Shown here: one piece after another, positions 1-64,000 of the stretch
How positions within the stretch are numbered: the stretch's first letter is position 1
Layout: each line of letters starts with the position of its first letter
Assembly (NCBI RefSeq): GCF_024298845.1
Contig: NZ_CP101156.1
Location: forward strand, 1,860,001-1,924,000
Reading direction: 5' to 3'
DNA length: 64,000 nucleotides
DNA from: Natronosalvus amylolyticus
GTDB taxonomy: Archaea; Halobacteriota; Halobacteria; Halobacteriales; Natrialbaceae
Notes under the pieces: model-generated
The model's input: only the letters and a program-made list of their open reading frames with translations
What the model was told of the DNA's origin: nothing
The model's database searches: none
Made by a program: the position numbers and the translations under genes

Positions 1-64
1 AACCTGTTGTGGCGATATCGGCCGCCGAGATGCGTCTGGTCGAGCCAACACACGAGTTATCCGG

Positions 65-922
65 TCAACTCGTGGAGTCTGCTGTCGTTCGAGGTGTTCC
101 AAAGTCGCTCGTTCCGTGACGAACGACGATTACAGCCACGATCACGAGCATGAAGAAGATAAACGCCTGACCGCCAGCGCCGGTTTCGATCGCTGGAAAC
201 GCCCAGAGTGCCCAGTTGAACGAGGCATGCATGAGAAGCATAGCCAGCAAGCTGCCACCGGTGTTCGCATACACCCACGTCATCACGACCGACAGCAGCG
301 TGATCGTGATCACAAATCCGATCAGCGGTCGCTGATAGTACAGGTCCATCGTCGGCATGTAAAACCACGGGAGATGCCACACACCCCAGACGAATCCGAG
401 CCCGAGACTCCCACCCAACGCGCCGAACCGCTCGAGTAACGGCTCGAGTGCGTACCCGCGCCAGCCAAACTCCTCTTGCAGCGGCCCGCCGAGAAACAGA
501 ATCCAGATGAACGCAATGGGGAGAGCGGGCAGCTCTCCAGCCCACGGGTAGGTCGGTTCACCACCGAACGCGAGGCTGACACCGACGCCGATCACGGCGA
601 CGGCTGGAAACAACACGAGTATCGGCACGAACCAGCGGCGGTCGAACGATCGATCGACGGCCCGTTTGAGCAGTCGCACGATACCGCTACGGCCACGAGA
701 GATACCGACGAGGACGAACGCGGCCACTGCCGGGCCAAACGCCCCAACTTCCGGGAGGGAAGCCACCGCCTCGAGAGCGCCATCGGCCGGTACGATACCA
801 GTCTCGAATCCCGCCTCGAGAGCAACCTGGGGAAGCCAGAGCGACCACGAGAAAAGAAAGGTCAGTGCAAAAAAGGCCACCAGAGCACTCGATTTTGGCG
901 TCATCTCTCGAAGAATGGTCAT
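65..922 (-). CDS. CPBP family intramembrane metalloprotease
   Basis: This is a 285-residue membrane protein of the CPBP (CAAX protease and bacteriocin-processing) glutamic-type intramembrane protease family. Hydrophobic segments alternate along the protein. The diagnostic motif EEFGWRGY lies at about residues 150-157 (E150, E151, R155) and the second motif, VWHLPWF, carries His at about 183. A third polar site, HASFNW, lies near the C-terminus. Family members cleave prenylated or membrane-anchored substrates, but the substrate here is unknown. The ATG at 922 is used because the hydrophobic N-terminus follows directly. The gene is on the strand opposite the plus-strand genes further in and shares no obvious operon. 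A second, unrelated-in-sequence CPBP gene lies at 4958. Confidence 0.88.
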   Translation of the reverse strand: MTILREMTPKSSALVAFFALTFLFSWSLWLPQVALEAGFETGIVPADGALEAVASLPEVGAFGPAVAAFVLVGISRGRSGIVRLLKRAVDRSFDRRWFVPILVLFPAVAVIGVGVSLAFGGEPTYPWAGELPALPIAFIWILFLGGPLQEEFGWRGYALEPLLERFGALGGSLGLGFVWGVWHLPWFYMPTMDLYYQRPLIGFVITITLLSVVMTWVYANTGGSLLAMLLMHASFNWALWAFPAIETGAGGQAFIFFMLVIVAVIVVRHGTSDFGTPRTTADSTS

Positions 923-1040
923 GAACAGAGAATACGCCCTGAATACAAATCGATTCCGACAGCAAAACGGTTCAGAAGACGACCAGAGCGTGTCGATGAA
1001 TCAAAGTGTTCGATTATCGGCCTGAGTGACGACACCACAA

Positions 1041-1988
1041 TCAGTCGTCGGTCAGCGCCTTCGTGATCCCGTCGACCGGTCGGTCGGGATTGACGTCGTC
1101 GATCTCACCGGGCAACCCCAGCTGGTAGGCGTCACCGTTCTCGCGAACCGTCGTTCGACCGCGGTGAACCGACACGTCACCGTTGAGGTGGAGTCGAACT
1201 GCCTCGAGCAAGGCGTCCGCTTCGAGCGGTTGCCCGCGTTCTTTCATCATCTCGAGGTCGGCGTCGTCTGGCACGTCGAACGCGCGCTGGGTGATGACCG
1301 GCCCCTGATCGAGGTCGGTGGTCACGTAGTGAGCCGTCACGCCAGCGACGCGAACCCCCTCCTCGATAGCTTGGCGGTAGGCTTCCGCACCGGGGAACGC
1401 CGGCAGGAGGGACGGATGAACGTTGATAATCCGGTCCTCGTAGCGAAAGACCACGTTCGGGCTCAGAATCCGCATATACCGGGCGAGAACGATCAGGTCG
1501 GCGTCGTACTCTGCCAGCAACTCGAGCAGTTGGTCCTCGTTCTGGGCCCCGTTGTCGTTCCCAATGTCGTGGAATGGGACATCGTAGTGGGCGGCCAGCG
1601 GTTCCAGATCGTCGTGATTCCCGATGACGACGCTGATGTCTGCCCCGAGCGTGTCGTTCGCCCAGGCCTCGAACAGTGCCTCGAGGCAGTGACTTTCTTT
1701 GGTGACTAGTACGGCAATTTGCTGGTTGTCCCGGTCGGCCGGGAAGCGAGCCTGGACGTCCAGTCCGAGGTCATCCCCGAGGTCATCGAGGTCGCTGCGG
1801 AGTTTTCCCTCCGTACAGACCATCCCCGCGGTGTCGACGGCGAGGTACATCCGAAAGACGCCGTCGCGGACGGCCTGATCGAGGTCTTCGATGTTACAGC
1901 CGCGTTCGAACAGCAGGGTCGTGACGCGAGCGATCAGCCCGGTATCGTCGTCCCCCACGACGGTGATTTCGGTGATATCAGTCGTCAC
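1041..1988 (-). CDS. purU: Formyltetrahydrofolate deformylase
   Basis: PurU hydrolyses 10-formyl-THF to formate and THF, balancing one-carbon units and supplying formate for purine synthesis. The 315-residue protein has an N-terminal ACT domain (about residues 5-85, beginning TEITVVGDDDTGLIARVTTL) and a C-terminal formyltransferase domain (about 100-300). That domain contains the NVHPSLLPAFPG segment near residue 188 and the downstream AHYVTTDLDQGPVI segment, which carry the family's catalytic Asn, His and Asp. Length is typical. The gene is monocistronic, with about 210 bp separating it from the next minus-strand gene. Confidence 0.93.
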   Translation of the reverse strand: MTTDITEITVVGDDDTGLIARVTTLLFERGCNIEDLDQAVRDGVFRMYLAVDTAGMVCTEGKLRSDLDDLGDDLGLDVQARFPADRDNQQIAVLVTKESHCLEALFEAWANDTLGADISVVIGNHDDLEPLAAHYDVPFHDIGNDNGAQNEDQLLELLAEYDADLIVLARYMRILSPNVVFRYEDRIINVHPSLLPAFPGAEAYRQAIEEGVRVAGVTAHYVTTDLDQGPVITQRAFDVPDDADLEMMKERGQPLEADALLEAVRLHLNGDVSVHRGRTTVRENGDAYQLGLPGEIDDVNPDRPVDGITKALTDD

Positions 1989-2200
1989 GTGCGATCACCC
2001 GTAGAACGGATAACAGGTCGTTGGGCCGGAAAACGGAGAGGTGATTCCAGCCAGCATCCGATGCTGGGGGGAGTTGCATACTCGGCATTGGTCCGTCCGT
2101 AAGCTATGGGGGGTCAAAAGCCCTCCTTTCGGCCCAACATTGGCACAAGAGGCGATGTCGTTCGACACTCGAGATGGTGGCAAAACACACTCGAGGCGGT

Positions 2201-2674
2201 TCACGACGGGAGATACCGAACGCTCAACACGCCCGCGTCGGCGTCCCGTCTGACCTCGACGCGCACGGCCTCGAGTCGTGCCGCTCGCGCAATCGTTTCG
2301 TCGTCCTCGAGCACGTCTCGAGCGGCGTCATCGACGCGGTCGCCGGGTACGCGAAACACGTGAATTTCGCCGCGTCCGGCGCGCTCGTGCTGGCACAACT
2401 CACCCATCTCGGCATCGGCGGCGAGCGATTTCGAGTGCTGGGTCGGCTCGAGGTCGCTGTCGACCAGCTCGACGCTGCGCCGGTCCGCGACGTCGATGAG
2501 CGTCCAGGACACCTCGAGTGGCGGTTCCGGAGCCAGCGTCGCCTCGAGGACGTCATTGACCTCGAGGCCGTCGTTTCCGGTGAGCGTGTGTACCTGTGCG
2601 GAGTCGACGTCTTGCACGACGACGGAGTCGGCCTCGGCGTGCGTGACGACGAACGTCCCAGTCTTTTCGGTCAT
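2201..2674 (-). CDS. Conserved haloarchaeal protein, DUF5812-like
   Basis: This 157-residue acidic soluble protein begins MTEKTGTFVVTHAEADS and ends with a short beta-rich LSVRYLPS segment. It has no signal peptide, membrane span or catalytic motif that I recognise. From memory it resembles the Halobacteria-restricted DUF5812 family, whose function is unknown. The ATG at 2674 gives the expected conserved N-terminus. It lies 61 bp downstream of the stop of the minus-strand membrane-protein gene, so the two could be co-transcribed. Confidence 0.75.
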   Translation of the reverse strand: MTEKTGTFVVTHAEADSVVVQDVDSAQVHTLTGNDGLEVNDVLEATLAPEPPLEVSWTLIDVADRRSVELVDSDLEPTQHSKSLAADAEMGELCQHERAGRGEIHVFRVPGDRVDDAARDVLEDDETIARAARLEAVRVEVRRDADAGVLSVRYLPS

Positions 2675-2735
2675 ACGAGGGCCAAGGCGTGCCGTGGCTT
2701 TCGGGGTTTCGACTCCGGACGGATCTCGAGCGTGA

Positions 2736-3287
2736 TCACCGAGACTGACGATGGACGACGTAAATGAGCACGGCTGCGAGGATGGGAAATGCGAGACCGA
2801 CCGTAGCCGGAAGGTCGTAGAGGAACGTAACCACCGGCCCGAAGACGCCGTCCACGTCGGACTGGTGTTCGGCCGGGACCGTCGGAATCAACCCGACGTA
2901 CAGCGAGGTGAGAAAGACGAATCCAGTGACGGCAAGCCGTCGGTCGTACCGCACGTCGTCCCCCGTCTTCCGGCGGTGTCGGCGGGCGACGAACAGTACC
3001 GGCGCGAGAATCGGCACGACGACGAGGATACCCAGAAAGACGACGAACGACCGCGAGAGCGCCAGCGTCGCCGTCGTATCGGCCGTCGCCCCAATAATCA
3101 CGACGACCGCCAGGATGAACGCGATGGTCACGAGCACTGCTGCGAGTCCACCGACGACGGCGTACGCTCTGAACAGCCGCGACCGGCTCTGACGGAACGC
3201 GTACGGAAACGTCCCGAGCACGCCACGATAGCTCCGACCGTCCTCGCCCTCGGCCGTTCCGTCGGCGGTGTCGCCCGTCTCGCTCAT
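2736..3287 (-). CDS. Hypothetical multi-pass membrane protein
   Basis: The 183-residue protein has about four hydrophobic helices: AYAVVGGLAAVLVTIAFILA, a second near LVVVPILAPVLFVA, a third around AVTGFVFLTSLYVGL and a C-terminal FPILAAVLIYVV. It has a polar acidic N-terminus and a basic C-terminus (HRQSR). I chose the ATG at 3287 (MSETGDTADG). The open frame continues 67 codons further upstream, but that part is compositionally unlike coding sequence and overlaps the divergent pgi promoter and start. No family function is recognised. Confidence 0.7.
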   Translation of the reverse strand: MSETGDTADGTAEGEDGRSYRGVLGTFPYAFRQSRSRLFRAYAVVGGLAAVLVTIAFILAVVVIIGATADTTATLALSRSFVVFLGILVVVPILAPVLFVARRHRRKTGDDVRYDRRLAVTGFVFLTSLYVGLIPTVPAEHQSDVDGVFGPVVTFLYDLPATVGLAFPILAAVLIYVVHRQSR

Positions 3288-3468
3288 TACTCGAACCTTG
3301 GCCTGCGGGCGAATAAGGAATGCGATGACACTCTCGAGGGCGTGGTGACGACACCCCTTAACGAGTAGTGGCGACACTCTCAAACCCGCGGCGAGGACGC
3401 CCTCATGCACGCCATTCTCGCAACGCCGTGACGCAACGACTTTACTCACGGCTGTGCGTGCTCTCATT

Positions 3469-4773
3469 ATGGACGTAGACATCGGCAACGCGCTGTCGTC
3501 GGTCGCCTCGCCGGGACTCTCGAGAGACGCACTCGAGGCACTCGACGAACAGGTCGCCGTCGCACACGAGCGAATCGAGATGGGGCGGGCGAACGACGAA
3601 CACGGCTATGCCGCGTTGAACCTCCCCGACACGACCGACCCCGAGGCGATCAGGGCAGCCGTGGATCCCGTCGCCGACGCCGACACGCTCATTACCATCG
3701 GTATCGGCGGCAGCGCGCTCGGAGCCGCGACCATTACCGACGCCCTCGCGGACGCCGGCGACGGCACCGAAACGTTGTATCTCGACAACGTCGACCCGGC
3801 CTGGGTGAACCGACAACTCGAGGACCTCGACCTCGAGCGAACGGCGATCAACGTCGTCTCCCGCTCCGGAACGACCGCCGAGACGCTGGCGAACTTCCTC
3901 GTCGTCCGTGACGCCTTCGAAACCGCCGGCGTCGACTGGACCGACCGAACCGTCGTGACGACCGGCGACAGCGGACCGCTCAGTGACCTGGCGACGCGCC
4001 ACGACCTCCCGGCCGTCGCCGTCCCCGACGGCGTCCCCGGTCGGTTTTCGGCACTCTCGGCTGTCGGCATGGTTGCCGCCGCCGTCTGTGGCCACGACCT
4101 CGAGGCGCTGCTGGCCGGCGCTCGAGCCGAAGCCGACACCCTGACCGGCTCGCTGTTTTCGTGTCCCGCCTACGCCTACGGTGCGACGACGTACGCCCTC
4201 GACGCCCGCGGCGTCTCGATGAACGCGATGATGCCGTACGCCGAGTCGCTCGAGACGTACGCCGAGTGGTTCGCTCAGTTGTGGGCCGAGAGTCTGGGCA
4301 AAGACGACCTCGGGCAGACACCGGTGCGCGCCCTCGGCGTCACGGACCAGCACTCGCAGTTACAGCTCTACCGTGCCGGCCCCCGGAACAAACTCGTCAC
4401 GTTCGTCACGCCTCGAGAGCGTCCGAACCGCCCGATTCCCGACACCGACGTCGAGACGCTGTCGTACCTCGGTGACGCCACGCTCGGCGGCCTGCTCGAG
4501 GCCGAGTTCGAAGCGACCGAAGCGAGCCTCGCCGCGGCCGGTCGGCCCAACGTCCGCGTCGAACTCGAGCGCGTCGACGCCTACGAAATCGGTGGGCTCC
4601 TGTACGGTATGGAAGCCGCCTGCGTCCTCGCTGGCGAACTGTATGGCGTCAATGCGTTCAACCAGCCGGCCGTCGAGTGGGCGAAAAAGGCTACCCGCGG
4701 ACTACTGGGAGGCGGCGACTTCGAGGAAGCAGAAGCCGTTGCCGACAAGGAGACGCTTCGCGTCGAGCGGTGA
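3469..4773 (+). CDS. pgi: Glucose-6-phosphate isomerase
   Basis: Pgi interconverts glucose-6-phosphate and fructose-6-phosphate. In haloarchaea it serves mainly gluconeogenesis and sugar interconversion. The 434-residue protein has the SIS-type core: the phosphate-binding GIGGSALGA near residue 83, SRSGTTAET near 136, and the GVTDQHSQLQLYRAGP segment with the catalytic-loop His. ATG 3469 (MDVDIGNAL) is preferred over the in-frame GTG at 3454 because conserved homologues start there. The stop codon lies in a 14-bp tandem duplication (4760-4773 and 4774-4787). Confidence 0.93.
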   Translation: MDVDIGNALSSVASPGLSRDALEALDEQVAVAHERIEMGRANDEHGYAALNLPDTTDPEAIRAAVDPVADADTLITIGIGGSALGAATITDALADAGDGTETLYLDNVDPAWVNRQLEDLDLERTAINVVSRSGTTAETLANFLVVRDAFETAGVDWTDRTVVTTGDSGPLSDLATRHDLPAVAVPDGVPGRFSALSAVGMVAAAVCGHDLEALLAGARAEADTLTGSLFSCPAYAYGATTYALDARGVSMNAMMPYAESLETYAEWFAQLWAESLGKDDLGQTPVRALGVTDQHSQLQLYRAGPRNKLVTFVTPRERPNRPIPDTDVETLSYLGDATLGGLLEAEFEATEASLAAAGRPNVRVELERVDAYEIGGLLYGMEAACVLAGELYGVNAFNQPAVEWAKKATRGLLGGGDFEEAEAVADKETLRVER

Positions 4774-4957
4774 GCGTCGAGCGGTGAGCATGGGTCGTTT
4801 CTCGCGAGACACCAAAATACAAGCGATACTTCACCAGCTCAGGCCGCGTCTCTCCAGTTCAGGCCGCACCCCTCGAGTGGCTGGGAACGTCCGGAAACCA
4901 CGACGAGCGGACGGCAGATTACAGCACATCTAAGCCGCTCGAGTCGTACGATTCGGT

Positions 4958-6064
4958 ATGAACGAGACCGCACGGGACGAACGTACCCGTTCGGAGCGTG
5001 AAACAGTGGCCGGCATCGGACTGGTGCTGGCCGCAATCGCGATGGCCGGGATGGCCGTCCCGCTGCGACAGGGTGTCGACGAGCCGGCGGTGCAAGTCGG
5101 CCTCGGTTGCTCGCTCCTGGCCGTGGCTGTTTTCGCGGGCCGTCGGTACGACCACCTCGAGCGACGCTACAGCCTGCTTGGGGCCGTCGCCAGTTTCGCC
5201 GTCGTGGCCCTCGCCGGCTTCGCCCTCAATCAGGGAATCAGCGCCACCGTGAGCCTGGTGGGTATCACCCTCCCCACCGTCTTCGTCGCCTTCATGGCGA
5301 GTGGCGTAGCAATCGGTATCGCTGTCGCGGAGTATGGCGAGAGAACGCTGACCGGCCTCGGACAACAACTGACGCTCACGACGCAGCTGTCGGTCGTCGC
5401 AGTGGTCGCCTGGCTCATGGCGGCGTTCGTTGGCGTGCTGTTCATCCAGTTCGGCCGCGGAATCTGGGGTGACCTGACGGAGAATCAGCTCCGGATCGCC
5501 AATCAGATCGGATTCGCCGTCGCCACCGGGGGTATCGCCGTCGGCTACGTGTACGCTACCGGTCGCGACTGGTCGTTTTTCGACCTCCGACGCCCGACGC
5601 TTAGAGAAATCGGTTGGATCGCCGGCGGTATCGTCCTCATCTTTCTGGCGAACATCGCCATCTCGTTCCTGTTTACCTCGAGTGGCGTCGAAGGAGCAGA
5701 ACACACAGCAACACAGGACGTCGCCCAGAATCCCCAGCTGTTGTACGTCGTAATCCCAGCATCGATACTCATCGTCGGCCCCTTCGAAGAGCTGTTCTAC
5801 CGAAACGTCGTCCAGAAGTCGATGTACGACGTGTTCTCACCGGTGGGTGCACTCCTCGTCTCGAGTGTGATTTTCGCCGGCGTTCACTACGTCGCCTATG
5901 CGATTAGTGGAGCGGCGTTCGGGGCGGTGTTGGCGAGTCTGGCCGTGGTCTTCGGGCTCTCACTGGTCCTGGGAACGGTGTATTTGCGCACCGGGAATCT
6001 CTTCGTGCCGGCGATTATCCACGGCCTCTACAATGCCATCGTGTTCGCTTCGGTCGTGCTGTGA
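4958..6064 (+). CDS. CPBP family intramembrane metalloprotease
   Basis: This 368-residue polytopic membrane protein has a charged N-terminus (MNETARDERTRSERET) followed by many hydrophobic helices. The catalytic EELFYRNVVQKS motif lies near residue 277 and the His motif FAGVHYVAYA near 308, both in the C-terminal third. A final VPAIIHGLYNAIVF segment supplies another conserved His and Asn. These are the hallmarks of CPBP/Abi proteases. Substrate and role are unknown. It has no co-directional close neighbour, and the next gene converges on it. Confidence 0.88.
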   Translation: MNETARDERTRSERETVAGIGLVLAAIAMAGMAVPLRQGVDEPAVQVGLGCSLLAVAVFAGRRYDHLERRYSLLGAVASFAVVALAGFALNQGISATVSLVGITLPTVFVAFMASGVAIGIAVAEYGERTLTGLGQQLTLTTQLSVVAVVAWLMAAFVGVLFIQFGRGIWGDLTENQLRIANQIGFAVATGGIAVGYVYATGRDWSFFDLRRPTLREIGWIAGGIVLIFLANIAISFLFTSSGVEGAEHTATQDVAQNPQLLYVVIPASILIVGPFEELFYRNVVQKSMYDVFSPVGALLVSSVIFAGVHYVAYAISGAAFGAVLASLAVVFGLSLVLGTVYLRTGNLFVPAIIHGLYNAIVFASVVL

Positions 6065-6190
6065 AGCGCTCGAGAACCGTCGCTGACGAGTACACCTACG
6101 ATGGTGTCGCTCGCTGGCTGGTTGGTACAACTCATAGCTTAATCGGGAGTGACTCGCCGTTCACTCGAGGTTCTCCCCGACCGTTCCGAA

Positions 6191-7156
6191 TCAGTACGTC
6201 GTTGACCAGTACCAGTACACCGTTACCGCAGTCAATACGACGAGACCACCGAGGAAAAAGAGCAGGCCCGGTGGAATCGTCGCGAAGATAGCATCGGCGG
6301 CTTCGGCCGCGCCCTCCCCAGTCACGTTGCCGTCGTCCGCCGGTTCTACGGTGTAAGTATCGCCGTCTGATGTGGCGTCGTCGGTCGTCGTCCCGCTGTC
6401 GTCACCCGGGGGTTCACTATCAGCCTCCTCGCTATCTTCGACCTCGTCGGGTTCGTCCTGTGCCTCGAGGCCGCCATCGCCAGTGTCTTCTTCGGTCTCT
6501 GCAGCCTCCTCGTCGTCTGTCTGTGCAGTGCCGAGACCTCCTTCGTCGTCCCCAGCCGTCGAATCGTCCGTCGTCTCCTCAGCCTCCGGCGGCTCGCTGT
6601 CTGCGTCCGCAGCATCGTCCCCTGCAACGCTCGAGTCGCCATCGTCCTGGCTGTCAACCGCCATATCCCCACCGTCAGCGCCCGCAGGAGCGGCCGCCGT
6701 GTCGTCTGCTGCTGGCGAGAAATACTCGCTTAACCCGTACTGGACGAGCAAGCTTCCACCGGCGAGGGCGGCCACTCCGCCGATAAACCGCGAGAGCGCC
6801 GTCTTGAGCTGGGCCGCTTTCGACTGGTCGCTGGTGACGATTAGTGGGCCGTCAGCCGTCGCATAGACGCTCATCTCGTTGCCTCGCGAGGAGTACCAGG
6901 TGTCGACGACCTCCACGAGCCCCGCATCCTCGAGTTTCTCGAGGTGATAGCGCACGTTCTGAATCGAGGAGTCGATGGCATCGGCGACGTCGCTCGGCGT
7001 ACCCGGTTCGTTGTTCAACGTGGTGTATATTTGCCGGGCCGTCGTCGAAGAGAGCGCGCTAAACACAGCGTCGGCGTCCTCGTCCTCGAGGTCGACGACG
7101 CGCGGTTGACCCTCCGTCGCGGGCGTCTCGGAGCGAAGCGGAAACAGACGCGCCAT
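6191..7156 (-). CDS. Membrane-anchored winged-helix (ArsR-like) regulator
   Basis: Residues about 25-105 form a winged helix: DAVFSALSSTTARQIYTTL, then an IQNVRYHLEKLEDAGLVEVV recognition-helix and wing region. A hydrophobic segment follows (RFIGGVAALAGGSLLVQYGL, about 140-160), then roughly 120 residues of Asp/Glu/Ser/Thr-rich linker, then a C-terminal helix PPGLLFFLGGLVVLTAVTVYW. This predicts a cytoplasmic DNA-binding domain tethered to the membrane, with the acidic linker probably outside. The architecture suggests a one-component regulator responding to an envelope signal; its targets are unknown. A TATA element about 30 bp upstream supports the start at 7156. Confidence 0.8.
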   Translation of the reverse strand: MARLFPLRSETPATEGQPRVVDLEDEDADAVFSALSSTTARQIYTTLNNEPGTPSDVADAIDSSIQNVRYHLEKLEDAGLVEVVDTWYSSRGNEMSVYATADGPLIVTSDQSKAAQLKTALSRFIGGVAALAGGSLLVQYGLSEYFSPAADDTAAAPAGADGGDMAVDSQDDGDSSVAGDDAADADSEPPEAEETTDDSTAGDDEGGLGTAQTDDEEAAETEEDTGDGGLEAQDEPDEVEDSEEADSEPPGDDSGTTTDDATSDGDTYTVEPADDGNVTGEGAAEAADAIFATIPPGLLFFLGGLVVLTAVTVYWYWSTTY

Positions 7157-7184
7157 TCGGTCTCTATTTTAGTTCACACAGCGA

Positions 7185-7193
7185 CATATATAC
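7185..7193 (-). promoter_or_regulatory. TATA box of the winged-helix gene at 7156
   Basis: On the minus strand this reads GTATATATG and lies about 30-36 bp upstream of the ATG at 7156. It is well placed for an archaeal TATA box driving a nearly leaderless transcript. Assigned by pattern and spacing only. Confidence 0.5.
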
Positions 7194-7330
7194 CCCTTTC
7201 CCTACGTAAAATGGCGTTTTTACCTTGCAGATACAGGCAGTAGACTGCCCAGAAACAGATGATGGAGAAAAATCTTCAATAGCCCAATTCGTATAGAAAC
7301 AGTTACCCACAGAGAGTATCGAAGGACGGT

Positions 7331-7582
7331 ATGGACTGGCTGGAACGGATTGGGTGGATACTCGGCGCGACGGCGCTCTGTATCCTCGGTATTCCGTGGT
7401 TTCTCTGGGGAAACGACACCATCGTCGCAGGACTGCCGCTGTGGATCTGGTGGCATATCGGCTGGTTAGTGCTGGCATCAGGGCTGTTCTGGCTGTTCGC
7501 CCAACGAGCCTGGGGCGTCGGTATCGAACCAGAGACGGCCAAACGGAACGGAACCAACGTGCCTCCCGGAGGTGAGCGATGA
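7331..7582 (+). CDS. DUF3311 small membrane protein
   Basis: The 83-residue protein has two hydrophobic helices (IGWILGATALCILGIPWFLW, then IWWHIGWLVLASGLFWLFA) and the short polar C-tail of DUF3311 proteins. Its stop overlaps the start of the following symporter by 4 bp (ATGA), showing translational coupling. In bacteria and archaea DUF3311 proteins are commonly found beside sodium:solute symporters of the pantothenate permease type and are thought to be small accessory subunits, although a direct role is unproven. Confidence 0.85.
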   Translation: MDWLERIGWILGATALCILGIPWFLWGNDTIVAGLPLWIWWHIGWLVLASGLFWLFAQRAWGVGIEPETAKRNGTNVPPGGER

Positions 7583-9060
7583 CACTCGAGATACAACTCG
7601 CCATCATCGTCGGGTACCTGCTGCTGGCGCTGGTTATCGGCCTCGTCGCGTACCGACTGACCGACCGCACGGCCGAGGACTTCTATCTCGCCAGCCGAAC
7701 CGTTGGCACCATCGTCTTGCTGTTTACGACGTTTGCAACCCTCCTGTCGGCGTTTACGTTCTTCGCAGGGCCGAACCTCGCGTATCTCTACGGGCCCGAA
7801 TGGATTCTCGTCATGGGCGTGATGGACGGACTCATATTCGCCGTCCTCTGGTACGTTATCGGCTATAAACAGTGGTTACTCGGACAACGACATCGGTACG
7901 TCACCCTCGGCGAAATGCTCGGTGACCGCTTCGCCTCGAAACGACTGCGCGGTATCGTCGCCGGCGCAAGTCTCTTCTGGCTGTTCCCGTACGTCATGCT
8001 TCAGCAGGCCGGTGCGGGCACTGCACTCGAGGCCCTTACCGAGGGCGCCGTCCCGTACGCCGCCGGAGCCGGGTTAATTACGTTGTTTATGATTCTGTAC
8101 GTCGTCCTCGCCGGATTTCGTGGCATCGCCTGGACCGATACGCTCCAGGGTGCGTTCATGCTCGTCACGACCTGGGTCGCCCTGCTCTGGGTGCTCGCCG
8201 TCGTCGGCGGGCCGGGCGTCGCGACGAGCGGCCTCGAAGCGACGGCGAGCGAACATCTCGCACTTGGTAGTGCCTACTATTCGCCGCAATTCATGCTCTC
8301 GACGGCGATCACGATTGGCTTCGGTGTCGCGATGTTTCCACAGGTCAATCAGCGCTTTTTCGCCGCTGGCTCGAAAGAAGTACTCAAACGCTCGTTCGCT
8401 CTCTGGCCGATCCTCTGTCTGTTGCTGTTCGTCCCGGCGTTCATGCTCGGGGCGTGGGCACGGGGGCTCGAGACAGGTATCAGTGTCGCTGAAATCGAGG
8501 CTGGCGGAAACGTCCTCCCGCTGATTCTGGCCGAGTTTACACCGACCTGGTTCGCCGCTCTCGTCATCGCCGGTGCGATGGCCGCGATGATGTCTTCTTC
8601 CGACTCGATGCTCCTTTCCGGGTCGTCGTATTTCACCCGTGACCTGTATCGCCCGTTCGTCGAATCGGCTGTTTCACCCCGCCGTGAAGACGTTATCGCC
8701 CGCGTTGGCGTCGTCGTCTTCGCGCTCTCGACGTTCGTCGCGAGCCTGTACAATCCGGCAACGCTGTTCGAGCTTGGTGATGCAGCGTTCAGTGGTTTCG
8801 CCCAGCTGGCACTACCAGTCATCGTTGCCCTCTACTGGCGAAATACCACTCGAACAGGCATCACCGTCGGCATCGTCGGCAGTCAGCTGTTTTACCTCGC
8901 GAGCGTCTTCACGGCGGTCCCGAGCGCCTACGCCGGCTGGTCGGCCGGTCTGGTGGGAATGGGGGTCGGGCTCGTCCTGACGGTAGGCGTCTCCCTGCTG
9001 ACTGCACCGGCAGCCGACGAACAGCGCGCGATTTACTTCGAGGGCCTCGAGGGCGATTAA
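7579..9060 (+). CDS. Sodium:solute symporter (SSS family)
   Basis: This 493-residue protein has about 13 hydrophobic helices. It starts QLAIIVGYLLLALVIGLVAY and contains the SSS signatures AEDFYLASRTVGT near residue 32, GFRGIAWTDTLQGAFML near 175 and MAAMMSSSDSMLLSGSSYFTRD near 335. It would import an organic solute with Na+ across the cytoplasmic membrane. Coupling to a DUF3311 gene and overall similarity suggest the PanF/YhdT-like branch, but the substrate cannot be fixed from sequence. Confidence 0.9.
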   Translation: MTLEIQLAIIVGYLLLALVIGLVAYRLTDRTAEDFYLASRTVGTIVLLFTTFATLLSAFTFFAGPNLAYLYGPEWILVMGVMDGLIFAVLWYVIGYKQWLLGQRHRYVTLGEMLGDRFASKRLRGIVAGASLFWLFPYVMLQQAGAGTALEALTEGAVPYAAGAGLITLFMILYVVLAGFRGIAWTDTLQGAFMLVTTWVALLWVLAVVGGPGVATSGLEATASEHLALGSAYYSPQFMLSTAITIGFGVAMFPQVNQRFFAAGSKEVLKRSFALWPILCLLLFVPAFMLGAWARGLETGISVAEIEAGGNVLPLILAEFTPTWFAALVIAGAMAAMMSSSDSMLLSGSSYFTRDLYRPFVESAVSPRREDVIARVGVVVFALSTFVASLYNPATLFELGDAAFSGFAQLALPVIVALYWRNTTRTGITVGIVGSQLFYLASVFTAVPSAYAGWSAGLVGMGVGLVLTVGVSLLTAPAADEQRAIYFEGLEGD

Positions 9061-9102
9061 TCGGTACGTCGAAGGTGGTTGACGGCGAACGGCCGGTACA
9101 GA

Positions 9103-9780
9103 ATGTCGACATCGCTGCCATCCGAATTCGCCGACGAGTGGCGACAGGCCGGCACACACCGCGAACGCGGCTCGATCATGGTACTCTCGGTCGTCGCCGA
9201 GACGACACTCTATGAACACCGTGAGACGGCGACGGCGATAGCAGACGTCGACACCGACCTTTCCCCGCGGTCACTGTACCGAATCGACCTCGATATCCAT
9301 CCCCCACTGGGCGCACTCGGGGTTACCCCGGAGGGGGTATTCTCGATGGCGGCCGGGAAGGCGAAAGGGCGATTCGTCTCGATGATCGAATCAGAGGGGC
9401 TGCAAATCGACGGTGAGCGAAACGTCGTCTCCTTCGACCGCGGTGATGGGGTCGCCGGGAAGTGGTACGTTTTCGAGAGCCGGTACCCGCTCGTGACCGA
9501 GACGAGCGAGAGTGCGGGGAGTTCGTCCGACTCGAGTTCGGATACCCCCGGAACCGGCGGTGAAACCTCGCTCGCCGACGGCATCACCACAGAAACTCAC
9601 CTGGCCATCTGGCCGACCGCAAACAGCTACGCGATGGCTGGCGGGACCTTCCCACTCGAGGCACCGCCTGGACTCGAGTCGACGCTACAGGTCGACCCGG
9701 AAGCCGACCGGGAAACCATCGCCGCGTTCGTACGGGCGATGGCCGAACCGGCGCTCGAGCCCGAAGACGATCAGCGATAG
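9103..9780 (+). CDS. Conserved haloarchaeal protein of unknown function
   Basis: This 225-residue acidic soluble protein starts at ATG 9103 (MSTSLPSEFADEW); an upstream in-frame TTG at 9079 is less likely. The region RGSIMVLSVVAETTLYEHRE to FESRYPLVTE looks like a mixed alpha/beta fold. It is interrupted by a low-complexity Ser/Thr/Gly insert at about residues 140-160. No signal peptide, membrane helix or active-site motif is recognised. It begins 42 bp after the symporter stop and could be co-transcribed with it. Confidence 0.72.
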   Translation: MSTSLPSEFADEWRQAGTHRERGSIMVLSVVAETTLYEHRETATAIADVDTDLSPRSLYRIDLDIHPPLGALGVTPEGVFSMAAGKAKGRFVSMIESEGLQIDGERNVVSFDRGDGVAGKWYVFESRYPLVTETSESAGSSSDSSSDTPGTGGETSLADGITTETHLAIWPTANSYAMAGGTFPLEAPPGLESTLQVDPEADRETIAAFVRAMAEPALEPEDDQR

Positions 9781-9837
9781 TCGTACTGGCTGCTGTAGAC
9801 CAACACGGTTAGGGGCCTCTCATCCCAACGAATAGGT

Positions 9838-10815
9838 ATGCAAACCCACATCGTCCCGGTCGGCTTCGACTACGACCGGCTGATCGCGCCCCTGGTCCGC
9901 GATCAGTACGACGTCGACCGCGTCATCTTGCTCGAGGGCGCAGTCGGGAGCGAGGCTAACGTCGAGTACTCCCGTCACCTCTCACAGAAGCTCGAGACCG
10001 ACTTCCAGAACCTGCTCGGAGCGACCACCGAACGGTTCGTCCTCGAGGACGTCTACGACTACGACGAGGCCTTCGAGCAGGCCTACGACCTGATCAACGA
10101 CGAACTCGACCGAGGCAACGAGGTCTGGGTCAACATCGCCGCGATGCCCCGGACCGTGAGTTTCGCCTTCGCGACTGCGGCCCACTCGCTGATGGTCGAA
10201 CGACAGGACGAACGCGAGCACATCCACACCTACTACACAGCCCCAGAGAAGTACCTCGAGACCGAGCTCGCCGAAGAACTTCGCGAGCAGGCAACCCTGC
10301 TCGAGGACCTCCTCGAGTCGACGGTCGAACAGGGCGTCGAATCGGCAGCCATCGAGGGTCACAACGCCGACACACAACCCGACGGTGACCACTTCGTCGC
10401 ACAACTCGAGGGCGACCGAATCAGCACACGACTCGAGAGCGCGCGGAACCTCCTCGCGGAGTTCGACGAGCGTGGAACCACGATCGGGGCGAAAGAGATC
10501 AACGGTGCACACATCGTCGAACTGCCCGTTGCCTCCTTTTCGAACGTCAAGCCCTTCGAGGAACTCATCCTGTACAAACTGGGCGAAGACGGCGAGTTCG
10601 AGTCCGTCTCCGAACTGGCCGAAGCCCTCGCTCGAGAACTCAACGAAGAGTACACCGACAGTTTCCGTTCGAAAGTCATCTACAACGTCGACCGACTGGG
10701 TCCCGGTGGCAAAGGCTACATCGAGCGCGAAGAACACGGAAAGTCCTACCGAACGCGACTCTCGAGGATCGGGGAACTGTGGGTTCGTGCCCACTCCGAT
10801 TCGACGCCCGTTTGA
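9838..10815 (+). CDS. HFX_2341-type regulator (DUF6293; CARF-like plus HTH)
   Basis: The 325-residue protein has an N-terminal Rossmann-like domain (about residues 1-150), starting MQTHIVPVGFDYDRLIAPLV and including NEVWVNIAAMPRTVSFAFA, the kind of strand-loop seen in CARF-related nucleotide-sensing folds. The C-terminal half has winged-helix character: FEELILYKLGEDGEFESVSE, then SKVIYNVDRLGPGGKGYIER. From memory this is the haloarchaeal HFX_2341 family of transcriptional regulators. No cas genes or CRISPR array lie in the window, so a defence role is not implied by context. Ligand and targets are unknown. Confidence 0.82.
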   Translation: MQTHIVPVGFDYDRLIAPLVRDQYDVDRVILLEGAVGSEANVEYSRHLSQKLETDFQNLLGATTERFVLEDVYDYDEAFEQAYDLINDELDRGNEVWVNIAAMPRTVSFAFATAAHSLMVERQDEREHIHTYYTAPEKYLETELAEELREQATLLEDLLESTVEQGVESAAIEGHNADTQPDGDHFVAQLEGDRISTRLESARNLLAEFDERGTTIGAKEINGAHIVELPVASFSNVKPFEELILYKLGEDGEFESVSELAEALARELNEEYTDSFRSKVIYNVDRLGPGGKGYIEREEHGKSYRTRLSRIGELWVRAHSDSTPV

Positions 10816-10902
10816 GTGAGTGGAGGCGGATTCCTCGAGGCCGTCCGCTCATACGATCGGTTGGAGGCTCTTCTCGTCGCCCATTCGGAATAGCGATCAC
10901 CG

Positions 10903-10990
10903 ACTATAGTAGCCAGTGAAACGATTGACACACCTACCGCGATGCAGTCTTGTGATAGGGTGTGCAATGACTTTCACTGGCTACTATAGT
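10903..10990. repeat. Palindromic element family 1, copy A (88 bp)
   Basis: The two ends are perfect 19-bp inverted repeats (actatagtagccagtgaaa and its complement) and the inner arms are also largely complementary, so almost the whole element can fold into one long hairpin. It lies between the convergent 3' ends of the genes at 10815 and 11004. Copies B and C lie at 45292 and 61131; A is in the opposite orientation to them. It has no coding capacity, so it is either a MITE or a REP-like element. Confidence 0.9.
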
Positions 10991-11003
10991 ACAACCGACC
11001 GTA

Positions 11004-11555
11004 TCAGTCTTCGTCGGCTGAGGCGGACACAGTAGCATGAGGTGGTGGTCCCCCGTTCGCACTGGCAGCGTGTTCCGGCGGGCCGTTTCCGCTAGCGGCG
11101 TGTGCCGGTGGACCGCGGTCGCCATCGTTTACAGCGGGTTCCGCGGCCCCTTCGTCACCGGAACTCGAGGAGACCGTTCCCTCGTCGTTCGTCGAGTCGG
11201 ACTGGGATTCCGTATCCATCATCACGCCGTCGGCGCTCGAGTCGTCGTCACCATCCGTCGTGTTCGACGCCCCGATCTCGGTCGCGTTCGTCTCTGTTTC
11301 CTCGTCAGAGGACCCGGTATCCGACGTGTTCTGGGGCGTCTGGGGATTCGTCCCATCGTCGACGAACTGCGACGCGGCCCACTGGTAGAGCGCTGACCGG
11401 TCGTCATCCACGCTCGAGTCCTCGCCCGGACCGAACAGTGACGGACCGACATCTGGCGTGAGCAACACCGCCATGCCGCCAAGCGTGAGCCCCGTCACGA
11501 CGATCAAGGTAACCAACGCAACGGGAGTGGCCGACGGCGTGGGTGCTTCGGACAT
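11004..11555 (-). CDS. Acidic membrane-anchored protein of unknown function
   Basis: The 183-residue protein has one N-terminal hydrophobic helix (VALVTLIVVTGLTLGGMAVLL), followed by a highly acidic, Ser/Thr/Asp-rich low-complexity tail. The tail ends in short repeats of the form GPPAHAAS / GPPEHAAS / GPPPHATV. The start at 11555 (MSEAPTPSATP) is used; the longer frame upstream is compositionally poor. It is about 100 bp downstream of the MMPL exporter on the same strand, so co-expression is likely. It may be an exposed accessory factor, but no family is recognised. Confidence 0.62.
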   Translation of the reverse strand: MSEAPTPSATPVALVTLIVVTGLTLGGMAVLLTPDVGPSLFGPGEDSSVDDDRSALYQWAASQFVDDGTNPQTPQNTSDTGSSDEETETNATEIGASNTTDGDDDSSADGVMMDTESQSDSTNDEGTVSSSSGDEGAAEPAVNDGDRGPPAHAASGNGPPEHAASANGGPPPHATVSASADED

Positions 11556-11655
11556 GGCACTCGTAATCCCGGCTTTCCCGAGTGTGGGCTTTGTTACGCG
11601 CCGCCGATACCGTCCGTGACTACTGTATGTCTCGCCTACTCCGAACGCAAAGTCG

Positions 11656-14259
11656 TCAGTGCCCCATCGACAGCCGCTCGAGGACGCGTTCCCGGACGAC
11701 CAGCAAACACGGCAAGACGGTGAGACAGGCGATAAACGCAAAGATGATCGCCAGACCGGTCACCAGGCCAAAGCGCTGGAGCGGTGGGGCGAGTGCCAGC
11801 GCGAGCACACCGAAACCGGCCGCCGTCGTCGCCGCGCTGCCGAGTAAAGCCCCGCCGGTCCCCGTGACTGTCGCCGTCAGCGCTTCCTCGAGCGAGCCAC
11901 GTCGTTCGCGTTCGTCGACAAAGCGCTCGCTCAGGTGAATACTGTAGTCGACTCCCAGGCCGATGGCGAGACTCGTAATGACGGCCGTCTCGCTGTTAAA
12001 CGGAAGGTCGAGCAGTGCCATCGTGCCAAGCAGCCACGCGAGTGCGGCGACCACGGGTGCCAACGTGACGATACCGAGTGTGAACGTCCGATGGCGGACC
12101 CAGTACAGCGCCGTCAGAAACACCAGAATGACGACGAGCGTGACCGCAAACGCCTGCACGAGCGTCTCGAGAAGGGCATCCTGAATGACCGCCGTGGTAA
12201 CTGGGCCGCCAGTCGCGACGGCAGTAACCGACGAACGGGTTTCGATTTCACTCGCGAACGACCGCGTGTCGTCGGCGACCGTCTGGGCGGCGGCGTCGCC
12301 ACGAACCGAGACGACGAGACGAGCGGATTCGTAGCTACCGTCGTCGGATCGCTCGAGGACGCTCGCAGCAGCAACCGGGTCGGCATCATACAGCACGTCG
12401 TACAAGCCCGCCAGGTCCGTATCGGGAATGTCGTCACCGGTAGTATCCCGTTCCTCGAGCGCCGTCGCCACGGTTTCGTCCTCCGCAGCGACGCGTCGGA
12501 GCGTCTCGAGGGGGCCATCGACGGCGGCCGTCCCGTCCGAGCGGAGCGAAATCGTCCCCTCCCCGTCGACGGTTCCGCGGGCGTCTTCGATTGCTCGAAG
12601 GAGATCGGGGTCGGTCGGATCACCATACAACAGCACCTGTGACTGTGAGCCCTCACCCTGGCCCTGGAAGTTCGTCGCAAGGTACTCAGCGTCGTCAGCG
12701 ATGGTATAGGTGCCAGGCGAGAGCGGGCCGGGTATCGATTTGGCCCACTCGGGAGCGTCCTGCGGGAGGAAATCTGCTTCGTTGAACTCGGTATCGATAC
12801 CTGTCGCGCCGTAGGCACCACCTGCTGCGAGTAAGAACGCAATGAGGATGACAGCGACAGGTACCCTGCGAGCGAGCGTGACACCACTCGAGAGCGCGCG
12901 GTTGACGGGGCCCGGCGTGACGCCGAAAGGTGGTTTGGCCCGGTTGCGACCGAAGCGATTCTCGAGGAGCGAGTCGACCTCGACTTTGAGCGCGGGGACG
13001 AAGATCCCGAACGCGATGAACGTGGCGAGAATGCCACCGGCGCTCAGGATGGCGAAGTCCTGAATCGCCGGCAGCGGGCTGACTACGTTCGAAAGGAAAC
13101 CAACCCCGGTAGAAAACGTCGCCGCGGCGAGTGCGAGGACGACACCGCCGAGACCGAGTGCCATCCCGCGATGAATCCCCCTGACGCCACCGTCGGCGAG
13201 GTGTAACTCAGCGTCGTCAGATCCACCGTCGCCGTCTTCCTCGAGGGTGCCCGCCCGGGCCTCACGATACCGCATCACGACGTGTAACGAGTAGTCGATA
13301 GAGAGGCCGATCAGGAGGAACGGCACAGCGATCAGGAGTTGGCTTGTCGGAATGCCTAGCCAGCCGATGAGGCCAGCGAGCCAGGCCATGACGACGGCGA
13401 TACCGACCAGTCCGATCAGCACGTCGACGACGTCGCGGTAGGTGACACCCAGAACGAACAGCACCAACACGAGCGCGACTGGGGTAATGATGGCGAAACT
13501 GTCACCGACGGCGCTCGCTGAGGCCGCGTCGGTTATCCCCTGTCCGAAGACGAAGCCGTCGTCGAAGCGCTGTTCGAACAGCGACTCGATTTCCACGTGG
13601 GCGTCGTAGGCCGCCTGTGGATCCTCGCCATCCTCGCTATCGTCGATCTGGAAAAGGAAAACGATTCGCGACTCGGCCGTCGTGGCCCCCAGTTCGTACG
13701 ACTGTGGCAGGAAGTCGGTCGGGTTCTGACCCCGCGTTTCGGCGTCCGGGTCGAGCACGTCCGCAAGCAGCGCTTCGACGGCCTCGTCCGATCGGGACTC
13801 GAGTGCAGCGATCTGTTCCTCGAGGGTCGGCTGACTCCTGTCGGGCGGTCCGTTCGCCTCGGCGGCCCTATCCTCGAAGACGGCCGCCGTCGCCACGACG
13901 TTCTCGAGACCGACGAAGCCATCGTCGTCGAGTGTTGCGTTCAGGGCGGGATCGGCCCGCACGTCCTGTTGCAATCGTAGTCCCTCGAGTAACGACTCGC
14001 GTGTGAGCACGTCACCACCCTCCTCACGGACGACGATCTGGGCGACGACACGGTCGTCAGTCTCGTAGCGTTCGTCGATGTACTCGAGCGCAGCCGTTTC
14101 CTCGGAGTCCGTCTCGAACTCGCCGATACCAGCGTCTTCGGTCTCGTTGACGACGGCGCCCGCCGCGACGACTGCAGTCAGGACCAACAGTACGAGCACG
14201 ACCAGTTTGCTTCGTGCAACGAGTCCATCGGCATACCGGTCGGCGAGCGCCGATTTCAC
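11656..14259 (-). CDS. MMPL/RND superfamily exporter
   Basis: This 867-residue transporter is built as two homologous halves, each with one N-terminal helix, a large extracellular loop and a bundle of helices. The first bundle contains GLSIDYSLHVVMRYREA and the second GLGVDYSIHLSERFVDER, the Asp-containing helix-4 motifs typical of MMPL and SSD proteins. Both are followed by glycine-rich helices. MMPL proteins use the proton gradient to export lipids or hydrophobic compounds; the haloarchaeal substrates are unknown. It is divergent from the gene at 14396 with about 136 bp between. Confidence 0.9.
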   Translation of the reverse strand: MKSALADRYADGLVARSKLVVLVLLVLTAVVAAGAVVNETEDAGIGEFETDSEETAALEYIDERYETDDRVVAQIVVREEGGDVLTRESLLEGLRLQQDVRADPALNATLDDDGFVGLENVVATAAVFEDRAAEANGPPDRSQPTLEEQIAALESRSDEAVEALLADVLDPDAETRGQNPTDFLPQSYELGATTAESRIVFLFQIDDSEDGEDPQAAYDAHVEIESLFEQRFDDGFVFGQGITDAASASAVGDSFAIITPVALVLVLFVLGVTYRDVVDVLIGLVGIAVVMAWLAGLIGWLGIPTSQLLIAVPFLLIGLSIDYSLHVVMRYREARAGTLEEDGDGGSDDAELHLADGGVRGIHRGMALGLGGVVLALAAATFSTGVGFLSNVVSPLPAIQDFAILSAGGILATFIAFGIFVPALKVEVDSLLENRFGRNRAKPPFGVTPGPVNRALSSGVTLARRVPVAVILIAFLLAAGGAYGATGIDTEFNEADFLPQDAPEWAKSIPGPLSPGTYTIADDAEYLATNFQGQGEGSQSQVLLYGDPTDPDLLRAIEDARGTVDGEGTISLRSDGTAAVDGPLETLRRVAAEDETVATALEERDTTGDDIPDTDLAGLYDVLYDADPVAAASVLERSDDGSYESARLVVSVRGDAAAQTVADDTRSFASEIETRSSVTAVATGGPVTTAVIQDALLETLVQAFAVTLVVILVFLTALYWVRHRTFTLGIVTLAPVVAALAWLLGTMALLDLPFNSETAVITSLAIGLGVDYSIHLSERFVDERERRGSLEEALTATVTGTGGALLGSAATTAAGFGVLALALAPPLQRFGLVTGLAIIFAFIACLTVLPCLLVVRERVLERLSMGH

Positions 14260-14348
14260 GGACCGCTCACCCGTATTTGTCCGTCAGTACGCAGAATCCG
14301 TCCACTCCCCGCCCTCTCGGTCATTGCTGGGGTTCGGACCCGAGCGTT

Positions 14349-14355
14349 CATATAG
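14349..14355 (+). promoter_or_regulatory. TATA box upstream of the gene at 14396
   Basis: The catatag element would place transcription start near 14378. That is downstream of the possible ATG at 14375 and so favours the ATG at 14396 as the true start. Assigned by pattern and spacing only. Confidence 0.45.
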
Positions 14356-14395
14356 ATTCGGTTAGAAGTAGGTTATGTATAATCAAAATCCGATT

Positions 14396-15034
14396 ATGAG
14401 GCTAGATACCGACCGAGAACGCGGAATGTTGACCCCTGCAGACCGGGCGTTCCTCCTCGGCGAGCGGGAAATGAGCCACGACCAGTCACGACGCAATGCC
14501 GAGGCCCGAATTCGCCAACGCGTGACCGACACCGTGTTGGATTTCGATCTGTTGTTACACACGCTTTCGGACAAAGACCGGGCACAGGTGTTCGACGACG
14601 TCCACACCGACGACGCGTTTCTGGACGCACTCAAAGCGATGATCGCGTTCGCCTACATCGGAACGAAAGAGCAGGGCTTTCCGTTCGAGGATCTCCTCGT
14701 CCCCGCCGTGCGAGCCTCCGAGGAGGCGATGGCCGCAAAGCAAGCAGGTACCAACGTCTCCGTCGGGGTTACTTTCGACGTCGAAACCACTATCGAAGAC
14801 ACCCTCGAGGGGGTCGCCGGTCGCCTCGCAGAGAACAAACCGATCACTCCTCGAGAGCTATTTTCGCTGATCATGCAGGGCGGTCACGATCCAACGCGCT
14901 ACGACGAAATCGTCCTCCACCGTCGTCTCGAGGAAGACGACGGCGTCGACGATGCGTTCCTCGAGCGGCTGGCAAGCTATCTCGAGGCCGACCTCGAACA
15001 CGAGAACGAAACGCGAGCGATTATTTATCCCTGA
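14396..15034 (+). CDS. Conserved haloarchaeal protein of unknown function
   Basis: This 212-residue protein is predicted mostly helical, acidic and soluble. It begins MRLDTDRERGMLTPADR and includes LLLHTLSDKDRAQVF and a C-terminal LERLASYLEADLEHENE. An in-frame ATG at 14375 would add seven residues, but the upstream TATA position disfavours it. The N-terminal RERGMLTPADRAFLLGE stretch is reminiscent of a short conserved motif in several haloarchaeal unknowns. No function is assigned. It is divergent from the MMPL exporter. Confidence 0.75.
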   Translation: MRLDTDRERGMLTPADRAFLLGEREMSHDQSRRNAEARIRQRVTDTVLDFDLLLHTLSDKDRAQVFDDVHTDDAFLDALKAMIAFAYIGTKEQGFPFEDLLVPAVRASEEAMAAKQAGTNVSVGVTFDVETTIEDTLEGVAGRLAENKPITPRELFSLIMQGGHDPTRYDEIVLHRRLEEDDGVDDAFLERLASYLEADLEHENETRAIIYP

Positions 15035-15368
15035 TATCCACCAGCGACTTCTCCTGACCACCACCAACGACTTCTCCTGACCACCACCAGCGAATCCTGA
15101 AATGAGGGAGACGAACGCGAAACACCTAAAACGGTCGACAGACACACACTACGTATGGACGCGTTCGTCACGCTCGAGTATGCGGCCGACGACGGTCCCC
15201 GAGACACCGTTTTCGTAGGGGCCCCGTAGCCCCATCTTCACCACCGTTTCGACGGATGTATTGTCACCGACTGAATTGCAGTGAACAACGACCAGTATCA
15301 CCAATGGACGAACCCACCCACCGATTTGGACCCACGTCGTATCGACGCCCGCCTCGGGCGGTGAAAGC
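15035..15368. other. Non-coding stretch upstream of valS
   Basis: These 334 bases hold no convincing gene. They begin with a 23-bp tandem repeat (15037-15100). A GGGGC/GCCCC hairpin lies at 15218-15233, and a CCCG/CGGG hairpin lies within about 20 bp of the valS start. A 24-codon frame starting at 15154 (MDAFVTLEYAADDG) and ending at the first hairpin is possible, but I cannot support it as a gene. Confidence 0.6.
15037..15100. repeat. Tandem repeat, 23-bp unit, about 2.7 copies
   Basis: Three consecutive units end at 15057, 15080 and 15100. The middle unit reads ccaccaccaacgacttctcc followed by tga. The first lacks two bases at its 5' end and the third has a small deletion. It starts immediately after the stop codon of the gene ending at 15034. 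Confidence 0.85.
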
Positions 15369-18038
15369 ATGAGTATGGAATCGACAGCCGAAGACACGCT
15401 CGAGGGGAGCTACGACCCCGAGCGAATCGAATCGGCCTGGCAGGACGCCTGGGTCGAGGCGAAAACGTACCGGTACGAGGGCGAACCCGGCCAGGACCCA
15501 AACACGACCTACGCCATCGACACCCCGCCGCCGACAGTTTCGGGGAGTTTGCACATGGGTCACCTGTACGGCCACACCCTCCAGGACTTCGCGGCCCGTT
15601 TCCAGCGGATGGCTAACGGCGATGTCCTCTTTCCCTTTGGCTACGACGACAACGGCATCGCCTCCGAGCGACTCACGGAGAAAGACCTCGACATCCGCCA
15701 CCAGGATTACGAACGTCGAGAGTTCCAACAGCTCTGTCGAGAGGTCTGTGAAACGTACGAAGCCGAGTTCACCGACAAGATGCAGTCCCTCGGGACCTCT
15801 ATCGACTGGGATCACACCTACAAGACGATCGAACCACGCGTCCAGCGTATCTCCCAACTCTCGTTCATCGACCTCTACGAACAGGGGCGAGAGTACCGCA
15901 AGAAAGCACCAGCAATCTGGTGCCCGGAGTGTGAAACCGCAATTTCGCAAGTCGAAACCGAGGACGACGAGCGCCACTCACATTTCAACGATATCGCGTT
16001 CGAATTGGTCGGAGCAAATCCGCCTCGAGAGGAGTTCGTCATCTCTACCACGCGTCCGGAACTGATTCCGGCCTGCGTCTCCGTGTTCGTGCACCCCGAC
16101 GACGAAGACAATCAGGACCTCGTCGGCGAGACCGCACGGATCCCGCTGTTCGGTCACGAGGTCCCTATCATCGAAGACGACCGCGTCGACATGGAGAAAG
16201 GCAGCGGGGTCGTCATGTGCTGTACCTTCGGCGACCAGAACGACATCGAGTGGTACCAGGCCCACGACCTACCCCTGCGTGTCGCTATCGACGAAACCGC
16301 GACGATGACCGACCTCGCCGGCGATTACGAGGGAATGCACACCGAGGAGGCCCGCGACGCCATCGTCGAGGATCTCGAGGAAGCCGGCTATCTGCGCGAC
16401 CGGCGCGAAATCGTCCACGACGTCGGGGTTCACGAGCGGTGTGATACGCCCGTCGAGTACCGCGTCTCCAAGCAGTGGTACATCAACGTCCTCGATCACA
16501 AAGACGAGTACCTCGAGGCTGGCGAAGCCATGGACTGGTACCCCGAAAAGATGTTTACCAGGTACCGTCACTGGATCGAAGGTCTCGAGTGGGACTGGCT
16601 GATCTCCCGCCAGCGAGATTCGGGGATTCCGTTCCCGGTCTGGTACTGTACCGACTGTGATCACGAGATTCTGGCCGAGAAAGCAGACCTGCCGGTCGAC
16701 CCCCTCTCCGACGAGCCGCCGGTCGACACCTGTCCCGAGTGTGGGAACGACACCTTCGAACCCGAAGAGGACGTCTTCGACACCTGGGCAACCTCGTCGC
16801 TCACGCCGCTCATCAACGCTGGCTGGGACTGGAACGAGGAAACCGAGTCCTTCGAGATGTCCAACCCCGAACTCTACCCCTTCGACCTGCGACCACAGGG
16901 CCACGACATCATCTCGTTCTGGCTGTTCCACACCATCGTCAAGTGCTACGAACACACCGGCGAGGTGCCCTTCGACGCCACGCTGATCAACGGCCACGTC
17001 CTCGACGAGAACCGCGAGAAGATGTCCAAATCACGGGGCAACGTCGTCCAACCCGCCGAAGTCCTCGCGGAGTATCCCGTCGACGCCGTCCGGTTCTGGG
17101 CCGCCAGCGCCGCCGTCGGCGACGACTTCCCGTTCCAGGAACAGGACATCGTCGCCGGCGAGAAACTGTTGCGAAAGCTCTGGAACGCCTCGAAGCTCAT
17201 CGACACGCTCGCACCGCGTAACCCACCAGAACCCGACGAAATCGAGCCGATCGATCGCTGGCTGCTCGCCGAACTCGACGACACCATCGAGACGCTGACC
17301 GAGCACTTCGAGGCCTACGAGTTCGCCAAAGCCCGCAACCACCTCAGGACGTTCTTCTGGAACACGTTCTGTGACGATTATCTCGAGATAGCGAAAACGC
17401 GTGAGGACCGGCCGTCGACACAGTACGCGCTGCGGACGGCCCATCGCGCGTTCTTGTTGTTGTGGGCACCGATTATTCCGCACGCGACCGAGGAGATATG
17501 GCAGACGGTGTACGCAGACGAGGACGGTACGGAGACCTTCGACAGTCTCCACACCGAAGCGTGGCCCGAGCCAGCGGGCTACGAAGCCGACCTCGAGGCT
17601 GGTGAGACGGCGATGGAGGTTATTTCTGCGCTCCGTCGGTACAAATCCGACCGCCAGTTACCACTGAACGCCTCCATCGATGCCGTTTCCGTCCACGGTA
17701 CCCTCGAAGGCTTCGAAACAGCCATTCAGGACGTGACCCACGTCGAGACGCTCGAGGTGCTCGAGGAACCACCAGAGATTACGACCCAGGTGGCCTCGAT
17801 AGACCTCGACTACGCCACGGTCGGTCCGAAATACGGCGCCAAAGTCGGCGATATCGACACCGGTATCGAAAGCGGCGAGTACGAAATCGACGACGATGCC
17901 GACGTCCTCCGCGTGGCCGGCGAGGAACTCGAGAGCGACCTGTTCGAGGTCGAACTCGAGCGAACGTACTCCGGCGACGGCGTAATGATCGAGACGGATG
18001 CTGCCGTGGTCATTATCGACGACGACACTACGGAGTAA
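15369..18038 (+). CDS. valS: Valyl-tRNA synthetase
   Basis: ValS charges tRNA-Val and edits threonine mischarging. The 889-residue class I synthetase has the HIGH-type motif LHMGHLYGH near residue 62 and KMSKSRGN near 551. Zinc-knuckle-like Cys pairs (WCPECE, YCTDCD, DTCPECG) flank an editing domain containing the STTRPELIPAC segment. The C-terminal region is an anticodon-binding alpha-helical domain with an acidic tail. The start is ATG 15369, with a second ATG two codons later. The order of motifs and the overall length are normal for archaeal ValS. Confidence 0.95.
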   Translation: MSMESTAEDTLEGSYDPERIESAWQDAWVEAKTYRYEGEPGQDPNTTYAIDTPPPTVSGSLHMGHLYGHTLQDFAARFQRMANGDVLFPFGYDDNGIASERLTEKDLDIRHQDYERREFQQLCREVCETYEAEFTDKMQSLGTSIDWDHTYKTIEPRVQRISQLSFIDLYEQGREYRKKAPAIWCPECETAISQVETEDDERHSHFNDIAFELVGANPPREEFVISTTRPELIPACVSVFVHPDDEDNQDLVGETARIPLFGHEVPIIEDDRVDMEKGSGVVMCCTFGDQNDIEWYQAHDLPLRVAIDETATMTDLAGDYEGMHTEEARDAIVEDLEEAGYLRDRREIVHDVGVHERCDTPVEYRVSKQWYINVLDHKDEYLEAGEAMDWYPEKMFTRYRHWIEGLEWDWLISRQRDSGIPFPVWYCTDCDHEILAEKADLPVDPLSDEPPVDTCPECGNDTFEPEEDVFDTWATSSLTPLINAGWDWNEETESFEMSNPELYPFDLRPQGHDIISFWLFHTIVKCYEHTGEVPFDATLINGHVLDENREKMSKSRGNVVQPAEVLAEYPVDAVRFWAASAAVGDDFPFQEQDIVAGEKLLRKLWNASKLIDTLAPRNPPEPDEIEPIDRWLLAELDDTIETLTEHFEAYEFAKARNHLRTFFWNTFCDDYLEIAKTREDRPSTQYALRTAHRAFLLLWAPIIPHATEEIWQTVYADEDGTETFDSLHTEAWPEPAGYEADLEAGETAMEVISALRRYKSDRQLPLNASIDAVSVHGTLEGFETAIQDVTHVETLEVLEEPPEITTQVASIDLDYATVGPKYGAKVGDIDTGIESGEYEIDDDADVLRVAGEELESDLFEVELERTYSGDGVMIETDAAVVIIDDDTTE

Positions 18039-18262
18039 CGGCTACGAACATCCAGCGGTTTCGAAAACCCAGTGACTGAGCGACTCACGTGGACAGTTTG
18101 TCAGAAATACGTGCAATTACTGTAGACATACAGCAAGAAAAAACTGATTACTGAATCCCGAATAAAGCTTAATGTACCGTGGCCCAACTCACACGGTGTA
18201 CTCAACTGAAGTCGGTTCGCGCACGAGGTTCGGTTTCCGTTGTGTAAGTCGAGTACGCACCC

Positions 18263-18622
18263 ATGAAAACAGATACTTTCCCCAACCAGGGCAGTGCAAA
18301 ACAGCCGTCACCCCCGCCAAACACGGTATTTCGGCTGTTACTCGACGAGCGCAGACGCCAGCTGTTACGAATCCTCAGGCAATCGGTTGGAGTCTATACC
18401 CTAACGGACCTGGTCGACCACCTCGAACTACTCGAGGATAAGAAGGCGTCAGGAAGCGAAATCGAATGTAGCCTCGTGCACGTTCATCTCCCAGTACTCG
18501 AGGAAGCCGGCATCGTTCAGTACGATACGGCGATGGGAACGGTCAAACCGACGGAAAAAGTCCGTTCGCTCGAGCCATACCTCGAGTTATCGGCGCCTCA
18601 CGACCGTCAAACGGCCGATTGA
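18263..18622 (+). CDS. Small winged-helix protein (DUF7344-like)
   Basis: The 119-residue protein contains VFRLLLDERRRQLLRILRQ, LTDLVDHLELLE and a VHVHLPVLEEAGIVQYD recognition/wing segment, the layout of short haloarchaeal winged-helix proteins of the DUF7344 type. These are usually orphan transcription regulators. Upstream, gtgtactcaact (18197-18208) and agtcgagtacgc (18247-18258) form an imperfect inverted repeat that could be an operator, possibly autoregulatory. The downstream gene converges on it with four bases between the stops. Confidence 0.75.
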   Translation: MKTDTFPNQGSAKQPSPPPNTVFRLLLDERRRQLLRILRQSVGVYTLTDLVDHLELLEDKKASGSEIECSLVHVHLPVLEEAGIVQYDTAMGTVKPTEKVRSLEPYLELSAPHDRQTAD

Positions 18623-18626
18623 GAAT

Positions 18627-19325
18627 TCAATGGCGGGAAGCGTCGTAATCGGATAGCTCACACAGTTTTGCGCGCGTCGCCATCGCAAGAAACAGCGCGA
18701 GTAAGGTAAAAGTCACTTCGCCAGCCGCGATAACACCGAGCGCATCCGCCCCGAGAAACACCGACTCGTCTCGCTCGAGCGGAATCGGCGTGTGGTGGGG
18801 TTCGCCGATGATGGGAATAAAGTAATCGACGACGAGATTGATCGCGTAATAGCCGGTTGCGACGGCGATGGCCCACACCGGAAACGACGTAATTCGGTAG
18901 AGCACGAACGCCTGAACGACCATTGCAAGGTGACTCCAGAACAGGAACTGAAACATGAGCGGATGGTGATAGCTGTAGGCATCGTAAAACGCGAGCAGGG
19001 TGTACGGCGTCCACAGTCCAAGTATGATGTTTCCGAAGAACGCAATCGCCGTGAGCCAGGGCAGTTCGTGGCCGAGTTTCCAGGCGGCGATCGCCAGTGC
19101 GATGGCGAGCGTCGCCAGCGGACTGTCCGGCACGAACGGCCACATTACCATCGGTGTTCCTGCCAACTGGCCCTGATAATACCAGAACCCAAAGCCGGTT
19201 CCAGCAAGGTTGATCGCCACGATGACCCACGCGTAGCGAAGCCCAAAATTTTCGAGACGAGCGGGCAGCGGAGCGAGATACTTCGGCAGCTGTGGTCGCT
19301 CCGGGAGTGGCGCACTCGCAGTCAT
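18627..19325 (-). CDS. DUF1405 family membrane protein
   Basis: This 232-residue protein has six hydrophobic helices and matches the DUF1405 (YpjA-like) family in length and pattern: WVIVAINLAGTGFGFWYYQ, FFGNIILGLWTPYTLLAFYD, then MFQFLFWSHLAMVVQAFVLY and YYAINLVVDYFIP. The start at 19325 (MTASAPLPERPQ) is used; 20 further upstream codons are open but overlap the pdxS promoter region. Function is unknown. It is divergent from pdxS. Confidence 0.82.
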   Translation of the reverse strand: MTASAPLPERPQLPKYLAPLPARLENFGLRYAWVIVAINLAGTGFGFWYYQGQLAGTPMVMWPFVPDSPLATLAIALAIAAWKLGHELPWLTAIAFFGNIILGLWTPYTLLAFYDAYSYHHPLMFQFLFWSHLAMVVQAFVLYRITSFPVWAIAVATGYYAINLVVDYFIPIIGEPHHTPIPLERDESVFLGADALGVIAAGEVTFTLLALFLAMATRAKLCELSDYDASRH

Positions 19326-19448
19326 CGTTCCCGATGATGGACGGAGCCGTGAAAACGATAGCGGTCCAACTCCAGCGTTTCGCAACCGGTTCCAGCCGTG
19401 CTGTCCCCAACAGACACGCGTAAGTGCCCCCGTTCCTAACGCCCGGTA

Positions 19449-20357
19449 ATGCCCGAGTCAACCGATCTCGAGGAACTTCGACGCGGTACCGATCTCGTCA
19501 AGCGAGGCTTCGCCCGGATGCAAAAAGGCGGCGTCATCATGGACGTCGTCGATCCCGAACAGGCCAAAATCGCCGAAGACGCCGGCGCCGTCGCCGTCAT
19601 GGCCCTCGAAGCCGTCCCCGCCGACATCCGAAAACGCGGCGGCGTCGCCCGCATGGCCGATCCCGCAGACGTCGAGGAAATCGTCAACTCGGTCTCGATT
19701 CCCGTCATGGGCAAAGCGCGTATCGGGCACCGGACCGAAGCCCAGATTCTCGAAGCCGTCGGCGTCGACATGATCGACGAGAGCGAGGTCCTCACGCCCG
19801 CCGACAACGACTACCACATCGATAAACGCGACTTTACCGCCCCGTTCGTCTGTGGTGCGCGCAACCTTGGGGAAGCCCTGCGACGGATCGACGAGGGTGC
19901 AGCCATGATCCGCACCAAAGGCGAAGCCGGCACCGGCGACGTCAACCAGGCCGTCTACCACCAGCGCACGATCAAGGGCGAAATCCGCAAGCTCGAGGGG
20001 ATGACCCACGAGGAGCGCGAGGCCTACGCCCGCGAAATCGAAGCTAACGCCGACCTGGTCCACGAGGCCGCCGACATGGGCCGACTGCCCGTCGTCAACT
20101 TCGCCGCTGGCGGTATCGCGACGCCCGCCGACGCCGCACTCATGATGACCCACGACTGTGACGGCATCTTCGTCGGCAGTGGGATCTTCGGCGCCGAGAA
20201 TCCACCCGAGATGGCCGAAGCGATCGTCGAAGCAGTCAACCACTGGGACGACCCCGAGGCGCTGTTCGAGATTTCGAAGAACCTCGGCAAGTCCATGAAA
20301 GGCGACGCCAACGTCGACCTTCCCGAAGAAGAGAAGATGCAGGGCCGGGGCGTCTAA
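19449..20357 (+). CDS. pdxS: Pyridoxal 5'-phosphate synthase lyase subunit
   Basis: PdxS condenses ribose-5-phosphate, glyceraldehyde-3-phosphate and glutamine-derived ammonia into PLP. It forms a dodecamer that partners with the glutaminase PdxT, which is not in the window. The 302-residue TIM-barrel protein is highly conserved: [53 protein letters not shown] with the Schiff-base lysine, and [18 protein letters not shown] hairpin element of repeat family 2 lies immediately after the stop. Confidence 0.97.
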
Positions 20358-20362
20358 AACGG

Positions 20363-20424
20363 TTTACTGTAACCGGAGATTGCCGACCAGGTATGGGCAA
20401 TCACCAGGAAGAGACCGCAGTAAA
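20363..20424. repeat. Hairpin element family 2, copy E
   Basis: The ends tttactg and cagtaaa are inverted. The core at 20372-20410 matches the core of copy D (60765-60803) at 35 of 39 bases and is itself a hairpin (attgcc against gggcaat around gaccaggtat). The element starts six bases after the pdxS stop, so it may work as a terminator or be a REP-like sequence. Confidence 0.75.
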
Positions 20425-20538
20425 TCGTCTGAAGCGGCTCTTTGGGATTCTGTCACTCTCGAGCGCGGTTTGAAAATTAGGGGATATTTTTTACACACCA
20501 AATCGGAAAGTTTTGTCAGTCCGAGTGTGATTATTACC

Positions 20539-20943
20539 ATGTCATTTACCAGACGACAATTTGCGACTGGCAGCATCGGGCTACTGTGTGGCATCGGTGG
20601 GTGTAGCGATTTACGAGATACCGAATCACTCGAAAATCTACATCTGGGGTTGTCAAACCGGACGGATAAATCGCTGACATTTCACTTTGCGTTAGAGGCG
20701 GCGGACGGTCTCGGCCAGTGGCACGATTTCGACCTCGATGCCGACACTCGCCGCAAAGTCAGTCTCCAGCCGACAGCAGCGCATGAATGGTCGGGATATC
20801 AGGCCATCGCGGGCGATAAACGGGCATCCGGATCGTTCCTCGGGCAAGGAGATGAACAGGCCTGCCTGCAACTCGAGTTCCGGATCGCAACCGAGGAGAT
20901 AGCAGCAACAATGTCGACAGACCGACCGCTATGTGAAGGGTAA
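20539..20943 (+). CDS. Secreted Tat-type lipoprotein of unknown function
   Basis: The 134-residue protein starts MSFTRRQFATGSIGLLCGIG and has a twin-arginine motif followed by a lipobox ending in GGC at residue 23, so it should be exported folded and lipid-anchored outside the cell. The mature part looks like a small beta-sandwich (NLHLGLSNRTDKSLTFHFAL), with Cys near the C-terminus (DEQACLQL, RPLCEG). ATG 20539 is chosen because it gives a canonical Tat signal; the open frame upstream runs into repeat element E. It converges on atpB with 25 bp between stops. Confidence 0.72.
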   Translation: MSFTRRQFATGSIGLLCGIGGCSDLRDTESLENLHLGLSNRTDKSLTFHFALEAADGLGQWHDFDLDADTRRKVSLQPTAAHEWSGYQAIAGDKRASGSFLGQGDEQACLQLEFRIATEEIAATMSTDRPLCEG

Positions 20944-20968
20944 TCGAAACTGAAAGAAAAATCCGTAA

Positions 20969-22387
20969 CTAGTCAGCCTGCACCGCTTCCGCAGCGTCCT
21001 CACGGTAGTACTCCGCGATGAGGTCCTCGTCGATCCGGTTGAGTTCCTCTTTTGGCAGCATCGAGAGCAGGTCCCAGCCGATGTCGAGAGTGTCCTCGAT
21101 AGATCGGTTGGTGTCGTAGCCCTGCTCGACGAACTCGTTTTCGAAGCGGTCGGCGAAGTCGAGGAACTTGTTGTCCCGCTCGGTCAGCGCTTCGCGGCCG
21201 ACAATGTTCACGAGGTCACGCAGGTCCTCACCCTCCGCGTACGCGGCGTACAGCTGGTCGGAGACGTCGGCGTGGTCGCCACGCGTCAGTCCCTCACCGA
21301 TACCGTCGTCCATCAGCCGCGAGAGGCTTGGAAGGACGTTGATCGGCGGCTCGATACCCTGACTGTTCAGGGATCGGTCGACGATGATCTGCCCCTCGGT
21401 AATGTATCCCGTCAGGTCAGGGATCGGGTGCGTGATGTCGTCAGAAGGCATCGTCAGGATCGGAATCTGCGTGACCGACCCTTCACGACCCTGAATTCGA
21501 CCCGCCCGTTCGTAGAGCTGGGCCAGGTCAGTGTACATGTATCCGGGGTAACCACGACGTCCGGGAACTTCCTCACGGGCGGCACCGATCTCACGGAGCG
21601 CCTCACAGTAGTTCGTGATGTCCGTGAGGATGACCAGTACGTGATAGCCCTTGTCGAAGGCCAGATACTCTGCGGTGGTCAGCGCCAGTCGCGGCGTGAC
21701 CGTCCGCTCGACTGCCGGGTCGTCCGCCAGGTTCATGAAGACGACCGAGCGCTCGAGTGCGCCGGTACGCTCGAAGTCGGCCATGAACTCGTTTGCCTCC
21801 TCCTGGGTAATCCCCATCGCACCGAAAATGACGGCGAACTCCGACCCTTCGTCGTCGCCGTCGTCATCACCGGCGTCTTCCGGCACGGTCGCTTGCCGAG
21901 CGATCTGGAGTGCCAGGTCGTTGTGTGGCAGACCCGATCCGGAGAAGATTGGCAGCTTCTGACCACGAACCAGCGTGTTCATCCCGTCGATGGAGGAGAC
22001 ACCCGTCTGGATGAACTCCTCTGGGTACTCGCGCGAGTACGGGTTGATCGCCGCACCGACGATGTCTCGACGCTCGTCCGGGACGATTTCGGGACCGCCA
22101 TCGATTGGGTTCCCCGACCCGTCCATCACCCGCCCGAGGAGATCCTCGGTGACGGGCATCTTCATCGTCTCGCCCAGGAAACGAACGGACGCGTTGCGGT
22201 CGATACCGCCCGTCCCCTCGAACACCTGGATCGAGACGAGACCTTCGCTCGATTCGAGCACTTGTCCGCGCAGGGTCTCGCCGGCTTCGGTCTCGATTTC
22301 GACGATTTCGTCGTAGCCAACGGGCTCGTCGACCTCGGCGAACACCAGCGGACCGCTGATTTCCGTAATGGTTTGATATTCTTTCAT
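20969..22387 (-). CDS. atpB: A-type ATP synthase subunit B
   Basis: This is the regulatory (non-catalytic) nucleotide-binding subunit of the A1 head. The 472-residue protein has the conserved [39 protein letters not shown]-like region and [20 protein letters not shown]. As usual for subunit B the P-loop is lost: the corresponding site reads [12 protein letters not shown]. It is the last gene of the operon here, six bases after atpA. In other haloarchaea atpD normally follows in the same direction; here the next gene is convergent. Confidence 0.97.
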
Positions 22388-22393
22388 GGTTGG

Positions 22394-24154
22394 CTAGTAG
22401 AGCTCCCTGATCTGGGACTCGAGGTCCGCCTCGACTTCGTCGATGAACTCGTCCCACTCCTCGGCCGTGCCCATCCGGTTGAGCCGGGGTGCGGCATCGA
22501 TATCCTGAATCTCGTCGACCGGGACGCCAGCGTCGAGGGCGTTGAACGCCTCGTCGTTGAACGTCTTGATGGCCTGGAGCATCCGGTAGGTCTTCTCCGG
22601 CGGGCAGAACGTGTCCACGTCGTGGAACGCGTTCTGCTGGAGCCACGCTTCACGCAGGTAGCGGGCAACCTCGAGGGTCAACTGCTGGTCTTCTGGCAGT
22701 GCGTCTTTGCCGACCAACTGGACGATCTCCTGGAGTTCGTCCTCCTCGTCGAGCACGTCGACACCCCACTGTCGGACCTCGGGGTAGTCTTCGGCAACGT
22801 TGTCGCGGAACCACGGGTCGAGTTGCTGTCGATACAGCGAGTAGGACTCGTTCCAGTTGATCGACGGGAAGTGCCGGCGTTCGGCCAGGTCCGCGTCGAG
22901 CGCCCAGAACGTCTTGACGATACGAAGCGTGTTCTGGGTGACCGGCTCGGAGAAGTCCCCACCTGGTGGAGACACTGCGCCGATAACCGACACCGACCCT
23001 TCGGTGCCGTTGATGTTCTGGAACAGCCCTGCTCGCTCGTAGAACTCGGACAGCGAAGCAGAGAGGTACGCCGGGTACCCCTCTTCACCAGGCATCTCCT
23101 CGAGTCGGCTCGAAATCTCACGCATGGCCTCTGCCCACCGCGAGGTGGAGTCGGCCATCAACGCGACGTCGTAGCCCATGTCACGGAAGTACTCCGCGAT
23201 AGTGATTCCCGTATAGATACAGGATTCACGCGCGGCGACGGGCATGTTCGAGGTGTTCGCGATGAGGCACGTCCGGGACATCAGCGGTTTCCCCGTCTTG
23301 GGGTCCTCGAGTTCCGGGAAGTCCTCGATCACTTCCGTCATCTCGTTGCCACGCTCACCACAGCCGACGTAGACGACGATGTCGGCGTCAGACCACTTGG
23401 CGAGCTGGTGCTGGGTAACCGTTTTCCCCGAACCGAACGGTCCGGGAATTGCGGCCGTCCCACCTTTCGCGATGGGGAACAGACCGTCCTGAACGCGTTG
23501 TCCCGACACGAGCGGGACCGTCGGCGTCTGCTTCTCGGCTGCCGGTCGGGCAGAGCGGACTGGCCACTCCTGATGCATCGAGATTTCTTCGCCCGAGTCG
23601 AGCGTCGCCACCGTCTCGTCGACCGTGTACGTGCCCGCTTCGATCGATTCGATCTCGCCACCGTCACTGTCCGGCGGGACCATCACCTTGTGGGTGATGC
23701 TCTCGGTTTCGGGGACTTCACCGATGACGTCGCCGGCTTCGACGGCGTCACCTTCCTCGACAGTGGGCGTAAACTCCCACGTGCGCTCGAGGTCGATTCC
23801 CGGCGCGTCGACTCCGCGGTCGAGGAACGCCGAGTTCATTTTCGCCTCGAGTTCGTCGAGCGGGCGCTGGACACCGTCGTAGATGGTGTCGAGCAGGCCC
23901 GGTCCGAGGTCGACGCTCAGCGGTTCGCCCGTGTTCTCGACGGGTTCGCCGGGGCCGACACCCGAGGTTTCCTCGTACACCTGAATCGTGGTCAGGTTTC
24001 CTTCGATTTCGATGACCTCACCCATCAGCCCTTCGTCACCGACGTAGACGACGTCGTTCATCCGGGCGTCGAGGTCCGCGGCGGTCACGACAGGACCGCT
24101 CACGCTTTCGATTACACCGTCTTCGTCGACGGATTCTGTTTGTGCTTGGCTCAT
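22394..24154 (-). CDS. atpA: A-type ATP synthase subunit A
   Basis: This is the catalytic subunit of the A1 head. The 586-residue protein carries the P-loop [13 protein letters not shown] at about residues 236-248, [15 protein letters not shown], the catalytic region [24 protein letters not shown], and the A-type-specific non-homologous insert upstream of the P-loop. No intein or insertion interrupts the P-loop, where inteins occur in some archaea. It lies three bases after atpF. Confidence 0.98.
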
Positions 24155-24157
24155 AGG

Positions 24158-24490
24158 TTATTCACTGTCTTCGTCCATCAGGTCGATACCGATGGCGCGT
24201 TTGATCTGTTCGCGAAGGCCGCCACCGCCACTGGCACCGCTGCCAATCGTGACGACGACCGGTTCGACGCTTGTCTCGACGTTCGAACGAACGTTTCGTG
24301 AGAGGTGCTCGAGGTCGCCCTCGTGCATGACGACGATACCGACGCCGTCGTCCTCGAGGACGCCCGTGACAGCCTCATCGAGGCGCTCGTCTTTCTCGTC
24401 GTCCGGAACGTTCGCAAACTCTCTGACGCCGGCGAGTCGAAAGCCCGTTGTGAACTCCGGACTGCCGACGACGGCTATCTCCTGGCTCAT
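24158..24490 (-). CDS. atpF: A-type ATP synthase subunit F
   Basis: This is the small central-stalk subunit (110 residues) that binds the rotor with D and senses the nucleotide state. It has a typical Rossmann-like start, IAVVGSPEFTTGFRLAGV, and the VMHEGDLEHL segment. A Gly/Ser-rich hinge (GSGASGGGG) precedes the C-terminal helix LREQIKRAIGIDLM. Its start overlaps the atpC stop by 4 bp. Confidence 0.95.
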   Translation of the reverse strand: MSQEIAVVGSPEFTTGFRLAGVREFANVPDDEKDERLDEAVTGVLEDDGVGIVVMHEGDLEHLSRNVRSNVETSVEPVVVTIGSGASGGGGLREQIKRAIGIDLMDEDSE

Positions 24491-25539
24491 AGAATCACCA
24501 GTTCGTCTTCGATTTCGCTTTCCGAGAGACCGACCTCGCGGCCGCGAGCGATCGCACGGATGTTCTCGACCTCGCGCTCTTTGGCGAGGATGTACGAGAG
24601 GACCGCAGACACCGAGACGGGGTAGCTGCTCGAGAGCGTATCGGCGTACTCGAGTAGTGCCGCTTCCAGTGCGTGTTCGAACTGGATAAGGCTCTCAGCC
24701 TCTCTGAGTTGCGTTAACGCACTCGAAAGCGTGTCGCCGTAGCGTCGACTGTCGGCGATGTGGCTGACGAGTTCGTCGTAATCGGTGACGAGGCGACTCA
24801 ATTCACTCTCGGTGAAGAGCACGCCGCCGCCGATGTAGTACGCTGCCGGGTCGAGGTCAGCGCCCGTTCGAGCGAGTCGCAGGGCGTTCCGAGCGTTTCG
24901 GAAGTCGATTTCGGCCTCGAGGAACTCGACGTACAGCGCCTCCGGTCCTTCCTGTGGCCGACCGAGGTCGGCGAGCAGGTTCTCGTAAAACGCCCGGTCG
25001 AGAGCGTTCTCGAGGGGGACGAGGGCACCGGTCTGCTCGTAGGTTTCGAACGCCTCGAGCAGCGGTTCGTAAAACATCGTCGCGTTGAGCGTCTCGATGG
25101 CGTCTTCGATCGTGTCGACTTCGAGCAGTCGATCGATCGTGGAGTCGTCGATTTCACCGGCCCGAATCAGGTCGGTCTGGACCTCGTCACTCGAGGTCTC
25201 GGTGTAGATGCCACGGATAATCGTTTTGACGTTCCAGACGTCGAACTTTCGGAGGTACCGGGCGATGAGGTCGTAGAGCCGACCTTCCGACCAGTCGAGT
25301 AAGTCATGGAAGTGCTTTGCGAGGTTCCGGTTCAGGGCGTACTCGATCAGGTCGACACCCGAAAATCGTGCCCCGAGGGCGTTGATCTCTCGCTCGTACT
25401 CCGTCTCCTCCATGAACCGTGCGATCCCGCTCGGCCCCATCCGGATCAGCTTGCGGTAGTCCTCGTCGGCGAACAGCGCGGCTCGGCGGGCCCGAACGCG
25501 AGCGTTCACGTACTCCGGATTTGAGGCACCTATACTCAT
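24487..25539 (-). CDS. atpC: A-type ATP synthase subunit C
   Basis: Subunit C (350 residues) is the collar that connects the central stalk to the proteolipid ring. It is almost entirely helical and contains the repeated family pattern: YVNARVRARRAALFADEDYR at the N-terminus, then FDVWNVKTIIRGIYTE and IDFRNARNALRLARTGADLD. It overlaps atpE upstream and atpF downstream by 4 bp each, so translation is coupled. Confidence 0.95.
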   Translation of the reverse strand: MSIGASNPEYVNARVRARRAALFADEDYRKLIRMGPSGIARFMEETEYEREINALGARFSGVDLIEYALNRNLAKHFHDLLDWSEGRLYDLIARYLRKFDVWNVKTIIRGIYTETSSDEVQTDLIRAGEIDDSTIDRLLEVDTIEDAIETLNATMFYEPLLEAFETYEQTGALVPLENALDRAFYENLLADLGRPQEGPEALYVEFLEAEIDFRNARNALRLARTGADLDPAAYYIGGGVLFTESELSRLVTDYDELVSHIADSRRYGDTLSSALTQLREAESLIQFEHALEAALLEYADTLSSSYPVSVSAVLSYILAKEREVENIRAIARGREVGLSESEIEDELVIL

Positions 25540-26117
25540 TGCTCGAAGAGTTTGTTGCTGATTTCTCGGAGGTTCGATTCCCAGACATCCTCGAGCACCG
25601 AGTCAAACGTGTTGTTGACGCGGAGTCGAGATTGGTCGCTCTCGACGACGACGCCGCCGAGACACTCGTACTCGCCAGCGTGCTCGTAGCCGTCGTAGTC
25701 CTCGAGGATCGACGATAGCAACTCGGCGTCATCTGCACGACCGTAGACGCGAACGTCGTCACCTTCGTCGAACTCTTCGCCTGCAGCGTCGAGCAACGTC
25801 CGGGTCAGTTCCTCTCGGGTATCGGCTGGCAGGTCGACGAGTTCGTCCTCGACGGCCGCACGGACCTCCTCGAGCACGTCACGTCGGGCCTCCAGTCGCT
25901 CCTGTTTCGCCTCCAGTTTCGCACTGGAGAGTCGCTGTTCTCGGAGCTGAGCAATCTCGCGCTCGACTTCGGCTTCGGCCGACTCGACGATTTCGGTAGC
26001 GTCGTCTTCGGCTGCCGCCTCGATTTCTTCGGCGCGAGATTCGCCCTCCGCGCGTATTTCCTCTGCACGCGCGTGGGCCTCCTCCCGAATGTCTTCAACG
26101 ACTGTTTCCAAACTCAT
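25536..26117 (-). CDS. atpE: A-type ATP synthase subunit E
   Basis: This peripheral-stalk subunit (193 residues) forms the stator with subunit H. The N-terminal 110 residues are a continuous charged helix with heptad character (IREEAHARAEEIRAEGESRA onward). The C-terminal globular part contains VRVYGRADDAELL and the conserved GGVVVESDQSRLRVNNTFDS. It begins 19 bases after atpK. Confidence 0.95.
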   Translation of the reverse strand: MSLETVVEDIREEAHARAEEIRAEGESRAEEIEAAAEDDATEIVESAEAEVEREIAQLREQRLSSAKLEAKQERLEARRDVLEEVRAAVEDELVDLPADTREELTRTLLDAAGEEFDEGDDVRVYGRADDAELLSSILEDYDGYEHAGEYECLGGVVVESDQSRLRVNNTFDSVLEDVWESNLREISNKLFEQ

Positions 26118-26136
26118 TGGTAAGAGAAGGGGGCGT

Positions 26137-26394
26137 TTAACCGACCAGGAAGACGACGACCAGTGCGAGAATGACGAGCGTCTCGGGAAGGACCGTCAGG
26201 ATGAGGCCCTTACCAAACGTCGAGTCGTCTTCGGCCATCGCACCGACGGCAGCGCTGCCGATACCGCGCTGGGCGTATCCGGTTGCGAGTGCTGCCAGTC
26301 CAACGGCGAGTGCCGCTGCACCTTCGTCGGTAAAGTTCTCGAGCGTTGCTCCTTCCAGTACTGCCATCGCGATCTCAGGTGTAATTTCGAACAT
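26137..26394 (-). CDS. atpK: A-type ATP synthase proteolipid subunit K (c ring)
   Basis: This 85-residue hairpin of two hydrophobic helices (AALAVGLAALATGY and LILTVLPETLVILALVVVFL) is joined by a polar loop. The ion-carrying carboxylate is the Glu in VLPETLV in helix 2. It is a single hairpin per polypeptide, not the fused multi-hairpin form seen in some methanogens. It lies between atpI and atpE with short gaps. Confidence 0.96.
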   Translation of the reverse strand: MFEITPEIAMAVLEGATLENFTDEGAAALAVGLAALATGYAQRGIGSAAVGAMAEDDSTFGKGLILTVLPETLVILALVVVFLVG

Positions 26395-26399
26395 TGTGT

Positions 26400-28634
26400 T
26401 TAGTCCTCACTGTGGTTTCGATCGTATCCGAACGGTTCGTAGTTCTTTCCACCGCCTTCATAAAACTTCCCAAAGAACTCGACGTATTCGAGCCTGATAC
26501 CCTGTAATCCGGCACTTGTGATACCAAGTAGCAAGACCAGGATGTGCCCGAAAATCAACACGATTATGCCGAGCAGGATGAAGACGATCGCCGATGCGCC
26601 ATCGCCCATGTGGAACAGTCCCTCGAACATCATCTCCGACGATGCGTAGGGGATCGACTCCTCCCACGACGCGTCGAACATCCGCTGGCCCTCCTGTGTC
26701 TCCCACGCACCGAACGTGAGCAGGTTGACGACGAACGCCATCCCACCTTTCGCGAGCAGGACGGCGGTCATCCGGGTGTACGAGAGGACGTGGGCGAACG
26801 GGATGAGAATCTCGACCAGCTCGAGTGCGTCGCCGATGCCCAGCAGGATGGCTCCCAGCAGGATCATCGCCAGCGGCAGCGTGAAAAGGAACTCGCCGCC
26901 ACCGGGCACTGGAATCGTTGCACCGAGCATCCAGATGCTCCCCTCGCCGAAGCCGTTGAACCCGAGGCTGAACGGCTGGCCGTCGAACACGCTGAACAGG
27001 AAGTCCGGCTTGTCAGCACTGGCCTGGTGGGTGAACACCCAGATCCAGATGCCGTTGAGCAACAGGATCCAGGAAACGCTGTGCGTAATCGCGTTCCACA
27101 GGCCGTGGCTGAGGTTGTCGACGAAATCCAGGACGTAGCCGATGTTGAGGTGTGCCACGCCGAAGAGGACGCTCACCACGAGCCACGCCAGAGCGAAGTC
27201 AGTCGAATACGGATCCAACCCCTTGTACCAGCCACCGATATCGCCCGGTAGCATATCGCCCAGGAAGTGGAATCCGAAGAACTCTCCGAAGAAGAACCCG
27301 AAGAGTATCGTGAAGGATCCACACCAGACGGCGACCATCCCGAGGCTACCGAGCATTCCGTCGAGGTTTTTGTACAGATAGTAGCCGATCAGGACGTACA
27401 GGGCACCGTATCCGACGTCACTGATCATGAATCCGAAGAACAGCGGGAACGTCATCCAGAGGATGATCGTCGGGTCGAGTTCGCTGTACTTCGGTCGGGA
27501 GATAACCTGCACCAGTTCCTCGAAGGGACCCGCCGCCGACGGGTTGCTCTGTCTGACCGGCGGTTCGTCGTCCATCGTGACGTAGCCACCGTCAGTCGCT
27601 GCCTGTTTCGGTGGCTTTGACTCCGAGTCTGATTCGTCGGCCGCCTCGGCCGAATCCTCGTCGTGGAGTTGCTCCGTGTGGTGGTGTGCGCCGTGACGGT
27701 CGTAGCTCGCCCGCTCGAGTTCTTCGACCTCCACGCTGTCGCCGACGACCTCGTTGAGTCGCGCAACGAGTTCCTCGTACTGGTTGGTTGGCACCCAGCC
27801 TTCGGCGACGAACGCCCGGTTACTCGTCGCAAACTGCAGCGGGGCGTCGGCCTTTTGCACTTCGATGCTGAGTTCCTCTTCGAGACGGAGCAAAAAGCCC
27901 GCCTCGTCGAGTTTGATCCGCTCGAGGTCCGAGTCGATTTCCTCGATATCGGCATCGAGTTGCCGTTTGCGGTGCTCGAGGTCTTCGACGTATTTCTCGG
28001 GGTTTTCGTCCGTTTCGGGAACGGGATGTCGGGAGAACTCGATACCGACGAGAGCGTCGTCGATGATCGCCGCGTCGTCGTCGGCGTCGGCACTCGGTGC
28101 CGCAACGATGGCGATCACGTTGCCGCCAGTGAACGTCTCGAAGGCACGGATGTCCTCGGACGCCTCGAGGGCCGCCTCGACGTCCGAGGTCGGCCCTTCG
28201 CCGACCAGAACGTCGACCGAGTCGTACCCGGACAGCAAGTCCAGGTCGATCCCGAGTTCGGCAAACGGAGCGACGCGGTCGATCTTCTCCTGGACCTGTC
28301 GTCGTTCCTCTCTGATCTCGTTTCGTTCGTCGTCGAGGGCGTTCACTTTCGTGCGAACCTCCTCGAGACGCGTCTCCCAGTCGTCGGGAAGCCGACCCGG
28401 TCCGGCGTCTTCCTCGGTGATATCGAGGATACTCTCGAGGGAGCGAACGGTGACGAGTTTCTCGGAGGATTCGTCGGCACCCTCGACGGGGTTGCCGTTG
28501 TCGAAACCCTCCCAGGTTCCGTCGTAGTCGCTCAGGTGGACCAGGTTAAGTTCGTGGACGGTCTCGATGACCGGCACCATTACGGATTTGGAGCCAGCCA
28601 GCGAGACTTTGCTCATCTGCTCAGGTCTGAGCAT
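26400..28634 (-). CDS. atpI: A-type ATP synthase subunit I (stator a)
   Basis: This 744-residue stator subunit carries the ion half-channels. The N-terminal about 380 residues are soluble and coiled-coil rich, with an acidic His-containing loop (HHHTEQLHDEDSAEAADE). The C-terminal half has seven or eight membrane helices, including PLFFGFMISDVGYGALYVLI and LSYTRMTAVLLAKGGMAFVV with the essential Arg. The start at 28634 (MLRPEQMSKVS) overlaps atpH by 14 bp; the second Met (28616) would avoid the overlap but shorten the conserved N-terminus. Confidence 0.96.
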   Translation of the reverse strand: MLRPEQMSKVSLAGSKSVMVPVIETVHELNLVHLSDYDGTWEGFDNGNPVEGADESSEKLVTVRSLESILDITEEDAGPGRLPDDWETRLEEVRTKVNALDDERNEIREERRQVQEKIDRVAPFAELGIDLDLLSGYDSVDVLVGEGPTSDVEAALEASEDIRAFETFTGGNVIAIVAAPSADADDDAAIIDDALVGIEFSRHPVPETDENPEKYVEDLEHRKRQLDADIEEIDSDLERIKLDEAGFLLRLEEELSIEVQKADAPLQFATSNRAFVAEGWVPTNQYEELVARLNEVVGDSVEVEELERASYDRHGAHHHTEQLHDEDSAEAADESDSESKPPKQAATDGGYVTMDDEPPVRQSNPSAAGPFEELVQVISRPKYSELDPTIILWMTFPLFFGFMISDVGYGALYVLIGYYLYKNLDGMLGSLGMVAVWCGSFTILFGFFFGEFFGFHFLGDMLPGDIGGWYKGLDPYSTDFALAWLVVSVLFGVAHLNIGYVLDFVDNLSHGLWNAITHSVSWILLLNGIWIWVFTHQASADKPDFLFSVFDGQPFSLGFNGFGEGSIWMLGATIPVPGGGEFLFTLPLAMILLGAILLGIGDALELVEILIPFAHVLSYTRMTAVLLAKGGMAFVVNLLTFGAWETQEGQRMFDASWEESIPYASSEMMFEGLFHMGDGASAIVFILLGIIVLIFGHILVLLLGITSAGLQGIRLEYVEFFGKFYEGGGKNYEPFGYDRNHSED

Positions 28635-28953
28635 TGACGTCCTCCTGGAACAGTTCGACGACGTGGGCTGTCACCTCGCCGACCCGTGTTCGGGCACTCT
28701 CTGCCAGTGCCTCCCGGTCCTGTTTTCCTTCCCGGAGCACGCGTTCACACTCGGCGTCGATCTCCTCTCGAGCGTCTTCGAGACGACGCTCTTTGAGGGC
28801 TCGCGCCTCTTCTTCTGCCTCCGTGCGAATCTCTTCAGCGCGTTCCCGGGCCTCGGCTATGCGATCGTCGCGATCGTTTTCCGCCAATGCGACGATTTTG
28901 TCGGCCTCTTCTTCCGCCGACGTGATCTGTTTGAGAACCTCTGGCCTCGGCAT
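28621..28953 (-). CDS. atpH: A-type ATP synthase subunit H
   Basis: The first gene of the operon encodes the 110-residue coiled-coil subunit H that pairs with E in the peripheral stalk. Almost the whole protein is one charged helix (ITSAEEEADKIVALAENDRD onward), with a short VTAHVVELFQEDVNAQT tail. A TATA-like element lies about 30 bp upstream of the ATG at 28953. Confidence 0.93.
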   Translation of the reverse strand: MPRPEVLKQITSAEEEADKIVALAENDRDDRIAEARERAEEIRTEAEEEARALKERRLEDAREEIDAECERVLREGKQDREALAESARTRVGEVTAHVVELFQEDVNAQT

Positions 28954-28983
28954 ACTCTAAGCAAGCGAGATTTGCTCTAGCGG

Positions 28984-28990
28984 CTATAAG
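28984..28990 (-). promoter_or_regulatory. TATA box of the ATP synthase operon
   Basis: On the minus strand this reads CTTATAG, about 31-37 bp upstream of the atpH ATG, which predicts a very short leader. It is the only good TATA candidate between atpH and the divergent methyltransferase on this strand. Pattern evidence only. Confidence 0.5.
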
Positions 28991-29112
28991 GTAGTTGCGA
29001 TAGTGTCTCAGCACATCGTCCCGTCTATACGGGTGTTGACACCGACCATAGCCACCGGCGACACCGTCGCTGATGGACAGACCTATCACGTCAGACTGGT
29101 AAGCATCGGGCA

Positions 29113-29736
29113 ATGGGTATTCTCGAGAACAAGGCACGGGCGCGGCTGTTCTATAAGTACCTGTCACAGGTGTACGACCAGATCAATCCCTTCATCTGGA
29201 ACGAGGAGATGCGCACAGAAGCGCTCTCACTGCTCGACTTCGAAGACGCCGAGATGGTGCTCGACGTCGGCTGTGGGACCGGCTTTGCCACCGAAGGCCT
29301 ACTCGAGCACGTCGACACGGTCTACGCACTCGACCAGAGCGAACACCAACTCGAGAAGGCGTACACGAAATTCGGGAAAGCAGGTGGCCCAGTCCAGTTC
29401 CACCGGGGCGACGCCGAGCGGCTCCCGTTTCAGACGAACACGTTCGACATCGTCTGGTCGTCCGGCTCCATCGAGTACTGGCCCGAACCCGTCCTCGCGC
29501 TACGGGAGTTCAACCGCGTCCTGAAACCGGGCGGACAGGTACTGGTCGTCGGCCCGAACTATCCGGAGAACCCGATAGCCCAGGTGCTTGCCGACGCCAT
29601 GATGCTCTTTTACGATGAGCACGAAGCCGACCGAATGTTCAAAGACGCCGGCTTCGAGGCGGTCAAACACCTTTTCCAGGGCCCGAGCTACGAGCCCGAA
29701 GTCGCGATTACGACGATTGCTCGCGCGCCCGAGTGA
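29113..29736 (+). CDS. SAM-dependent class I methyltransferase (UbiE/MenG-like)
   Basis: The 207-residue protein has the classical Rossmann motifs: motif I VLDVGCGTGFATEGLL near residue 49, the acidic loop YALDQSEHQLEKA, motif II GDAERLPFQTNTFDIVWSSG and motif III LKPGGQVLVVGPNYPE. The N-terminal YKYLSQVYDQINPFIW resembles quinone C-methyltransferases, and its position next to the ATP synthase operon fits a respiratory quinone role. That assignment is inference; the class I fold is certain. Confidence 0.85.
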   Translation: MGILENKARARLFYKYLSQVYDQINPFIWNEEMRTEALSLLDFEDAEMVLDVGCGTGFATEGLLEHVDTVYALDQSEHQLEKAYTKFGKAGGPVQFHRGDAERLPFQTNTFDIVWSSGSIEYWPEPVLALREFNRVLKPGGQVLVVGPNYPENPIAQVLADAMMLFYDEHEADRMFKDAGFEAVKHLFQGPSYEPEVAITTIARAPE

Positions 29737-29796
29737 TTCATTTCGAACGTTACTTTTCCGAACGCCCGCAGTTATCCGCTCTCGAGCGAGGGAGTG

Positions 29797-30276
29797 CTAA
29801 CATGCCACCGTCACGAGCCGAGCAATCGTCTGCCCATCGACCGTGAGGTGTGCTCGAACGACCGAACCCTCTTCGAGCGCCGGGGCGTTCGTCCCGGCCA
29901 GACGAACTGCGGCGCGTTCCCCCGGTCGCCACTGTGGATCAGTCGCACCGTTGAACGGCCCGTCAGGAGCCCCCCGAAAGCCGTGTGCGCCGACGAACGG
30001 TACCGGCGGTTGGAACTCGAGTGGCTCGTCGTCTATGGTCACGTGCACCTCGAGTTCGCGGACGTCGATCGCGTTTCCGGCGACGAGGTCGAAGACCAGT
30101 TCGTCCCGGTCCGCGTCGGCCTCGAGTTCGAGCGCTTGTCCAGGGGTAGCCGTCGATGGACTCGCCAGATGCGGGGCAACTCCGATGGCCAACGTTCCGG
30201 CGAGGAGGACCGTTATGCCGAGAAAGAGAACGGTTCCGACCAGTGGGCTTACCCCACGCGGCCCTCGACGGTGCAT
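29797..30276 (-). CDS. Type IV pilin-like protein (archaeal pilin N-domain)
   Basis: This 159-residue protein starts MHRRGPRGVSPLVGTVLFLG, a class III signal in which a short basic segment ending in RG is cut by prepilin peptidase just before the hydrophobic helix SPLVGTVLFLGITVLLAGTL. The mature part is an acidic beta-rich domain (LELEADADRDELVFDLVAGN, DVRELEVHVTIDDEPLEF), as in haloarchaeal type IV pilin N-terminal-domain proteins. ATG 30276 is chosen for this reason; longer starts upstream would bury the signal. A role as a surface pilus or adhesion subunit is likely, but no pilus assembly genes are nearby. Confidence 0.8.
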   Translation of the reverse strand: MHRRGPRGVSPLVGTVLFLGITVLLAGTLAIGVAPHLASPSTATPGQALELEADADRDELVFDLVAGNAIDVRELEVHVTIDDEPLEFQPPVPFVGAHGFRGAPDGPFNGATDPQWRPGERAAVRLAGTNAPALEEGSVVRAHLTVDGQTIARLVTVAC

Positions 30277-30506
30277 TATCGACCCGCTCGAGGAGCAGCG
30301 TAATCGGGCGAGCGTCTCCTCGAACGTGATCGCGAGACAGGGCGTCGGCGTGGGCGGGCGAACCGGCTGAACTGCAGCCGGGACCACCGGTGAGAAAGCG
30401 GCGACATAGTACACTCTGGCTGCGCAACAGTATATAAAATTCAACCCACCAACGATACTGAATCGCTCGAGCGAGAACGTGGGTCCCGGATACCGTCAGG
30501 ACTTGT

Positions 30507-31784
30507 TCAGGTGCCTTCGGCGACACCGTCCACGGTCACACTTACTGTTTCCGACGGGGTGTCGACCGTGAGTTCGTAGTCGCCAGTCGGTGGGGCAATC
30601 CAGTGGGTCCCATCTTCGCCCGTCGCACCGATTTCGGACCCGTCGACACTAATTGTGGCATCGACGGGCTCACCCGACTCCACGTCGACGACCGTGAGTT
30701 CGGCTGGTCCGAATCCGGGCGTCGCGTTCAAGCGGACCTCGAGGTCGCCCTCTTGCCACGTTTCAGTCGGCTCACGCGGGAGTGTCGAGAGGAACAGCTC
30801 CTGATGCTCGCGGGTGACCTGTTCGGTGGCTCCATCGACGAACGCGTCGAGATCACCCTGCGGGTGGGCGATATCGGCGCGATAGAGCTGGTAATCGGCA
30901 AGCCGGTTGATCGACGCCCCGTCAGCGTTCGCAAGCGCCCACGGATAGAGCGTATCGACGTAGTCGTCCCAGTCACCAAGTGAACCGATCTGGTCTTCAC
31001 TATCGGGTTCTCGGAGATCAAATCGCTGGACTTCCTGGAGATACCGATCGCCGGCGATCGCCGAGACACGATAGCCAACATCGTTGGTCTCGACCGTGAA
31101 CTGTCCCGATCGTGCGGGCTCACGCGTCCCATCGAGTTCCGAGCGGAGTTCGCTCCGATGGGCGTCGAGTTTGTTGCGGGTTTCTCTCGCTTCGTCCCGC
31201 AGAGAGTAGCCAGACACCTGACCGGCGGCAATCTCGAGTTCGGTGAGGAACGCCGCGAGTTCGTTGGCCTCGTTGTAGTTTCGGTAGAACGCTCGCAGTA
31301 ATTCCTCGTCCGAGGCCTCACCTGCTGCATGGGCCGTCACAGCACGCTGTTCGCGCTCGTTGAGGACCTGAATTCGGTCACGGACAATTGCGTGATACGC
31401 CTCGATCAATTCGGCCCGCTGGTCGGGATTATCGGCAAACTGTTCCTCGAAGGCAAACCGGTGGTGGTCGGTCCTGAGATCGTCATCAGCGATCGAGATT
31501 GTCGACTCGAACGCCGGCGTCGGCGACGTATACAACCGCTGGCCTTCGTCACCGATCGTGAGTCGATTCGTCGAGTCTTCGATCTCGATCATTACGGAGA
31601 GATGTTGGAGCTGGGTCTGCCCGACCGTATCGGCGGTCGAACTCGTCTCGAGTGGCGCCGAAACGGAACCTTCGGTCTGGGAGACGGCCGTATCGGTAGT
31701 CGGACCGGCTGCGACGACAGTCATCGCCGGCAGCGCACACACCAACACCAACGCGAGGAGGGCGGGGGCCGCGTTGTTCATCAC
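30507..31784 (-). CDS. Secreted haloarchaeal protein (DUF7096-like)
   Basis: The 425-residue protein has a Sec signal peptide (ALLALVLVCALPAMTVVAAG). A helical middle region follows (about residues 100-260), with IEAYHAIVRDRIQVLNEREQ and a coiled-coil-like ARETRNKLDAHRSELRSELD. The C-terminus is an Ig-like or PEGA-like beta domain (about 350-425), PAELTVVDVESGEPVDATIS. From memory it matches the Halobacteria-specific DUF7096 group. No transmembrane anchor or sorting signal is visible at the C-terminus. It is divergent from a membrane-spanning regulator, which suggests a functional pair. Confidence 0.75.
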   Translation of the reverse strand: MMNNAAPALLALVLVCALPAMTVVAAGPTTDTAVSQTEGSVSAPLETSSTADTVGQTQLQHLSVMIEIEDSTNRLTIGDEGQRLYTSPTPAFESTISIADDDLRTDHHRFAFEEQFADNPDQRAELIEAYHAIVRDRIQVLNEREQRAVTAHAAGEASDEELLRAFYRNYNEANELAAFLTELEIAAGQVSGYSLRDEARETRNKLDAHRSELRSELDGTREPARSGQFTVETNDVGYRVSAIAGDRYLQEVQRFDLREPDSEDQIGSLGDWDDYVDTLYPWALANADGASINRLADYQLYRADIAHPQGDLDAFVDGATEQVTREHQELFLSTLPREPTETWQEGDLEVRLNATPGFGPAELTVVDVESGEPVDATISVDGSEIGATGEDGTHWIAPPTGDYELTVDTPSETVSVTVDGVAEGT

Positions 31785-32082
31785 GGCTGACTAACGAACC
31801 CCTGGTACAAAAACCGGTCGTTGCTCGAGACAGTACTTGGTGCAGACATCGATATCCCGACTACAGGGTGTGAGAGTACTCTATCCGCTGGTTGAACGGT
31901 CGTTCCCCGTCAAAAGCCGCCGAAATAGCAGTTCTTGAACATCACGAGGAGATAGAACGGTGACGAGAGCGTTCGAGTATCTCGACGGTTCCAAAATAAC
32001 GATAGAACCTCCGTGTGAACGCAGCCTATGAGGTTTTTTGGATGGAAAGGGTTTTTTGCCCTGCGGGATACCCCTTGGACGT
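31785..32082. other. Divergent intergenic region between 31784 and 32083
   Basis: These 298 bases separate two divergent genes and contain no open frame I can support. The part nearest the plus-strand gene is unusually T- and G-rich (ggttttttggatgg, then gggttttttgccc at 32033-32063). It probably holds both promoters. Confidence 0.5.
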
Positions 32083-33480
32083 ATGCGGTTTCCCCGCGCG
32101 ATAACCGGCGCCCTCATCATCCTCCTCGTCACCTCCATGTTCGGTGGGATAGCCCTCGGTGCATCATTTTCGCCGATTGACGCCGAGCAGTCCCCAGACC
32201 AGTGGAGCGTGCCAGCAGTCACCTCCATGCAAGAAAGCGACGAGCCGCGAGAGTTTCCACCGGCCGATCCCGCCCAGTTGATCTACATCTCCGTCGGTGA
32301 GGATGGGAACGCGACCTGGACGGTCGAAAGCCGGTTCGTCCTCGAGAGTGAAGACGACGAAGAGGCGTTCCTCTCGTATGCCGATTCGGTCGTCGAAGGC
32401 GAGCGAGACGGGGGCTACGACGAATCGATGTTCGCTCAGTACGTAGAGCAGGCTGCAACTGCAACCGACCGCGAGATGGCGATACGCGATGCCGGCTACG
32501 ACACCCCGCGGGTCGATAGACCGGACGATGAAACGAACGAGACAGATCCCGAGTCCTTCACCGAAGAATCGGACCAGCTAGTCGGCGTCATCGCCTACTC
32601 GTTCACCTGGGAAGGGTTTGCCACGACGGATGCGAATCGGATCTACATCGGTGACGCCTTTCAGTCACCCGACGAGGGGAGCTGGTTCCCCGAGTTGACG
32701 GGCGATCAACGGCTGGTGATAGAAATCCCCGAAAACTACGCATTCGAGACGGCACCGGTCGCCACACGGGACCGCACCGTCGTCTGGGATGGGGCGCACA
32801 CATTCAGTGAGGACGAACGGGAACTGGTGTTACTTCGAGGTGCGGAACCACCGGGCAACGGCGACGACAACGGTGATGACGACCCTGGACCGATCGATCC
32901 GGGTGACGACGGACTGTTCGACACGTCCCTGGCGGCAATCGTTGGGCTGATTAGCTTTCTCGTACTCGTCGGCGTCGCTGGAAGCTATCTCCACCTCAGA
33001 CGAAGGGACGAACCGCTGCCGGGGTGGATTCCAGCGGCGCTTGGCGGTCCAGGCCGAACGGACACGACTCACCACGAACCCGACCAGACAGATGCACTCG
33101 AGGAGCCACGGTCACCCGGAACGGAACCCACGACAACGCAGCCGCCGGCATCCGCCCCTGACGTAAGTGAGCACACGAGTGGCGAGGGTGCCGAGACGAA
33201 CGCTGTAAGGGGCACAGCGGGAGCAGTCGGAGCCGACGAGGAGGCAGGAGACGAAATCGACCCCGAACTCCTGAGCGACGAAGAACGAGTCCTCCGCTTG
33301 CTCCAGAAGAACGGCGGCCGAATGAAACAGGCTTCGATCGTGACCGAAACCAACTGGTCGAACGCGAAGGTGTCACAACTCCTTTCGAAAATGGACGATG
33401 ACGACGACATCGAGAAACTCCGTATCGGTCGTGAGAACCTGATTACGCTACCCGAAGTCGACCTCACCGAACTCGAGTGA
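32083..33480 (+). CDS. Membrane-spanning regulator with extracellular domain and C-terminal winged helix
   Basis: The 465-residue protein begins with a signal-like helix (ITGALIILLVTSMFGGIALG), followed by an extracellular domain (about 31-270, DUF7345-like). A single helix, SLAAIVGLISFLVLVGVAGS, lies at about 281-303. A Pro/Ser/Thr-rich linker leads to a winged helix at about 389-463: DEERVLRLLQKNGGRMKQAS, then TNWSNAKVSQLLSKMDDDDD (DUF7343-like). It can therefore read an external signal and bind DNA directly. The start at 32083 follows a T-rich region; 15 upstream codons are open but not needed. Confidence 0.83.
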   Translation: MRFPRAITGALIILLVTSMFGGIALGASFSPIDAEQSPDQWSVPAVTSMQESDEPREFPPADPAQLIYISVGEDGNATWTVESRFVLESEDDEEAFLSYADSVVEGERDGGYDESMFAQYVEQAATATDREMAIRDAGYDTPRVDRPDDETNETDPESFTEESDQLVGVIAYSFTWEGFATTDANRIYIGDAFQSPDEGSWFPELTGDQRLVIEIPENYAFETAPVATRDRTVVWDGAHTFSEDERELVLLRGAEPPGNGDDNGDDDPGPIDPGDDGLFDTSLAAIVGLISFLVLVGVAGSYLHLRRRDEPLPGWIPAALGGPGRTDTTHHEPDQTDALEEPRSPGTEPTTTQPPASAPDVSEHTSGEGAETNAVRGTAGAVGADEEAGDEIDPELLSDEERVLRLLQKNGGRMKQASIVTETNWSNAKVSQLLSKMDDDDDIEKLRIGRENLITLPEVDLTELE

Positions 33481-33583
33481 CCGGACACAATCGTGACCGC
33501 TTCTCGAGTGTGTTGTCACTCCGGTATCTCGTAGGCGGCCGCTTCCAGCACGCTTTTGCCTGTCTACGCGCATCGTTGCGACG

Positions 33584-34975
33584 ATGGAGAGACCGGTGAC
33601 TGACGATGACCTCGCGTTCGAACACGTTCCCGAAACCGACCAATCGTTCGAGAACGCTCTCGAGAAAGCCCGCAACGGCGAACGACTCACTGTCGACGAT
33701 GGCATCGAGTTGCTCACGACCGGGACCGACAGCGAGGGCATCGACCGTCACCGGAAGGAACTGGTCCTCGAGACAGCCGACCGACGTCGCGCCGAAGTCG
33801 TCGGTGAGGAGGTCACGTTCATCGCGAATCTGAACAACAACGTGACGACGGCCTGTAACGTCGGCTGTCTGTTCTGTAACTTCAAAGACACGGCACACAC
33901 GTTCGAGCACGAGTACGACGGTCCCGAGACGGCAGGGTTCACCAAGACCCCCGCCGAATCCCGCGAGATCGTCCGTGGAGCCGTCGAACGCGGGATCTAC
34001 GAGGTGTGTTCGGTATCGGGCCTCCACCCCGGCTTTGCGCTCGACGACGAGCACCTCGAGATTCTCGAGTCCCACCCGGATCCGAAAGCGGTCAACTACG
34101 TGCCGCCCAAAGCGTACGCGGTGGATCCGGGGACCTACGTCGAACAGATCGAGGCGATGAGCGTCGGCGGCGTCCACGTCCACTCCATGACGCCCGAGGA
34201 AGGGTATCACGCCCGACGGGGCACAGACTGGTCCTACGAGGAAGTGTACGGTCGACTGCAGGATGCGGGACTCGATACCGTCCCGGGGACAGCGGCCGAA
34301 ATCCTCGTCGACGAGGTTCGCGACGTCATCTGCCCCGGAAAAATCCGTACCGACGACTGGCTCGAGGCGATGGAAGCCGCGGCGAACGTCGGCCTCGGCC
34401 TGACGGCGACGATTATGTACGGCCACGTCGAGAACGAGGCCCATCGCGTCATGCATCTCGAGCAAGTTCGCCAGTTACAGGAGCGCGTCGGCGGCGCGAT
34501 TACCGAGTTCGTCCCGCTCTCGTTCGTCCACCAGAACACGCCGCTGTACGAACACGGCGTCGTCGACGGCGGGGCGAGTCCGGACGAAGACGAACTCATG
34601 ATCGCCGTCTCGCGACTGTTCCTGGACAACATCGACCACATCCAGTCCTCGTGGGTGAAATACGGCGACGAAGGCGGGCTAAAGATGCTCAACTGCGGGG
34701 CCGACGATTTCATGGGAACGATCCTCTCCGAGGAGATAACGACACGCGCGGGCGGCGAACACGGCGAGTTCCGCTCGTTCGCCGACTACGTCGAATTGAT
34801 CACCTCCATCGGCCGGGTCCCCGTCGAACGATCGACGGACTACGAATCCAGGCGCGTTATCGACCCCGACGACCCGCCCTTCGGTCCACAACTCGGACCG
34901 AAAGCCGACGGGACGCCGTTACTCGAGGAAGCGCCCGCGCAGGCGACCCACGAGGAGTCCGGGACCGCAGACTGA
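33584..34975 (+). CDS. cofH: F420 biosynthesis radical SAM protein CofH
   Basis: CofH is the half of FO synthase that acts on tyrosine and the diaminouracil substrate to build the deazaflavin core of coenzyme F420. The 463-residue protein has the radical SAM cluster motif CNVGCLFCNF near residue 88, the GLHPGF segment, and the long CofH C-terminal region with HVENEAHRVMHLEQVRQLQ and FVPLSFVHQNTPLYEH. The partner CofG is not adjacent. The start at 33584 is the first ATG in frame. Confidence 0.93.
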   Translation: MERPVTDDDLAFEHVPETDQSFENALEKARNGERLTVDDGIELLTTGTDSEGIDRHRKELVLETADRRRAEVVGEEVTFIANLNNNVTTACNVGCLFCNFKDTAHTFEHEYDGPETAGFTKTPAESREIVRGAVERGIYEVCSVSGLHPGFALDDEHLEILESHPDPKAVNYVPPKAYAVDPGTYVEQIEAMSVGGVHVHSMTPEEGYHARRGTDWSYEEVYGRLQDAGLDTVPGTAAEILVDEVRDVICPGKIRTDDWLEAMEAAANVGLGLTATIMYGHVENEAHRVMHLEQVRQLQERVGGAITEFVPLSFVHQNTPLYEHGVVDGGASPDEDELMIAVSRLFLDNIDHIQSSWVKYGDEGGLKMLNCGADDFMGTILSEEITTRAGGEHGEFRSFADYVELITSIGRVPVERSTDYESRRVIDPDDPPFGPQLGPKADGTPLLEEAPAQATHEESGTAD

Positions 34976-35063
34976 TCGTAACTGGTTGTGGCGGCGGCGG
35001 GCTGCAAGACGCCCCTGGCGCGACGAGCCAGCAGTTAAACACTCGGGGGTCCTCCCGTCGAGT

Positions 35064-35480
35064 ATGAACCATCTCGTTCCCGCCGACGACGAGGGTGGGG
35101 TCGACTCGAGTGCGAACGAACCAGCACGATGGTACCTCCCCCAGCACGCCCACATCGTGGTGTACGAACGTGACCAGGGGGCATTGTCGGCTGCCACCGA
35201 CGACGACACGGGTTCGGATACCGCCAGCGCTGACTCGAGCGAGCGCGGCCTGCTCACCATCTACGACTGTGGGGCCGCCCAGAAACCGCCATCCGCACAG
35301 TTACTCGGGACGCTCGAGTCAGTCGAGGTACGAGCCGAAATCGACCGAAACCCCACGGGGAGAGTCGTGAGCCTACGCGAGCCGTCGGTGCTCGAGCGCC
35401 ACGGAAACGATCAGTTTCGGGTCGTCAAGCCGACGGCCGTACCCGACGGCAGCGTCGATGGTGTCAGTGATAAGCGTTAA
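35064..35480 (+). CDS. Hypothetical haloarchaeal protein
   Basis: This 138-residue acidic protein starts MNHLVPADDEGGVDSS. It has a low-complexity Asp/Ser/Thr insert (DDDTGSDTASADSSERG) and a conserved-looking core before and after it (WYLPQHAHIVVYERD, LLTIYDCGAAQKPPSAQLLG). No signal peptide or membrane helix is present and no family is recognised. It is 25 bp upstream of the M48 protease and probably co-transcribed with it. Confidence 0.55.
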   Translation: MNHLVPADDEGGVDSSANEPARWYLPQHAHIVVYERDQGALSAATDDDTGSDTASADSSERGLLTIYDCGAAQKPPSAQLLGTLESVEVRAEIDRNPTGRVVSLREPSVLERHGNDQFRVVKPTAVPDGSVDGVSDKR

Positions 35481-35505
35481 CCGTCCTGCGTAACTCGAGT
35501 CGCGT

Positions 35506-36789
35506 ATGCTCGAATTACACGTCGCCTTCCTCGTCCTGTTCGTCGGGACGACGGCGTTTTTCAGCGCGCTCTCGATCGTCAACGTTCGGTACGGCGAACG
35601 GATGCTCGAGCGCGAACGGGAGTGGGTCGAAGACCGACTTGGATTCGACGACCTCGACCGCGTCGCCGCCTACCAGTGGGCCAAAACGCGTCTGGGGCAG
35701 GTCCAGACGTGGGTCACCGTGGCGGCGATTCTGGCGCTCCTCTACAGCGGCGGACTCGCCTGGGTCGTCGAAGTCCTCGAGGGACTCGGCTACGGCCCCG
35801 TCGTCACCGGCGTCCTCTTTTTCGCCGGCGTCGTCGTCGCCCTCCAGACCCTCTCGATTCCGTTCGACCTCTACAGCACGTTCGTCGTCGAGGAGCGGTT
35901 CGACTTCAACGAGTCCACGCCGGCCCTGTTCGCCAAAGACCTCGTGCTCGGGACGCTCATCGGCGTCGTCATTACCGGCCTCCTCGCGGGGGGCGTCCTG
36001 TGGTTCATCTCGGTCGTCCCAACCTACTGGCCGCTGGCGGCACTGGGCCTGTACGTCGCGTTCTCCCTGACGATGTTAGTGCTCTATCCGCGGGTGATCG
36101 CCCCGTTGTTCAACGACTTCGAACCCGTCGAGGCCGGAGAGCTTCGGGACGCCGTCGAGCGCGTCTTCGAACGCGCCGGCTTCTCCTGTGACGGCATCTA
36201 CGTCATGGACGCCAGCAAACGATCGGGCCACTCGAACGCCTACTTCGTTGGCTTCGGGCGAACCAAACGCGTCGTCCTCTTCGATACCCTGGTCGAGCAG
36301 ATGAACCTCGAGGAGATCGAAGCCGTCCTGGCACACGAACTTGCCCACTGGAAACGCGCCCATATCTGGAAACAGTTCGCTGTCGGCACGCTTCGCGTTG
36401 GGCTCATGCTCGGCGTCCTCTGGCTGTTGCTCGAGACAACCTGGCTGTACGCGATGTTCGCGCTGCCCGAAACCGCCTACGTCGGGTTGACCGTCGGTGC
36501 ACTCTGGGTCCAGCCGCTAGCGAAGCTCTCGAGCCCCCTCGAGAACAAACTCTCGCTGGCCCACGAACGCGAGGCAGACGCCTTCGCGACCGACGTCATG
36601 GGGAGCGGGAGTCCACTCGTCGACGCCCTGTGTCGGCTCACCAGTGAGAACCTCTCGAACCCCTTCCCACATCCCCTGTACGCCACGTTTCACTACACAC
36701 ATCCGCCGATTCCCGACCGGATTCGATACATACAGGGGCTCGAGCCCTCGAGCGAGGGTGATGGACCGGAGACGACGCCGGCGGACTAA
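35506..36789 (+). CDS. M48 family membrane metallopeptidase (Ste24-like)
   Basis: The 427-residue zinc protease has the HExxH motif in VLAHELAHWKRAHIW at about residues 273-287 and the downstream Glu-containing LAHEREADAFATDVMGSG, which gives the third zinc ligand. Several hydrophobic helices precede the catalytic domain (VTVAAILALLYSGGLAWVVE, GPVVTGVLFFAGVVVALQTL) and two follow it. This is the layout of CAAX prenyl protease 1 / Ste24 rather than HtpX, by length. Likely functions are membrane protein quality control or processing. Confidence 0.9.
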   Translation: MLELHVAFLVLFVGTTAFFSALSIVNVRYGERMLEREREWVEDRLGFDDLDRVAAYQWAKTRLGQVQTWVTVAAILALLYSGGLAWVVEVLEGLGYGPVVTGVLFFAGVVVALQTLSIPFDLYSTFVVEERFDFNESTPALFAKDLVLGTLIGVVITGLLAGGVLWFISVVPTYWPLAALGLYVAFSLTMLVLYPRVIAPLFNDFEPVEAGELRDAVERVFERAGFSCDGIYVMDASKRSGHSNAYFVGFGRTKRVVLFDTLVEQMNLEEIEAVLAHELAHWKRAHIWKQFAVGTLRVGLMLGVLWLLLETTWLYAMFALPETAYVGLTVGALWVQPLAKLSSPLENKLSLAHEREADAFATDVMGSGSPLVDALCRLTSENLSNPFPHPLYATFHYTHPPIPDRIRYIQGLEPSSEGDGPETTPAD

Positions 36790-37073
36790 TACTGTCAGAT
36801 TTGTAGATCCGCCGCGACCATTCGGCGAACTCCTTTCATTGACTTCTGTCCGGCAGTACGAACGGGCGACTGCCCTCTCGAATCGATGATGTTCGGCACA
36901 GTATGTCGATTACTGCACACAGAGACAGTACTCCGTAGGACCGGCGCCTTCGTCTTTCGACCCGCGGAACTGCCGGTCAACAGGTATTTGCCTCCGACTG
37001 TCCACATAGTAAGTAGACGGTCTATGCACGCGTTTCCCCGCGTCACCACGTCCCAAAACGGGGCAGATCTCCC

Positions 37074-38489
37074 ATGGAAGACACTGCAAAATATCTCATC
37101 CGCGCGAACGTCACCGCCGACGGGGTGGTCGAACGCAGTGACGTCGTCGGAGCCATCTTCGGGCAAACTGAAGGTCTGCTGGGCGACGAACTCGACCTCC
37201 GCGATCTTCGCCAATCACAGAAAGTCGGCCGTATCGACGTCGAAATTACGAGCGCTGGCGGCACTTCCAGTGGCAGCCTGACTATCGCCACCAGCCTCGA
37301 CAAAGTCGAAACCGCAACGCTCGCTGCCTCCCTCGAGACGATCACCCGGGTCGGTCCCTGTCACGCCAGCCTCGAGGTCGAAGACATCGAAGACGTCAGA
37401 GCGGCCAAACGAAAAGACGTCGTCGAACGGGCCAAAGAACTCCTGCGGACGGGCTTCGACGACTCGGTGATGTCCTCCGAGGAAATCCTGGCTGAAGTCC
37501 GTGAGTACGTCCGCGTCGAGGACATCACGGAGTACGAGGGGCTGCCCGCCGGGCCTCGAGTCACCGACAGCGACGCCATCATCATCGTCGAAGGCCGTGC
37601 CGACGTGCTGACCCTACTGAAATACGGGGTGAAAAACGCCATCGCCGTCGAAGGAACAAACGTCCCCGACGCGGTTGCCGAACTCACCAGACACCGAACG
37701 GTCACTGCGTTTCTCGACGGCGACCGCGGCGGCGACCTCATCCTCGAGGAACTCTCCCAGGTCGGCGACATCGATTACGTCACCTTCGCGCCCGCAGACA
37801 GCTCCGTCGAGGACCTCGATCACACACAGTTGTTCACCGCCCTTCGAAACAAGGTTCCCTACGAGTCGGTTGCCGGGTCGAGCACGCCGCGAGACGCTAT
37901 TCCTGCGACCGACGGCAGTGTCACGCCAGCCCCAGCGGGGGTCGATTCGAGAACGGGAAACGCGGACGAAAACGGAACGACCAGTTCGGCGCCAGCGGAC
38001 CTAACGGATTCCGATGAGCGAGAACACACCGTGAATGCGGCGACGGAGACGGTAGATTCACCAGCCGAAACCGCCGGTGTCCCGGACCCGCACCCGAACG
38101 CGACCACACAAATCGAGGGTGACACTCGATCGGCGTCGACAGCCACGAGCGAGCCGCCGGCCGAATCGGGACCACTCACCCTGTACGAACACGCGACGGA
38201 CGTGATCCGCGCCCAGACCGAGACAGTCAGGCTGGTCGACGCCGAAGGCAACGTGCTCGAGGAAGCCGACGCCAGCGCCGTCGACGACCTGCTCGAGGAC
38301 GCGGTTGCTGGCGACGTGGAGACGCCGTCGACGGTCGTTCTCGACGGTATTCTGAGCCAACAGCTCCTCGACATCGCAGCCGACGCGGGTGTCGACCGAA
38401 TCATCGCGCGGTCGCTCGGGCAGTTTACCAAACGGCCGTCCTCGGTTCGCGTCTACGCCATCGACGACGTGGCGAGTTCGCCGCCGTAG
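37074..38489 (+). CDS. dnaG: Archaeal DnaG-like primase
   Basis: The 471-residue protein has an N-terminal YLIRANVTADGVVERSDVVG domain and a TOPRIM domain at about residues 165-260 (DAIIIVEGRADVLTLLKYGV, then TVTAFLDGDRGGDLIL, carrying the catalytic Glu and Asp pair). A long, poorly conserved acidic/Ser-Thr-rich linker (about 265-380) precedes the C-terminal domain RIIARSLGQFTKRPSSVRVY. In archaea DnaG associates with the exosome and shows primase activity. The linker is longer than in non-halophilic homologues. Confidence 0.95.
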   Translation: MEDTAKYLIRANVTADGVVERSDVVGAIFGQTEGLLGDELDLRDLRQSQKVGRIDVEITSAGGTSSGSLTIATSLDKVETATLAASLETITRVGPCHASLEVEDIEDVRAAKRKDVVERAKELLRTGFDDSVMSSEEILAEVREYVRVEDITEYEGLPAGPRVTDSDAIIIVEGRADVLTLLKYGVKNAIAVEGTNVPDAVAELTRHRTVTAFLDGDRGGDLILEELSQVGDIDYVTFAPADSSVEDLDHTQLFTALRNKVPYESVAGSSTPRDAIPATDGSVTPAPAGVDSRTGNADENGTTSSAPADLTDSDEREHTVNAATETVDSPAETAGVPDPHPNATTQIEGDTRSASTATSEPPAESGPLTLYEHATDVIRAQTETVRLVDAEGNVLEEADASAVDDLLEDAVAGDVETPSTVVLDGILSQQLLDIAADAGVDRIIARSLGQFTKRPSSVRVYAIDDVASSPP

Positions 38490-38686
38490 ATCGGTTCGGC
38501 GTCGAGCGGTTCTGTGTCGTCGCTCGAGTTACAATCCGGGATTCACCATCGTTTTGTTCTCGAGGAACTCGCCGAACAACGCCTCGAGCAGGTGATGGAA
38601 AGGAAACTGCTGCAGGTCTGTACCGGGAACAAAGAACCTCGAGTCACTCCCGGGAATCGAGTGGCTTACTCGAGTTCGGCGGGCTG

Positions 38687-39481
38687 TCAATCGAGTGGCT
38701 CCGGCGCAGGCGGCACGTTTCGCTTGTGCTCGCTCGCGGCGTACAACCCACGGACCATTTCGACGGTCTCTTCGTCGACCTCGAGCAATCGAACTGTCGC
38801 GGCTTTCGACAGCGGGCCGTCGATGTGCGTGGCGAGAATGGAATCGAGCGTGTCGTAATCGATACCGAGTTCGTCTTCGTCGGTCTGGCCGGCCCAGAGT
38901 TCGGCAGTCGGCGTTTTGGTGACTAGGTCCTCGGGGACGCCCATCGAGGCTGCCAGCTGTCGAACCTGGGCTTTATAGAGGTTCCCGATCGGATGGCAGT
39001 CGACCGCGCCGTCGCCGTACTTCGTAAAGTAGCCCACGGCAGCTTCGCTCCGGTTACCCGTCCCCAGCACGAGCCGGCCGTCGTGATTGGCGACCAGATA
39101 GTTGAACACCGCACGGACACGCGCCCGCGCATTGCCCACCGCTTCGTGGTCGCCTTCGGCCGCCGGATAGGCCTCGAGCAGCGTCTCGATGACGGGTTCG
39201 ACCTCGAGCACGTCGTAACTGATCTCGAGGTCCTTCGCAACTCGTTCGGCGTCGCTCATGTTGTCCTCGCTGCTCACCCGTGCCGGAAGCACGAGCCCGT
39301 GGACGTGTTCGGCCCCCAGGGCTTCGACGGCCAGATAGGCCACGGTCGTGCTATCGATGCCACCGGAGAGTCCGAGGACAACGTCATCGACACCAGCGGC
39401 CGCCGTCCGCTCTCGAATAAAGGTCGTCAGATGGTCCCGTCGCGCCTCGAGTTCCGCCTTGGAAAATCGCAGGTCGATCAT
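38687..39481 (-). CDS. nadE: NAD(+) synthetase
   Basis: NadE converts nicotinic acid adenine dinucleotide to NAD+ using ammonia and ATP. The 264-residue protein has the PP-loop LGLSGGIDSTTVAYLA near residue 38, LVLGTGNRSEAAVGYFTKYG near 145 and KTPTAELWAGQTDEDELG, all diagnostic. It is the short, ammonia-dependent form without a glutaminase domain. The start at 39481 (MIDLRFSKAELE) is chosen; the upstream open extension of 58 codons lacks homology character. It converges on dnaG. Confidence 0.95.
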   Translation of the reverse strand: MIDLRFSKAELEARRDHLTTFIRERTAAAGVDDVVLGLSGGIDSTTVAYLAVEALGAEHVHGLVLPARVSSEDNMSDAERVAKDLEISYDVLEVEPVIETLLEAYPAAEGDHEAVGNARARVRAVFNYLVANHDGRLVLGTGNRSEAAVGYFTKYGDGAVDCHPIGNLYKAQVRQLAASMGVPEDLVTKTPTAELWAGQTDEDELGIDYDTLDSILATHIDGPLSKAATVRLLEVDEETVEMVRGLYAASEHKRNVPPAPEPLD

Positions 39482-39748
39482 CGGCTGTAAGTAGGCTCGA
39501 GGGCGACTAATAGGCTCGGTATTCCTCGAAAAAGTGGACGCTCGTCCGCTTCCATCAGTTGTTCGTTCTCGATAGGTGTGAAGTTGTGAAATATAGTCTG
39601 CGGAACGGTCGAATACACCACGGCAACAGAAATTCACTCCATTCGATAGGTTCAACGAATCAGTCCGCTGCTCGAGTGGCGGTCTTCACCCGACCGTAGG
39701 CGATGATTGTCGACAGTCGCCGCCCTACCGGATCCGCTGTCCAATCGG

Positions 39749-40558
39749 TCACTCGATCGTGTACGTGACTTCGACTCTGGCGCTGACGGTCACCTCGTCC
39801 GGATGTAGTTGCGTCTCTCTGGCGTCGTCTGCGACATCGTCCTCCATCGTCACCTCGTCGTAGACCGGCGTGACGTCCCCGCCGGAACTGTCGACGTGTT
39901 TCGCTTCGACGAGGGTCGAATCGACCTCCCTGGCGATGAACGTCGCTTCGTCCCTGGCCCCAGTCAGTGCGTTTTCGAGTGCATCCTCGCGGAGGGCCGC
40001 CCGTTTCTCGTCAGAGAGGGTGAATTCGATTCGACCGATATCGTCAGCACCGGCGTCGACCGCCGCGTCGACGACCTCGCCCGTCCGGTCGATTTCGCGA
40101 ACCTCGATCCGGAACGAGCTAGTCCCCTGGTAGTAGACGTACTCCTCAAGGTCGTCTTCGGACTGTGGGTCTGCCCCCTCCCGTTCCATTCGACGGCGGT
40201 CGATTCGCCGACGTATGTCGTATCGGCCCGTCGTAATATCGTCTTCCTCGAGGCCGAACTCGACCAGTGCGTCGTACAGGGCATCGCCCCGTTCGGCGAG
40301 TTCGTTTCGGACCGCCGCTGCACTGTCACCCGTCGTCTGGATGCCGGCCTGAATGCGTGCCAGGTCGGGATCTGTGGAAACCTCGCCGACCCCGCTGACT
40401 TTTATCGTCCGCCTCGAACCCTCCGTATCGTCGTGCCCGGTGGCCGAGTTACTGCCGGGATCCGAGTTGCCGTCGTCACCCGCGAGCGTCCCAAGACATC
40501 CGGCCGTGGCGGTCGTTGCTGCCGTCGCTGCTCCGATCAGGACCGTCCGTCGGTTCAT
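39749..40558 (-). CDS. SIMPL domain (DUF541) Tat lipoprotein
   Basis: This 269-residue exported lipoprotein has the N-terminus MNRRTVLIGAATAATTATAG, with a Tat-type RR and a lipobox Cys at residue 21. A Ser/Asp-rich spacer is followed by the SIMPL domain (about 50-269) with IKVSGVGEVSTDPDLARIQA, the helix ALYDALVEFGLEEDDITTGR and a C-terminal strand EVTVSARVEVTYTIE. SIMPL proteins form cage-like oligomers in some bacteria; the archaeal role is unknown. An upstream Met (40582) would prolong the N-terminus by eight residues. Confidence 0.87.
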   Translation of the reverse strand: MNRRTVLIGAATAATTATAGCLGTLAGDDGNSDPGSNSATGHDDTEGSRRTIKVSGVGEVSTDPDLARIQAGIQTTGDSAAAVRNELAERGDALYDALVEFGLEEDDITTGRYDIRRRIDRRRMEREGADPQSEDDLEEYVYYQGTSSFRIEVREIDRTGEVVDAAVDAGADDIGRIEFTLSDEKRAALREDALENALTGARDEATFIAREVDSTLVEAKHVDSSGGDVTPVYDEVTMEDDVADDARETQLHPDEVTVSARVEVTYTIE

Positions 40559-40649
40559 ACGCCACCGAACGGATTCATGCAAAAAGAGGGTTAGGCAAGG
40601 TGAAAGGCCGGTTTTAGTAAGATGCTCGCGAGTTTGCTCGTATTGACAA

Positions 40650-40720
40650 TGCGCGGTCCGGGAATTGAACCCGGGCTATTAGCTTGGGAAGCTAATGTCC
40701 TACCACTGGACCAACCGCGC
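40650..40720 (-). tRNA. tRNA-Gly (anticodon CCC)
   Basis: The 71-nt tRNA folds completely: acceptor GCGCGGT/ACCGCGC, D stem GTCC/GGAC, anticodon stem TTAGC/GCTAA with loop TTCCCAA (anticodon CCC), a 4-nt variable loop and T stem CCGGG/CCCGG with loop TTCAATT. The discriminator is A, and no CCA is encoded (TTG follows). No intron is present. An AT-rich ttattc element on the opposite side (40760-40765) may be its TATA box. Confidence 0.95.
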
Positions 40721-40884
40721 CCGTCTCCCACTTGGAACTCATCCCTCAAGACAATTCCCTTTATTCTCGAGCGAATCAGCTATGACGGGGCGTATTTGGG
40801 CTTGCCCATTCCTCGAGCCCAAACATAAAACGTGAACCAGCCCAGCCCAACTCCCATCCGGACACACGAAGGCGTATATAGTCA

Positions 40885-41646
40885 ATGTCTGCTGGCGCGT
40901 CGTTCGCCGACCAGTTCGAAGACCCGCGAGTCACCGACCAGTTCTGTCGAAAGCTCCCCGGTACACCCTCGCTGATTCTCGTCGGTGTCGTCCACGACCA
41001 CCCGGCCAGCATCGCCCGCGTCGAACGAATCCTCGAGGCGACTCACCCGAAAACGCTCGCACTCGAGTTACCGCCTGCGGCCGTGGACCTGTACCGGCGC
41101 GAGGCCTGTCGCTCCGCGCCACCAGAACGAGTCGGGGGCGAGATGACCGCCGCAATTCGAGCGGCGACGGTCAACACTCAATCGGCAGACGAAAATGAGC
41201 GACCGGTCACACCAGAAATCGTCGGCATCGACGGCCCCAACTTGTCGATGATCCGTCGACTCTGCACGCGAGTGCTCACCGAACGCATTTCACTCGAGAC
41301 GACACGTCGTCTCCTCTCGGGTATAGGCAGGGCGACAGGCACCGCCGTCAGCTGCCGAGTCGCAGCAACCGTCTCGAACGCGACGGCGACGACGCTCACC
41401 GAACCATCCCTCGAGTACAGTTGTTCGCCGACCGACCCACCAACCACACAGGCGACCCACGAGCGCAATCACGTCGCCGGAGTCAACCTGTTTCTGGACC
41501 AGGGGGGCTCGAGTGCCACCGACTACCGCGACGAAGCCCGCGAAGCGAGTATGATCGAACGGCTGGAGTCAGTTCGAAACGACGGCCCGGTTGTGGCTAT
41601 CGTGGGCGTGGACCATCTCGAGACGCTAGCCGACGCCCTGGCCTGA
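40885..41646 (+). CDS. TraB/PrgY-like domain protein
   Basis: The 253-residue protein has the TraB-family layout: an N-terminal ILVGVVHDHPASIARVERIL motif with the conserved His, then KTLALELPPAAVDLYRR. The C-terminus ends with VAIVGVDHLETLADAL, containing the second His. TraB/PrgY and Tiki proteins form a putative metalloprotease-like fold; the archaeal role is unknown. There is no membrane anchor, unlike PrgY. The ATG at 40885 lies only about 8 bases after a tatata sequence, so the true promoter may be elsewhere. Confidence 0.78.
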   Translation: MSAGASFADQFEDPRVTDQFCRKLPGTPSLILVGVVHDHPASIARVERILEATHPKTLALELPPAAVDLYRREACRSAPPERVGGEMTAAIRAATVNTQSADENERPVTPEIVGIDGPNLSMIRRLCTRVLTERISLETTRRLLSGIGRATGTAVSCRVAATVSNATATTLTEPSLEYSCSPTDPPTTQATHERNHVAGVNLFLDQGGSSATDYRDEAREASMIERLESVRNDGPVVAIVGVDHLETLADALA

Positions 41647-41680
41647 TAAATAGGTGGGACGGTCGACGGGCCGGAGAGTG

Positions 41681-42010
41681 CTAGCCTGGCGGTGAACTGT
41701 ACTGCTCGAGCGGGGAGACACAGATTCGACAGTACGTAAACGTCGGGTCGCGTTCGTTCGCCGCGCCGCAGTGGCGACAGGTGAGCGGGTCGCCGTCGAT
41801 ATCGGGTGGTGGTGGCGGCTCCTCGACCCCCTGCTGGCTGTACCCGTCGACTCGAGGTGCACTGTGCAGTGGGGCACCGTCGCCCTCGGGATAGGACGCC
41901 GAGGCAGTCGTTCCGGTGCTGCCGTTCCGGCGGACGTAGGCGTAATACAGCAACACGTGGAGCAGGGCGAACAGAACCACGTATCCGATGAGCCACTCCC
42001 AGGGAGCCAT
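41681..42010 (-). CDS. Small membrane protein with C-terminal zinc ribbon
   Basis: This 109-residue protein has one N-terminal membrane helix (WLIGYVVLFALLHVLLYYAY), a Pro-rich linker (VEEPPPPPDIDGD) and a treble-clef-like zinc ribbon with CRHCG near residue 80 and YCRIC near 95. This is a DUF7577-like architecture common in haloarchaea. The function is unknown; the zinc ribbon faces the cytoplasm if the N-terminus is out. The start at 42010 gives the only clean helix. Confidence 0.77.
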   Translation of the reverse strand: MAPWEWLIGYVVLFALLHVLLYYAYVRRNGSTGTTASASYPEGDGAPLHSAPRVDGYSQQGVEEPPPPPDIDGDPLTCRHCGAANERDPTFTYCRICVSPLEQYSSPPG

Positions 42011-42131
42011 TGGCCTATACTGTGTGATATGTTCTCAACCCTCTTGATTATTGCCCGACTGCTCGCGATGAGAGACACTCACCGTCGAAAGTATGTCACG
42101 AAAACCAACGGCTGCCGCCCGGTAATCCCGG

Positions 42132-43043
42132 TTATCGACCCCCAGCCTCGGGTACGTCGAACACCCGCTGGAACTCGTCGAACACCTCGAGATCGTCTTC
42201 GAGTTCGTAGGGGAGGTGGCGTTCGTCCTGTCGGTTGACGCCCGCCTCCTCAAGCGGGACGGCGACGTCCTCCCAGCCCGGTTTGATCTTGACGCTCTTT
42301 GCGGGCATTCCGACGGCGATGTGGTGGGCCGGGACGTCGTTCTGGACGATGCCTCGAGCGCCGACGATGGCGTTCTCGCCGACTTTGTTGCCGGCGCGAA
42401 TCATCGAGTCGTAGGTGACTCTGGCGTCGTCTTCGATGATCGTGTGGTAGTTTCGAACCTCGGTCTGGTCGACGACGTCGTGGTCGTGGCTGTAGATGTG
42501 TGCCCCATCGGAGATAGAAACCCGGTCGCCGATGGTAAGCTTCCCACGGTCGTCGAGGTGCACGTCATCGTGGACGACGACGTTGTCGCCGACCGTGATG
42601 TTGTGGCCGTAGGTGAACGTGATCCCTTTAAAAAACCGGCAGTTCTCACCACAATCTTCGAACAGGTGATCGGCGAGCATCCGCCGGAAACGAAGCGCAA
42701 ACTCGACGTTGTCGGCGATAGGCAGGCTGTCGAACTGCCGCCAGAGCCACTGGAGGTGTTTCGAGCGCTTGAATTTCTCCTCGTCCTTTTCGGCGTAGTA
42801 CTCGCTCTCGAGGGTCGTGTTACACGGGTCGTAGCTCTGGAGTCGCACGCGTTCGGCAACCGATACCTCCTCGCCCGCCTGCCAGCGTTCGTAGGCCTCG
42901 CGGTCACCGGAGAGTTCGAGCAGCACGTCTTCGACGACCGAACAGGTGTCCTCGTCGCTCGAGAGGCGTTCGTCTACTTCCGTCACGAACTCACGCATTG
43001 CCCCCTCGGCTTCCGCAGGCAACGAGACGTACCGCTTTGTCAT
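42132..43043 (-). CDS. Left-handed beta-helix (hexapeptide) acyltransferase
   Basis: The 303-residue protein has an N-terminal helical domain (about 1-130, MTKRYVSLPAEAEGAMREFV) followed by hexapeptide repeats (about 135-250): ITVGDNVVVHDDVHLDDRGK, then LTIGDRVSISDGAHIYSHDH with the catalytic-type His, VRNYHTIIEDDARVTYDSMI and IVGARGIVQNDVPAHHIAVG. It matches O-acetyltransferases of the sugar/maltose type. The start at 43043 (MTKRYVSL) is chosen; the upstream extension overlaps the intergenic region. The acceptor is unknown. Confidence 0.87.
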   Translation of the reverse strand: MTKRYVSLPAEAEGAMREFVTEVDERLSSDEDTCSVVEDVLLELSGDREAYERWQAGEEVSVAERVRLQSYDPCNTTLESEYYAEKDEEKFKRSKHLQWLWRQFDSLPIADNVEFALRFRRMLADHLFEDCGENCRFFKGITFTYGHNITVGDNVVVHDDVHLDDRGKLTIGDRVSISDGAHIYSHDHDVVDQTEVRNYHTIIEDDARVTYDSMIRAGNKVGENAIVGARGIVQNDVPAHHIAVGMPAKSVKIKPGWEDVAVPLEEAGVNRQDERHLPYELEDDLEVFDEFQRVFDVPEAGGR

Positions 43044-43268
43044 ATCCCGTCGTTGGACAGCGAAGGTCATAGACGTTCGGTTGTGCGTCCAGATTGCCAC
43101 ACCCGGTTACGGTTGTGTCACCGGATGCGTTCGTTGCCAGCCGCACCAGACACTCGAGAACGAGTGGAACATTCCGAAATAGCCTCGAAGCGGACTCGGG
43201 CTACCTCGTTCCCACGAAGAGGGAACGTTCCGCACGCCCTAAGTCACTGCACTCCCTACCCCAGGCAC

Positions 43269-44336
43269 ATGCAGTATCAGACGCTCGGAACGTCCGACGT
43301 GGAAGTGAGCGAAGTCGGATTCGGTGCCTGGGTCGTCGGCACCGATTGGTGGGGCGACCGCTCCGAAGAAGACGCGATCGAGATGGTCAAACACGCCGTC
43401 GACCAGGGGATTACCTACTTCGATACGGGCGACGTCTACGGGCACGGCCGCAGCGAGGAACTGCTCGGGAAAGCGCTCGCCGATGTACGTGAAGACATCA
43501 CCATCGCAACGAAAATCGGGTACGACTTCTACAACAACCCGCAGGCAGGTCACGGCGAACTGCCAAAGGAGATGGACGTCGAGTACCTCCGTGAGGCCTT
43601 CGAAAAGAGCCTCGAGCGCCTCGACGTCGAGTCCGTCGACGTACTTCAACTCCACAACGCCGACGTGGACGAAATCACGCCCGACGTTCTCGAACTGTTC
43701 GACGAACTCGAGGAGGAAGGCAAAATCGAGGCCCGCGGCCTCGCGCTCGGCCCTTCCATCGGCTGGCTGGCCGAAGGCGACTTCGCCATCGAAAACGAGT
43801 TCGACTCCCTGCAACTGGTCTGGAACGTCTTAGAACAGGACGTCGGGAACCACTTCCTCGAGACCATCGAACGAACGGGGTCGACCACGAGTCTCATTCC
43901 CCGCGTGCCTCACTCCTCGGGCATTCTGAACGAGCAGGTCACGCCCGAAACCGAGTTGGACGCGGGCGACCACCGTGGCTTCCGCCCCGACGCCTGGTAC
44001 GAGACTGGTTGGGAGAAACTCGAGACGCTGCGATTTCTCGAGCGCGCGGACCACGCCGAGGGTGAGCGAACCATGGCCCAGGCGTCCATCGCGTGGCTGC
44101 TCTCCCACGACGCCGTCGCGAGTGTCACCCCGACCTTCCGCACCGCCGCCGACATCGACGAGTGGGCGGCCGCCAGCGACGTTCCAAAACTGAACGACGA
44201 GGAGATGACTCGAGTGGCCGAGTTGTACGAGACCAACTTCGGTATCGACCGTAACGACGGCATGGACGCGCTGCGTTCCTCCGTCGACGGTGAGGATCTG
44301 CGCTCGGCTGGCCTCGGCGCGATGGCAGCCGACTGA
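43269..44336 (+). CDS. Aldo/keto reductase
   Basis: The 355-residue NADPH-dependent reductase has the catalytic Asp and Tyr in ITYFDTGDVYGHGRSEELLG near residue 50, Lys in ITIATKIGYDFYNNP near 84 and His in VDVLQLHNADVDEITPD near 122. The C-terminal cofactor-binding region includes MAQASIAWLLSHDAVASVTP. The correct start is ATG 43269 (MQYQTLGTSDVEVS). A much longer open frame upstream is antisense to the acyltransferase gene and is not coding. The substrate is not predictable. Confidence 0.9.
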   Translation: MQYQTLGTSDVEVSEVGFGAWVVGTDWWGDRSEEDAIEMVKHAVDQGITYFDTGDVYGHGRSEELLGKALADVREDITIATKIGYDFYNNPQAGHGELPKEMDVEYLREAFEKSLERLDVESVDVLQLHNADVDEITPDVLELFDELEEEGKIEARGLALGPSIGWLAEGDFAIENEFDSLQLVWNVLEQDVGNHFLETIERTGSTTSLIPRVPHSSGILNEQVTPETELDAGDHRGFRPDAWYETGWEKLETLRFLERADHAEGERTMAQASIAWLLSHDAVASVTPTFRTAADIDEWAAASDVPKLNDEEMTRVAELYETNFGIDRNDGMDALRSSVDGEDLRSAGLGAMAAD

Positions 44337-44492
44337 GACGGTTCGCTGTGTTCGGTTTTTGGCGTTGTGAGTGGCCTCGAGTGGAATCACAGCGCCTCGT
44401 CGGAATAACCGTGCTTTGCAACCCCTAACATTCGTCGAAGGTACTTGGTATCGAGAGAGGTCCTCCTCAGCAAGGGTATTGCTACGGTAATT

Positions 44493-44506
44493 ATTATCGC
44501 GATAAT
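44493..44506. promoter_or_regulatory. Perfect 14-bp palindrome upstream of the Nudix gene
   Basis: The sequence attatcgcgataat is a perfect palindrome about 105 bp upstream of the Nudix start, within a 274-bp gap. It could bind a dimeric regulator or be a fortuitous AT-rich site. Confidence 0.35.
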
Positions 44507-44610
44507 GACCTGCTCTAGCACCGATTTCGGAACCAGTCGTCGGACCCGCCCCCATACAGCAAGTCAGAACCGAAACGGTAGTGGCTACCGGCTGACTTGT
44601 CTCCGAACCC

Positions 44611-45306
44611 ATGGTCACTCACGTCAACCGCGAGGTGGTCGAAACCCGCCTCGAGCGCCTCCGCGATGAGTACGGCGAGTTTCCCCGCTTCGAGAATCGT
44701 GAGCAGTTGCCAGCAGAGCGGTTCGATCGCCTATATAAATACGCTCGAGAGCGCTACACGGGCGGTGGCTACGCCTGGATTCGACGGGATCACGCAGACG
44801 CCCCGGAACTGAGCGAGTCAATGCCAACGGAGGCGTTCGAGACCTCGACACAGGCCTGTCTCATCCTGGGTCGGGGTGACGAGGATAGGTGGGGCATTCC
44901 CGGCGGGGGTCGTGAAGTCGGAGAAACCTACGAGGAGGCCACCGTGCGCGAGGTCCGCGAAGAGACTGGCCTGGAAGTCGACCTCGAGTCCCCGTTTCTG
45001 GTTTACCGGACCACCCACGAACTCGCGGACGGGGCGGATAGGGGTGACGATTCCGGGGTTGCATCTGGCGAAAGCGTTCGCCTGCACACCCTCTGGGTGT
45101 GCTTCGACGCCGTGTACGCTGGTGGCACGCTCGAGCCACAACCCGGCGAACTCCGCGGGGCTGCCTGGCTTTCGGAGCCGCCGCAAACGCTCGGCCCGTG
45201 GAGCCAGTTTCGGGCACGCGACTGGTGGAACGAGTACGACCTCGAGGATCCGTGGTGGACGGGTTGCGAAGTCGATCCCTTCGCGGAACACTATAGTAGC
45301 CAGTGA
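44611..45306 (+). CDS. Nudix hydrolase
   Basis: This 231-residue protein has the Nudix box GGREVGETYEEATVREVREE, completed by TGLEV, at about residues 98-122; all catalytic Glu positions are present. It hydrolyses a nucleoside diphosphate linked to another moiety, with substrate unknown. An N-terminal helical domain (about 1-55) precedes it. The last five codons (His-Tyr-Ser-Ser-Gln) and stop lie inside palindromic element B, so the element supplies the C-terminus. It converges on the FAU-1 gene. Confidence 0.9.
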   Translation: MVTHVNREVVETRLERLRDEYGEFPRFENREQLPAERFDRLYKYARERYTGGGYAWIRRDHADAPELSESMPTEAFETSTQACLILGRGDEDRWGIPGGGREVGETYEEATVREVREETGLEVDLESPFLVYRTTHELADGADRGDDSGVASGESVRLHTLWVCFDAVYAGGTLEPQPGELRGAAWLSEPPQTLGPWSQFRARDWWNEYDLEDPWWTGCEVDPFAEHYSSQ

Positions 45307-45375
45307 AAGTCATTGCACACCCTATCGCAATACAGCGTCGCGATAGGTGTGTAAATCGTTTCACTGGCTACTATA
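45292..45375. repeat. Palindromic element family 1, copy B (84 bp)
   Basis: The ends tatagtagccagtgaaa and tttcactggctactata are perfect inverted repeats. The element lies between the convergent stops of the Nudix and FAU-1 genes and contains the Nudix stop codon (45304-45306). It is in the same orientation as copy C and the reverse of copy A. Confidence 0.9.
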
Positions 45376-45378
45376 ACG

Positions 45379-46839
45379 TTACTTCGACAGGGCTCGTTCG
45401 ACCGCCTCGGCCACCCCTCGAGCCTTCTCCGCCAGCGCGTCCGAAACCAGGCCGTCGGCAACCGCGGCCTCGAGTTCGTCCAGGTCAACGATTTCGACCG
45501 TCCCGTCGGTCTGGCGAATCACGTCGACGTAGAGGTCGATGTACCGGGCACAATCGGGGAACAGTTCGACGGGCGTACAGACGTTGACGTAGGTTCCCTT
45601 CGTCGTCCCGTCGGCCGACTTGTACGTCGTCGGGTACCACCACCGGCCCTCCCGGAGTTTCGTGATGGCGACGTCGCCCTCCGCTTTGGGCACACCGAGG
45701 GCGTCGTAGGTCCCGCCACCGCGCATCGAGCGCTCGAGCGTGAGACTCCCGTCGGTATCCCACTCGGTCACCTCACCCGACCCGAGCGTGATGAGTCGCC
45801 CGTCGGGCTTGCCGTGACCCAGCGAGAGGCGGTCGCCCTCGACGGGGCCGAACTGTCTCGAGACGGCGGCGAACGGAAACGGATCCTCGCCCCCGAGGTC
45901 ACTCGAGACCGCTTCGGCGAAGTCGACGGCGGCGCTCGCCGACCGACTGCCGGCTTTGATCCGATGGTGGCCCGGCATCGTCGTCTCGACGGCCCGGCGC
46001 TCGTCGTCGAGGGCGAAACGGGTCTCTCGTCCGAACCATAGCCACGTGGTCGCCTGCGGGGTGGCGACCGTGCTGGGGGCACTGGGTTCCGCCGGGGCGT
46101 CCTCGAGCGCCTTTTCGAGGTCCCGAACCCGGTCGACGGCGGCCTCGAGCGCCCGATTCATCGCCTCGAGATCGGCGTCGGCGGCCGCCCGCTCCCAGCG
46201 CAGCCCCCAGCCGTCGGGAATCTCGGTCGAAAGAAGATCCGTCATCCCGACCAGTTCGGTTGCTCGAGCCCCACTGAACGCGGCCGAGACCCCGGTTCGC
46301 GCTTCTGAGAGCGAGCAAAGTCCGTTGTGAACGCTGACGCTGGGGACGACCCGCGGGTCGTCGTCGGCCCACGGCGGCGTCGGCTCGCGCACCTGCAGGC
46401 GATACGCGTCATCGTCGTCAACGTAGCCGTCGACGTCGTCGTAGGGCAGGTACCCCCGTCGGTTCTTCCCGAGGTCGACCGTCCCACCGCGGCCGCCGCC
46501 GGCGTCGGCCACCGTCCCGTCGAAGACGGCCCCGCGGGCAACGTCGTCGTCCCACCGAAAGGAGTCGATGGCAACGGACTCGAGCAACTTGGCGACGGCA
46601 TCGACCGGTTCCGGATCGCCGGAGATCTCGAGGCCCTGTCGGTCCCGCGTCGTCTCGATGCGTACGTCCGCGGGGGCGTGCTCGAACGAGTTCTCGAAGC
46701 GCTCTCGAATCGGTTCGGAGGCCTGCACGACCTCGATCCCTGCCGATTGCAGTCGATGGGTGACGGCTGTCGTGTAGATACCCCGAACGCGAGCGCGGAC
46801 GTCACCCTCGATATCGTCGGTTGTGCGCTCCCTGCTCAT
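45379..46839 (-). CDS. FAU-1 family RNA-binding protein / ribonuclease
   Basis: The 486-residue protein belongs to the archaeal FAU-1 (RNase E/G-like, AU-rich RNA-binding) family. It has an N-terminal GDVRARVRGIYTTAVTHRLQ domain, an S1-like RGYLPYDDVDGYVDDDD region and a C-terminal DUF402 domain (about 330-470) with WWYPTTYKSADGTTKGTYVN and the acidic pair in CARYIDLYVDVIRQTDG. FAU-1 is reported to degrade RNA and to process 5S rRNA in archaea. The N-terminus overlaps the upstream gene by 4 bp. Confidence 0.87.
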   Translation of the reverse strand: MSRERTTDDIEGDVRARVRGIYTTAVTHRLQSAGIEVVQASEPIRERFENSFEHAPADVRIETTRDRQGLEISGDPEPVDAVAKLLESVAIDSFRWDDDVARGAVFDGTVADAGGGRGGTVDLGKNRRGYLPYDDVDGYVDDDDAYRLQVREPTPPWADDDPRVVPSVSVHNGLCSLSEARTGVSAAFSGARATELVGMTDLLSTEIPDGWGLRWERAAADADLEAMNRALEAAVDRVRDLEKALEDAPAEPSAPSTVATPQATTWLWFGRETRFALDDERRAVETTMPGHHRIKAGSRSASAAVDFAEAVSSDLGGEDPFPFAAVSRQFGPVEGDRLSLGHGKPDGRLITLGSGEVTEWDTDGSLTLERSMRGGGTYDALGVPKAEGDVAITKLREGRWWYPTTYKSADGTTKGTYVNVCTPVELFPDCARYIDLYVDVIRQTDGTVEIVDLDELEAAVADGLVSDALAEKARGVAEAVERALSK

Positions 46840-47219
46840 CGGAGCGTCTCCCGGTCGGCGGCGAATCGGACGCGCGCGTTGACCGACGGCCCGAGCGTCA
46901 GCTCAACGTGTTCGGATTCGGCGTCGAGCACGCGGCCGTTCTCGACGTAGACACCCCACGTATCGAACCGGAGCCAGCCACGCATGTCCGCTCCGTGAGT
47001 CGTCAAATCGAGGGATTCGACCGTGTGTTCGGGATACTCGGCACTCGAGTGTGCCATGTCCATGTCCGAATATACCGTGTCGTGGCGGTCAAAGAAGGCC
47101 TCGAGTGCGTCGGCATCGTCCTGAACGGCCTCGACGACGAGCGCAGACGCCTGCTCGAGATCGTCGGTCTCGAGGCCGACCGCGCGAAGTGCCCGCTGGG
47201 TTCGCTGATCGAAGTGCAT
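46836..47219 (-). CDS. Conserved haloarchaeal protein (DUF7532-like)
   Basis: This 127-residue acidic soluble protein (MHFDQRTQRALRAVGLETDD; DMRGWLRFDTWGVYVENGRV) is translationally coupled to FAU-1 by a 4-bp overlap. From memory it resembles the DUF7532 family found next to FAU-1 genes in other haloarchaea, so a role in the same RNA pathway is possible. No motif reveals its activity. Confidence 0.7.
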   Translation of the reverse strand: MHFDQRTQRALRAVGLETDDLEQASALVVEAVQDDADALEAFFDRHDTVYSDMDMAHSSAEYPEHTVESLDLTTHGADMRGWLRFDTWGVYVENGRVLDAESEHVELTLGPSVNARVRFAADRETLR

Positions 47220-47389
47220 ACGTGTCGGTTGACGCTTGACGACTTAGTACTCTTCCAAGCGTCGATTCACGAGCGAGGTCGAATCCACTGTCGCACGCAA
47301 CCGTCCGTTCAGACGGTGGATTCTCGCCGCTCGCCAGTGGTTTCCCGATAGAGTAGACGAGGCTCGAGTGACAGGAGCAGCGGATCGGA

Positions 47390-47593
47390 TCAGTCGTCAG
47401 CCGGAGCTGGGACTCGAGAAGCCCCATGCGTCGGAGTTGGACCCGAGTCGGCGCTTTGGGAGTCGGCGTCAGTCGATTCCTCGAGAGCTTGCTCGAGCGT
47501 ACCAGCGATTGCTGGTGGAAGGTCTCGAACGGTCCGTGTGTCTTCGGGGGCCGGCGGTTGGGTGAAGAGGAACCCGCGGGACGAGTCGGTCAT
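47390..47593 (-). CDS. Small hypothetical acidic protein
   Basis: A 67-residue frame, MTDSSRGFLFTQPPAPEDTR onward, has an amphipathic VRDLPPAIAGTLEQALEE segment and a Ser/Asp/Thr/Pro-rich tail. It has haloarchaeal composition and an AT-rich upstream region (47620-47675) that could hold a promoter. No homologue is recognised, and it could be spurious. Confidence 0.42.
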   Translation of the reverse strand: MTDSSRGFLFTQPPAPEDTRTVRDLPPAIAGTLEQALEESTDADSQSADSGPTPTHGASRVPAPADD

Positions 47594-47773
47594 GGTACCG
47601 GTAATCAGGGCTCATTTTGCATAAGTCCAATCCTTATACATATATTGAGATTTAATACCATTCTAGGATATTGTCGGTAGCGTGGGTTCTTGCGGAGTAG
47701 CGAATGGCTGTTGTGGGAGAGCAGACCGGCGTTGGGGGAAACGGCTTTTGGCCATTCACTCGAGTGAAAAGAT

Positions 47774-48820
47774 ATGGGACGGCGTCGTGATCCAATCGAG
47801 CGGGCCGCCGACTCCTCGGCAGACCTACAGGAAGTGTCGACCTGGGAGCCACGGACGCGTCTGGACCGGTTTGCCGCGTGGCTGTATGCGGCGATCAGCT
47901 ACGGCCTTCACGCTATCGTTATCGCCGTCGCCTTGCTGATTACGATTTCGTTGCTCGTCTCACCCACGGTGTTGGTACTCGATCAACCGCTTGTGGGAAT
48001 GTTCTTTGCGCTCTCTGTCGTCCCAGCAGGGTTGCTCGCGGCGTATATCTGGTATACTGACATCACGACGAACGAGCCGCTGGGCCTGCTCGTCGGAACC
48101 TTCGTCCTCGCCGTGCTGTTTGCGACGTTCGCTGCGGTCACGAACACCGTCGCTGGCGCGTTTTTACACCCGATTCCCGTCATCGGGACCGTCCTCTTTT
48201 TTTACTTGATCGTCGGTCCCGTCGAGGAAACGGTCAAACTACTTGCTGTCCGCGTACTGGCCTACCGGAGCGACAGTTTCAACGCCGTAATCGATGGTGC
48301 AGTGTACGGCGCAATCGCCGGCCTCGGCTTCGCCGCTATCGAGAACGCGCTGTATATCACACAGACGATCGACACCGCCAGCACGGATGCCAGCCTCTTC
48401 GCTGCTGCTACAGGCATTACAACGAGCCGAGCACTCGCCGGACCCGGCCACGTCATCTATTCCGCCATCGCCGGCTACTACCTCGGCCTCGCAAAGTTCA
48501 ATCCCGACAATGCCGGCCCGCTCGTAATCAAAGGCCTGCTGATCGCCGCGTTCGTCCACGGAACCTACAACACGACCGTCCAGATCGTCCCGTCGCTGCT
48601 CGCCGCCAGGTGGGCACTCGGCTCGACCGGCTCCGTCATCGTCTACATCATCGCCTTCGACCTCGTCATCGCCTACTACCTGTACCGGAAGATCAGCCGC
48701 TACCGACGGACCTACCGCGCCGTCAGGAAGGATATCCACGGCCGGTACCCGAGCGAACTAACGGAGTTCGAACCACCACAGCGCTCCCGGGCCGAGAACA
48801 CTCGAGACGAACGCTCCTGA
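47774..48820 (+). CDS. PrsW family intramembrane metalloprotease
   Basis: The 348-residue polytopic protein has the PrsW signatures: VGPVEETVKLLAVRV near residue 147, GLGFAAIENALY near 183, a downstream GPGHVIYSAIAGYY with His, and HGTYNTTV near 261. In Bacillus PrsW cleaves an anti-sigma factor. Archaea lack sigma factors, so the substrate is unknown. The basic N-terminus is cytoplasmic. An AT-rich tract just upstream likely holds the promoter. Confidence 0.9.
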   Translation: MGRRRDPIERAADSSADLQEVSTWEPRTRLDRFAAWLYAAISYGLHAIVIAVALLITISLLVSPTVLVLDQPLVGMFFALSVVPAGLLAAYIWYTDITTNEPLGLLVGTFVLAVLFATFAAVTNTVAGAFLHPIPVIGTVLFFYLIVGPVEETVKLLAVRVLAYRSDSFNAVIDGAVYGAIAGLGFAAIENALYITQTIDTASTDASLFAAATGITTSRALAGPGHVIYSAIAGYYLGLAKFNPDNAGPLVIKGLLIAAFVHGTYNTTVQIVPSLLAARWALGSTGSVIVYIIAFDLVIAYYLYRKISRYRRTYRAVRKDIHGRYPSELTEFEPPQRSRAENTRDERS

Positions 48821-48901
48821 TCCCGTATACGCCGCATCGAAGCATCGGTGGTCGGCCCGCACCTATCCGAGCGTGTTGACGGCTCGGTCTTCAGCGTGTA
48901 T

Positions 48902-49513
48902 CTACGCGAGGGCGTCGACGTGAGCCTCGAGCAAGCCTTCGACGTATTTCGCGATGACGTCGACCTCGAGGTGGACCGGGTCGCCGACCGACTTGTCGGC
49001 AAGCGTCGTCAGATCGTAGGTCGTAGGGATGATAGCGACGGTTACTCGCCCGTCATCGGTCAGTTCGGCGATGGTGAGGCTGATCCCATCGAGAGTGATC
49101 GAACCCTTTTCGACGACGTAACGATCGTACCCTGCGGGCAGTTCGAACTCGAAAAACCAGTCGTCACCGACCGATTCGATCTCGCTCACCGTCGCCACCG
49201 CGTCGACGTGTCCCTGCACGACGTGACCGTCGAACCGCCCGTCGGCGGCCATCGCACGCTCGAGGTTGACCGCATCCCCGACCGTGAGATCGCCGAGGTA
49301 GGTTCGCTCGACGGTTTCACTGGCCAGGAATACCTCGAACCACGCGCCCGAATCGAAGCGTTCGACAGTCAGGCAGGCGCCACTGACACTGATCGACTGA
49401 CCGTGGGCGAGGTCGGTCGCAACCGTATCGGCCCCGATTCGTAGCCGAAGGCCGTCCTCAGTCGCCGTCCGCTCGACGATTTCGCCCGTCTCCTCGACGA
49501 TACCGGTAAACAT
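48902..49513 (-). CDS. ribE: Riboflavin synthase (bacterial-type, alpha chain)
   Basis: The 203-residue enzyme dismutates two 6,7-dimethyl-8-ribityllumazine molecules to riboflavin. It is made of two lumazine-binding repeats: MFTGIVEETGEIVERTATED at the N-terminus with SISVSGACLTVERFDSGAWF, and a second repeat starting GHVVQGHVDAVATVSEIESV. This is the bacterial/eukaryal-type enzyme used by haloarchaea, not the archaeal RibC of methanogens. It is monocistronic here. Confidence 0.95.
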   Translation of the reverse strand: MFTGIVEETGEIVERTATEDGLRLRIGADTVATDLAHGQSISVSGACLTVERFDSGAWFEVFLASETVERTYLGDLTVGDAVNLERAMAADGRFDGHVVQGHVDAVATVSEIESVGDDWFFEFELPAGYDRYVVEKGSITLDGISLTIAELTDDGRVTVAIIPTTYDLTTLADKSVGDPVHLEVDVIAKYVEGLLEAHVDALA

Positions 49514-49667
49514 ACTCGAGAATCACGGCCGAGTTCACATAGGCATGACGAATCTGTAATGTGTTCCAGAATTGTGATGGTAGATGACGGACGCACGGTC
49601 CGCTGATCAAACAGTCGCCCACGAGGTGTCGTCGTCCTTTTACCGACCGGGCCCGATATCGGAGCTA

Positions 49668-49910
49668 ATGGGGATACTGGACACGGTCAAGCTAGCCGGC
49701 GTACTCGTGTTTGCGATACCGGCGGCGCTCGCCGGCCTCGAGATGCTGGTCGTCCGCGGTGAAGTGGGCTACGGAATCGCGTTACTCGTGTTATCGGTCA
49801 TGCTCGTCGTCATCCAACGCCGGCTAAAAACGCCCGGCGACATCCCCGGGCTGGTGCTCGAGCGTGTTCGTGGATCGGGTGGCCACGAGTCCGAAACGAA
49901 CGATCCGTGA
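49668..49910 (+). CDS. Small membrane protein (DUF7533-like)
   Basis: The 80-residue protein starts MGILDTVKLAGVLVFAIPAA. It has two hydrophobic helices (LAGVLVFAIPAALAGLEMLV and YGIALLVLSVMLVVIQRRL) and the LKTPGDIPGLVLERVRG tail, matching short DUF7533-like proteins of haloarchaea. An upstream ATG (49584) would add 28 codons, but they lack conserved character. Function is unknown. Confidence 0.7.
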   Translation: MGILDTVKLAGVLVFAIPAALAGLEMLVVRGEVGYGIALLVLSVMLVVIQRRLKTPGDIPGLVLERVRGSGGHESETNDP

Positions 49911-50128
49911 ACGGTTTCGAGGACAACCCAACAAATTATCCCTTCATCTCACGAAAGGGAACGTGTGCCACCGGTTATGCGCGTCGGTCGACGGGAACTC
50001 ACCTCGACGGAGATACTCGAGCAACTCGAGGCGGGGAACCGCGTCCTCATCGAGGTATCCCTCCTCGGGAAGACCATCGAAATGGCCGTTCGCAGACACC
50101 AGGAGACCTATTACAGAAAGTCAAGGAG

Positions 50129-50152
50129 AAAGCCCACGACTTGAGTCGTGGG
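50129..50152 (+). other. IS left-end guide and hairpin
   Basis: AAAG is followed by cccacgac-ttga-gtcgtggg, an 8-bp perfect stem with a 4-nt loop. In IS608 the AAAG guide pairs with the TTAC cleavage site to position TnpA; the arrangement here is the same. Confidence 0.85.
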
Positions 50153-50253
50153 ATGAATCCCACAACAGACGACACGAACCACGAGCGATAGCCAGTCCGA
50201 GTCTCCCACGCTCATCCATACCTTTACAAAACAATATTTCGTAAGATCTGGTG

Positions 50254-51591
50254 ATGAAGCGAGCCAACCGCTTCAACGTTCGCCCTCGCTCGGGGAAAGA
50301 GCGTGAGGTGTTCGTTCGCTGGTTGGACGCTTCTGCGAGTCTCTGGAACGAGACCAACTACGCTCGCCGCCAAGCCCTTCTTGAAGACGACGAAAGCATC
50401 TGGGACGCCGACACCGGCAAACTCGAAGGCAAATACAAGGGTGTTCTCAGCAGTTCGGTCGCCCAGCAGATCATCCGCAAGAACTCCGAAGCGTGGCGGT
50501 CGTTCTTCTCCAGCAACGAGAAATACCACGCCGGCAAACTCGACGAGAAGCCGTCTCCACCTGGATACTGGGGTAACGAAGACGATGGACGGGTACTCCG
50601 TACGTACGTTCGCAACGACCAGTACACCATCCAATTCGGGAAATATTCCCGGCTTGAAGTCCCGATCGGCTCCGAACTCAAAAACGAACTTGGGTTGAAT
50701 CGGAACCAACGCCTTCGCGTTGAAGTTGCTGGTGAGCCGAAGTGGCGCGGCGAGCAAGGCCGACTCGAACTCGTGTACGACGAAACCGCAGATACGTTCA
50801 GGGCTTATCAACCAGTCACCGTCGACAGTTCTCGACTGGATTCACCACTGGCTTCGGAAGAAGCCGCTCTCGACGTGGGCGCGAACAATCTCGTCGCTTG
50901 CACGACGACAACCGGTTCTCAATACTTGTACGAAGGACGTGAGTTGTTCGAGCGGTTCCGCGAAACCACCGAACAAATCGCGTACTACCAGTCACTCCTC
51001 GAAGACCAGCGCAAATCCAGCAAGCGCATCGACCGCTTGTACCGTAAGCGCACGAATCGGCGCAAACACGCCCAAAACACCCTCGTCCGCGACCTCGTGG
51101 AACGTCTGTACGACGAGGGCGTGTCGACGCTGTACGTAGGCGACATCAAAGGCGTTCTCTCAACACATTGGTCGCCGGTTATAAACTCGAAGACGCACAA
51201 CTTTTGGGCGTACCGCCGGTTCATCAATCGGCTCGAAGACGTGTGCGAAGAGCACGGTATCAGGGTCGAAGAGGAATCTGAAGCGTGGACGAGTCAGGAG
51301 TGTCCCGACTGTGGCGAGCGCGAAGGGACTATTCGCCACGAGGATTCGCTGGCGTGTCCGTGTGGGTTCGAGGGTCACGCCGACCTTGTCGCATCGGAAT
51401 CGTTCCTGAGACAGCAGAACAACACAGTAGGGTCGATGGCACGGCCCGTGTACCTCAAGTGGAACAAACACAGTTGGCGGGAACATCATAGCCCGCCCTC
51501 CATCGCGGTGGAGGCAACGGCCAACGAGGCGTACACAGACCAAAGTACCGCATCGAGCGGAAATATCGCTCTCGGGGACTCAGACGACTGA
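50254..51591 (+). CDS. tnpB: TnpB RNA-guided nuclease
   Basis: The 445-residue protein, from ATG 50254 (GTG 50251 is alternative), is full length. RuvC-I has Asp 207 in [15 protein letters not shown]. The zinc ribbon has Cys 350, 353, 368 and 370 in TSQECPDCG and ACPCGF. RuvC-III has Asp 377 in [12 protein letters not shown]. At the RuvC-II position, where TnpB normally has Glu (vEDL), this protein reads YVGDIKGV, so the catalytic Glu appears displaced or lost. It is probably bound to an RNA made from the right end of the element. Confidence 0.93.
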
Positions 51592-51659
51592 GACTCCCAC
51601 GAGAGGAATCTCACGACTTCAGTCGTGGGTGGATGTCAATGTGATACCCCGGTGAAACT
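51500..51659 (+). ncRNA. Predicted omega RNA (reRNA) with guide from the IS right flank
   Basis: TnpB systems transcribe a structured RNA from the end of tnpB through the right end, with the guide being the flanking DNA. Here the scaffold would include the hairpin at 51612-51627 and the guide would begin at 51640 with tgtgataccccggtga. The 5' boundary is not defined by sequence alone. This is a prediction by analogy. Confidence 0.45.
51606..51639 (+). other. IS right-end guide, hairpin and cleavage site
   Basis: GAAT (51606-51609) precedes the hairpin cacgac-ttca-gtcgtg (51612-51627) and the element ends with TCAA (51636-51639). Order and sequences equal those of IS608 right ends. Confidence 0.85.
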
Positions 51660-51704
51660 GCTCACCTTCGAGGACGAGAAGGACTTTCGGGACTGCCTCG
51701 AGCG

Positions 51705-53183
51705 CTATCGCCTCGCTCGCGCGCCGGATGAAAAAGACGAACTCGAAGAACCCGAAACGGCCTGAAGACTGAGAGGTAGCCAACGATGGCGCTCGAGGGA
51801 GCCTGTCTGTGGTGTCGTTCCGTAGTGATCAGCCAGAACATCACCCTGAGTGGCGCCCGATGATGTTGTCCCTTCTATCGACGGATCCGGTGGCTCGTCA
51901 TCGGATATCTGGGCCTCGAGGAATCCGACACGAACGACCACGTCTCGGTCCAGTTGTTCGGTCAGGTGGTCGTCGAATTGTTGGGCAAGGTCGGGTGGGG
52001 CCTCCATATGACGTGGAATGGCGATGAGAACGTTGACCTGTGGCTCGTTTCCGTGGAGGATATCGGCTGGCTCGTATTCGGTGGTCACCGAGATGAGTTC
52101 GACGCCCTCGATGTCCGCCTCATCGAAGTGCTGCTGGAGTTCGTCCTGGGCCTCGCTTTTGAACGCATTGGTCTGGTACGTTGCCAGGGTGACGGCACCG
52201 AGTGCTACCGAGAGGACGACGATAGCGATAACCAGGACGACAACGCGGGACACAACCGCCGATCGGACTCCCTCGGTTGTCCCCGGATCGAGAGGCTTGA
52301 ATCCGGCTAGATAGAAGAGGACCAGCGCCGAGACGTTGATTGCGAGGAGGTTGACGACGACGAGAACAGCGGCGGCAATAGCGACCTCCGGTAATCCGAA
52401 GGCGATACCCAGCCCCGACGTTGCAGCCGGAGGAATGAGCGCAACCGCGATAGCCACGCCCACGAGTGCCGATCCCGCACCTCGGATTATGCTGATCACC
52501 CCGGCGAGTCCCGATCCGAGGGCGAGAAAGAGTGACAGAAAGTTTGGACTCGTTCGCTCGGCTATCTGTGGAATCGTTCGGATATCGAGTTCTGGTGGGA
52601 TGAGAATCGTGTGCTGAATCACCAATCCCATTATCGCGGCAGTCACGATCGCGGCCAACAAACCAACGACCTGTAGCGTGATCCCTCTGGAAGCCATGGC
52701 CTGGTCGTCCAGTATCGTCCCGACACTCGCCGAGATGGCAGGTCCCATCAGCGGTGCGACGACCATTGCGCCAATGATTGTCGCCGCGGAATCGAGAAGC
52801 AACCCTGTCGTCGCAATGATTGTACTCAGGACCAAGAACGCGAAGAACGTAGAGTTGGCCGGTGCGAGGTCCGCTGCCCTGGCGTGTAACTCCTCACGTG
52901 AGATACGTAATCCGGGGAATCGTTCGATCAGGGCGGACAACCGCTCCGAGACGACCGTCTCGGTCGGGAGTATAATTGTATAGGCGTCCGACCGAACACC
53001 AGCATCGGTCAAGCGCTCCAGAATCGTTTCGACGCCGCTCGGCGGAACCGGGAACTGGACCATCGCCTCGAAGTCTCCCCGTCCGACCTCCTCGAAAACC
53101 GCATAGTCGATTCCCTGTTCATCGAGGGCAGTGAGGGCACTGTCTTTTGATCCCTCCGGAATGAGTATCTGTACCAATCGCAT
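51705..53183 (-). CDS. DUF389 / TIGR00341 family membrane protein
   Basis: The 492-residue protein has an N-terminal soluble domain (MRLVQILIPEGSKDSALTAL), followed by about seven hydrophobic helices with the family motifs SAATIIGAMVVAPLMGPAIS and VGVAIAVALIPPAATSGLGI. A C-terminal soluble domain has a Ser-rich tail. The role is unknown, though the family is widespread in archaea and cyanobacteria. The start at 53183 is the second Met of the frame. Its 3' end overlaps the relic 3' fragment of the IS-split gene antisense by 61 bp. Confidence 0.88.
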   Translation of the reverse strand: MRLVQILIPEGSKDSALTALDEQGIDYAVFEEVGRGDFEAMVQFPVPPSGVETILERLTDAGVRSDAYTIILPTETVVSERLSALIERFPGLRISREELHARAADLAPANSTFFAFLVLSTIIATTGLLLDSAATIIGAMVVAPLMGPAISASVGTILDDQAMASRGITLQVVGLLAAIVTAAIMGLVIQHTILIPPELDIRTIPQIAERTSPNFLSLFLALGSGLAGVISIIRGAGSALVGVAIAVALIPPAATSGLGIAFGLPEVAIAAAVLVVVNLLAINVSALVLFYLAGFKPLDPGTTEGVRSAVVSRVVVLVIAIVVLSVALGAVTLATYQTNAFKSEAQDELQQHFDEADIEGVELISVTTEYEPADILHGNEPQVNVLIAIPRHMEAPPDLAQQFDDHLTEQLDRDVVVRVGFLEAQISDDEPPDPSIEGTTSSGATQGDVLADHYGTTPQTGSLERHRWLPLSLQAVSGSSSSSFSSGARARR

Positions 53184-53383
53184 GGAGTTCACACAGCAGA
53201 GACGAGAATAAAACCCGTGTAAGTGAACACAGCCTATGCTATCCAGATGCGAATCCCGCTACACTCTTGCTATGCGTTAACTGCTACGTGAAACGAAAGA
53301 TACCACCAGTTTCACCAAGCGACGCAAGCGGAGAACGCCAGTAACCACCGCACTCGAGGTAAAACCATATTCCGTTCGCGTCG

Positions 53384-54286
53384 CTACTCGATCTCGAGCA
53401 GCCCGTACATGAAGCCAGCGTGCGGTGAGCAGTAGTAGGGCTGTTCGCCGGCGTCCGCTGCCTCCCACTCGAACGTATCGCCTTCGCTCGAGATGGTCGA
53501 ATCGAACGTCTCCCCGCCGCCACGGCGGGTGTCGATATCGTCCGTCGAGGTGACGGTGTGGAAGACGCCGTCGGTGTTGGTCCACCGAATCGTCGCACCG
53601 ACGTCGACGCGGACGTGGTGTGGCTCGAACAGGAAGTTCGGTTCGTTGGTGCCGCCCTCGCCGGCTCGAGTCTCGATTTCGACGATGTCCTTCCCGGTTG
53701 CGTCGACCGGGTCATCGAAGGTGTAAAACTCGGCTTCCGCCTCGTCATCACCGGTTTCGTCGTCAGCATCGGCATCACCGTCGGTATCCTCGTCACCGTC
53801 AGCATCAGCATCACCATCACCATCCTCTTCTGCCAGTTCGTCGTCGGCAACGTCGCCGACGAGGAGATCGGCGACCATTCCACTGCTCTCGTGCGGTTCG
53901 CAGACGTAGTGGTAGTGACCCTCGACCTCGAACGTGAACTCGTACTCGAATCCTTCGTCTTCGATTTCCTGCTGGCCGGCCCAGGTCGAGCCAGCCGGGA
54001 TTTCGGTCGGGACGACGTTGTGGGTATCCGATTCCCAGAGCCAGCGAACGGTGTCGCCGGGTTCGACCTCGAGTGGTTCGGCCGTTCCGGGGGTGAAGAC
54101 GAACTCGTCGTCGGGCCCAACGAGCACCTCGTGGACCTCGTCGCCCTCGTCAGAGGCTCCGCTGTCGGTAGCCCCAGCAGCGTCATCTTCGGCTGCCGGT
54201 GCGAGACAACCCGCGAGGGTGGCGACGCCGAGCCCACCCGATAGCGCGATGAACCGGCGACGCGTCGCCGATTTCGTCCGGGCCAT
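53384..54286 (-). CDS. Two-domain blue-copper (halocyanin-like) lipoprotein
   Basis: The 300-residue Tat lipoprotein (RRRFIALSGGLGVATLAGC, lipobox Cys 27) contains two cupredoxin domains. Domain 1 has ligands His 89, Cys 129, His 132 and Met 137 (DTHNVV; YVCEPHESSGM). Domain 2 has His 243, Cys 286, His 289 and Met 293 (VFHTVTS; YYCSPHAGFM). They are joined by an acidic Asp/Ala/Gly-rich linker (about 150-185). Each domain can hold one type I copper and carry electrons outside the membrane. It is translationally coupled to the upstream gene (TGATG overlap). Confidence 0.92.
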   Translation of the reverse strand: MARTKSATRRRFIALSGGLGVATLAGCLAPAAEDDAAGATDSGASDEGDEVHEVLVGPDDEFVFTPGTAEPLEVEPGDTVRWLWESDTHNVVPTEIPAGSTWAGQQEIEDEGFEYEFTFEVEGHYHYVCEPHESSGMVADLLVGDVADDELAEEDGDGDADADGDEDTDGDADADDETGDDEAEAEFYTFDDPVDATGKDIVEIETRAGEGGTNEPNFLFEPHHVRVDVGATIRWTNTDGVFHTVTSTDDIDTRRGGGETFDSTISSEGDTFEWEAADAGEQPYYCSPHAGFMYGLLEIE

Positions 54287-55416
54287 CAGTCGTCCGTCGG
54301 CGTCGGCATGAAGTTGCGGTCGACACCGATATCCACGTCACCCCACGGCATCTCGAGGTCGCGGACGGCGTGGTGAACGAGCCAGTAGCCCTGGTCGTCC
54401 ACGGTGCTCCCACCGTGACCCGCATCCCAGCTGTCTGCCTCCGACTTGTGGAAGTGCGAGAAGTCATCCGGGTTCGGATTGTCGTCGTTGGTGAAGTTCC
54501 CGGCCTGTCCTATCCCGAAGTAGATCAGGTCGTTGGCTTCCTCCGGGTTGGGGTCGTCGAAGTGGAGGAAGACGATCGTGTCGCTCTCGTTTTCGGTCGG
54601 TGGCTCCCACCAGACGTGAGCAGGCGTGTACGCACGCATCTCGCCGTCGATCTCGCGCTGGTCGTCGTTGGTCCAGTTGTCCGCGAACAACTCGAGGAGC
54701 GCGTCTCGATCCGTATCCGAGAGACTGCCTTCACTGCCGACCTCGAATGTACCCGTGCCTTCACTTCCTTCCTCCGGCGGCGTCGGCATGAAGCCGTAGT
54801 CGACCCCTACCTCAACCTCGCCCCAGGGCATCTCGAAGTCGTCGACCGCGATGTGGGTCAACCAGTAGCCTTCGTCGTCGACAGAGTCGCCGCCGTGACC
54901 GGCTTCCCAGCCCTCAGCGTCGCGTTTGTGAAAGTGAGTGAACTCTTCGTCCGGTTGGCTCTCTTCCGTGAAGACGCCTTTTTTCCCGATGACGATGTAG
55001 CGGAGATTCTCTGCATCCTCCGGGTTCGGATTATCGAGATGGAGCGCGATGAACGTCTCTTCGCTCACCCACTTCCAGACGTGCGCTGGTGTGTAGCTAC
55101 CGCGTTCGCCGTCGATCTCGAGTTGGTCGTCGTTGAATAGCTGATCGTCGAACAGGTCGACGAGTTGCTGGATGGTGGGTTGCTCCGCATCGCCATCGTC
55201 TTGTTCCTGGTCGTCATCCTCATCTCCCTGTTCATCGTCGTGGTCGTCGTCCATTTCATCGGTATCGTCCCCCATCTCGTCGGCATCGTCGTCGCCGGAC
55301 GGTTCGTTTTCAGCATCGTCGCCACCGAGACAGCCGGCTACGGCGAGGGCACCGCTCGCACCGAGAACCTGCAGCAGTCGTCGTCGCTTCATTCGCGAGG
55401 GAATAGTGTTCGGCAT
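54286..55416 (-). CDS. Tat lipoprotein with tandem His-rich domains
   Basis: The 376-residue protein has a Tat signal (MKRRRLLQVLGASGALAVAG) with lipobox Cys 29 and an about 50-residue acidic linker. Two about 140-residue copies of one domain follow, 155-160 residues apart. Both copies share TPAHVW, DxPNPE, HFHK, AGHGG, VDD.GYWL.H.AV, MPWG.V and GVD..FMPTP. Invariant His are 112/267, 161/321, 163/323, 174/334 and 188/348, suggesting a metal or redox site. I do not recognise the family. The start is 55416, with the alternative Met at 55392 just before the twin Arg. The operon with the copper protein suggests a joint role. Confidence 0.85.
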   Translation of the reverse strand: MPNTIPSRMKRRRLLQVLGASGALAVAGCLGGDDAENEPSGDDDADEMGDDTDEMDDDHDDEQGDEDDDQEQDDGDAEQPTIQQLVDLFDDQLFNDDQLEIDGERGSYTPAHVWKWVSEETFIALHLDNPNPEDAENLRYIVIGKKGVFTEESQPDEEFTHFHKRDAEGWEAGHGGDSVDDEGYWLTHIAVDDFEMPWGEVEVGVDYGFMPTPPEEGSEGTGTFEVGSEGSLSDTDRDALLELFADNWTNDDQREIDGEMRAYTPAHVWWEPPTENESDTIVFLHFDDPNPEEANDLIYFGIGQAGNFTNDDNPNPDDFSHFHKSEADSWDAGHGGSTVDDQGYWLVHHAVRDLEMPWGDVDIGVDRNFMPTPTDD

Positions 55417-55628
55417 ACAGACGGACAGTCGACCCCATCAAGGATCACCGTATGTCGGTTGTGTGCCGGGTGTGAACGACAGGAGGTGGTATTAATACGG
55501 CAGGGAGATGGTCTCGACACGAGCGCGTGCTGTCTGCTCGAGAGCCGAAGATGAATCTGCCATCATCGCTAGCCGAGCCCTCGAGACTGGCTACCGTCGT
55601 GGCAGCGTTGAATGCGCGGAGATGAGGT

Positions 55629-58562
55629 TCAGCTTTCGCTTTCGTTTGACGGTTCGTCCGCGCCATTCTGGTTAGCCCCGTTGCCGATATCCCCGTTACC
55701 GTCGTCGCTACCGGCCTCATTTCCGGTTGTCTCGGACTCCTCCCCGTCATCTACATCGTCGGTATCGTTCGACTGTGGCTCGTCATCAGTGTCATCTGTT
55801 TCCGTGTCGCCGTCGGTATCATCGGTATCCTCGAGCCCGTTGCTATCACCCTCATCGTCGTCCCCATCTCCATTTTCGTCAGCAGTCGATTCGTCATCCG
55901 CCTCGCCTTCACCGGTTTCCTCCTCGCCGGTACCGTCATCGTCCTCCGTAGCTGTCTCGGCGTACGACGCTGCAGGCTGGGTCGACACCGTCACCGGCTC
56001 CTGGTCGCCGAACCCGGAGAGGTCGACCGTCCACTCGAGACGCTCATCGTCCGTCGCCGGCGTCCAGGTCACGGTGAACGTTCCGGACCCTGCCTCGAGT
56101 TGACCGGGCGGCGCGTCGTTTGTCGTTCCCTCCGTGAACGAACTACCAACGGTCAGCGCGACGTCGTTCGGGTTCTCGTAGCCGAAGGTCACCGCGTAGC
56201 CGTCCTCGGTGGACGTCACCTCCTGCACCTCGAGCGTCGGTGGCGTTGGCTGTATCGCCTCGCTACAGTCGTGGGGGTTGGCGTGGGTCGTTTCGGGACC
56301 GACGGCACTCGGATCACCGATTCCCGTGATGGCCGTCCCGAGTTCGCCGTAGTCCCTGACGGTGACGGTCGCACTCGAGTCGTCGCCGCTGACACCGCCG
56401 TTCTCCCCGACTTCGAACACGATGGTTCCAGAAAAGGGAGCAGGGACGTGGTCGCCGATCGTGATGAAATCCTCGCCGGACGTGGTGCCGACGCCGTGAT
56501 CGGTGTTGAACACCGTGTGTGCCATGATCGTGTCTCCGTCTTCGAAATTTCCCGATACCTCGACGCGCGAACAGTCGATGAACGAGACCTCGAGGTCGGG
56601 TGCTTCGTCCGCGTCATCGTCATCCTCGCTTTCCTCATCATCATCGTCATCTTCGTCATCATCAGTATCTTCGTCCGCAGTTTCGTCGACGCCGAACACC
56701 TCGACCGTCCGTTCGTCGCGTTCGCCGTCAGCCTCGACCACGACCGAGAACGAAACGTCGCGCCTGACGGGGTAGGTCTCGTAGCCCAGGGTGAGCGAGT
56801 CACTCTCCCCGCCATCCACCGTCACCGATTCGGACGCCACGCGGTCCCCGCCGACTAGCAACGACACGGCTTCGGTTACCGTCGCCTCCCCGGAATTCCG
56901 CAGTTCGACGTCGAGCTCGAGCCACTCGCCGCCGGTAACGGGGTCGTTCACCTCGAGAATCCGTGGCACCAGCGAGGGAAGTTCTTCGGCGAAGACGCGA
57001 ACCCGTTTCCGGTCACAGGCACCCTCAGTTTCGACGCTGACGGGGAATTCGACGTTCTTCCGCACGGGATAGGTGGGATAGCTCATCTCGAGGGTCGTCC
57101 GCTCACCCGGCTCGAGCGAGACGTCTTCGGCCCCGACGCGGTCACCGGCGACGAGGTACACCGGCTGGCTCACCGCGTCAGAGCCGGTGTTTTCGATTTC
57201 GACGGTGACCGAAAGCATCTCGCCCGCCAGCACCGGTGCGTTGGTCTCGAGGATGCTGATTTCGAGGTCGCTCACGCCGTCAGCGAACACCGAGACCGTT
57301 CGGTGTGCGGTGTCGTCACCGGTTTCGACCCGGACGGGGAACTCGACGTCGGTCCGGACTGGATAGGTCTCGTAACCGAGCGTGATCGAGTCCGTCGTGT
57401 CGTCCTCGAGCGTAACCGACCGGGTATCGACGATTTCGTTGCCCACGACAAGCGAGACGTCTCGCGTTGCGGTTTCGGAACCCGTGTTCTCGAGGCCGAC
57501 GGTCAGTTCGAGTCGGTCGCCCGCCCCGACGGGCGCGTTCGTCTCTCGAATCGAGGCCTCCACCGGGCCGCCGCCGGGATCGGCCACCGTCCAGAGGTCC
57601 ACCCGGCGAACGGTCCCATCGGTCGCGATCACCCAGGCGTGAATCGGACAGCGGTGACAGAGATCCGACCCTGCCACCTCGAGACTCGCCGTGTCCTGGC
57701 CGCCCGACAGCGAGGAGACCCCGAGAATGCGGTCGGCGTGACCCAGCCACCAGACGACCCGGTCGAGGGCGACGTCGCTCGCGCCGACGCTCGCCTCGAG
57801 TTCGAGGTCGACCGTAGCTTCGCCAACCTCGAGCGGCCCCGGTGACGGTTCGACGTGGTCGACCCGTGGTCCACCGTGGGCACGCGAGTCGACCTCGACC
57901 GTCCAGCCAGCAGTTCGGTTGGCGGTTTCGCCAGCGACAGCGGCTCTGACGCGGTGCGTCCCGGACTCGTCGAATGTGTATAACCAGTAGTCCCGGCCCG
58001 TCCACGCGAAATACTCGGCGTTCCAGGGCCCCATCGACCACCCCGACCAGTCCCCCTCGAGATACCAGTTCGTGACGCCGCCGTAGCCGTCGGTCGTCTC
58101 CGGTTCGGCCTCGAACAGCACGGTCGTCCCCGGCCGAACCGCCACCGCCGGATCCGGGCGAACGCGGTCGGCGGGAAGGTCGTCGATACCGGTCACCGAG
58201 ACGCTCCGTGCGACGCTTTCTTCTCCCGCCGTCACGCGTACGGGAAACGTCACGTCCTGTCGGACGGGATAGGTCAGGTGACTGAACTCGAGGTCGCGGC
58301 TCTCGCCGGCCGCGAGCGTGAACGACCAGCGCCCGCCCACTGATTCGTCGCCGATGAACAACGCTGCCGTGACCTCGAGAGTCTCGTCGGTTGTGTTCGT
58401 TACTGTCGCCATGACGTCGAGGTACTCTCCAGCCTCAACCGGGTCGTTGGCCTCGAGAATTTGCACTGAGAGTGCTTCGGCCGTGGCCGTCGTTCCACCA
58501 GTGACTGACACCATCGCACCGACACCGGTTCCGAGCCCCACCAGATATGCTCTCCGGCGCAT
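55629..58562 (-). CDS. Large secreted surface protein with CARDB-like repeats
   Basis: The 977-residue protein begins with a Tat-like signal (MRRRAYLVGLGTGVGAMVSV). Four beta-sandwich repeats of about 90 residues lie at about 32-125, 335-425, 428-518 and 520-612. Each starts with ILExNxPVxAGExL and contains a TYPVRxDVxF motif. A different, larger domain with Trp-rich and Cys-containing segments sits between the first and second. After an acidic linker, a further domain (CSRVEVSGNFEDGDTIMAHT) precedes a long acidic tail. No C-terminal anchor is visible, so it is secreted or bound non-covalently. Adhesion or ligand binding is typical of CARDB proteins. Confidence 0.86.
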   Translation of the reverse strand: MRRRAYLVGLGTGVGAMVSVTGGTTATAEALSVQILEANDPVEAGEYLDVMATVTNTTDETLEVTAALFIGDESVGGRWSFTLAAGESRDLEFSHLTYPVRQDVTFPVRVTAGEESVARSVSVTGIDDLPADRVRPDPAVAVRPGTTVLFEAEPETTDGYGGVTNWYLEGDWSGWSMGPWNAEYFAWTGRDYWLYTFDESGTHRVRAAVAGETANRTAGWTVEVDSRAHGGPRVDHVEPSPGPLEVGEATVDLELEASVGASDVALDRVVWWLGHADRILGVSSLSGGQDTASLEVAGSDLCHRCPIHAWVIATDGTVRRVDLWTVADPGGGPVEASIRETNAPVGAGDRLELTVGLENTGSETATRDVSLVVGNEIVDTRSVTLEDDTTDSITLGYETYPVRTDVEFPVRVETGDDTAHRTVSVFADGVSDLEISILETNAPVLAGEMLSVTVEIENTGSDAVSQPVYLVAGDRVGAEDVSLEPGERTTLEMSYPTYPVRKNVEFPVSVETEGACDRKRVRVFAEELPSLVPRILEVNDPVTGGEWLELDVELRNSGEATVTEAVSLLVGGDRVASESVTVDGGESDSLTLGYETYPVRRDVSFSVVVEADGERDERTVEVFGVDETADEDTDDDEDDDDDEESEDDDDADEAPDLEVSFIDCSRVEVSGNFEDGDTIMAHTVFNTDHGVGTTSGEDFITIGDHVPAPFSGTIVFEVGENGGVSGDDSSATVTVRDYGELGTAITGIGDPSAVGPETTHANPHDCSEAIQPTPPTLEVQEVTSTEDGYAVTFGYENPNDVALTVGSSFTEGTTNDAPPGQLEAGSGTFTVTWTPATDDERLEWTVDLSGFGDQEPVTVSTQPAASYAETATEDDDGTGEEETGEGEADDESTADENGDGDDDEGDSNGLEDTDDTDGDTETDDTDDEPQSNDTDDVDDGEESETTGNEAGSDDGNGDIGNGANQNGADEPSNESES

Positions 58563-58738
58563 ACACGGCGCTACAACGCGGAGTTGTAATATTTTACCCC
58601 AACAGACACAGGAATTTAATCGTTTTCGAGTGACGGTCTTGTGGAGTGATAGCTACGCTCGAGTGGATACTCGTTCCCGAAATTTCGCTCCTACCCCGTC
58701 CGCAGTCACTCACGCGATACCGCCACAACTGTCCGCAG

Positions 58739-60667
58739 TTACTCACGACCACCGTCGGCCAGCGTCTCGAGCGCCTGATCCAGATTCCCCGCCTGGGCTT
58801 CCCAGAGGGTGGCGTATCGGCCGTCAGCCGCGAGCAACGATTCGTGATCACCGCGTTCGACCACGCGGCCGTCCTCGAGGACCAGGATGGTGTCGGCATC
58901 GCGAATCGTCGACAGTCGATGAGCGATGGCGAGGGTCGTTCGGTCTTCGGTGAGCCGGTCGATCGAGCGCTGGATCATGAGTTCGGTCTTCGTATCGACG
59001 GCGCTGGTCGCTTCGTCGAGGATCAGGACTTCGGGATCCTGCAGGACGGTCCGAGCGAGGGCGACCCGCTGGCGCTGTCCACCCGAGAGTTTGATTCCAC
59101 GTTCGCCGACTCGCGTCTCGTATCCCTCGTCCAGGTTCTCGATGAACTCGTGGGCCTGGGCAGCCCTCGCGGCTTCTTCGACGGCCGCGTCGCTCGCGTC
59201 GAAGTTTCCATACCGGATGTTGTCCGCAATCGACCCGTCGAAGAGGAACGTCTCCTGACTGACGTACCCGACCGCAGAACGAAGGTCGTCCAACCGCACG
59301 TCACGTACGTCGTGGCCATCGACTCGAATCGCACCCTCGTCCACGTCGTACAGGCGCAACAGGAGTTTGAGCAGCGTCGACTTCCCGGCCCCCGTTGCCC
59401 CGACGAGCGCGACCGTCTCGCCCGGGTCGGCGCTGAAAGAGACGTCTTCGACGACGATTTCCTCGTCGCCCTCGAGTTCGTCGCCAACCGCACGAGCCTC
59501 GTCGGTCGCGTAGCTAAACGTGACGTCGTCGTACTCGACGTGGCCCGCCACGTCCGCTAGCGGGTCGGGATCTTCGGGTTCGGAAACGTAAACGGGAATG
59601 TCCATCAGCCCAAATACCCGTTCGCTCGAAGCCTTGGCGTTCTGGTACTGGTCGACGATGTTCGAAACCTCCGCAAGCGGGGCGACGATGAACTGGGTTA
59701 AAAAGAGGAAGGTGACGAACTCGCCGACCTGCAACGTTCCCGTCATCGGACCCGGGCCCGCGCCGTTGACGATCCAGAGGCCGCCCACGAGGAACGTCGC
59801 GGCGAAGGCGACGCCGGCGAGCAGTTCCATTCCGGGCCGGTAGAGATACGAGAGTTTGAGGACGGCCATCGTATCGTCGAACAGTCGTTTCGACGCTTTC
59901 CGAACGCGACCGACCTCGTAGTCCTCGCTACTCGTCGTCTTCGTCAGCCCGACGCCCGAAAGGCTGTTCTCGAGGCGAGTGTTGAGCCACGCGACGGCAG
60001 AGCGTTGGCGGACGTACCGCGGTTCGACGACACGCATGAACCAGTAGGTGAAGAGGAACATGGCCGGGACCGCGACGAGCGTGACGAACGCGAGTTGCCA
60101 GTTGATCAGAAAGAGGAGAACTGTAATACCGCCGACCATCACCAGCAGTCGCAACGAGTTCACGAGGGCGTTATCGAGGAACATCTCGAGGTTTCGAGTG
60201 TCGTCGTTGAGGACGGCCATGACCTCACCCGTCTGTTTGTCGTCGAAAAACGTCATATCCAGGTTCTGCATTTTGGTAAAGCAGTCGACCCGGACGGTGT
60301 GCATCACGTCGTGGGCGAACAGGTTTGCAGACACGCCGTAAATCCAGGTAAAGAGGCCGACAGCGATGAACGCGCCCGCTATCGTGCTCACCGAAAACCA
60401 GAACTGGGCCATCTCACCCGCCGGTAGCCACGCGTCGGGAACGACCGGCAGGGAATAGGGCCCATCGCCGGCGAAGAGAGCGTCGATAGCTGCCCCCAAA
60501 ATTAGCGGCGGTAACAACGAGGACATCTGGGCGATGAAGTTCGCGGCCATGCCGATGGTAAACCAGTGCAAGCGACCGGGTCCGTAGGTCGAAAACAGTC
60601 GCCAAAGCGGTCTATCGACCTCGTCGCGGTAGGCGTCGAACGGTGTCTCGTCTTCCGTGGTACTCAC
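58739..60667 (-). CDS. ABC transporter, fused permease and ATPase (exporter type)
   Basis: The 642-residue half-transporter has six N-terminal helices (FTIGMAANFIAQMSSLLPPL first) and a C-terminal ATPase. The ATPase carries Walker A VALVGATGAGKSTLLKL near residue 424, the signature KLSGGQRQRVALARTVLQDP near 529 and Walker B EVLILDEATSAVDTKTE. It probably works as a homodimer; the substrate is unknown. The short direct repeat near its stop (58698-58714 and 58732-58748) is of unclear meaning. No operon partner is evident. Confidence 0.93.
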   Translation of the reverse strand: MSTTEDETPFDAYRDEVDRPLWRLFSTYGPGRLHWFTIGMAANFIAQMSSLLPPLILGAAIDALFAGDGPYSLPVVPDAWLPAGEMAQFWFSVSTIAGAFIAVGLFTWIYGVSANLFAHDVMHTVRVDCFTKMQNLDMTFFDDKQTGEVMAVLNDDTRNLEMFLDNALVNSLRLLVMVGGITVLLFLINWQLAFVTLVAVPAMFLFTYWFMRVVEPRYVRQRSAVAWLNTRLENSLSGVGLTKTTSSEDYEVGRVRKASKRLFDDTMAVLKLSYLYRPGMELLAGVAFAATFLVGGLWIVNGAGPGPMTGTLQVGEFVTFLFLTQFIVAPLAEVSNIVDQYQNAKASSERVFGLMDIPVYVSEPEDPDPLADVAGHVEYDDVTFSYATDEARAVGDELEGDEEIVVEDVSFSADPGETVALVGATGAGKSTLLKLLLRLYDVDEGAIRVDGHDVRDVRLDDLRSAVGYVSQETFLFDGSIADNIRYGNFDASDAAVEEAARAAQAHEFIENLDEGYETRVGERGIKLSGGQRQRVALARTVLQDPEVLILDEATSAVDTKTELMIQRSIDRLTEDRTTLAIAHRLSTIRDADTILVLEDGRVVERGDHESLLAADGRYATLWEAQAGNLDQALETLADGGRE

Positions 60668-60742
60668 TGACGGATGGGTACTGTTTCGAAACGTAAATCG
60701 TGTACGGTTCTGACGAATTCTCGAGTCACGAGGTAACGACTC

Positions 60743-60823
60743 ATACGGTCTGCTGGAACTGTGTACCGGTGATTGCCGACCCGGTATGGGCAGTCACCGG
60801 GAACGGACGACAGGAAACCGTAT
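60743..60823. repeat. Hairpin element family 2, copy D
   Basis: Ends atacggt and accgtat are inverted; the inner arms ccggtga-tgcc pair around gacccggtat. The core 60765-60803 matches copy E (20372-20410) at 35 of 39 bases. The element's right end carries the first base of the stop codon (TGA, minus strand 60825-60823) of the 46-codon gene. Confidence 0.75.
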
Positions 60824-60963
60824 CACCGGACGTACAACACGGCAAGACCGAGGACGAGGAGTCCGAGGCCCCACCAGAGAGAGTCGCCCGGTAGAACGAA
60901 CAACAGTAACGTGACGAGCCCAGACGAAAACAGCGACCAGCCAATGGTGGTTTGGGAGGACAT
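60823..60963 (-). CDS. 46-residue membrane protein
   Basis: The frame MSSQTTIGWSLFSSGLVTLL ... ALYVR-like end (final residues LAVLYVR) encodes two hydrophobic helices with a tight DSLWWG turn. It has haloarchaeal codon usage and a plausible start at 60963. It is too short for standard thresholds, but the two-helix pattern and compact form look real. Its stop codon lies at the edge of repeat element D. No function is known. Confidence 0.55.
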   Translation of the reverse strand: MSSQTTIGWSLFSSGLVTLLLFVLPGDSLWWGLGLLVLGLAVLYVR

Positions 60964-61476
60964 GGACGTGATACTGTGTCAGAACGTTTAATCAGGTTGC
61001 TTGCCAGAACGGGGTCTACATTTTCGGGTTCTGGTTTCCAACAAACGAACCGGCAGAGTCAGCAACCCCGACCACAATGGTCGGGTTCTCGTCCTGTACC
61101 GCCTATAGATTTGTAGGCACGTCGTGAATCTATAGTAGTCAGTGAACGTCAGTGCACACCCTATCGCAAGACGGCGTCGCGGTAGGTGTGTAAATCGTTT
61201 CACTGGCTACTATAAATTAAACGCCCGACAATCGCGTTCTCCGCAAGGTCCAGCCTGTGGTGCTTCCCCAATAGTAAAGTCTGCTTGTTCTAATGAAATT
61301 ATATTTGGAAGAGTTTAATAGGAGGCCTTCAAACAGTACAGACACGGCTCCCCCAGCGTTTCGAGACGGGTGAGACTACCGGTCGATAGTGGGTACACTG
61401 GAAATTCGAACGGGTTTCACCCTCGAGACGGCGGGTACGACGATCATCCGAACACCCGGGGGAGCATCCATCACCA
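60964..61476. other. Non-coding stretch between the small gene and nrdA
   Basis: These 513 bases hold no gene I can support. They contain a perfect hairpin cccgacca-caa-tggtcggg (61067-61085), a ctatagatt/aatctatag inverted repeat (61103-61135), palindromic element C (61131-61214) and an AT-rich tract with ttatattt (about 61298-61305) that may hold a promoter far upstream of nrdA. No cobalamin riboswitch is recognised. Confidence 0.6.
61131..61214. repeat. Palindromic element family 1, copy C (84 bp)
   Basis: Its end tatagtagtcagtgaa pairs with ttcactggctactata with one mismatch; the inner sequence is closest to copy B. Unlike A and B it lies upstream of a gene (nrdA at 61477) and overlaps a further 33-bp inverted repeat at its left end. 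Confidence 0.88.
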
Positions 61477-63948
61477 ATGAGTCACCAACGGACATCTCTC
61501 CCGATTGATGTACAGTCGATACTCGAGCGGGCATTCACAGACAGTCAGCCTGCCGCCACCGTGAGTGGCGATGGTATCGAGCAGACGCCGCTCGATGCCG
61601 ATGTGCTCGAGGACCTCACGAAAGAAATAGAACGGAACTGCTACGACGGTGCGTCGGTTGCAGCCGTCTACGATGCCACTCTCCAATCGTTGACGGCCCG
61701 TATCGAACGGTACCCATCGCTCAAGCGGATTGCAGGGGCGGTGTTTCGACAGCAGTACTACCAGGATTTGCTCGGCGAGGACGATACCGGGACGGCGTTC
61801 GAGGAGACATATCGAACGACGTTCGTCTCGAACCTAACGGAAGCACACGAGGCAGGGTTGCTCGACGACCGATTGCTGACCCAGTTCGACCTCGAGGCGC
61901 TCGCCGAGTATCTCGAGCCAGATCGCGACCGGGCCTTCGAGTACATGGCACTCGAAACCCTCGTACAACGATACTTCCTCAAACCCGAAACACGGGACGA
62001 CCCGCTCGAGTTACCACAGGCGTTCTGGATGCGTGTGGCGATGGGGCTTGCAATCGACGAAGACGAGCCCCAACGGCGGGCAAAAGAGTTCTACGACGTT
62101 CTCTCGACACTCGAGTTTACCCCCTCGACGCCCACCCTGTTCCACAGCGGCACCGCTCACCCGCAGCTTTCCTCGTGTTATTTGACGACCGTCAAGGACG
62201 ACCTCGAGCACATTTTCGAGTCCTACAAACACCACGCCAAGCTATCGAAGTGGAGTGGCGGGCTGGGTACCGACTGGAGCAATCTTCGAGCAGACGGGGC
62301 CCTCATCCAGAGCACCGGCGTCGAATCGACCGGAACGGTCCCGTTTCTCAAAATTTCGAACGACGTCACCGCCGCGATCAACCGCTCCGGAAAACGGCGT
62401 GGGGCGGCCTGTGCCTATCTCGAGTGCTGGCACCTCGACTTCCCCGCGTTCCTGGATCTGCGACGGAATACGGGGGACGAGCGCCGGCGGACCCACGACA
62501 TGAATACGGCTGCCTGGATTCCCGACCTCTTCATGAAACGCGTCGAGACGGACGACCACTGGACGCTGTTCAGCCCTGACGAAGTTCCCGACCTCCATGG
62601 CTGTTACGGGAAGGAGTTCGAACGACGGTATCGTGCCGCCGAACAGCGTGCTGAGGCTGGTGAACTCCGTCAGTACGAGCGGGTCGAGGCGGCCACACTG
62701 TGGCGAACGATGCTGACACGGCTGTTCGAAACCGGCCATCCGTGGCTCACGTTCAAAGACCCCTGTAACGTTCGCTCTCCACAGGATCACGCCGGGGCGG
62801 TCCACTCCTCGAATCTCTGTACCGAGATTACGCTCAACACGAGCCCCGAGGAACACGCCGTCTGTAATCTGGGTTCAGTCAACCTCGCCACCCACGTCAC
62901 GGACGGCGAACTCGATCGCGAGCGACTGGCCACAACCATCGAAACGGCGATGCGGATGCTCGACAATGTCGTGGACCGGTGTTTCTACCCGACCGAAGCG
63001 GCCGAACGGGCCAACATGCGTCACCGACCAGTCGGCCTCGGAGTAATGGGCTTTCACGACGCGTTGATGGCTCTGGAGATACCGATGGCCTCCGAACGAG
63101 CGATCGAAACCGCCAACCGCTGGCAGGAGTTCGTCTCCTACCACGCCATCCTCGGAAGTTCGAAACTGGCCGCCGAACGGGAACCGTATCCCTCCTTCGA
63201 CGGGTCGAAATGGGACCGCGGACTGCTGCCACAGGATACGGTCGATCGCCTCGAGGACGAACGCGGCACGGAGATTCCAACCGACCGGACGGAAACTCTC
63301 GAGTGGGACCGCGTTCGATCCCACGTGGCCGAGCACGGGATGCGAAACTCGAACACGATGGCAATCGCACCGACGGCGACCGTCTCGACGATCAACGGAA
63401 CGACACCCTCCATCGAGCCGATGTACTCGAACCTGTACGTCAAATCCAATATGTCGGGTGAGTTCACCGTCATCAACGATCAGCTGGTCGCAGACCTGCG
63501 GGCCCGGGGCTGCTGGGACGACGAGATGGTCGATCGAATCAAGTACCACGACGGGTCCATACAGGAAATCGATGTCGTCCCCGACGACTGCAAGGAGCTA
63601 TACCGGGGGGCCTTCGAAATCGATCCGCGCCACCAGATGCGACTGACTGCTCACCGACAGACGTGGATCGACCAGTCCGTCTCCCACAACGTATTTTTCC
63701 CGTCCACCGACGGCTCGCTGCTCGATGACGTGTACAAGACGGCGTGGCGACTCGGCCTCAAGACGACCTACTACTTGCGAACGCTGGGTGCGTCACAGAT
63801 CGAGAAATCGACGCTGGATATGGGCGAATACGGCAAGACACAACACCGAGACGCGACGCCGACAACTGAAACGGGTCGCGACACAGTGGATAGCGAATCG
63901 AACGACCTCTGTACGGTCGAAGATCCGACGTGTGATGCCTGTCAGTAA
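61477..63948 (+). CDS. nrdA: Class I ribonucleoside-diphosphate reductase, alpha subunit
   Basis: This 823-residue NrdA reduces ribonucleoside diphosphates to deoxyribonucleotides with the NrdB radical. Catalytic residues are present: the redox Cys in SSCYLTT near 233 and in AVCNLGSVNL near 463, NLCTE near 446-450 with the thiyl Cys, and the radical-transfer Tyr pair in TTYYLRTLGA near 764. The C-terminal Cys are at 812, 819 and 822. The N-terminus (about 1-85) shows no ATP-cone motif, so dATP inhibition through that site may be missing. nrdB starts nine bases later. Confidence 0.94.
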   Translation: MSHQRTSLPIDVQSILERAFTDSQPAATVSGDGIEQTPLDADVLEDLTKEIERNCYDGASVAAVYDATLQSLTARIERYPSLKRIAGAVFRQQYYQDLLGEDDTGTAFEETYRTTFVSNLTEAHEAGLLDDRLLTQFDLEALAEYLEPDRDRAFEYMALETLVQRYFLKPETRDDPLELPQAFWMRVAMGLAIDEDEPQRRAKEFYDVLSTLEFTPSTPTLFHSGTAHPQLSSCYLTTVKDDLEHIFESYKHHAKLSKWSGGLGTDWSNLRADGALIQSTGVESTGTVPFLKISNDVTAAINRSGKRRGAACAYLECWHLDFPAFLDLRRNTGDERRRTHDMNTAAWIPDLFMKRVETDDHWTLFSPDEVPDLHGCYGKEFERRYRAAEQRAEAGELRQYERVEAATLWRTMLTRLFETGHPWLTFKDPCNVRSPQDHAGAVHSSNLCTEITLNTSPEEHAVCNLGSVNLATHVTDGELDRERLATTIETAMRMLDNVVDRCFYPTEAAERANMRHRPVGLGVMGFHDALMALEIPMASERAIETANRWQEFVSYHAILGSSKLAAEREPYPSFDGSKWDRGLLPQDTVDRLEDERGTEIPTDRTETLEWDRVRSHVAEHGMRNSNTMAIAPTATVSTINGTTPSIEPMYSNLYVKSNMSGEFTVINDQLVADLRARGCWDDEMVDRIKYHDGSIQEIDVVPDDCKELYRGAFEIDPRHQMRLTAHRQTWIDQSVSHNVFFPSTDGSLLDDVYKTAWRLGLKTTYYLRTLGASQIEKSTLDMGEYGKTQHRDATPTTETGRDTVDSESNDLCTVEDPTCDACQ

Positions 63949-63957
63949 CACCTACCA

Positions 63958-64000
63958 ATGGCTCTCATCGACACCAACACCGAACACGACCCGAACAAGA
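63958..64000 (+). CDS. nrdB: Ribonucleoside-diphosphate reductase beta subunit (start only)
   Basis: ATG 63958 opens a frame, MALIDTNTEHDPNK, that runs off the window. The N-terminal LIDTxxEHDPNK segment and its position nine bases after nrdA identify NrdB, the radical-bearing subunit. Only 14 codons are visible. Confidence 0.8.
   Translation, partial: MALIDTNTEHDPNK

Follow-up and report, generated by a model that had tools for sequence, protein, structure and literature searches.

Within a 64,000-nucleotide stretch of contig NZ_CP101156.1 of Natronosalvus amylolyticus, hereafter the window, we identified two overlapping genes whose coupling is strongly supported and which encode a predicted lipoprotein with two conserved-histidine domains (gene 1) and a halocyanin-like blue copper lipoprotein (gene 2). 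With a probability of about 0.48, the pair would constitute an extracytoplasmic, membrane-anchored metal-redox operon in which the gene 1 metalloprotein trades electrons with a halocyanin of its own. The features of the locus are the following (window coordinates).

54286..55416, minus strand: gene 1, conserved-His lipoprotein of 376 aa (open reading frame; kept in 18 Natrialbaceae genomes)
54769..55170, minus strand: His domain 1, with H112, H126, H161, H163, H174, H188 and M210 (profile match at 1914769-1915170 in G000; invariant residues)
54292..54705, minus strand: His domain 2, with H267, H285, H321, H323, H334 and H348 (profile match at 1914292-1914705 in G000; alignment)
53384..54286, minus strand: gene 2, two-domain blue copper (halocyanin-like) lipoprotein of 300 aa (PF00127 match)
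53858..54109, minus strand: copper domain 1, pseudoazurin/plastocyanin-like, predicted ligands H89, C129, H132 and M137
53387..53689, minus strand: copper domain 2, the portion shared by all 18 genomes, predicted ligands H243, C286, H289 and M293
54284..54288, minus strand: TGATG stop/start overlap that couples genes 1 and 2 (from the sequence)
55490..55497, no strand assigned: TATTAATA, possible TATA element of archaeal type, about 75 nt before gene 1

The one-base overlap (TGATG) of the two genes is present on the minus strand where the preliminary description had placed it. An alternative ATG located 8 codons downstream of the annotated beginning of gene 1 may be its true start. The sequence TATTAATA has a single exact match in the whole 64-kb window, compared with 0.04 expected, and is a possible promoter element of gene 1. 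The Tat lipoprotein signals previously noted on both proteins are recognizable by eye as motifs: at each N-terminus, RRR is followed by a hydrophobic segment, an AGC lipobox and an acidic linker, and the RRR/lipobox motif is also kept in relatives of the pair. The NCBIfam TAT model scores below its cut-off on the copper protein (E = 0.39). Both proteins would accordingly be candidates for Tat export and lipidation. The acidic linkers were likewise confirmed (D+E = 52% and 48% in two of them). Compared with the nearest relative, the gene pair is subject to purifying selection (dN/dS of 0.22 and 0.13).

Full-length gene 1 was detected in 14 of the 391 genomes of the class, all of them Natrialbaceae, and intact gene 1 in 18 of 125 Natrialbaceae genomes; among the sampled haloarchaea, relatives of gene 1 were found only in this family, as judged from the named records. 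In all 18 genomes (18/18), the copper gene is the next gene behind the His gene on the same strand, with a gap of -1 to +13 nt (the spacing in L072 was taken from its junction sequence). A reverse search with the C-terminal copper domain in 71 genomes of the family recovered an intact domain in 8 of the 8 genomes with the His protein and in 0 of the 63 without it, a perfect split with a chance probability of 1/C(71,8) = 9 × 10−11, shared ancestry left aside. The pair decays in some lineages: G312 (L048/L123) has a broken His gene, with remnants of both genes side by side, and a lone 54-residue fragment of the copper domain occurs in G115 (L122), which is among the 63 genomes lacking the His protein. 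The trees of the two proteins are broadly similar in shape and have their main groupings in common. From the adjacency, the reverse search, the remnants in G312 and the shared tree groupings, it follows that the pair is kept and lost as a unit; the claim that the two genes are conserved together is therefore upheld, and their separation in most genomes, raised in the preliminary description as the contrary outcome, is refuted. Searches for the pair in viral, phage and plasmid sequences returned only the copy on a plasmid of Natronorubrum aibiense.

Gene 2 matches PF00127 in two stretches (E = 4.5 × 10−24; 85.2 bits vs. a gathering score of 21.2), and among the NCBIfam models it scores highest with the halocyanin domain TIGR03102, reaching 88.2 bits under a cut-off of 93.8, because of which we file the protein as halocyanin-like. 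Its PDB matches are pseudoazurin and plastocyanin, the pseudoazurins being the closest solved relatives. In both domains, the His-Cys-His-Met set of type 1 copper ligands is complete, as could be expected from the two type I copper sites previously predicted for this protein. The tandem arrangement itself, also part of that prediction, holds for the window protein but is not a fixed feature: of the proteins from the 18 genomes, twelve contain two copper domains, five contain a single one, and one, from the draft genome L072, has a reading frame that appears to be shifted between its two domains. Furthermore, copper domain 1 of the Natronosalvus-type genomes is unlike its counterpart in the remaining two-domain relatives. 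Because the number of domains varies and domain 1 differs among the relatives, the system does not depend on having two copper sites. With the halocyanin and plastocyanin-azurin family (PF00127, TIGR03102), gene 2 shares the cupredoxin domains, the His-Cys-His-Met ligands, a Tat-like lipoprotein signal and the haloarchaeal host, whereas the two tandem domains on an acidic linker, the TIGR03102 score just below the cut-off and the specific partner gene set it apart. In Natronolimnohabitans sp. A-GB9 (L075, L007), the copper protein has one domain and the His protein likewise has one, which starts out like repeat 1 and goes on like repeat 2, as would result from recombination between the repeats.

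The gene 1 protein was previously described as two tandem domains with clustered His. The two copies are 54% identical to each other over 138 aa (E = 2 × 10−52), in agreement with the first part of this description, and the duplication predates most of the divergence of the family. The second part is accurate only in a restricted sense, given that the protein as a whole is not rich in His (14 among 376 aa), but 12 of these 14 form two sets of six invariant His. Searches of Pfam, NCBIfam and PDB with the single sequence, and of Pfam and PDB with the alignment or the profile, yielded no match. The AlphaFold model of the two-domain protein was useless (pLDDT 43), whereas a single His domain was predicted to be beta-rich (pLDDT 73, pTM 0.69); the best Foldseek hit of this single-domain model in PDB had E = 0.86. 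Neither sequence nor structure searches identified a relative with a known metal or activity.

To characterize conservation within the His domain, we aligned 38 copies, namely both repeats from 17 genomes, the single copy from one more genome and three relatives from mcrA-bearing archaea. This alignment contains 23 invariant columns, six of them occupied by His, a significant over-representation (p = 6 × 10−4). The invariant His lie in PxH, at the LH/IH position, in HFH, in GHG and in WxxH, and are accompanied by one Met in FMPT; invariant residues also include G, W, D, F, P and T. Outside the haloarchaea, the domain occurs in five archaeal genomes that bear mcrA, the gene for methyl-coenzyme M reductase, in two of which the copies are shortened. 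The proteins from these archaea (L076, L079, L080 and L117, the L117 copy being truncated) share with gene 1 the same domain with its six His and the FMPTP motif, at about 40% identity, and are encoded close to the same kind of winged-helix gene. These uncharacterized proteins differ from gene 1 in having a single domain and in that an N-terminal membrane segment and a coiled coil replace the lipobox, the complete copies consisting of one His domain on this membrane anchor and coiled coil. No copper-protein match was found in the flanks taken around them, hence the His domain can work without a copper partner. One mcrA-bearing archaeon encodes, close to a shortened His-domain gene, a lipoprotein of the cytochrome P460 type that contains one CxxCH (PF16694, 8 × 10−13; L077:8100-8609).

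A more distant relative of the His domain is the undescribed L083/L084 family of 192-199 aa proteins (hhalign probability 95%, E = 2 × 10−8), in which most of the invariant-His positions recur: PGH, RHY (RHY/KHY), VHYH, WLKH and PGxDYxFIP are aligned, whereas the GHGG motif is missing, the identity is about 24%, and the family is uncharacterized. In G771, a gene of this type adjoins genes for a DUF3179 protein and a FAD-disulfide reductase. In other haloarchaeal families, the His protein had only weak matches, either short and below significance or within the acidic linker region. Six His per domain that are invariant down to distant archaeal relatives make metal binding by the His protein more likely.

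Under the preferred reading, the gene 1 lipoprotein would comprise two beta-rich domains, each with a predicted metal site formed by six invariant His and one Met and occupied most likely by copper or iron; the halocyanin-type gene 2 protein would take electrons from this site, or give electrons to it, and would link it to the respiratory chain. We infer, as did the preliminary description, an enzyme with its own electron carrier. Halocyanin has been reported as the one-electron carrier of haloarchaea that replaces cytochrome c, and haloarchaeal electron flow without an equivalent of complex III, notably in Natrialbales, has been called unresolved (PMC8305020). The pair resembles the fusions of halocyanin with the cbaD subunit of a terminal oxidase (PMC8305020) in that a halocyanin is dedicated to one partner, but differs from them in that this partner is an undescribed lipoprotein rather than an oxidase subunit. 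The constant co-inheritance of this halocyanin with one specific, undescribed and probably metal-binding lipoprotein singles out a concrete candidate partner. The His domain represents a family absent from the databases searched (Pfam, NCBIfam, PDB); its His signature is clear, and it has relatives among the mcrA-bearing archaea. In Natrialbaceae, the joint retention and loss of the two genes suggests a so far unexplored redox pair at the cell surface that depends on metal.

The main rival explanation, which we consider rather unlikely, is copper handling, whereby the His protein would bind copper at the surface as a chaperone or store, either loading the halocyanin or shielding the cell from copper, and would catalyze nothing. 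In favor of this, each domain offers six His and one Met, residues well suited to coordinate copper, gene 2 in turn encodes a copper protein, and obligate pairing fits a dedicated metallochaperone. However, the putative ligands are embedded in a conserved fold whose invariant residues also include G, W, D, F, P and T, whereas typical His-rich copper binders are flexible; haloarchaea produce most of their halocyanins with no partner of this kind, and no copper ATPase or CopZ-type gene was recognized beside the pair in the neighborhoods examined. Quite improbable, in our estimate, is a structural or ligand-binding role of the His domain, in a sensor or in adhesion, with the halocyanin being a general carrier that merely shares the operon. 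The lack of a match to a known enzyme fold, the beta-rich predicted domain and the winged-helix regulator that is often located upstream of the pair are compatible with such a role, and all six His might be structural; nevertheless, the reciprocal presence and joint decay of the two genes are hard to obtain by chance sharing of an operon, and the invariance is concentrated on His.

In several Natrialbaceae, the pair is surrounded by genes for redoxin, DsrE, an HxlR-type regulator, thioredoxin or glutaredoxin, a FAD-disulfide reductase, a DUF3179 protein and a small Cys-pair membrane protein. Winged-helix and HxlR-type regulators, DsrE, the small Cys-pair membrane protein, the FAD-disulfide reductase and DUF3179 are common to these loci and to those of the mcrA-bearing archaea that contain the His domain or its distant relative, although the similarity between the small Cys-pair membrane proteins of the two archaeal lineages is weak (E = 0.009). 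Redoxin-type neighbors are inconstant, with redoxin near the pair in 3 of the 18 haloarchaeal loci, and several have been lost from the window genome: in the window the redoxin and HxlR genes of the nearest relative, L033, are missing, a DUF389 gene being present in their place. As the weakest step of the argument, these neighbors loosely point to thiol/sulfur redox, and not to denitrification, as the area in which the substrate or stress would lie. An extended version of the preferred reading, which we regard as unlikely, takes the six-His domain for a new metalloenzyme fold distributed from mcrA-bearing archaea to haloarchaea, which would have gained a dedicated blue copper partner in Natrialbaceae and would function as an undescribed surface sulfur/thiol oxidoreductase.

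That the pair is a denitrification accessory, donating electrons to nitrous oxide or nitrite reductase, appears highly improbable. The case looks strong in N. aibiense, where the pair is located about 140 bp from nosL of a nosLYFD-nosZ cluster, and a halocyanin has been named as a suspected electron donor in Haloferax denitrification (PMC7754194). Across 125 genomes, however, the association failed: nosZ was present in 9 of the 18 genomes with the pair and in 31 of the 107 without it (p = 0.10), nirK in 8 of the 18 and in 64 of the 107, respectively (p = 0.30), neither difference being significant, and of the 9 genomes having both nosZ and the pair, only one has them near each other, with nosZ on a different contig in the other 8. 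The preliminary description was correct that no known partner (oxidase, nitrite or nitrous-oxide reductase) is encoded near the pair in the window, and this observation extends to the whole window genome for nosZ and nirK, neither of which had a match anywhere at the threshold used. Because there is no significant co-occurrence with nosZ or nirK, and neither was found in the window genome, the proximity of a nos cluster to the pair in N. aibiense is probably a local feature. On the plasmid of this species (NZ_CP045490.1; L071/L121), a redox island of about 25 kb comprises FixH, TauE/SafE, Rrf2, thioredoxin, redoxin, FAD-disulfide reductase, DsrE, DUF3179, the pair and a complete nos cluster.

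Two further sets of neighbors were set aside. A Tat beta-propeller gene, located upstream of the pair in three relatives, was rejected as a third component, given its presence in 3 of the 18 genomes with the pair vs. 32 of the 107 without it; the protein (L071:5259-6485), with orthologs in 35 of the 125 Natrialbaceae genomes, has a Cys-containing C-terminal tail, FCPDDNCYCG, and is weakly similar to NF052460 (lactonase-type nitrous-oxide reductase), with E = 3 × 10−4, far under the cut-off. The genes for aIF-1A, CrtI and a CxxC protein, found downstream of the pair in many relatives, were judged to reflect a fixed chromosomal location and not function. At 49965-51765 of the window, a TnpB-type element of the IS605 family (about 50115-51639) splits, right after TTAC, a conserved gene of about 92 aa (c5) that is intact in L033 and in relatives is often located upstream of the pair. 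Positions 55629-58562 of the window, immediately upstream of the pair and on its strand, encode a large CARDB-repeat protein that is secreted and ends in a long acidic C-terminus; it is kept in L033.
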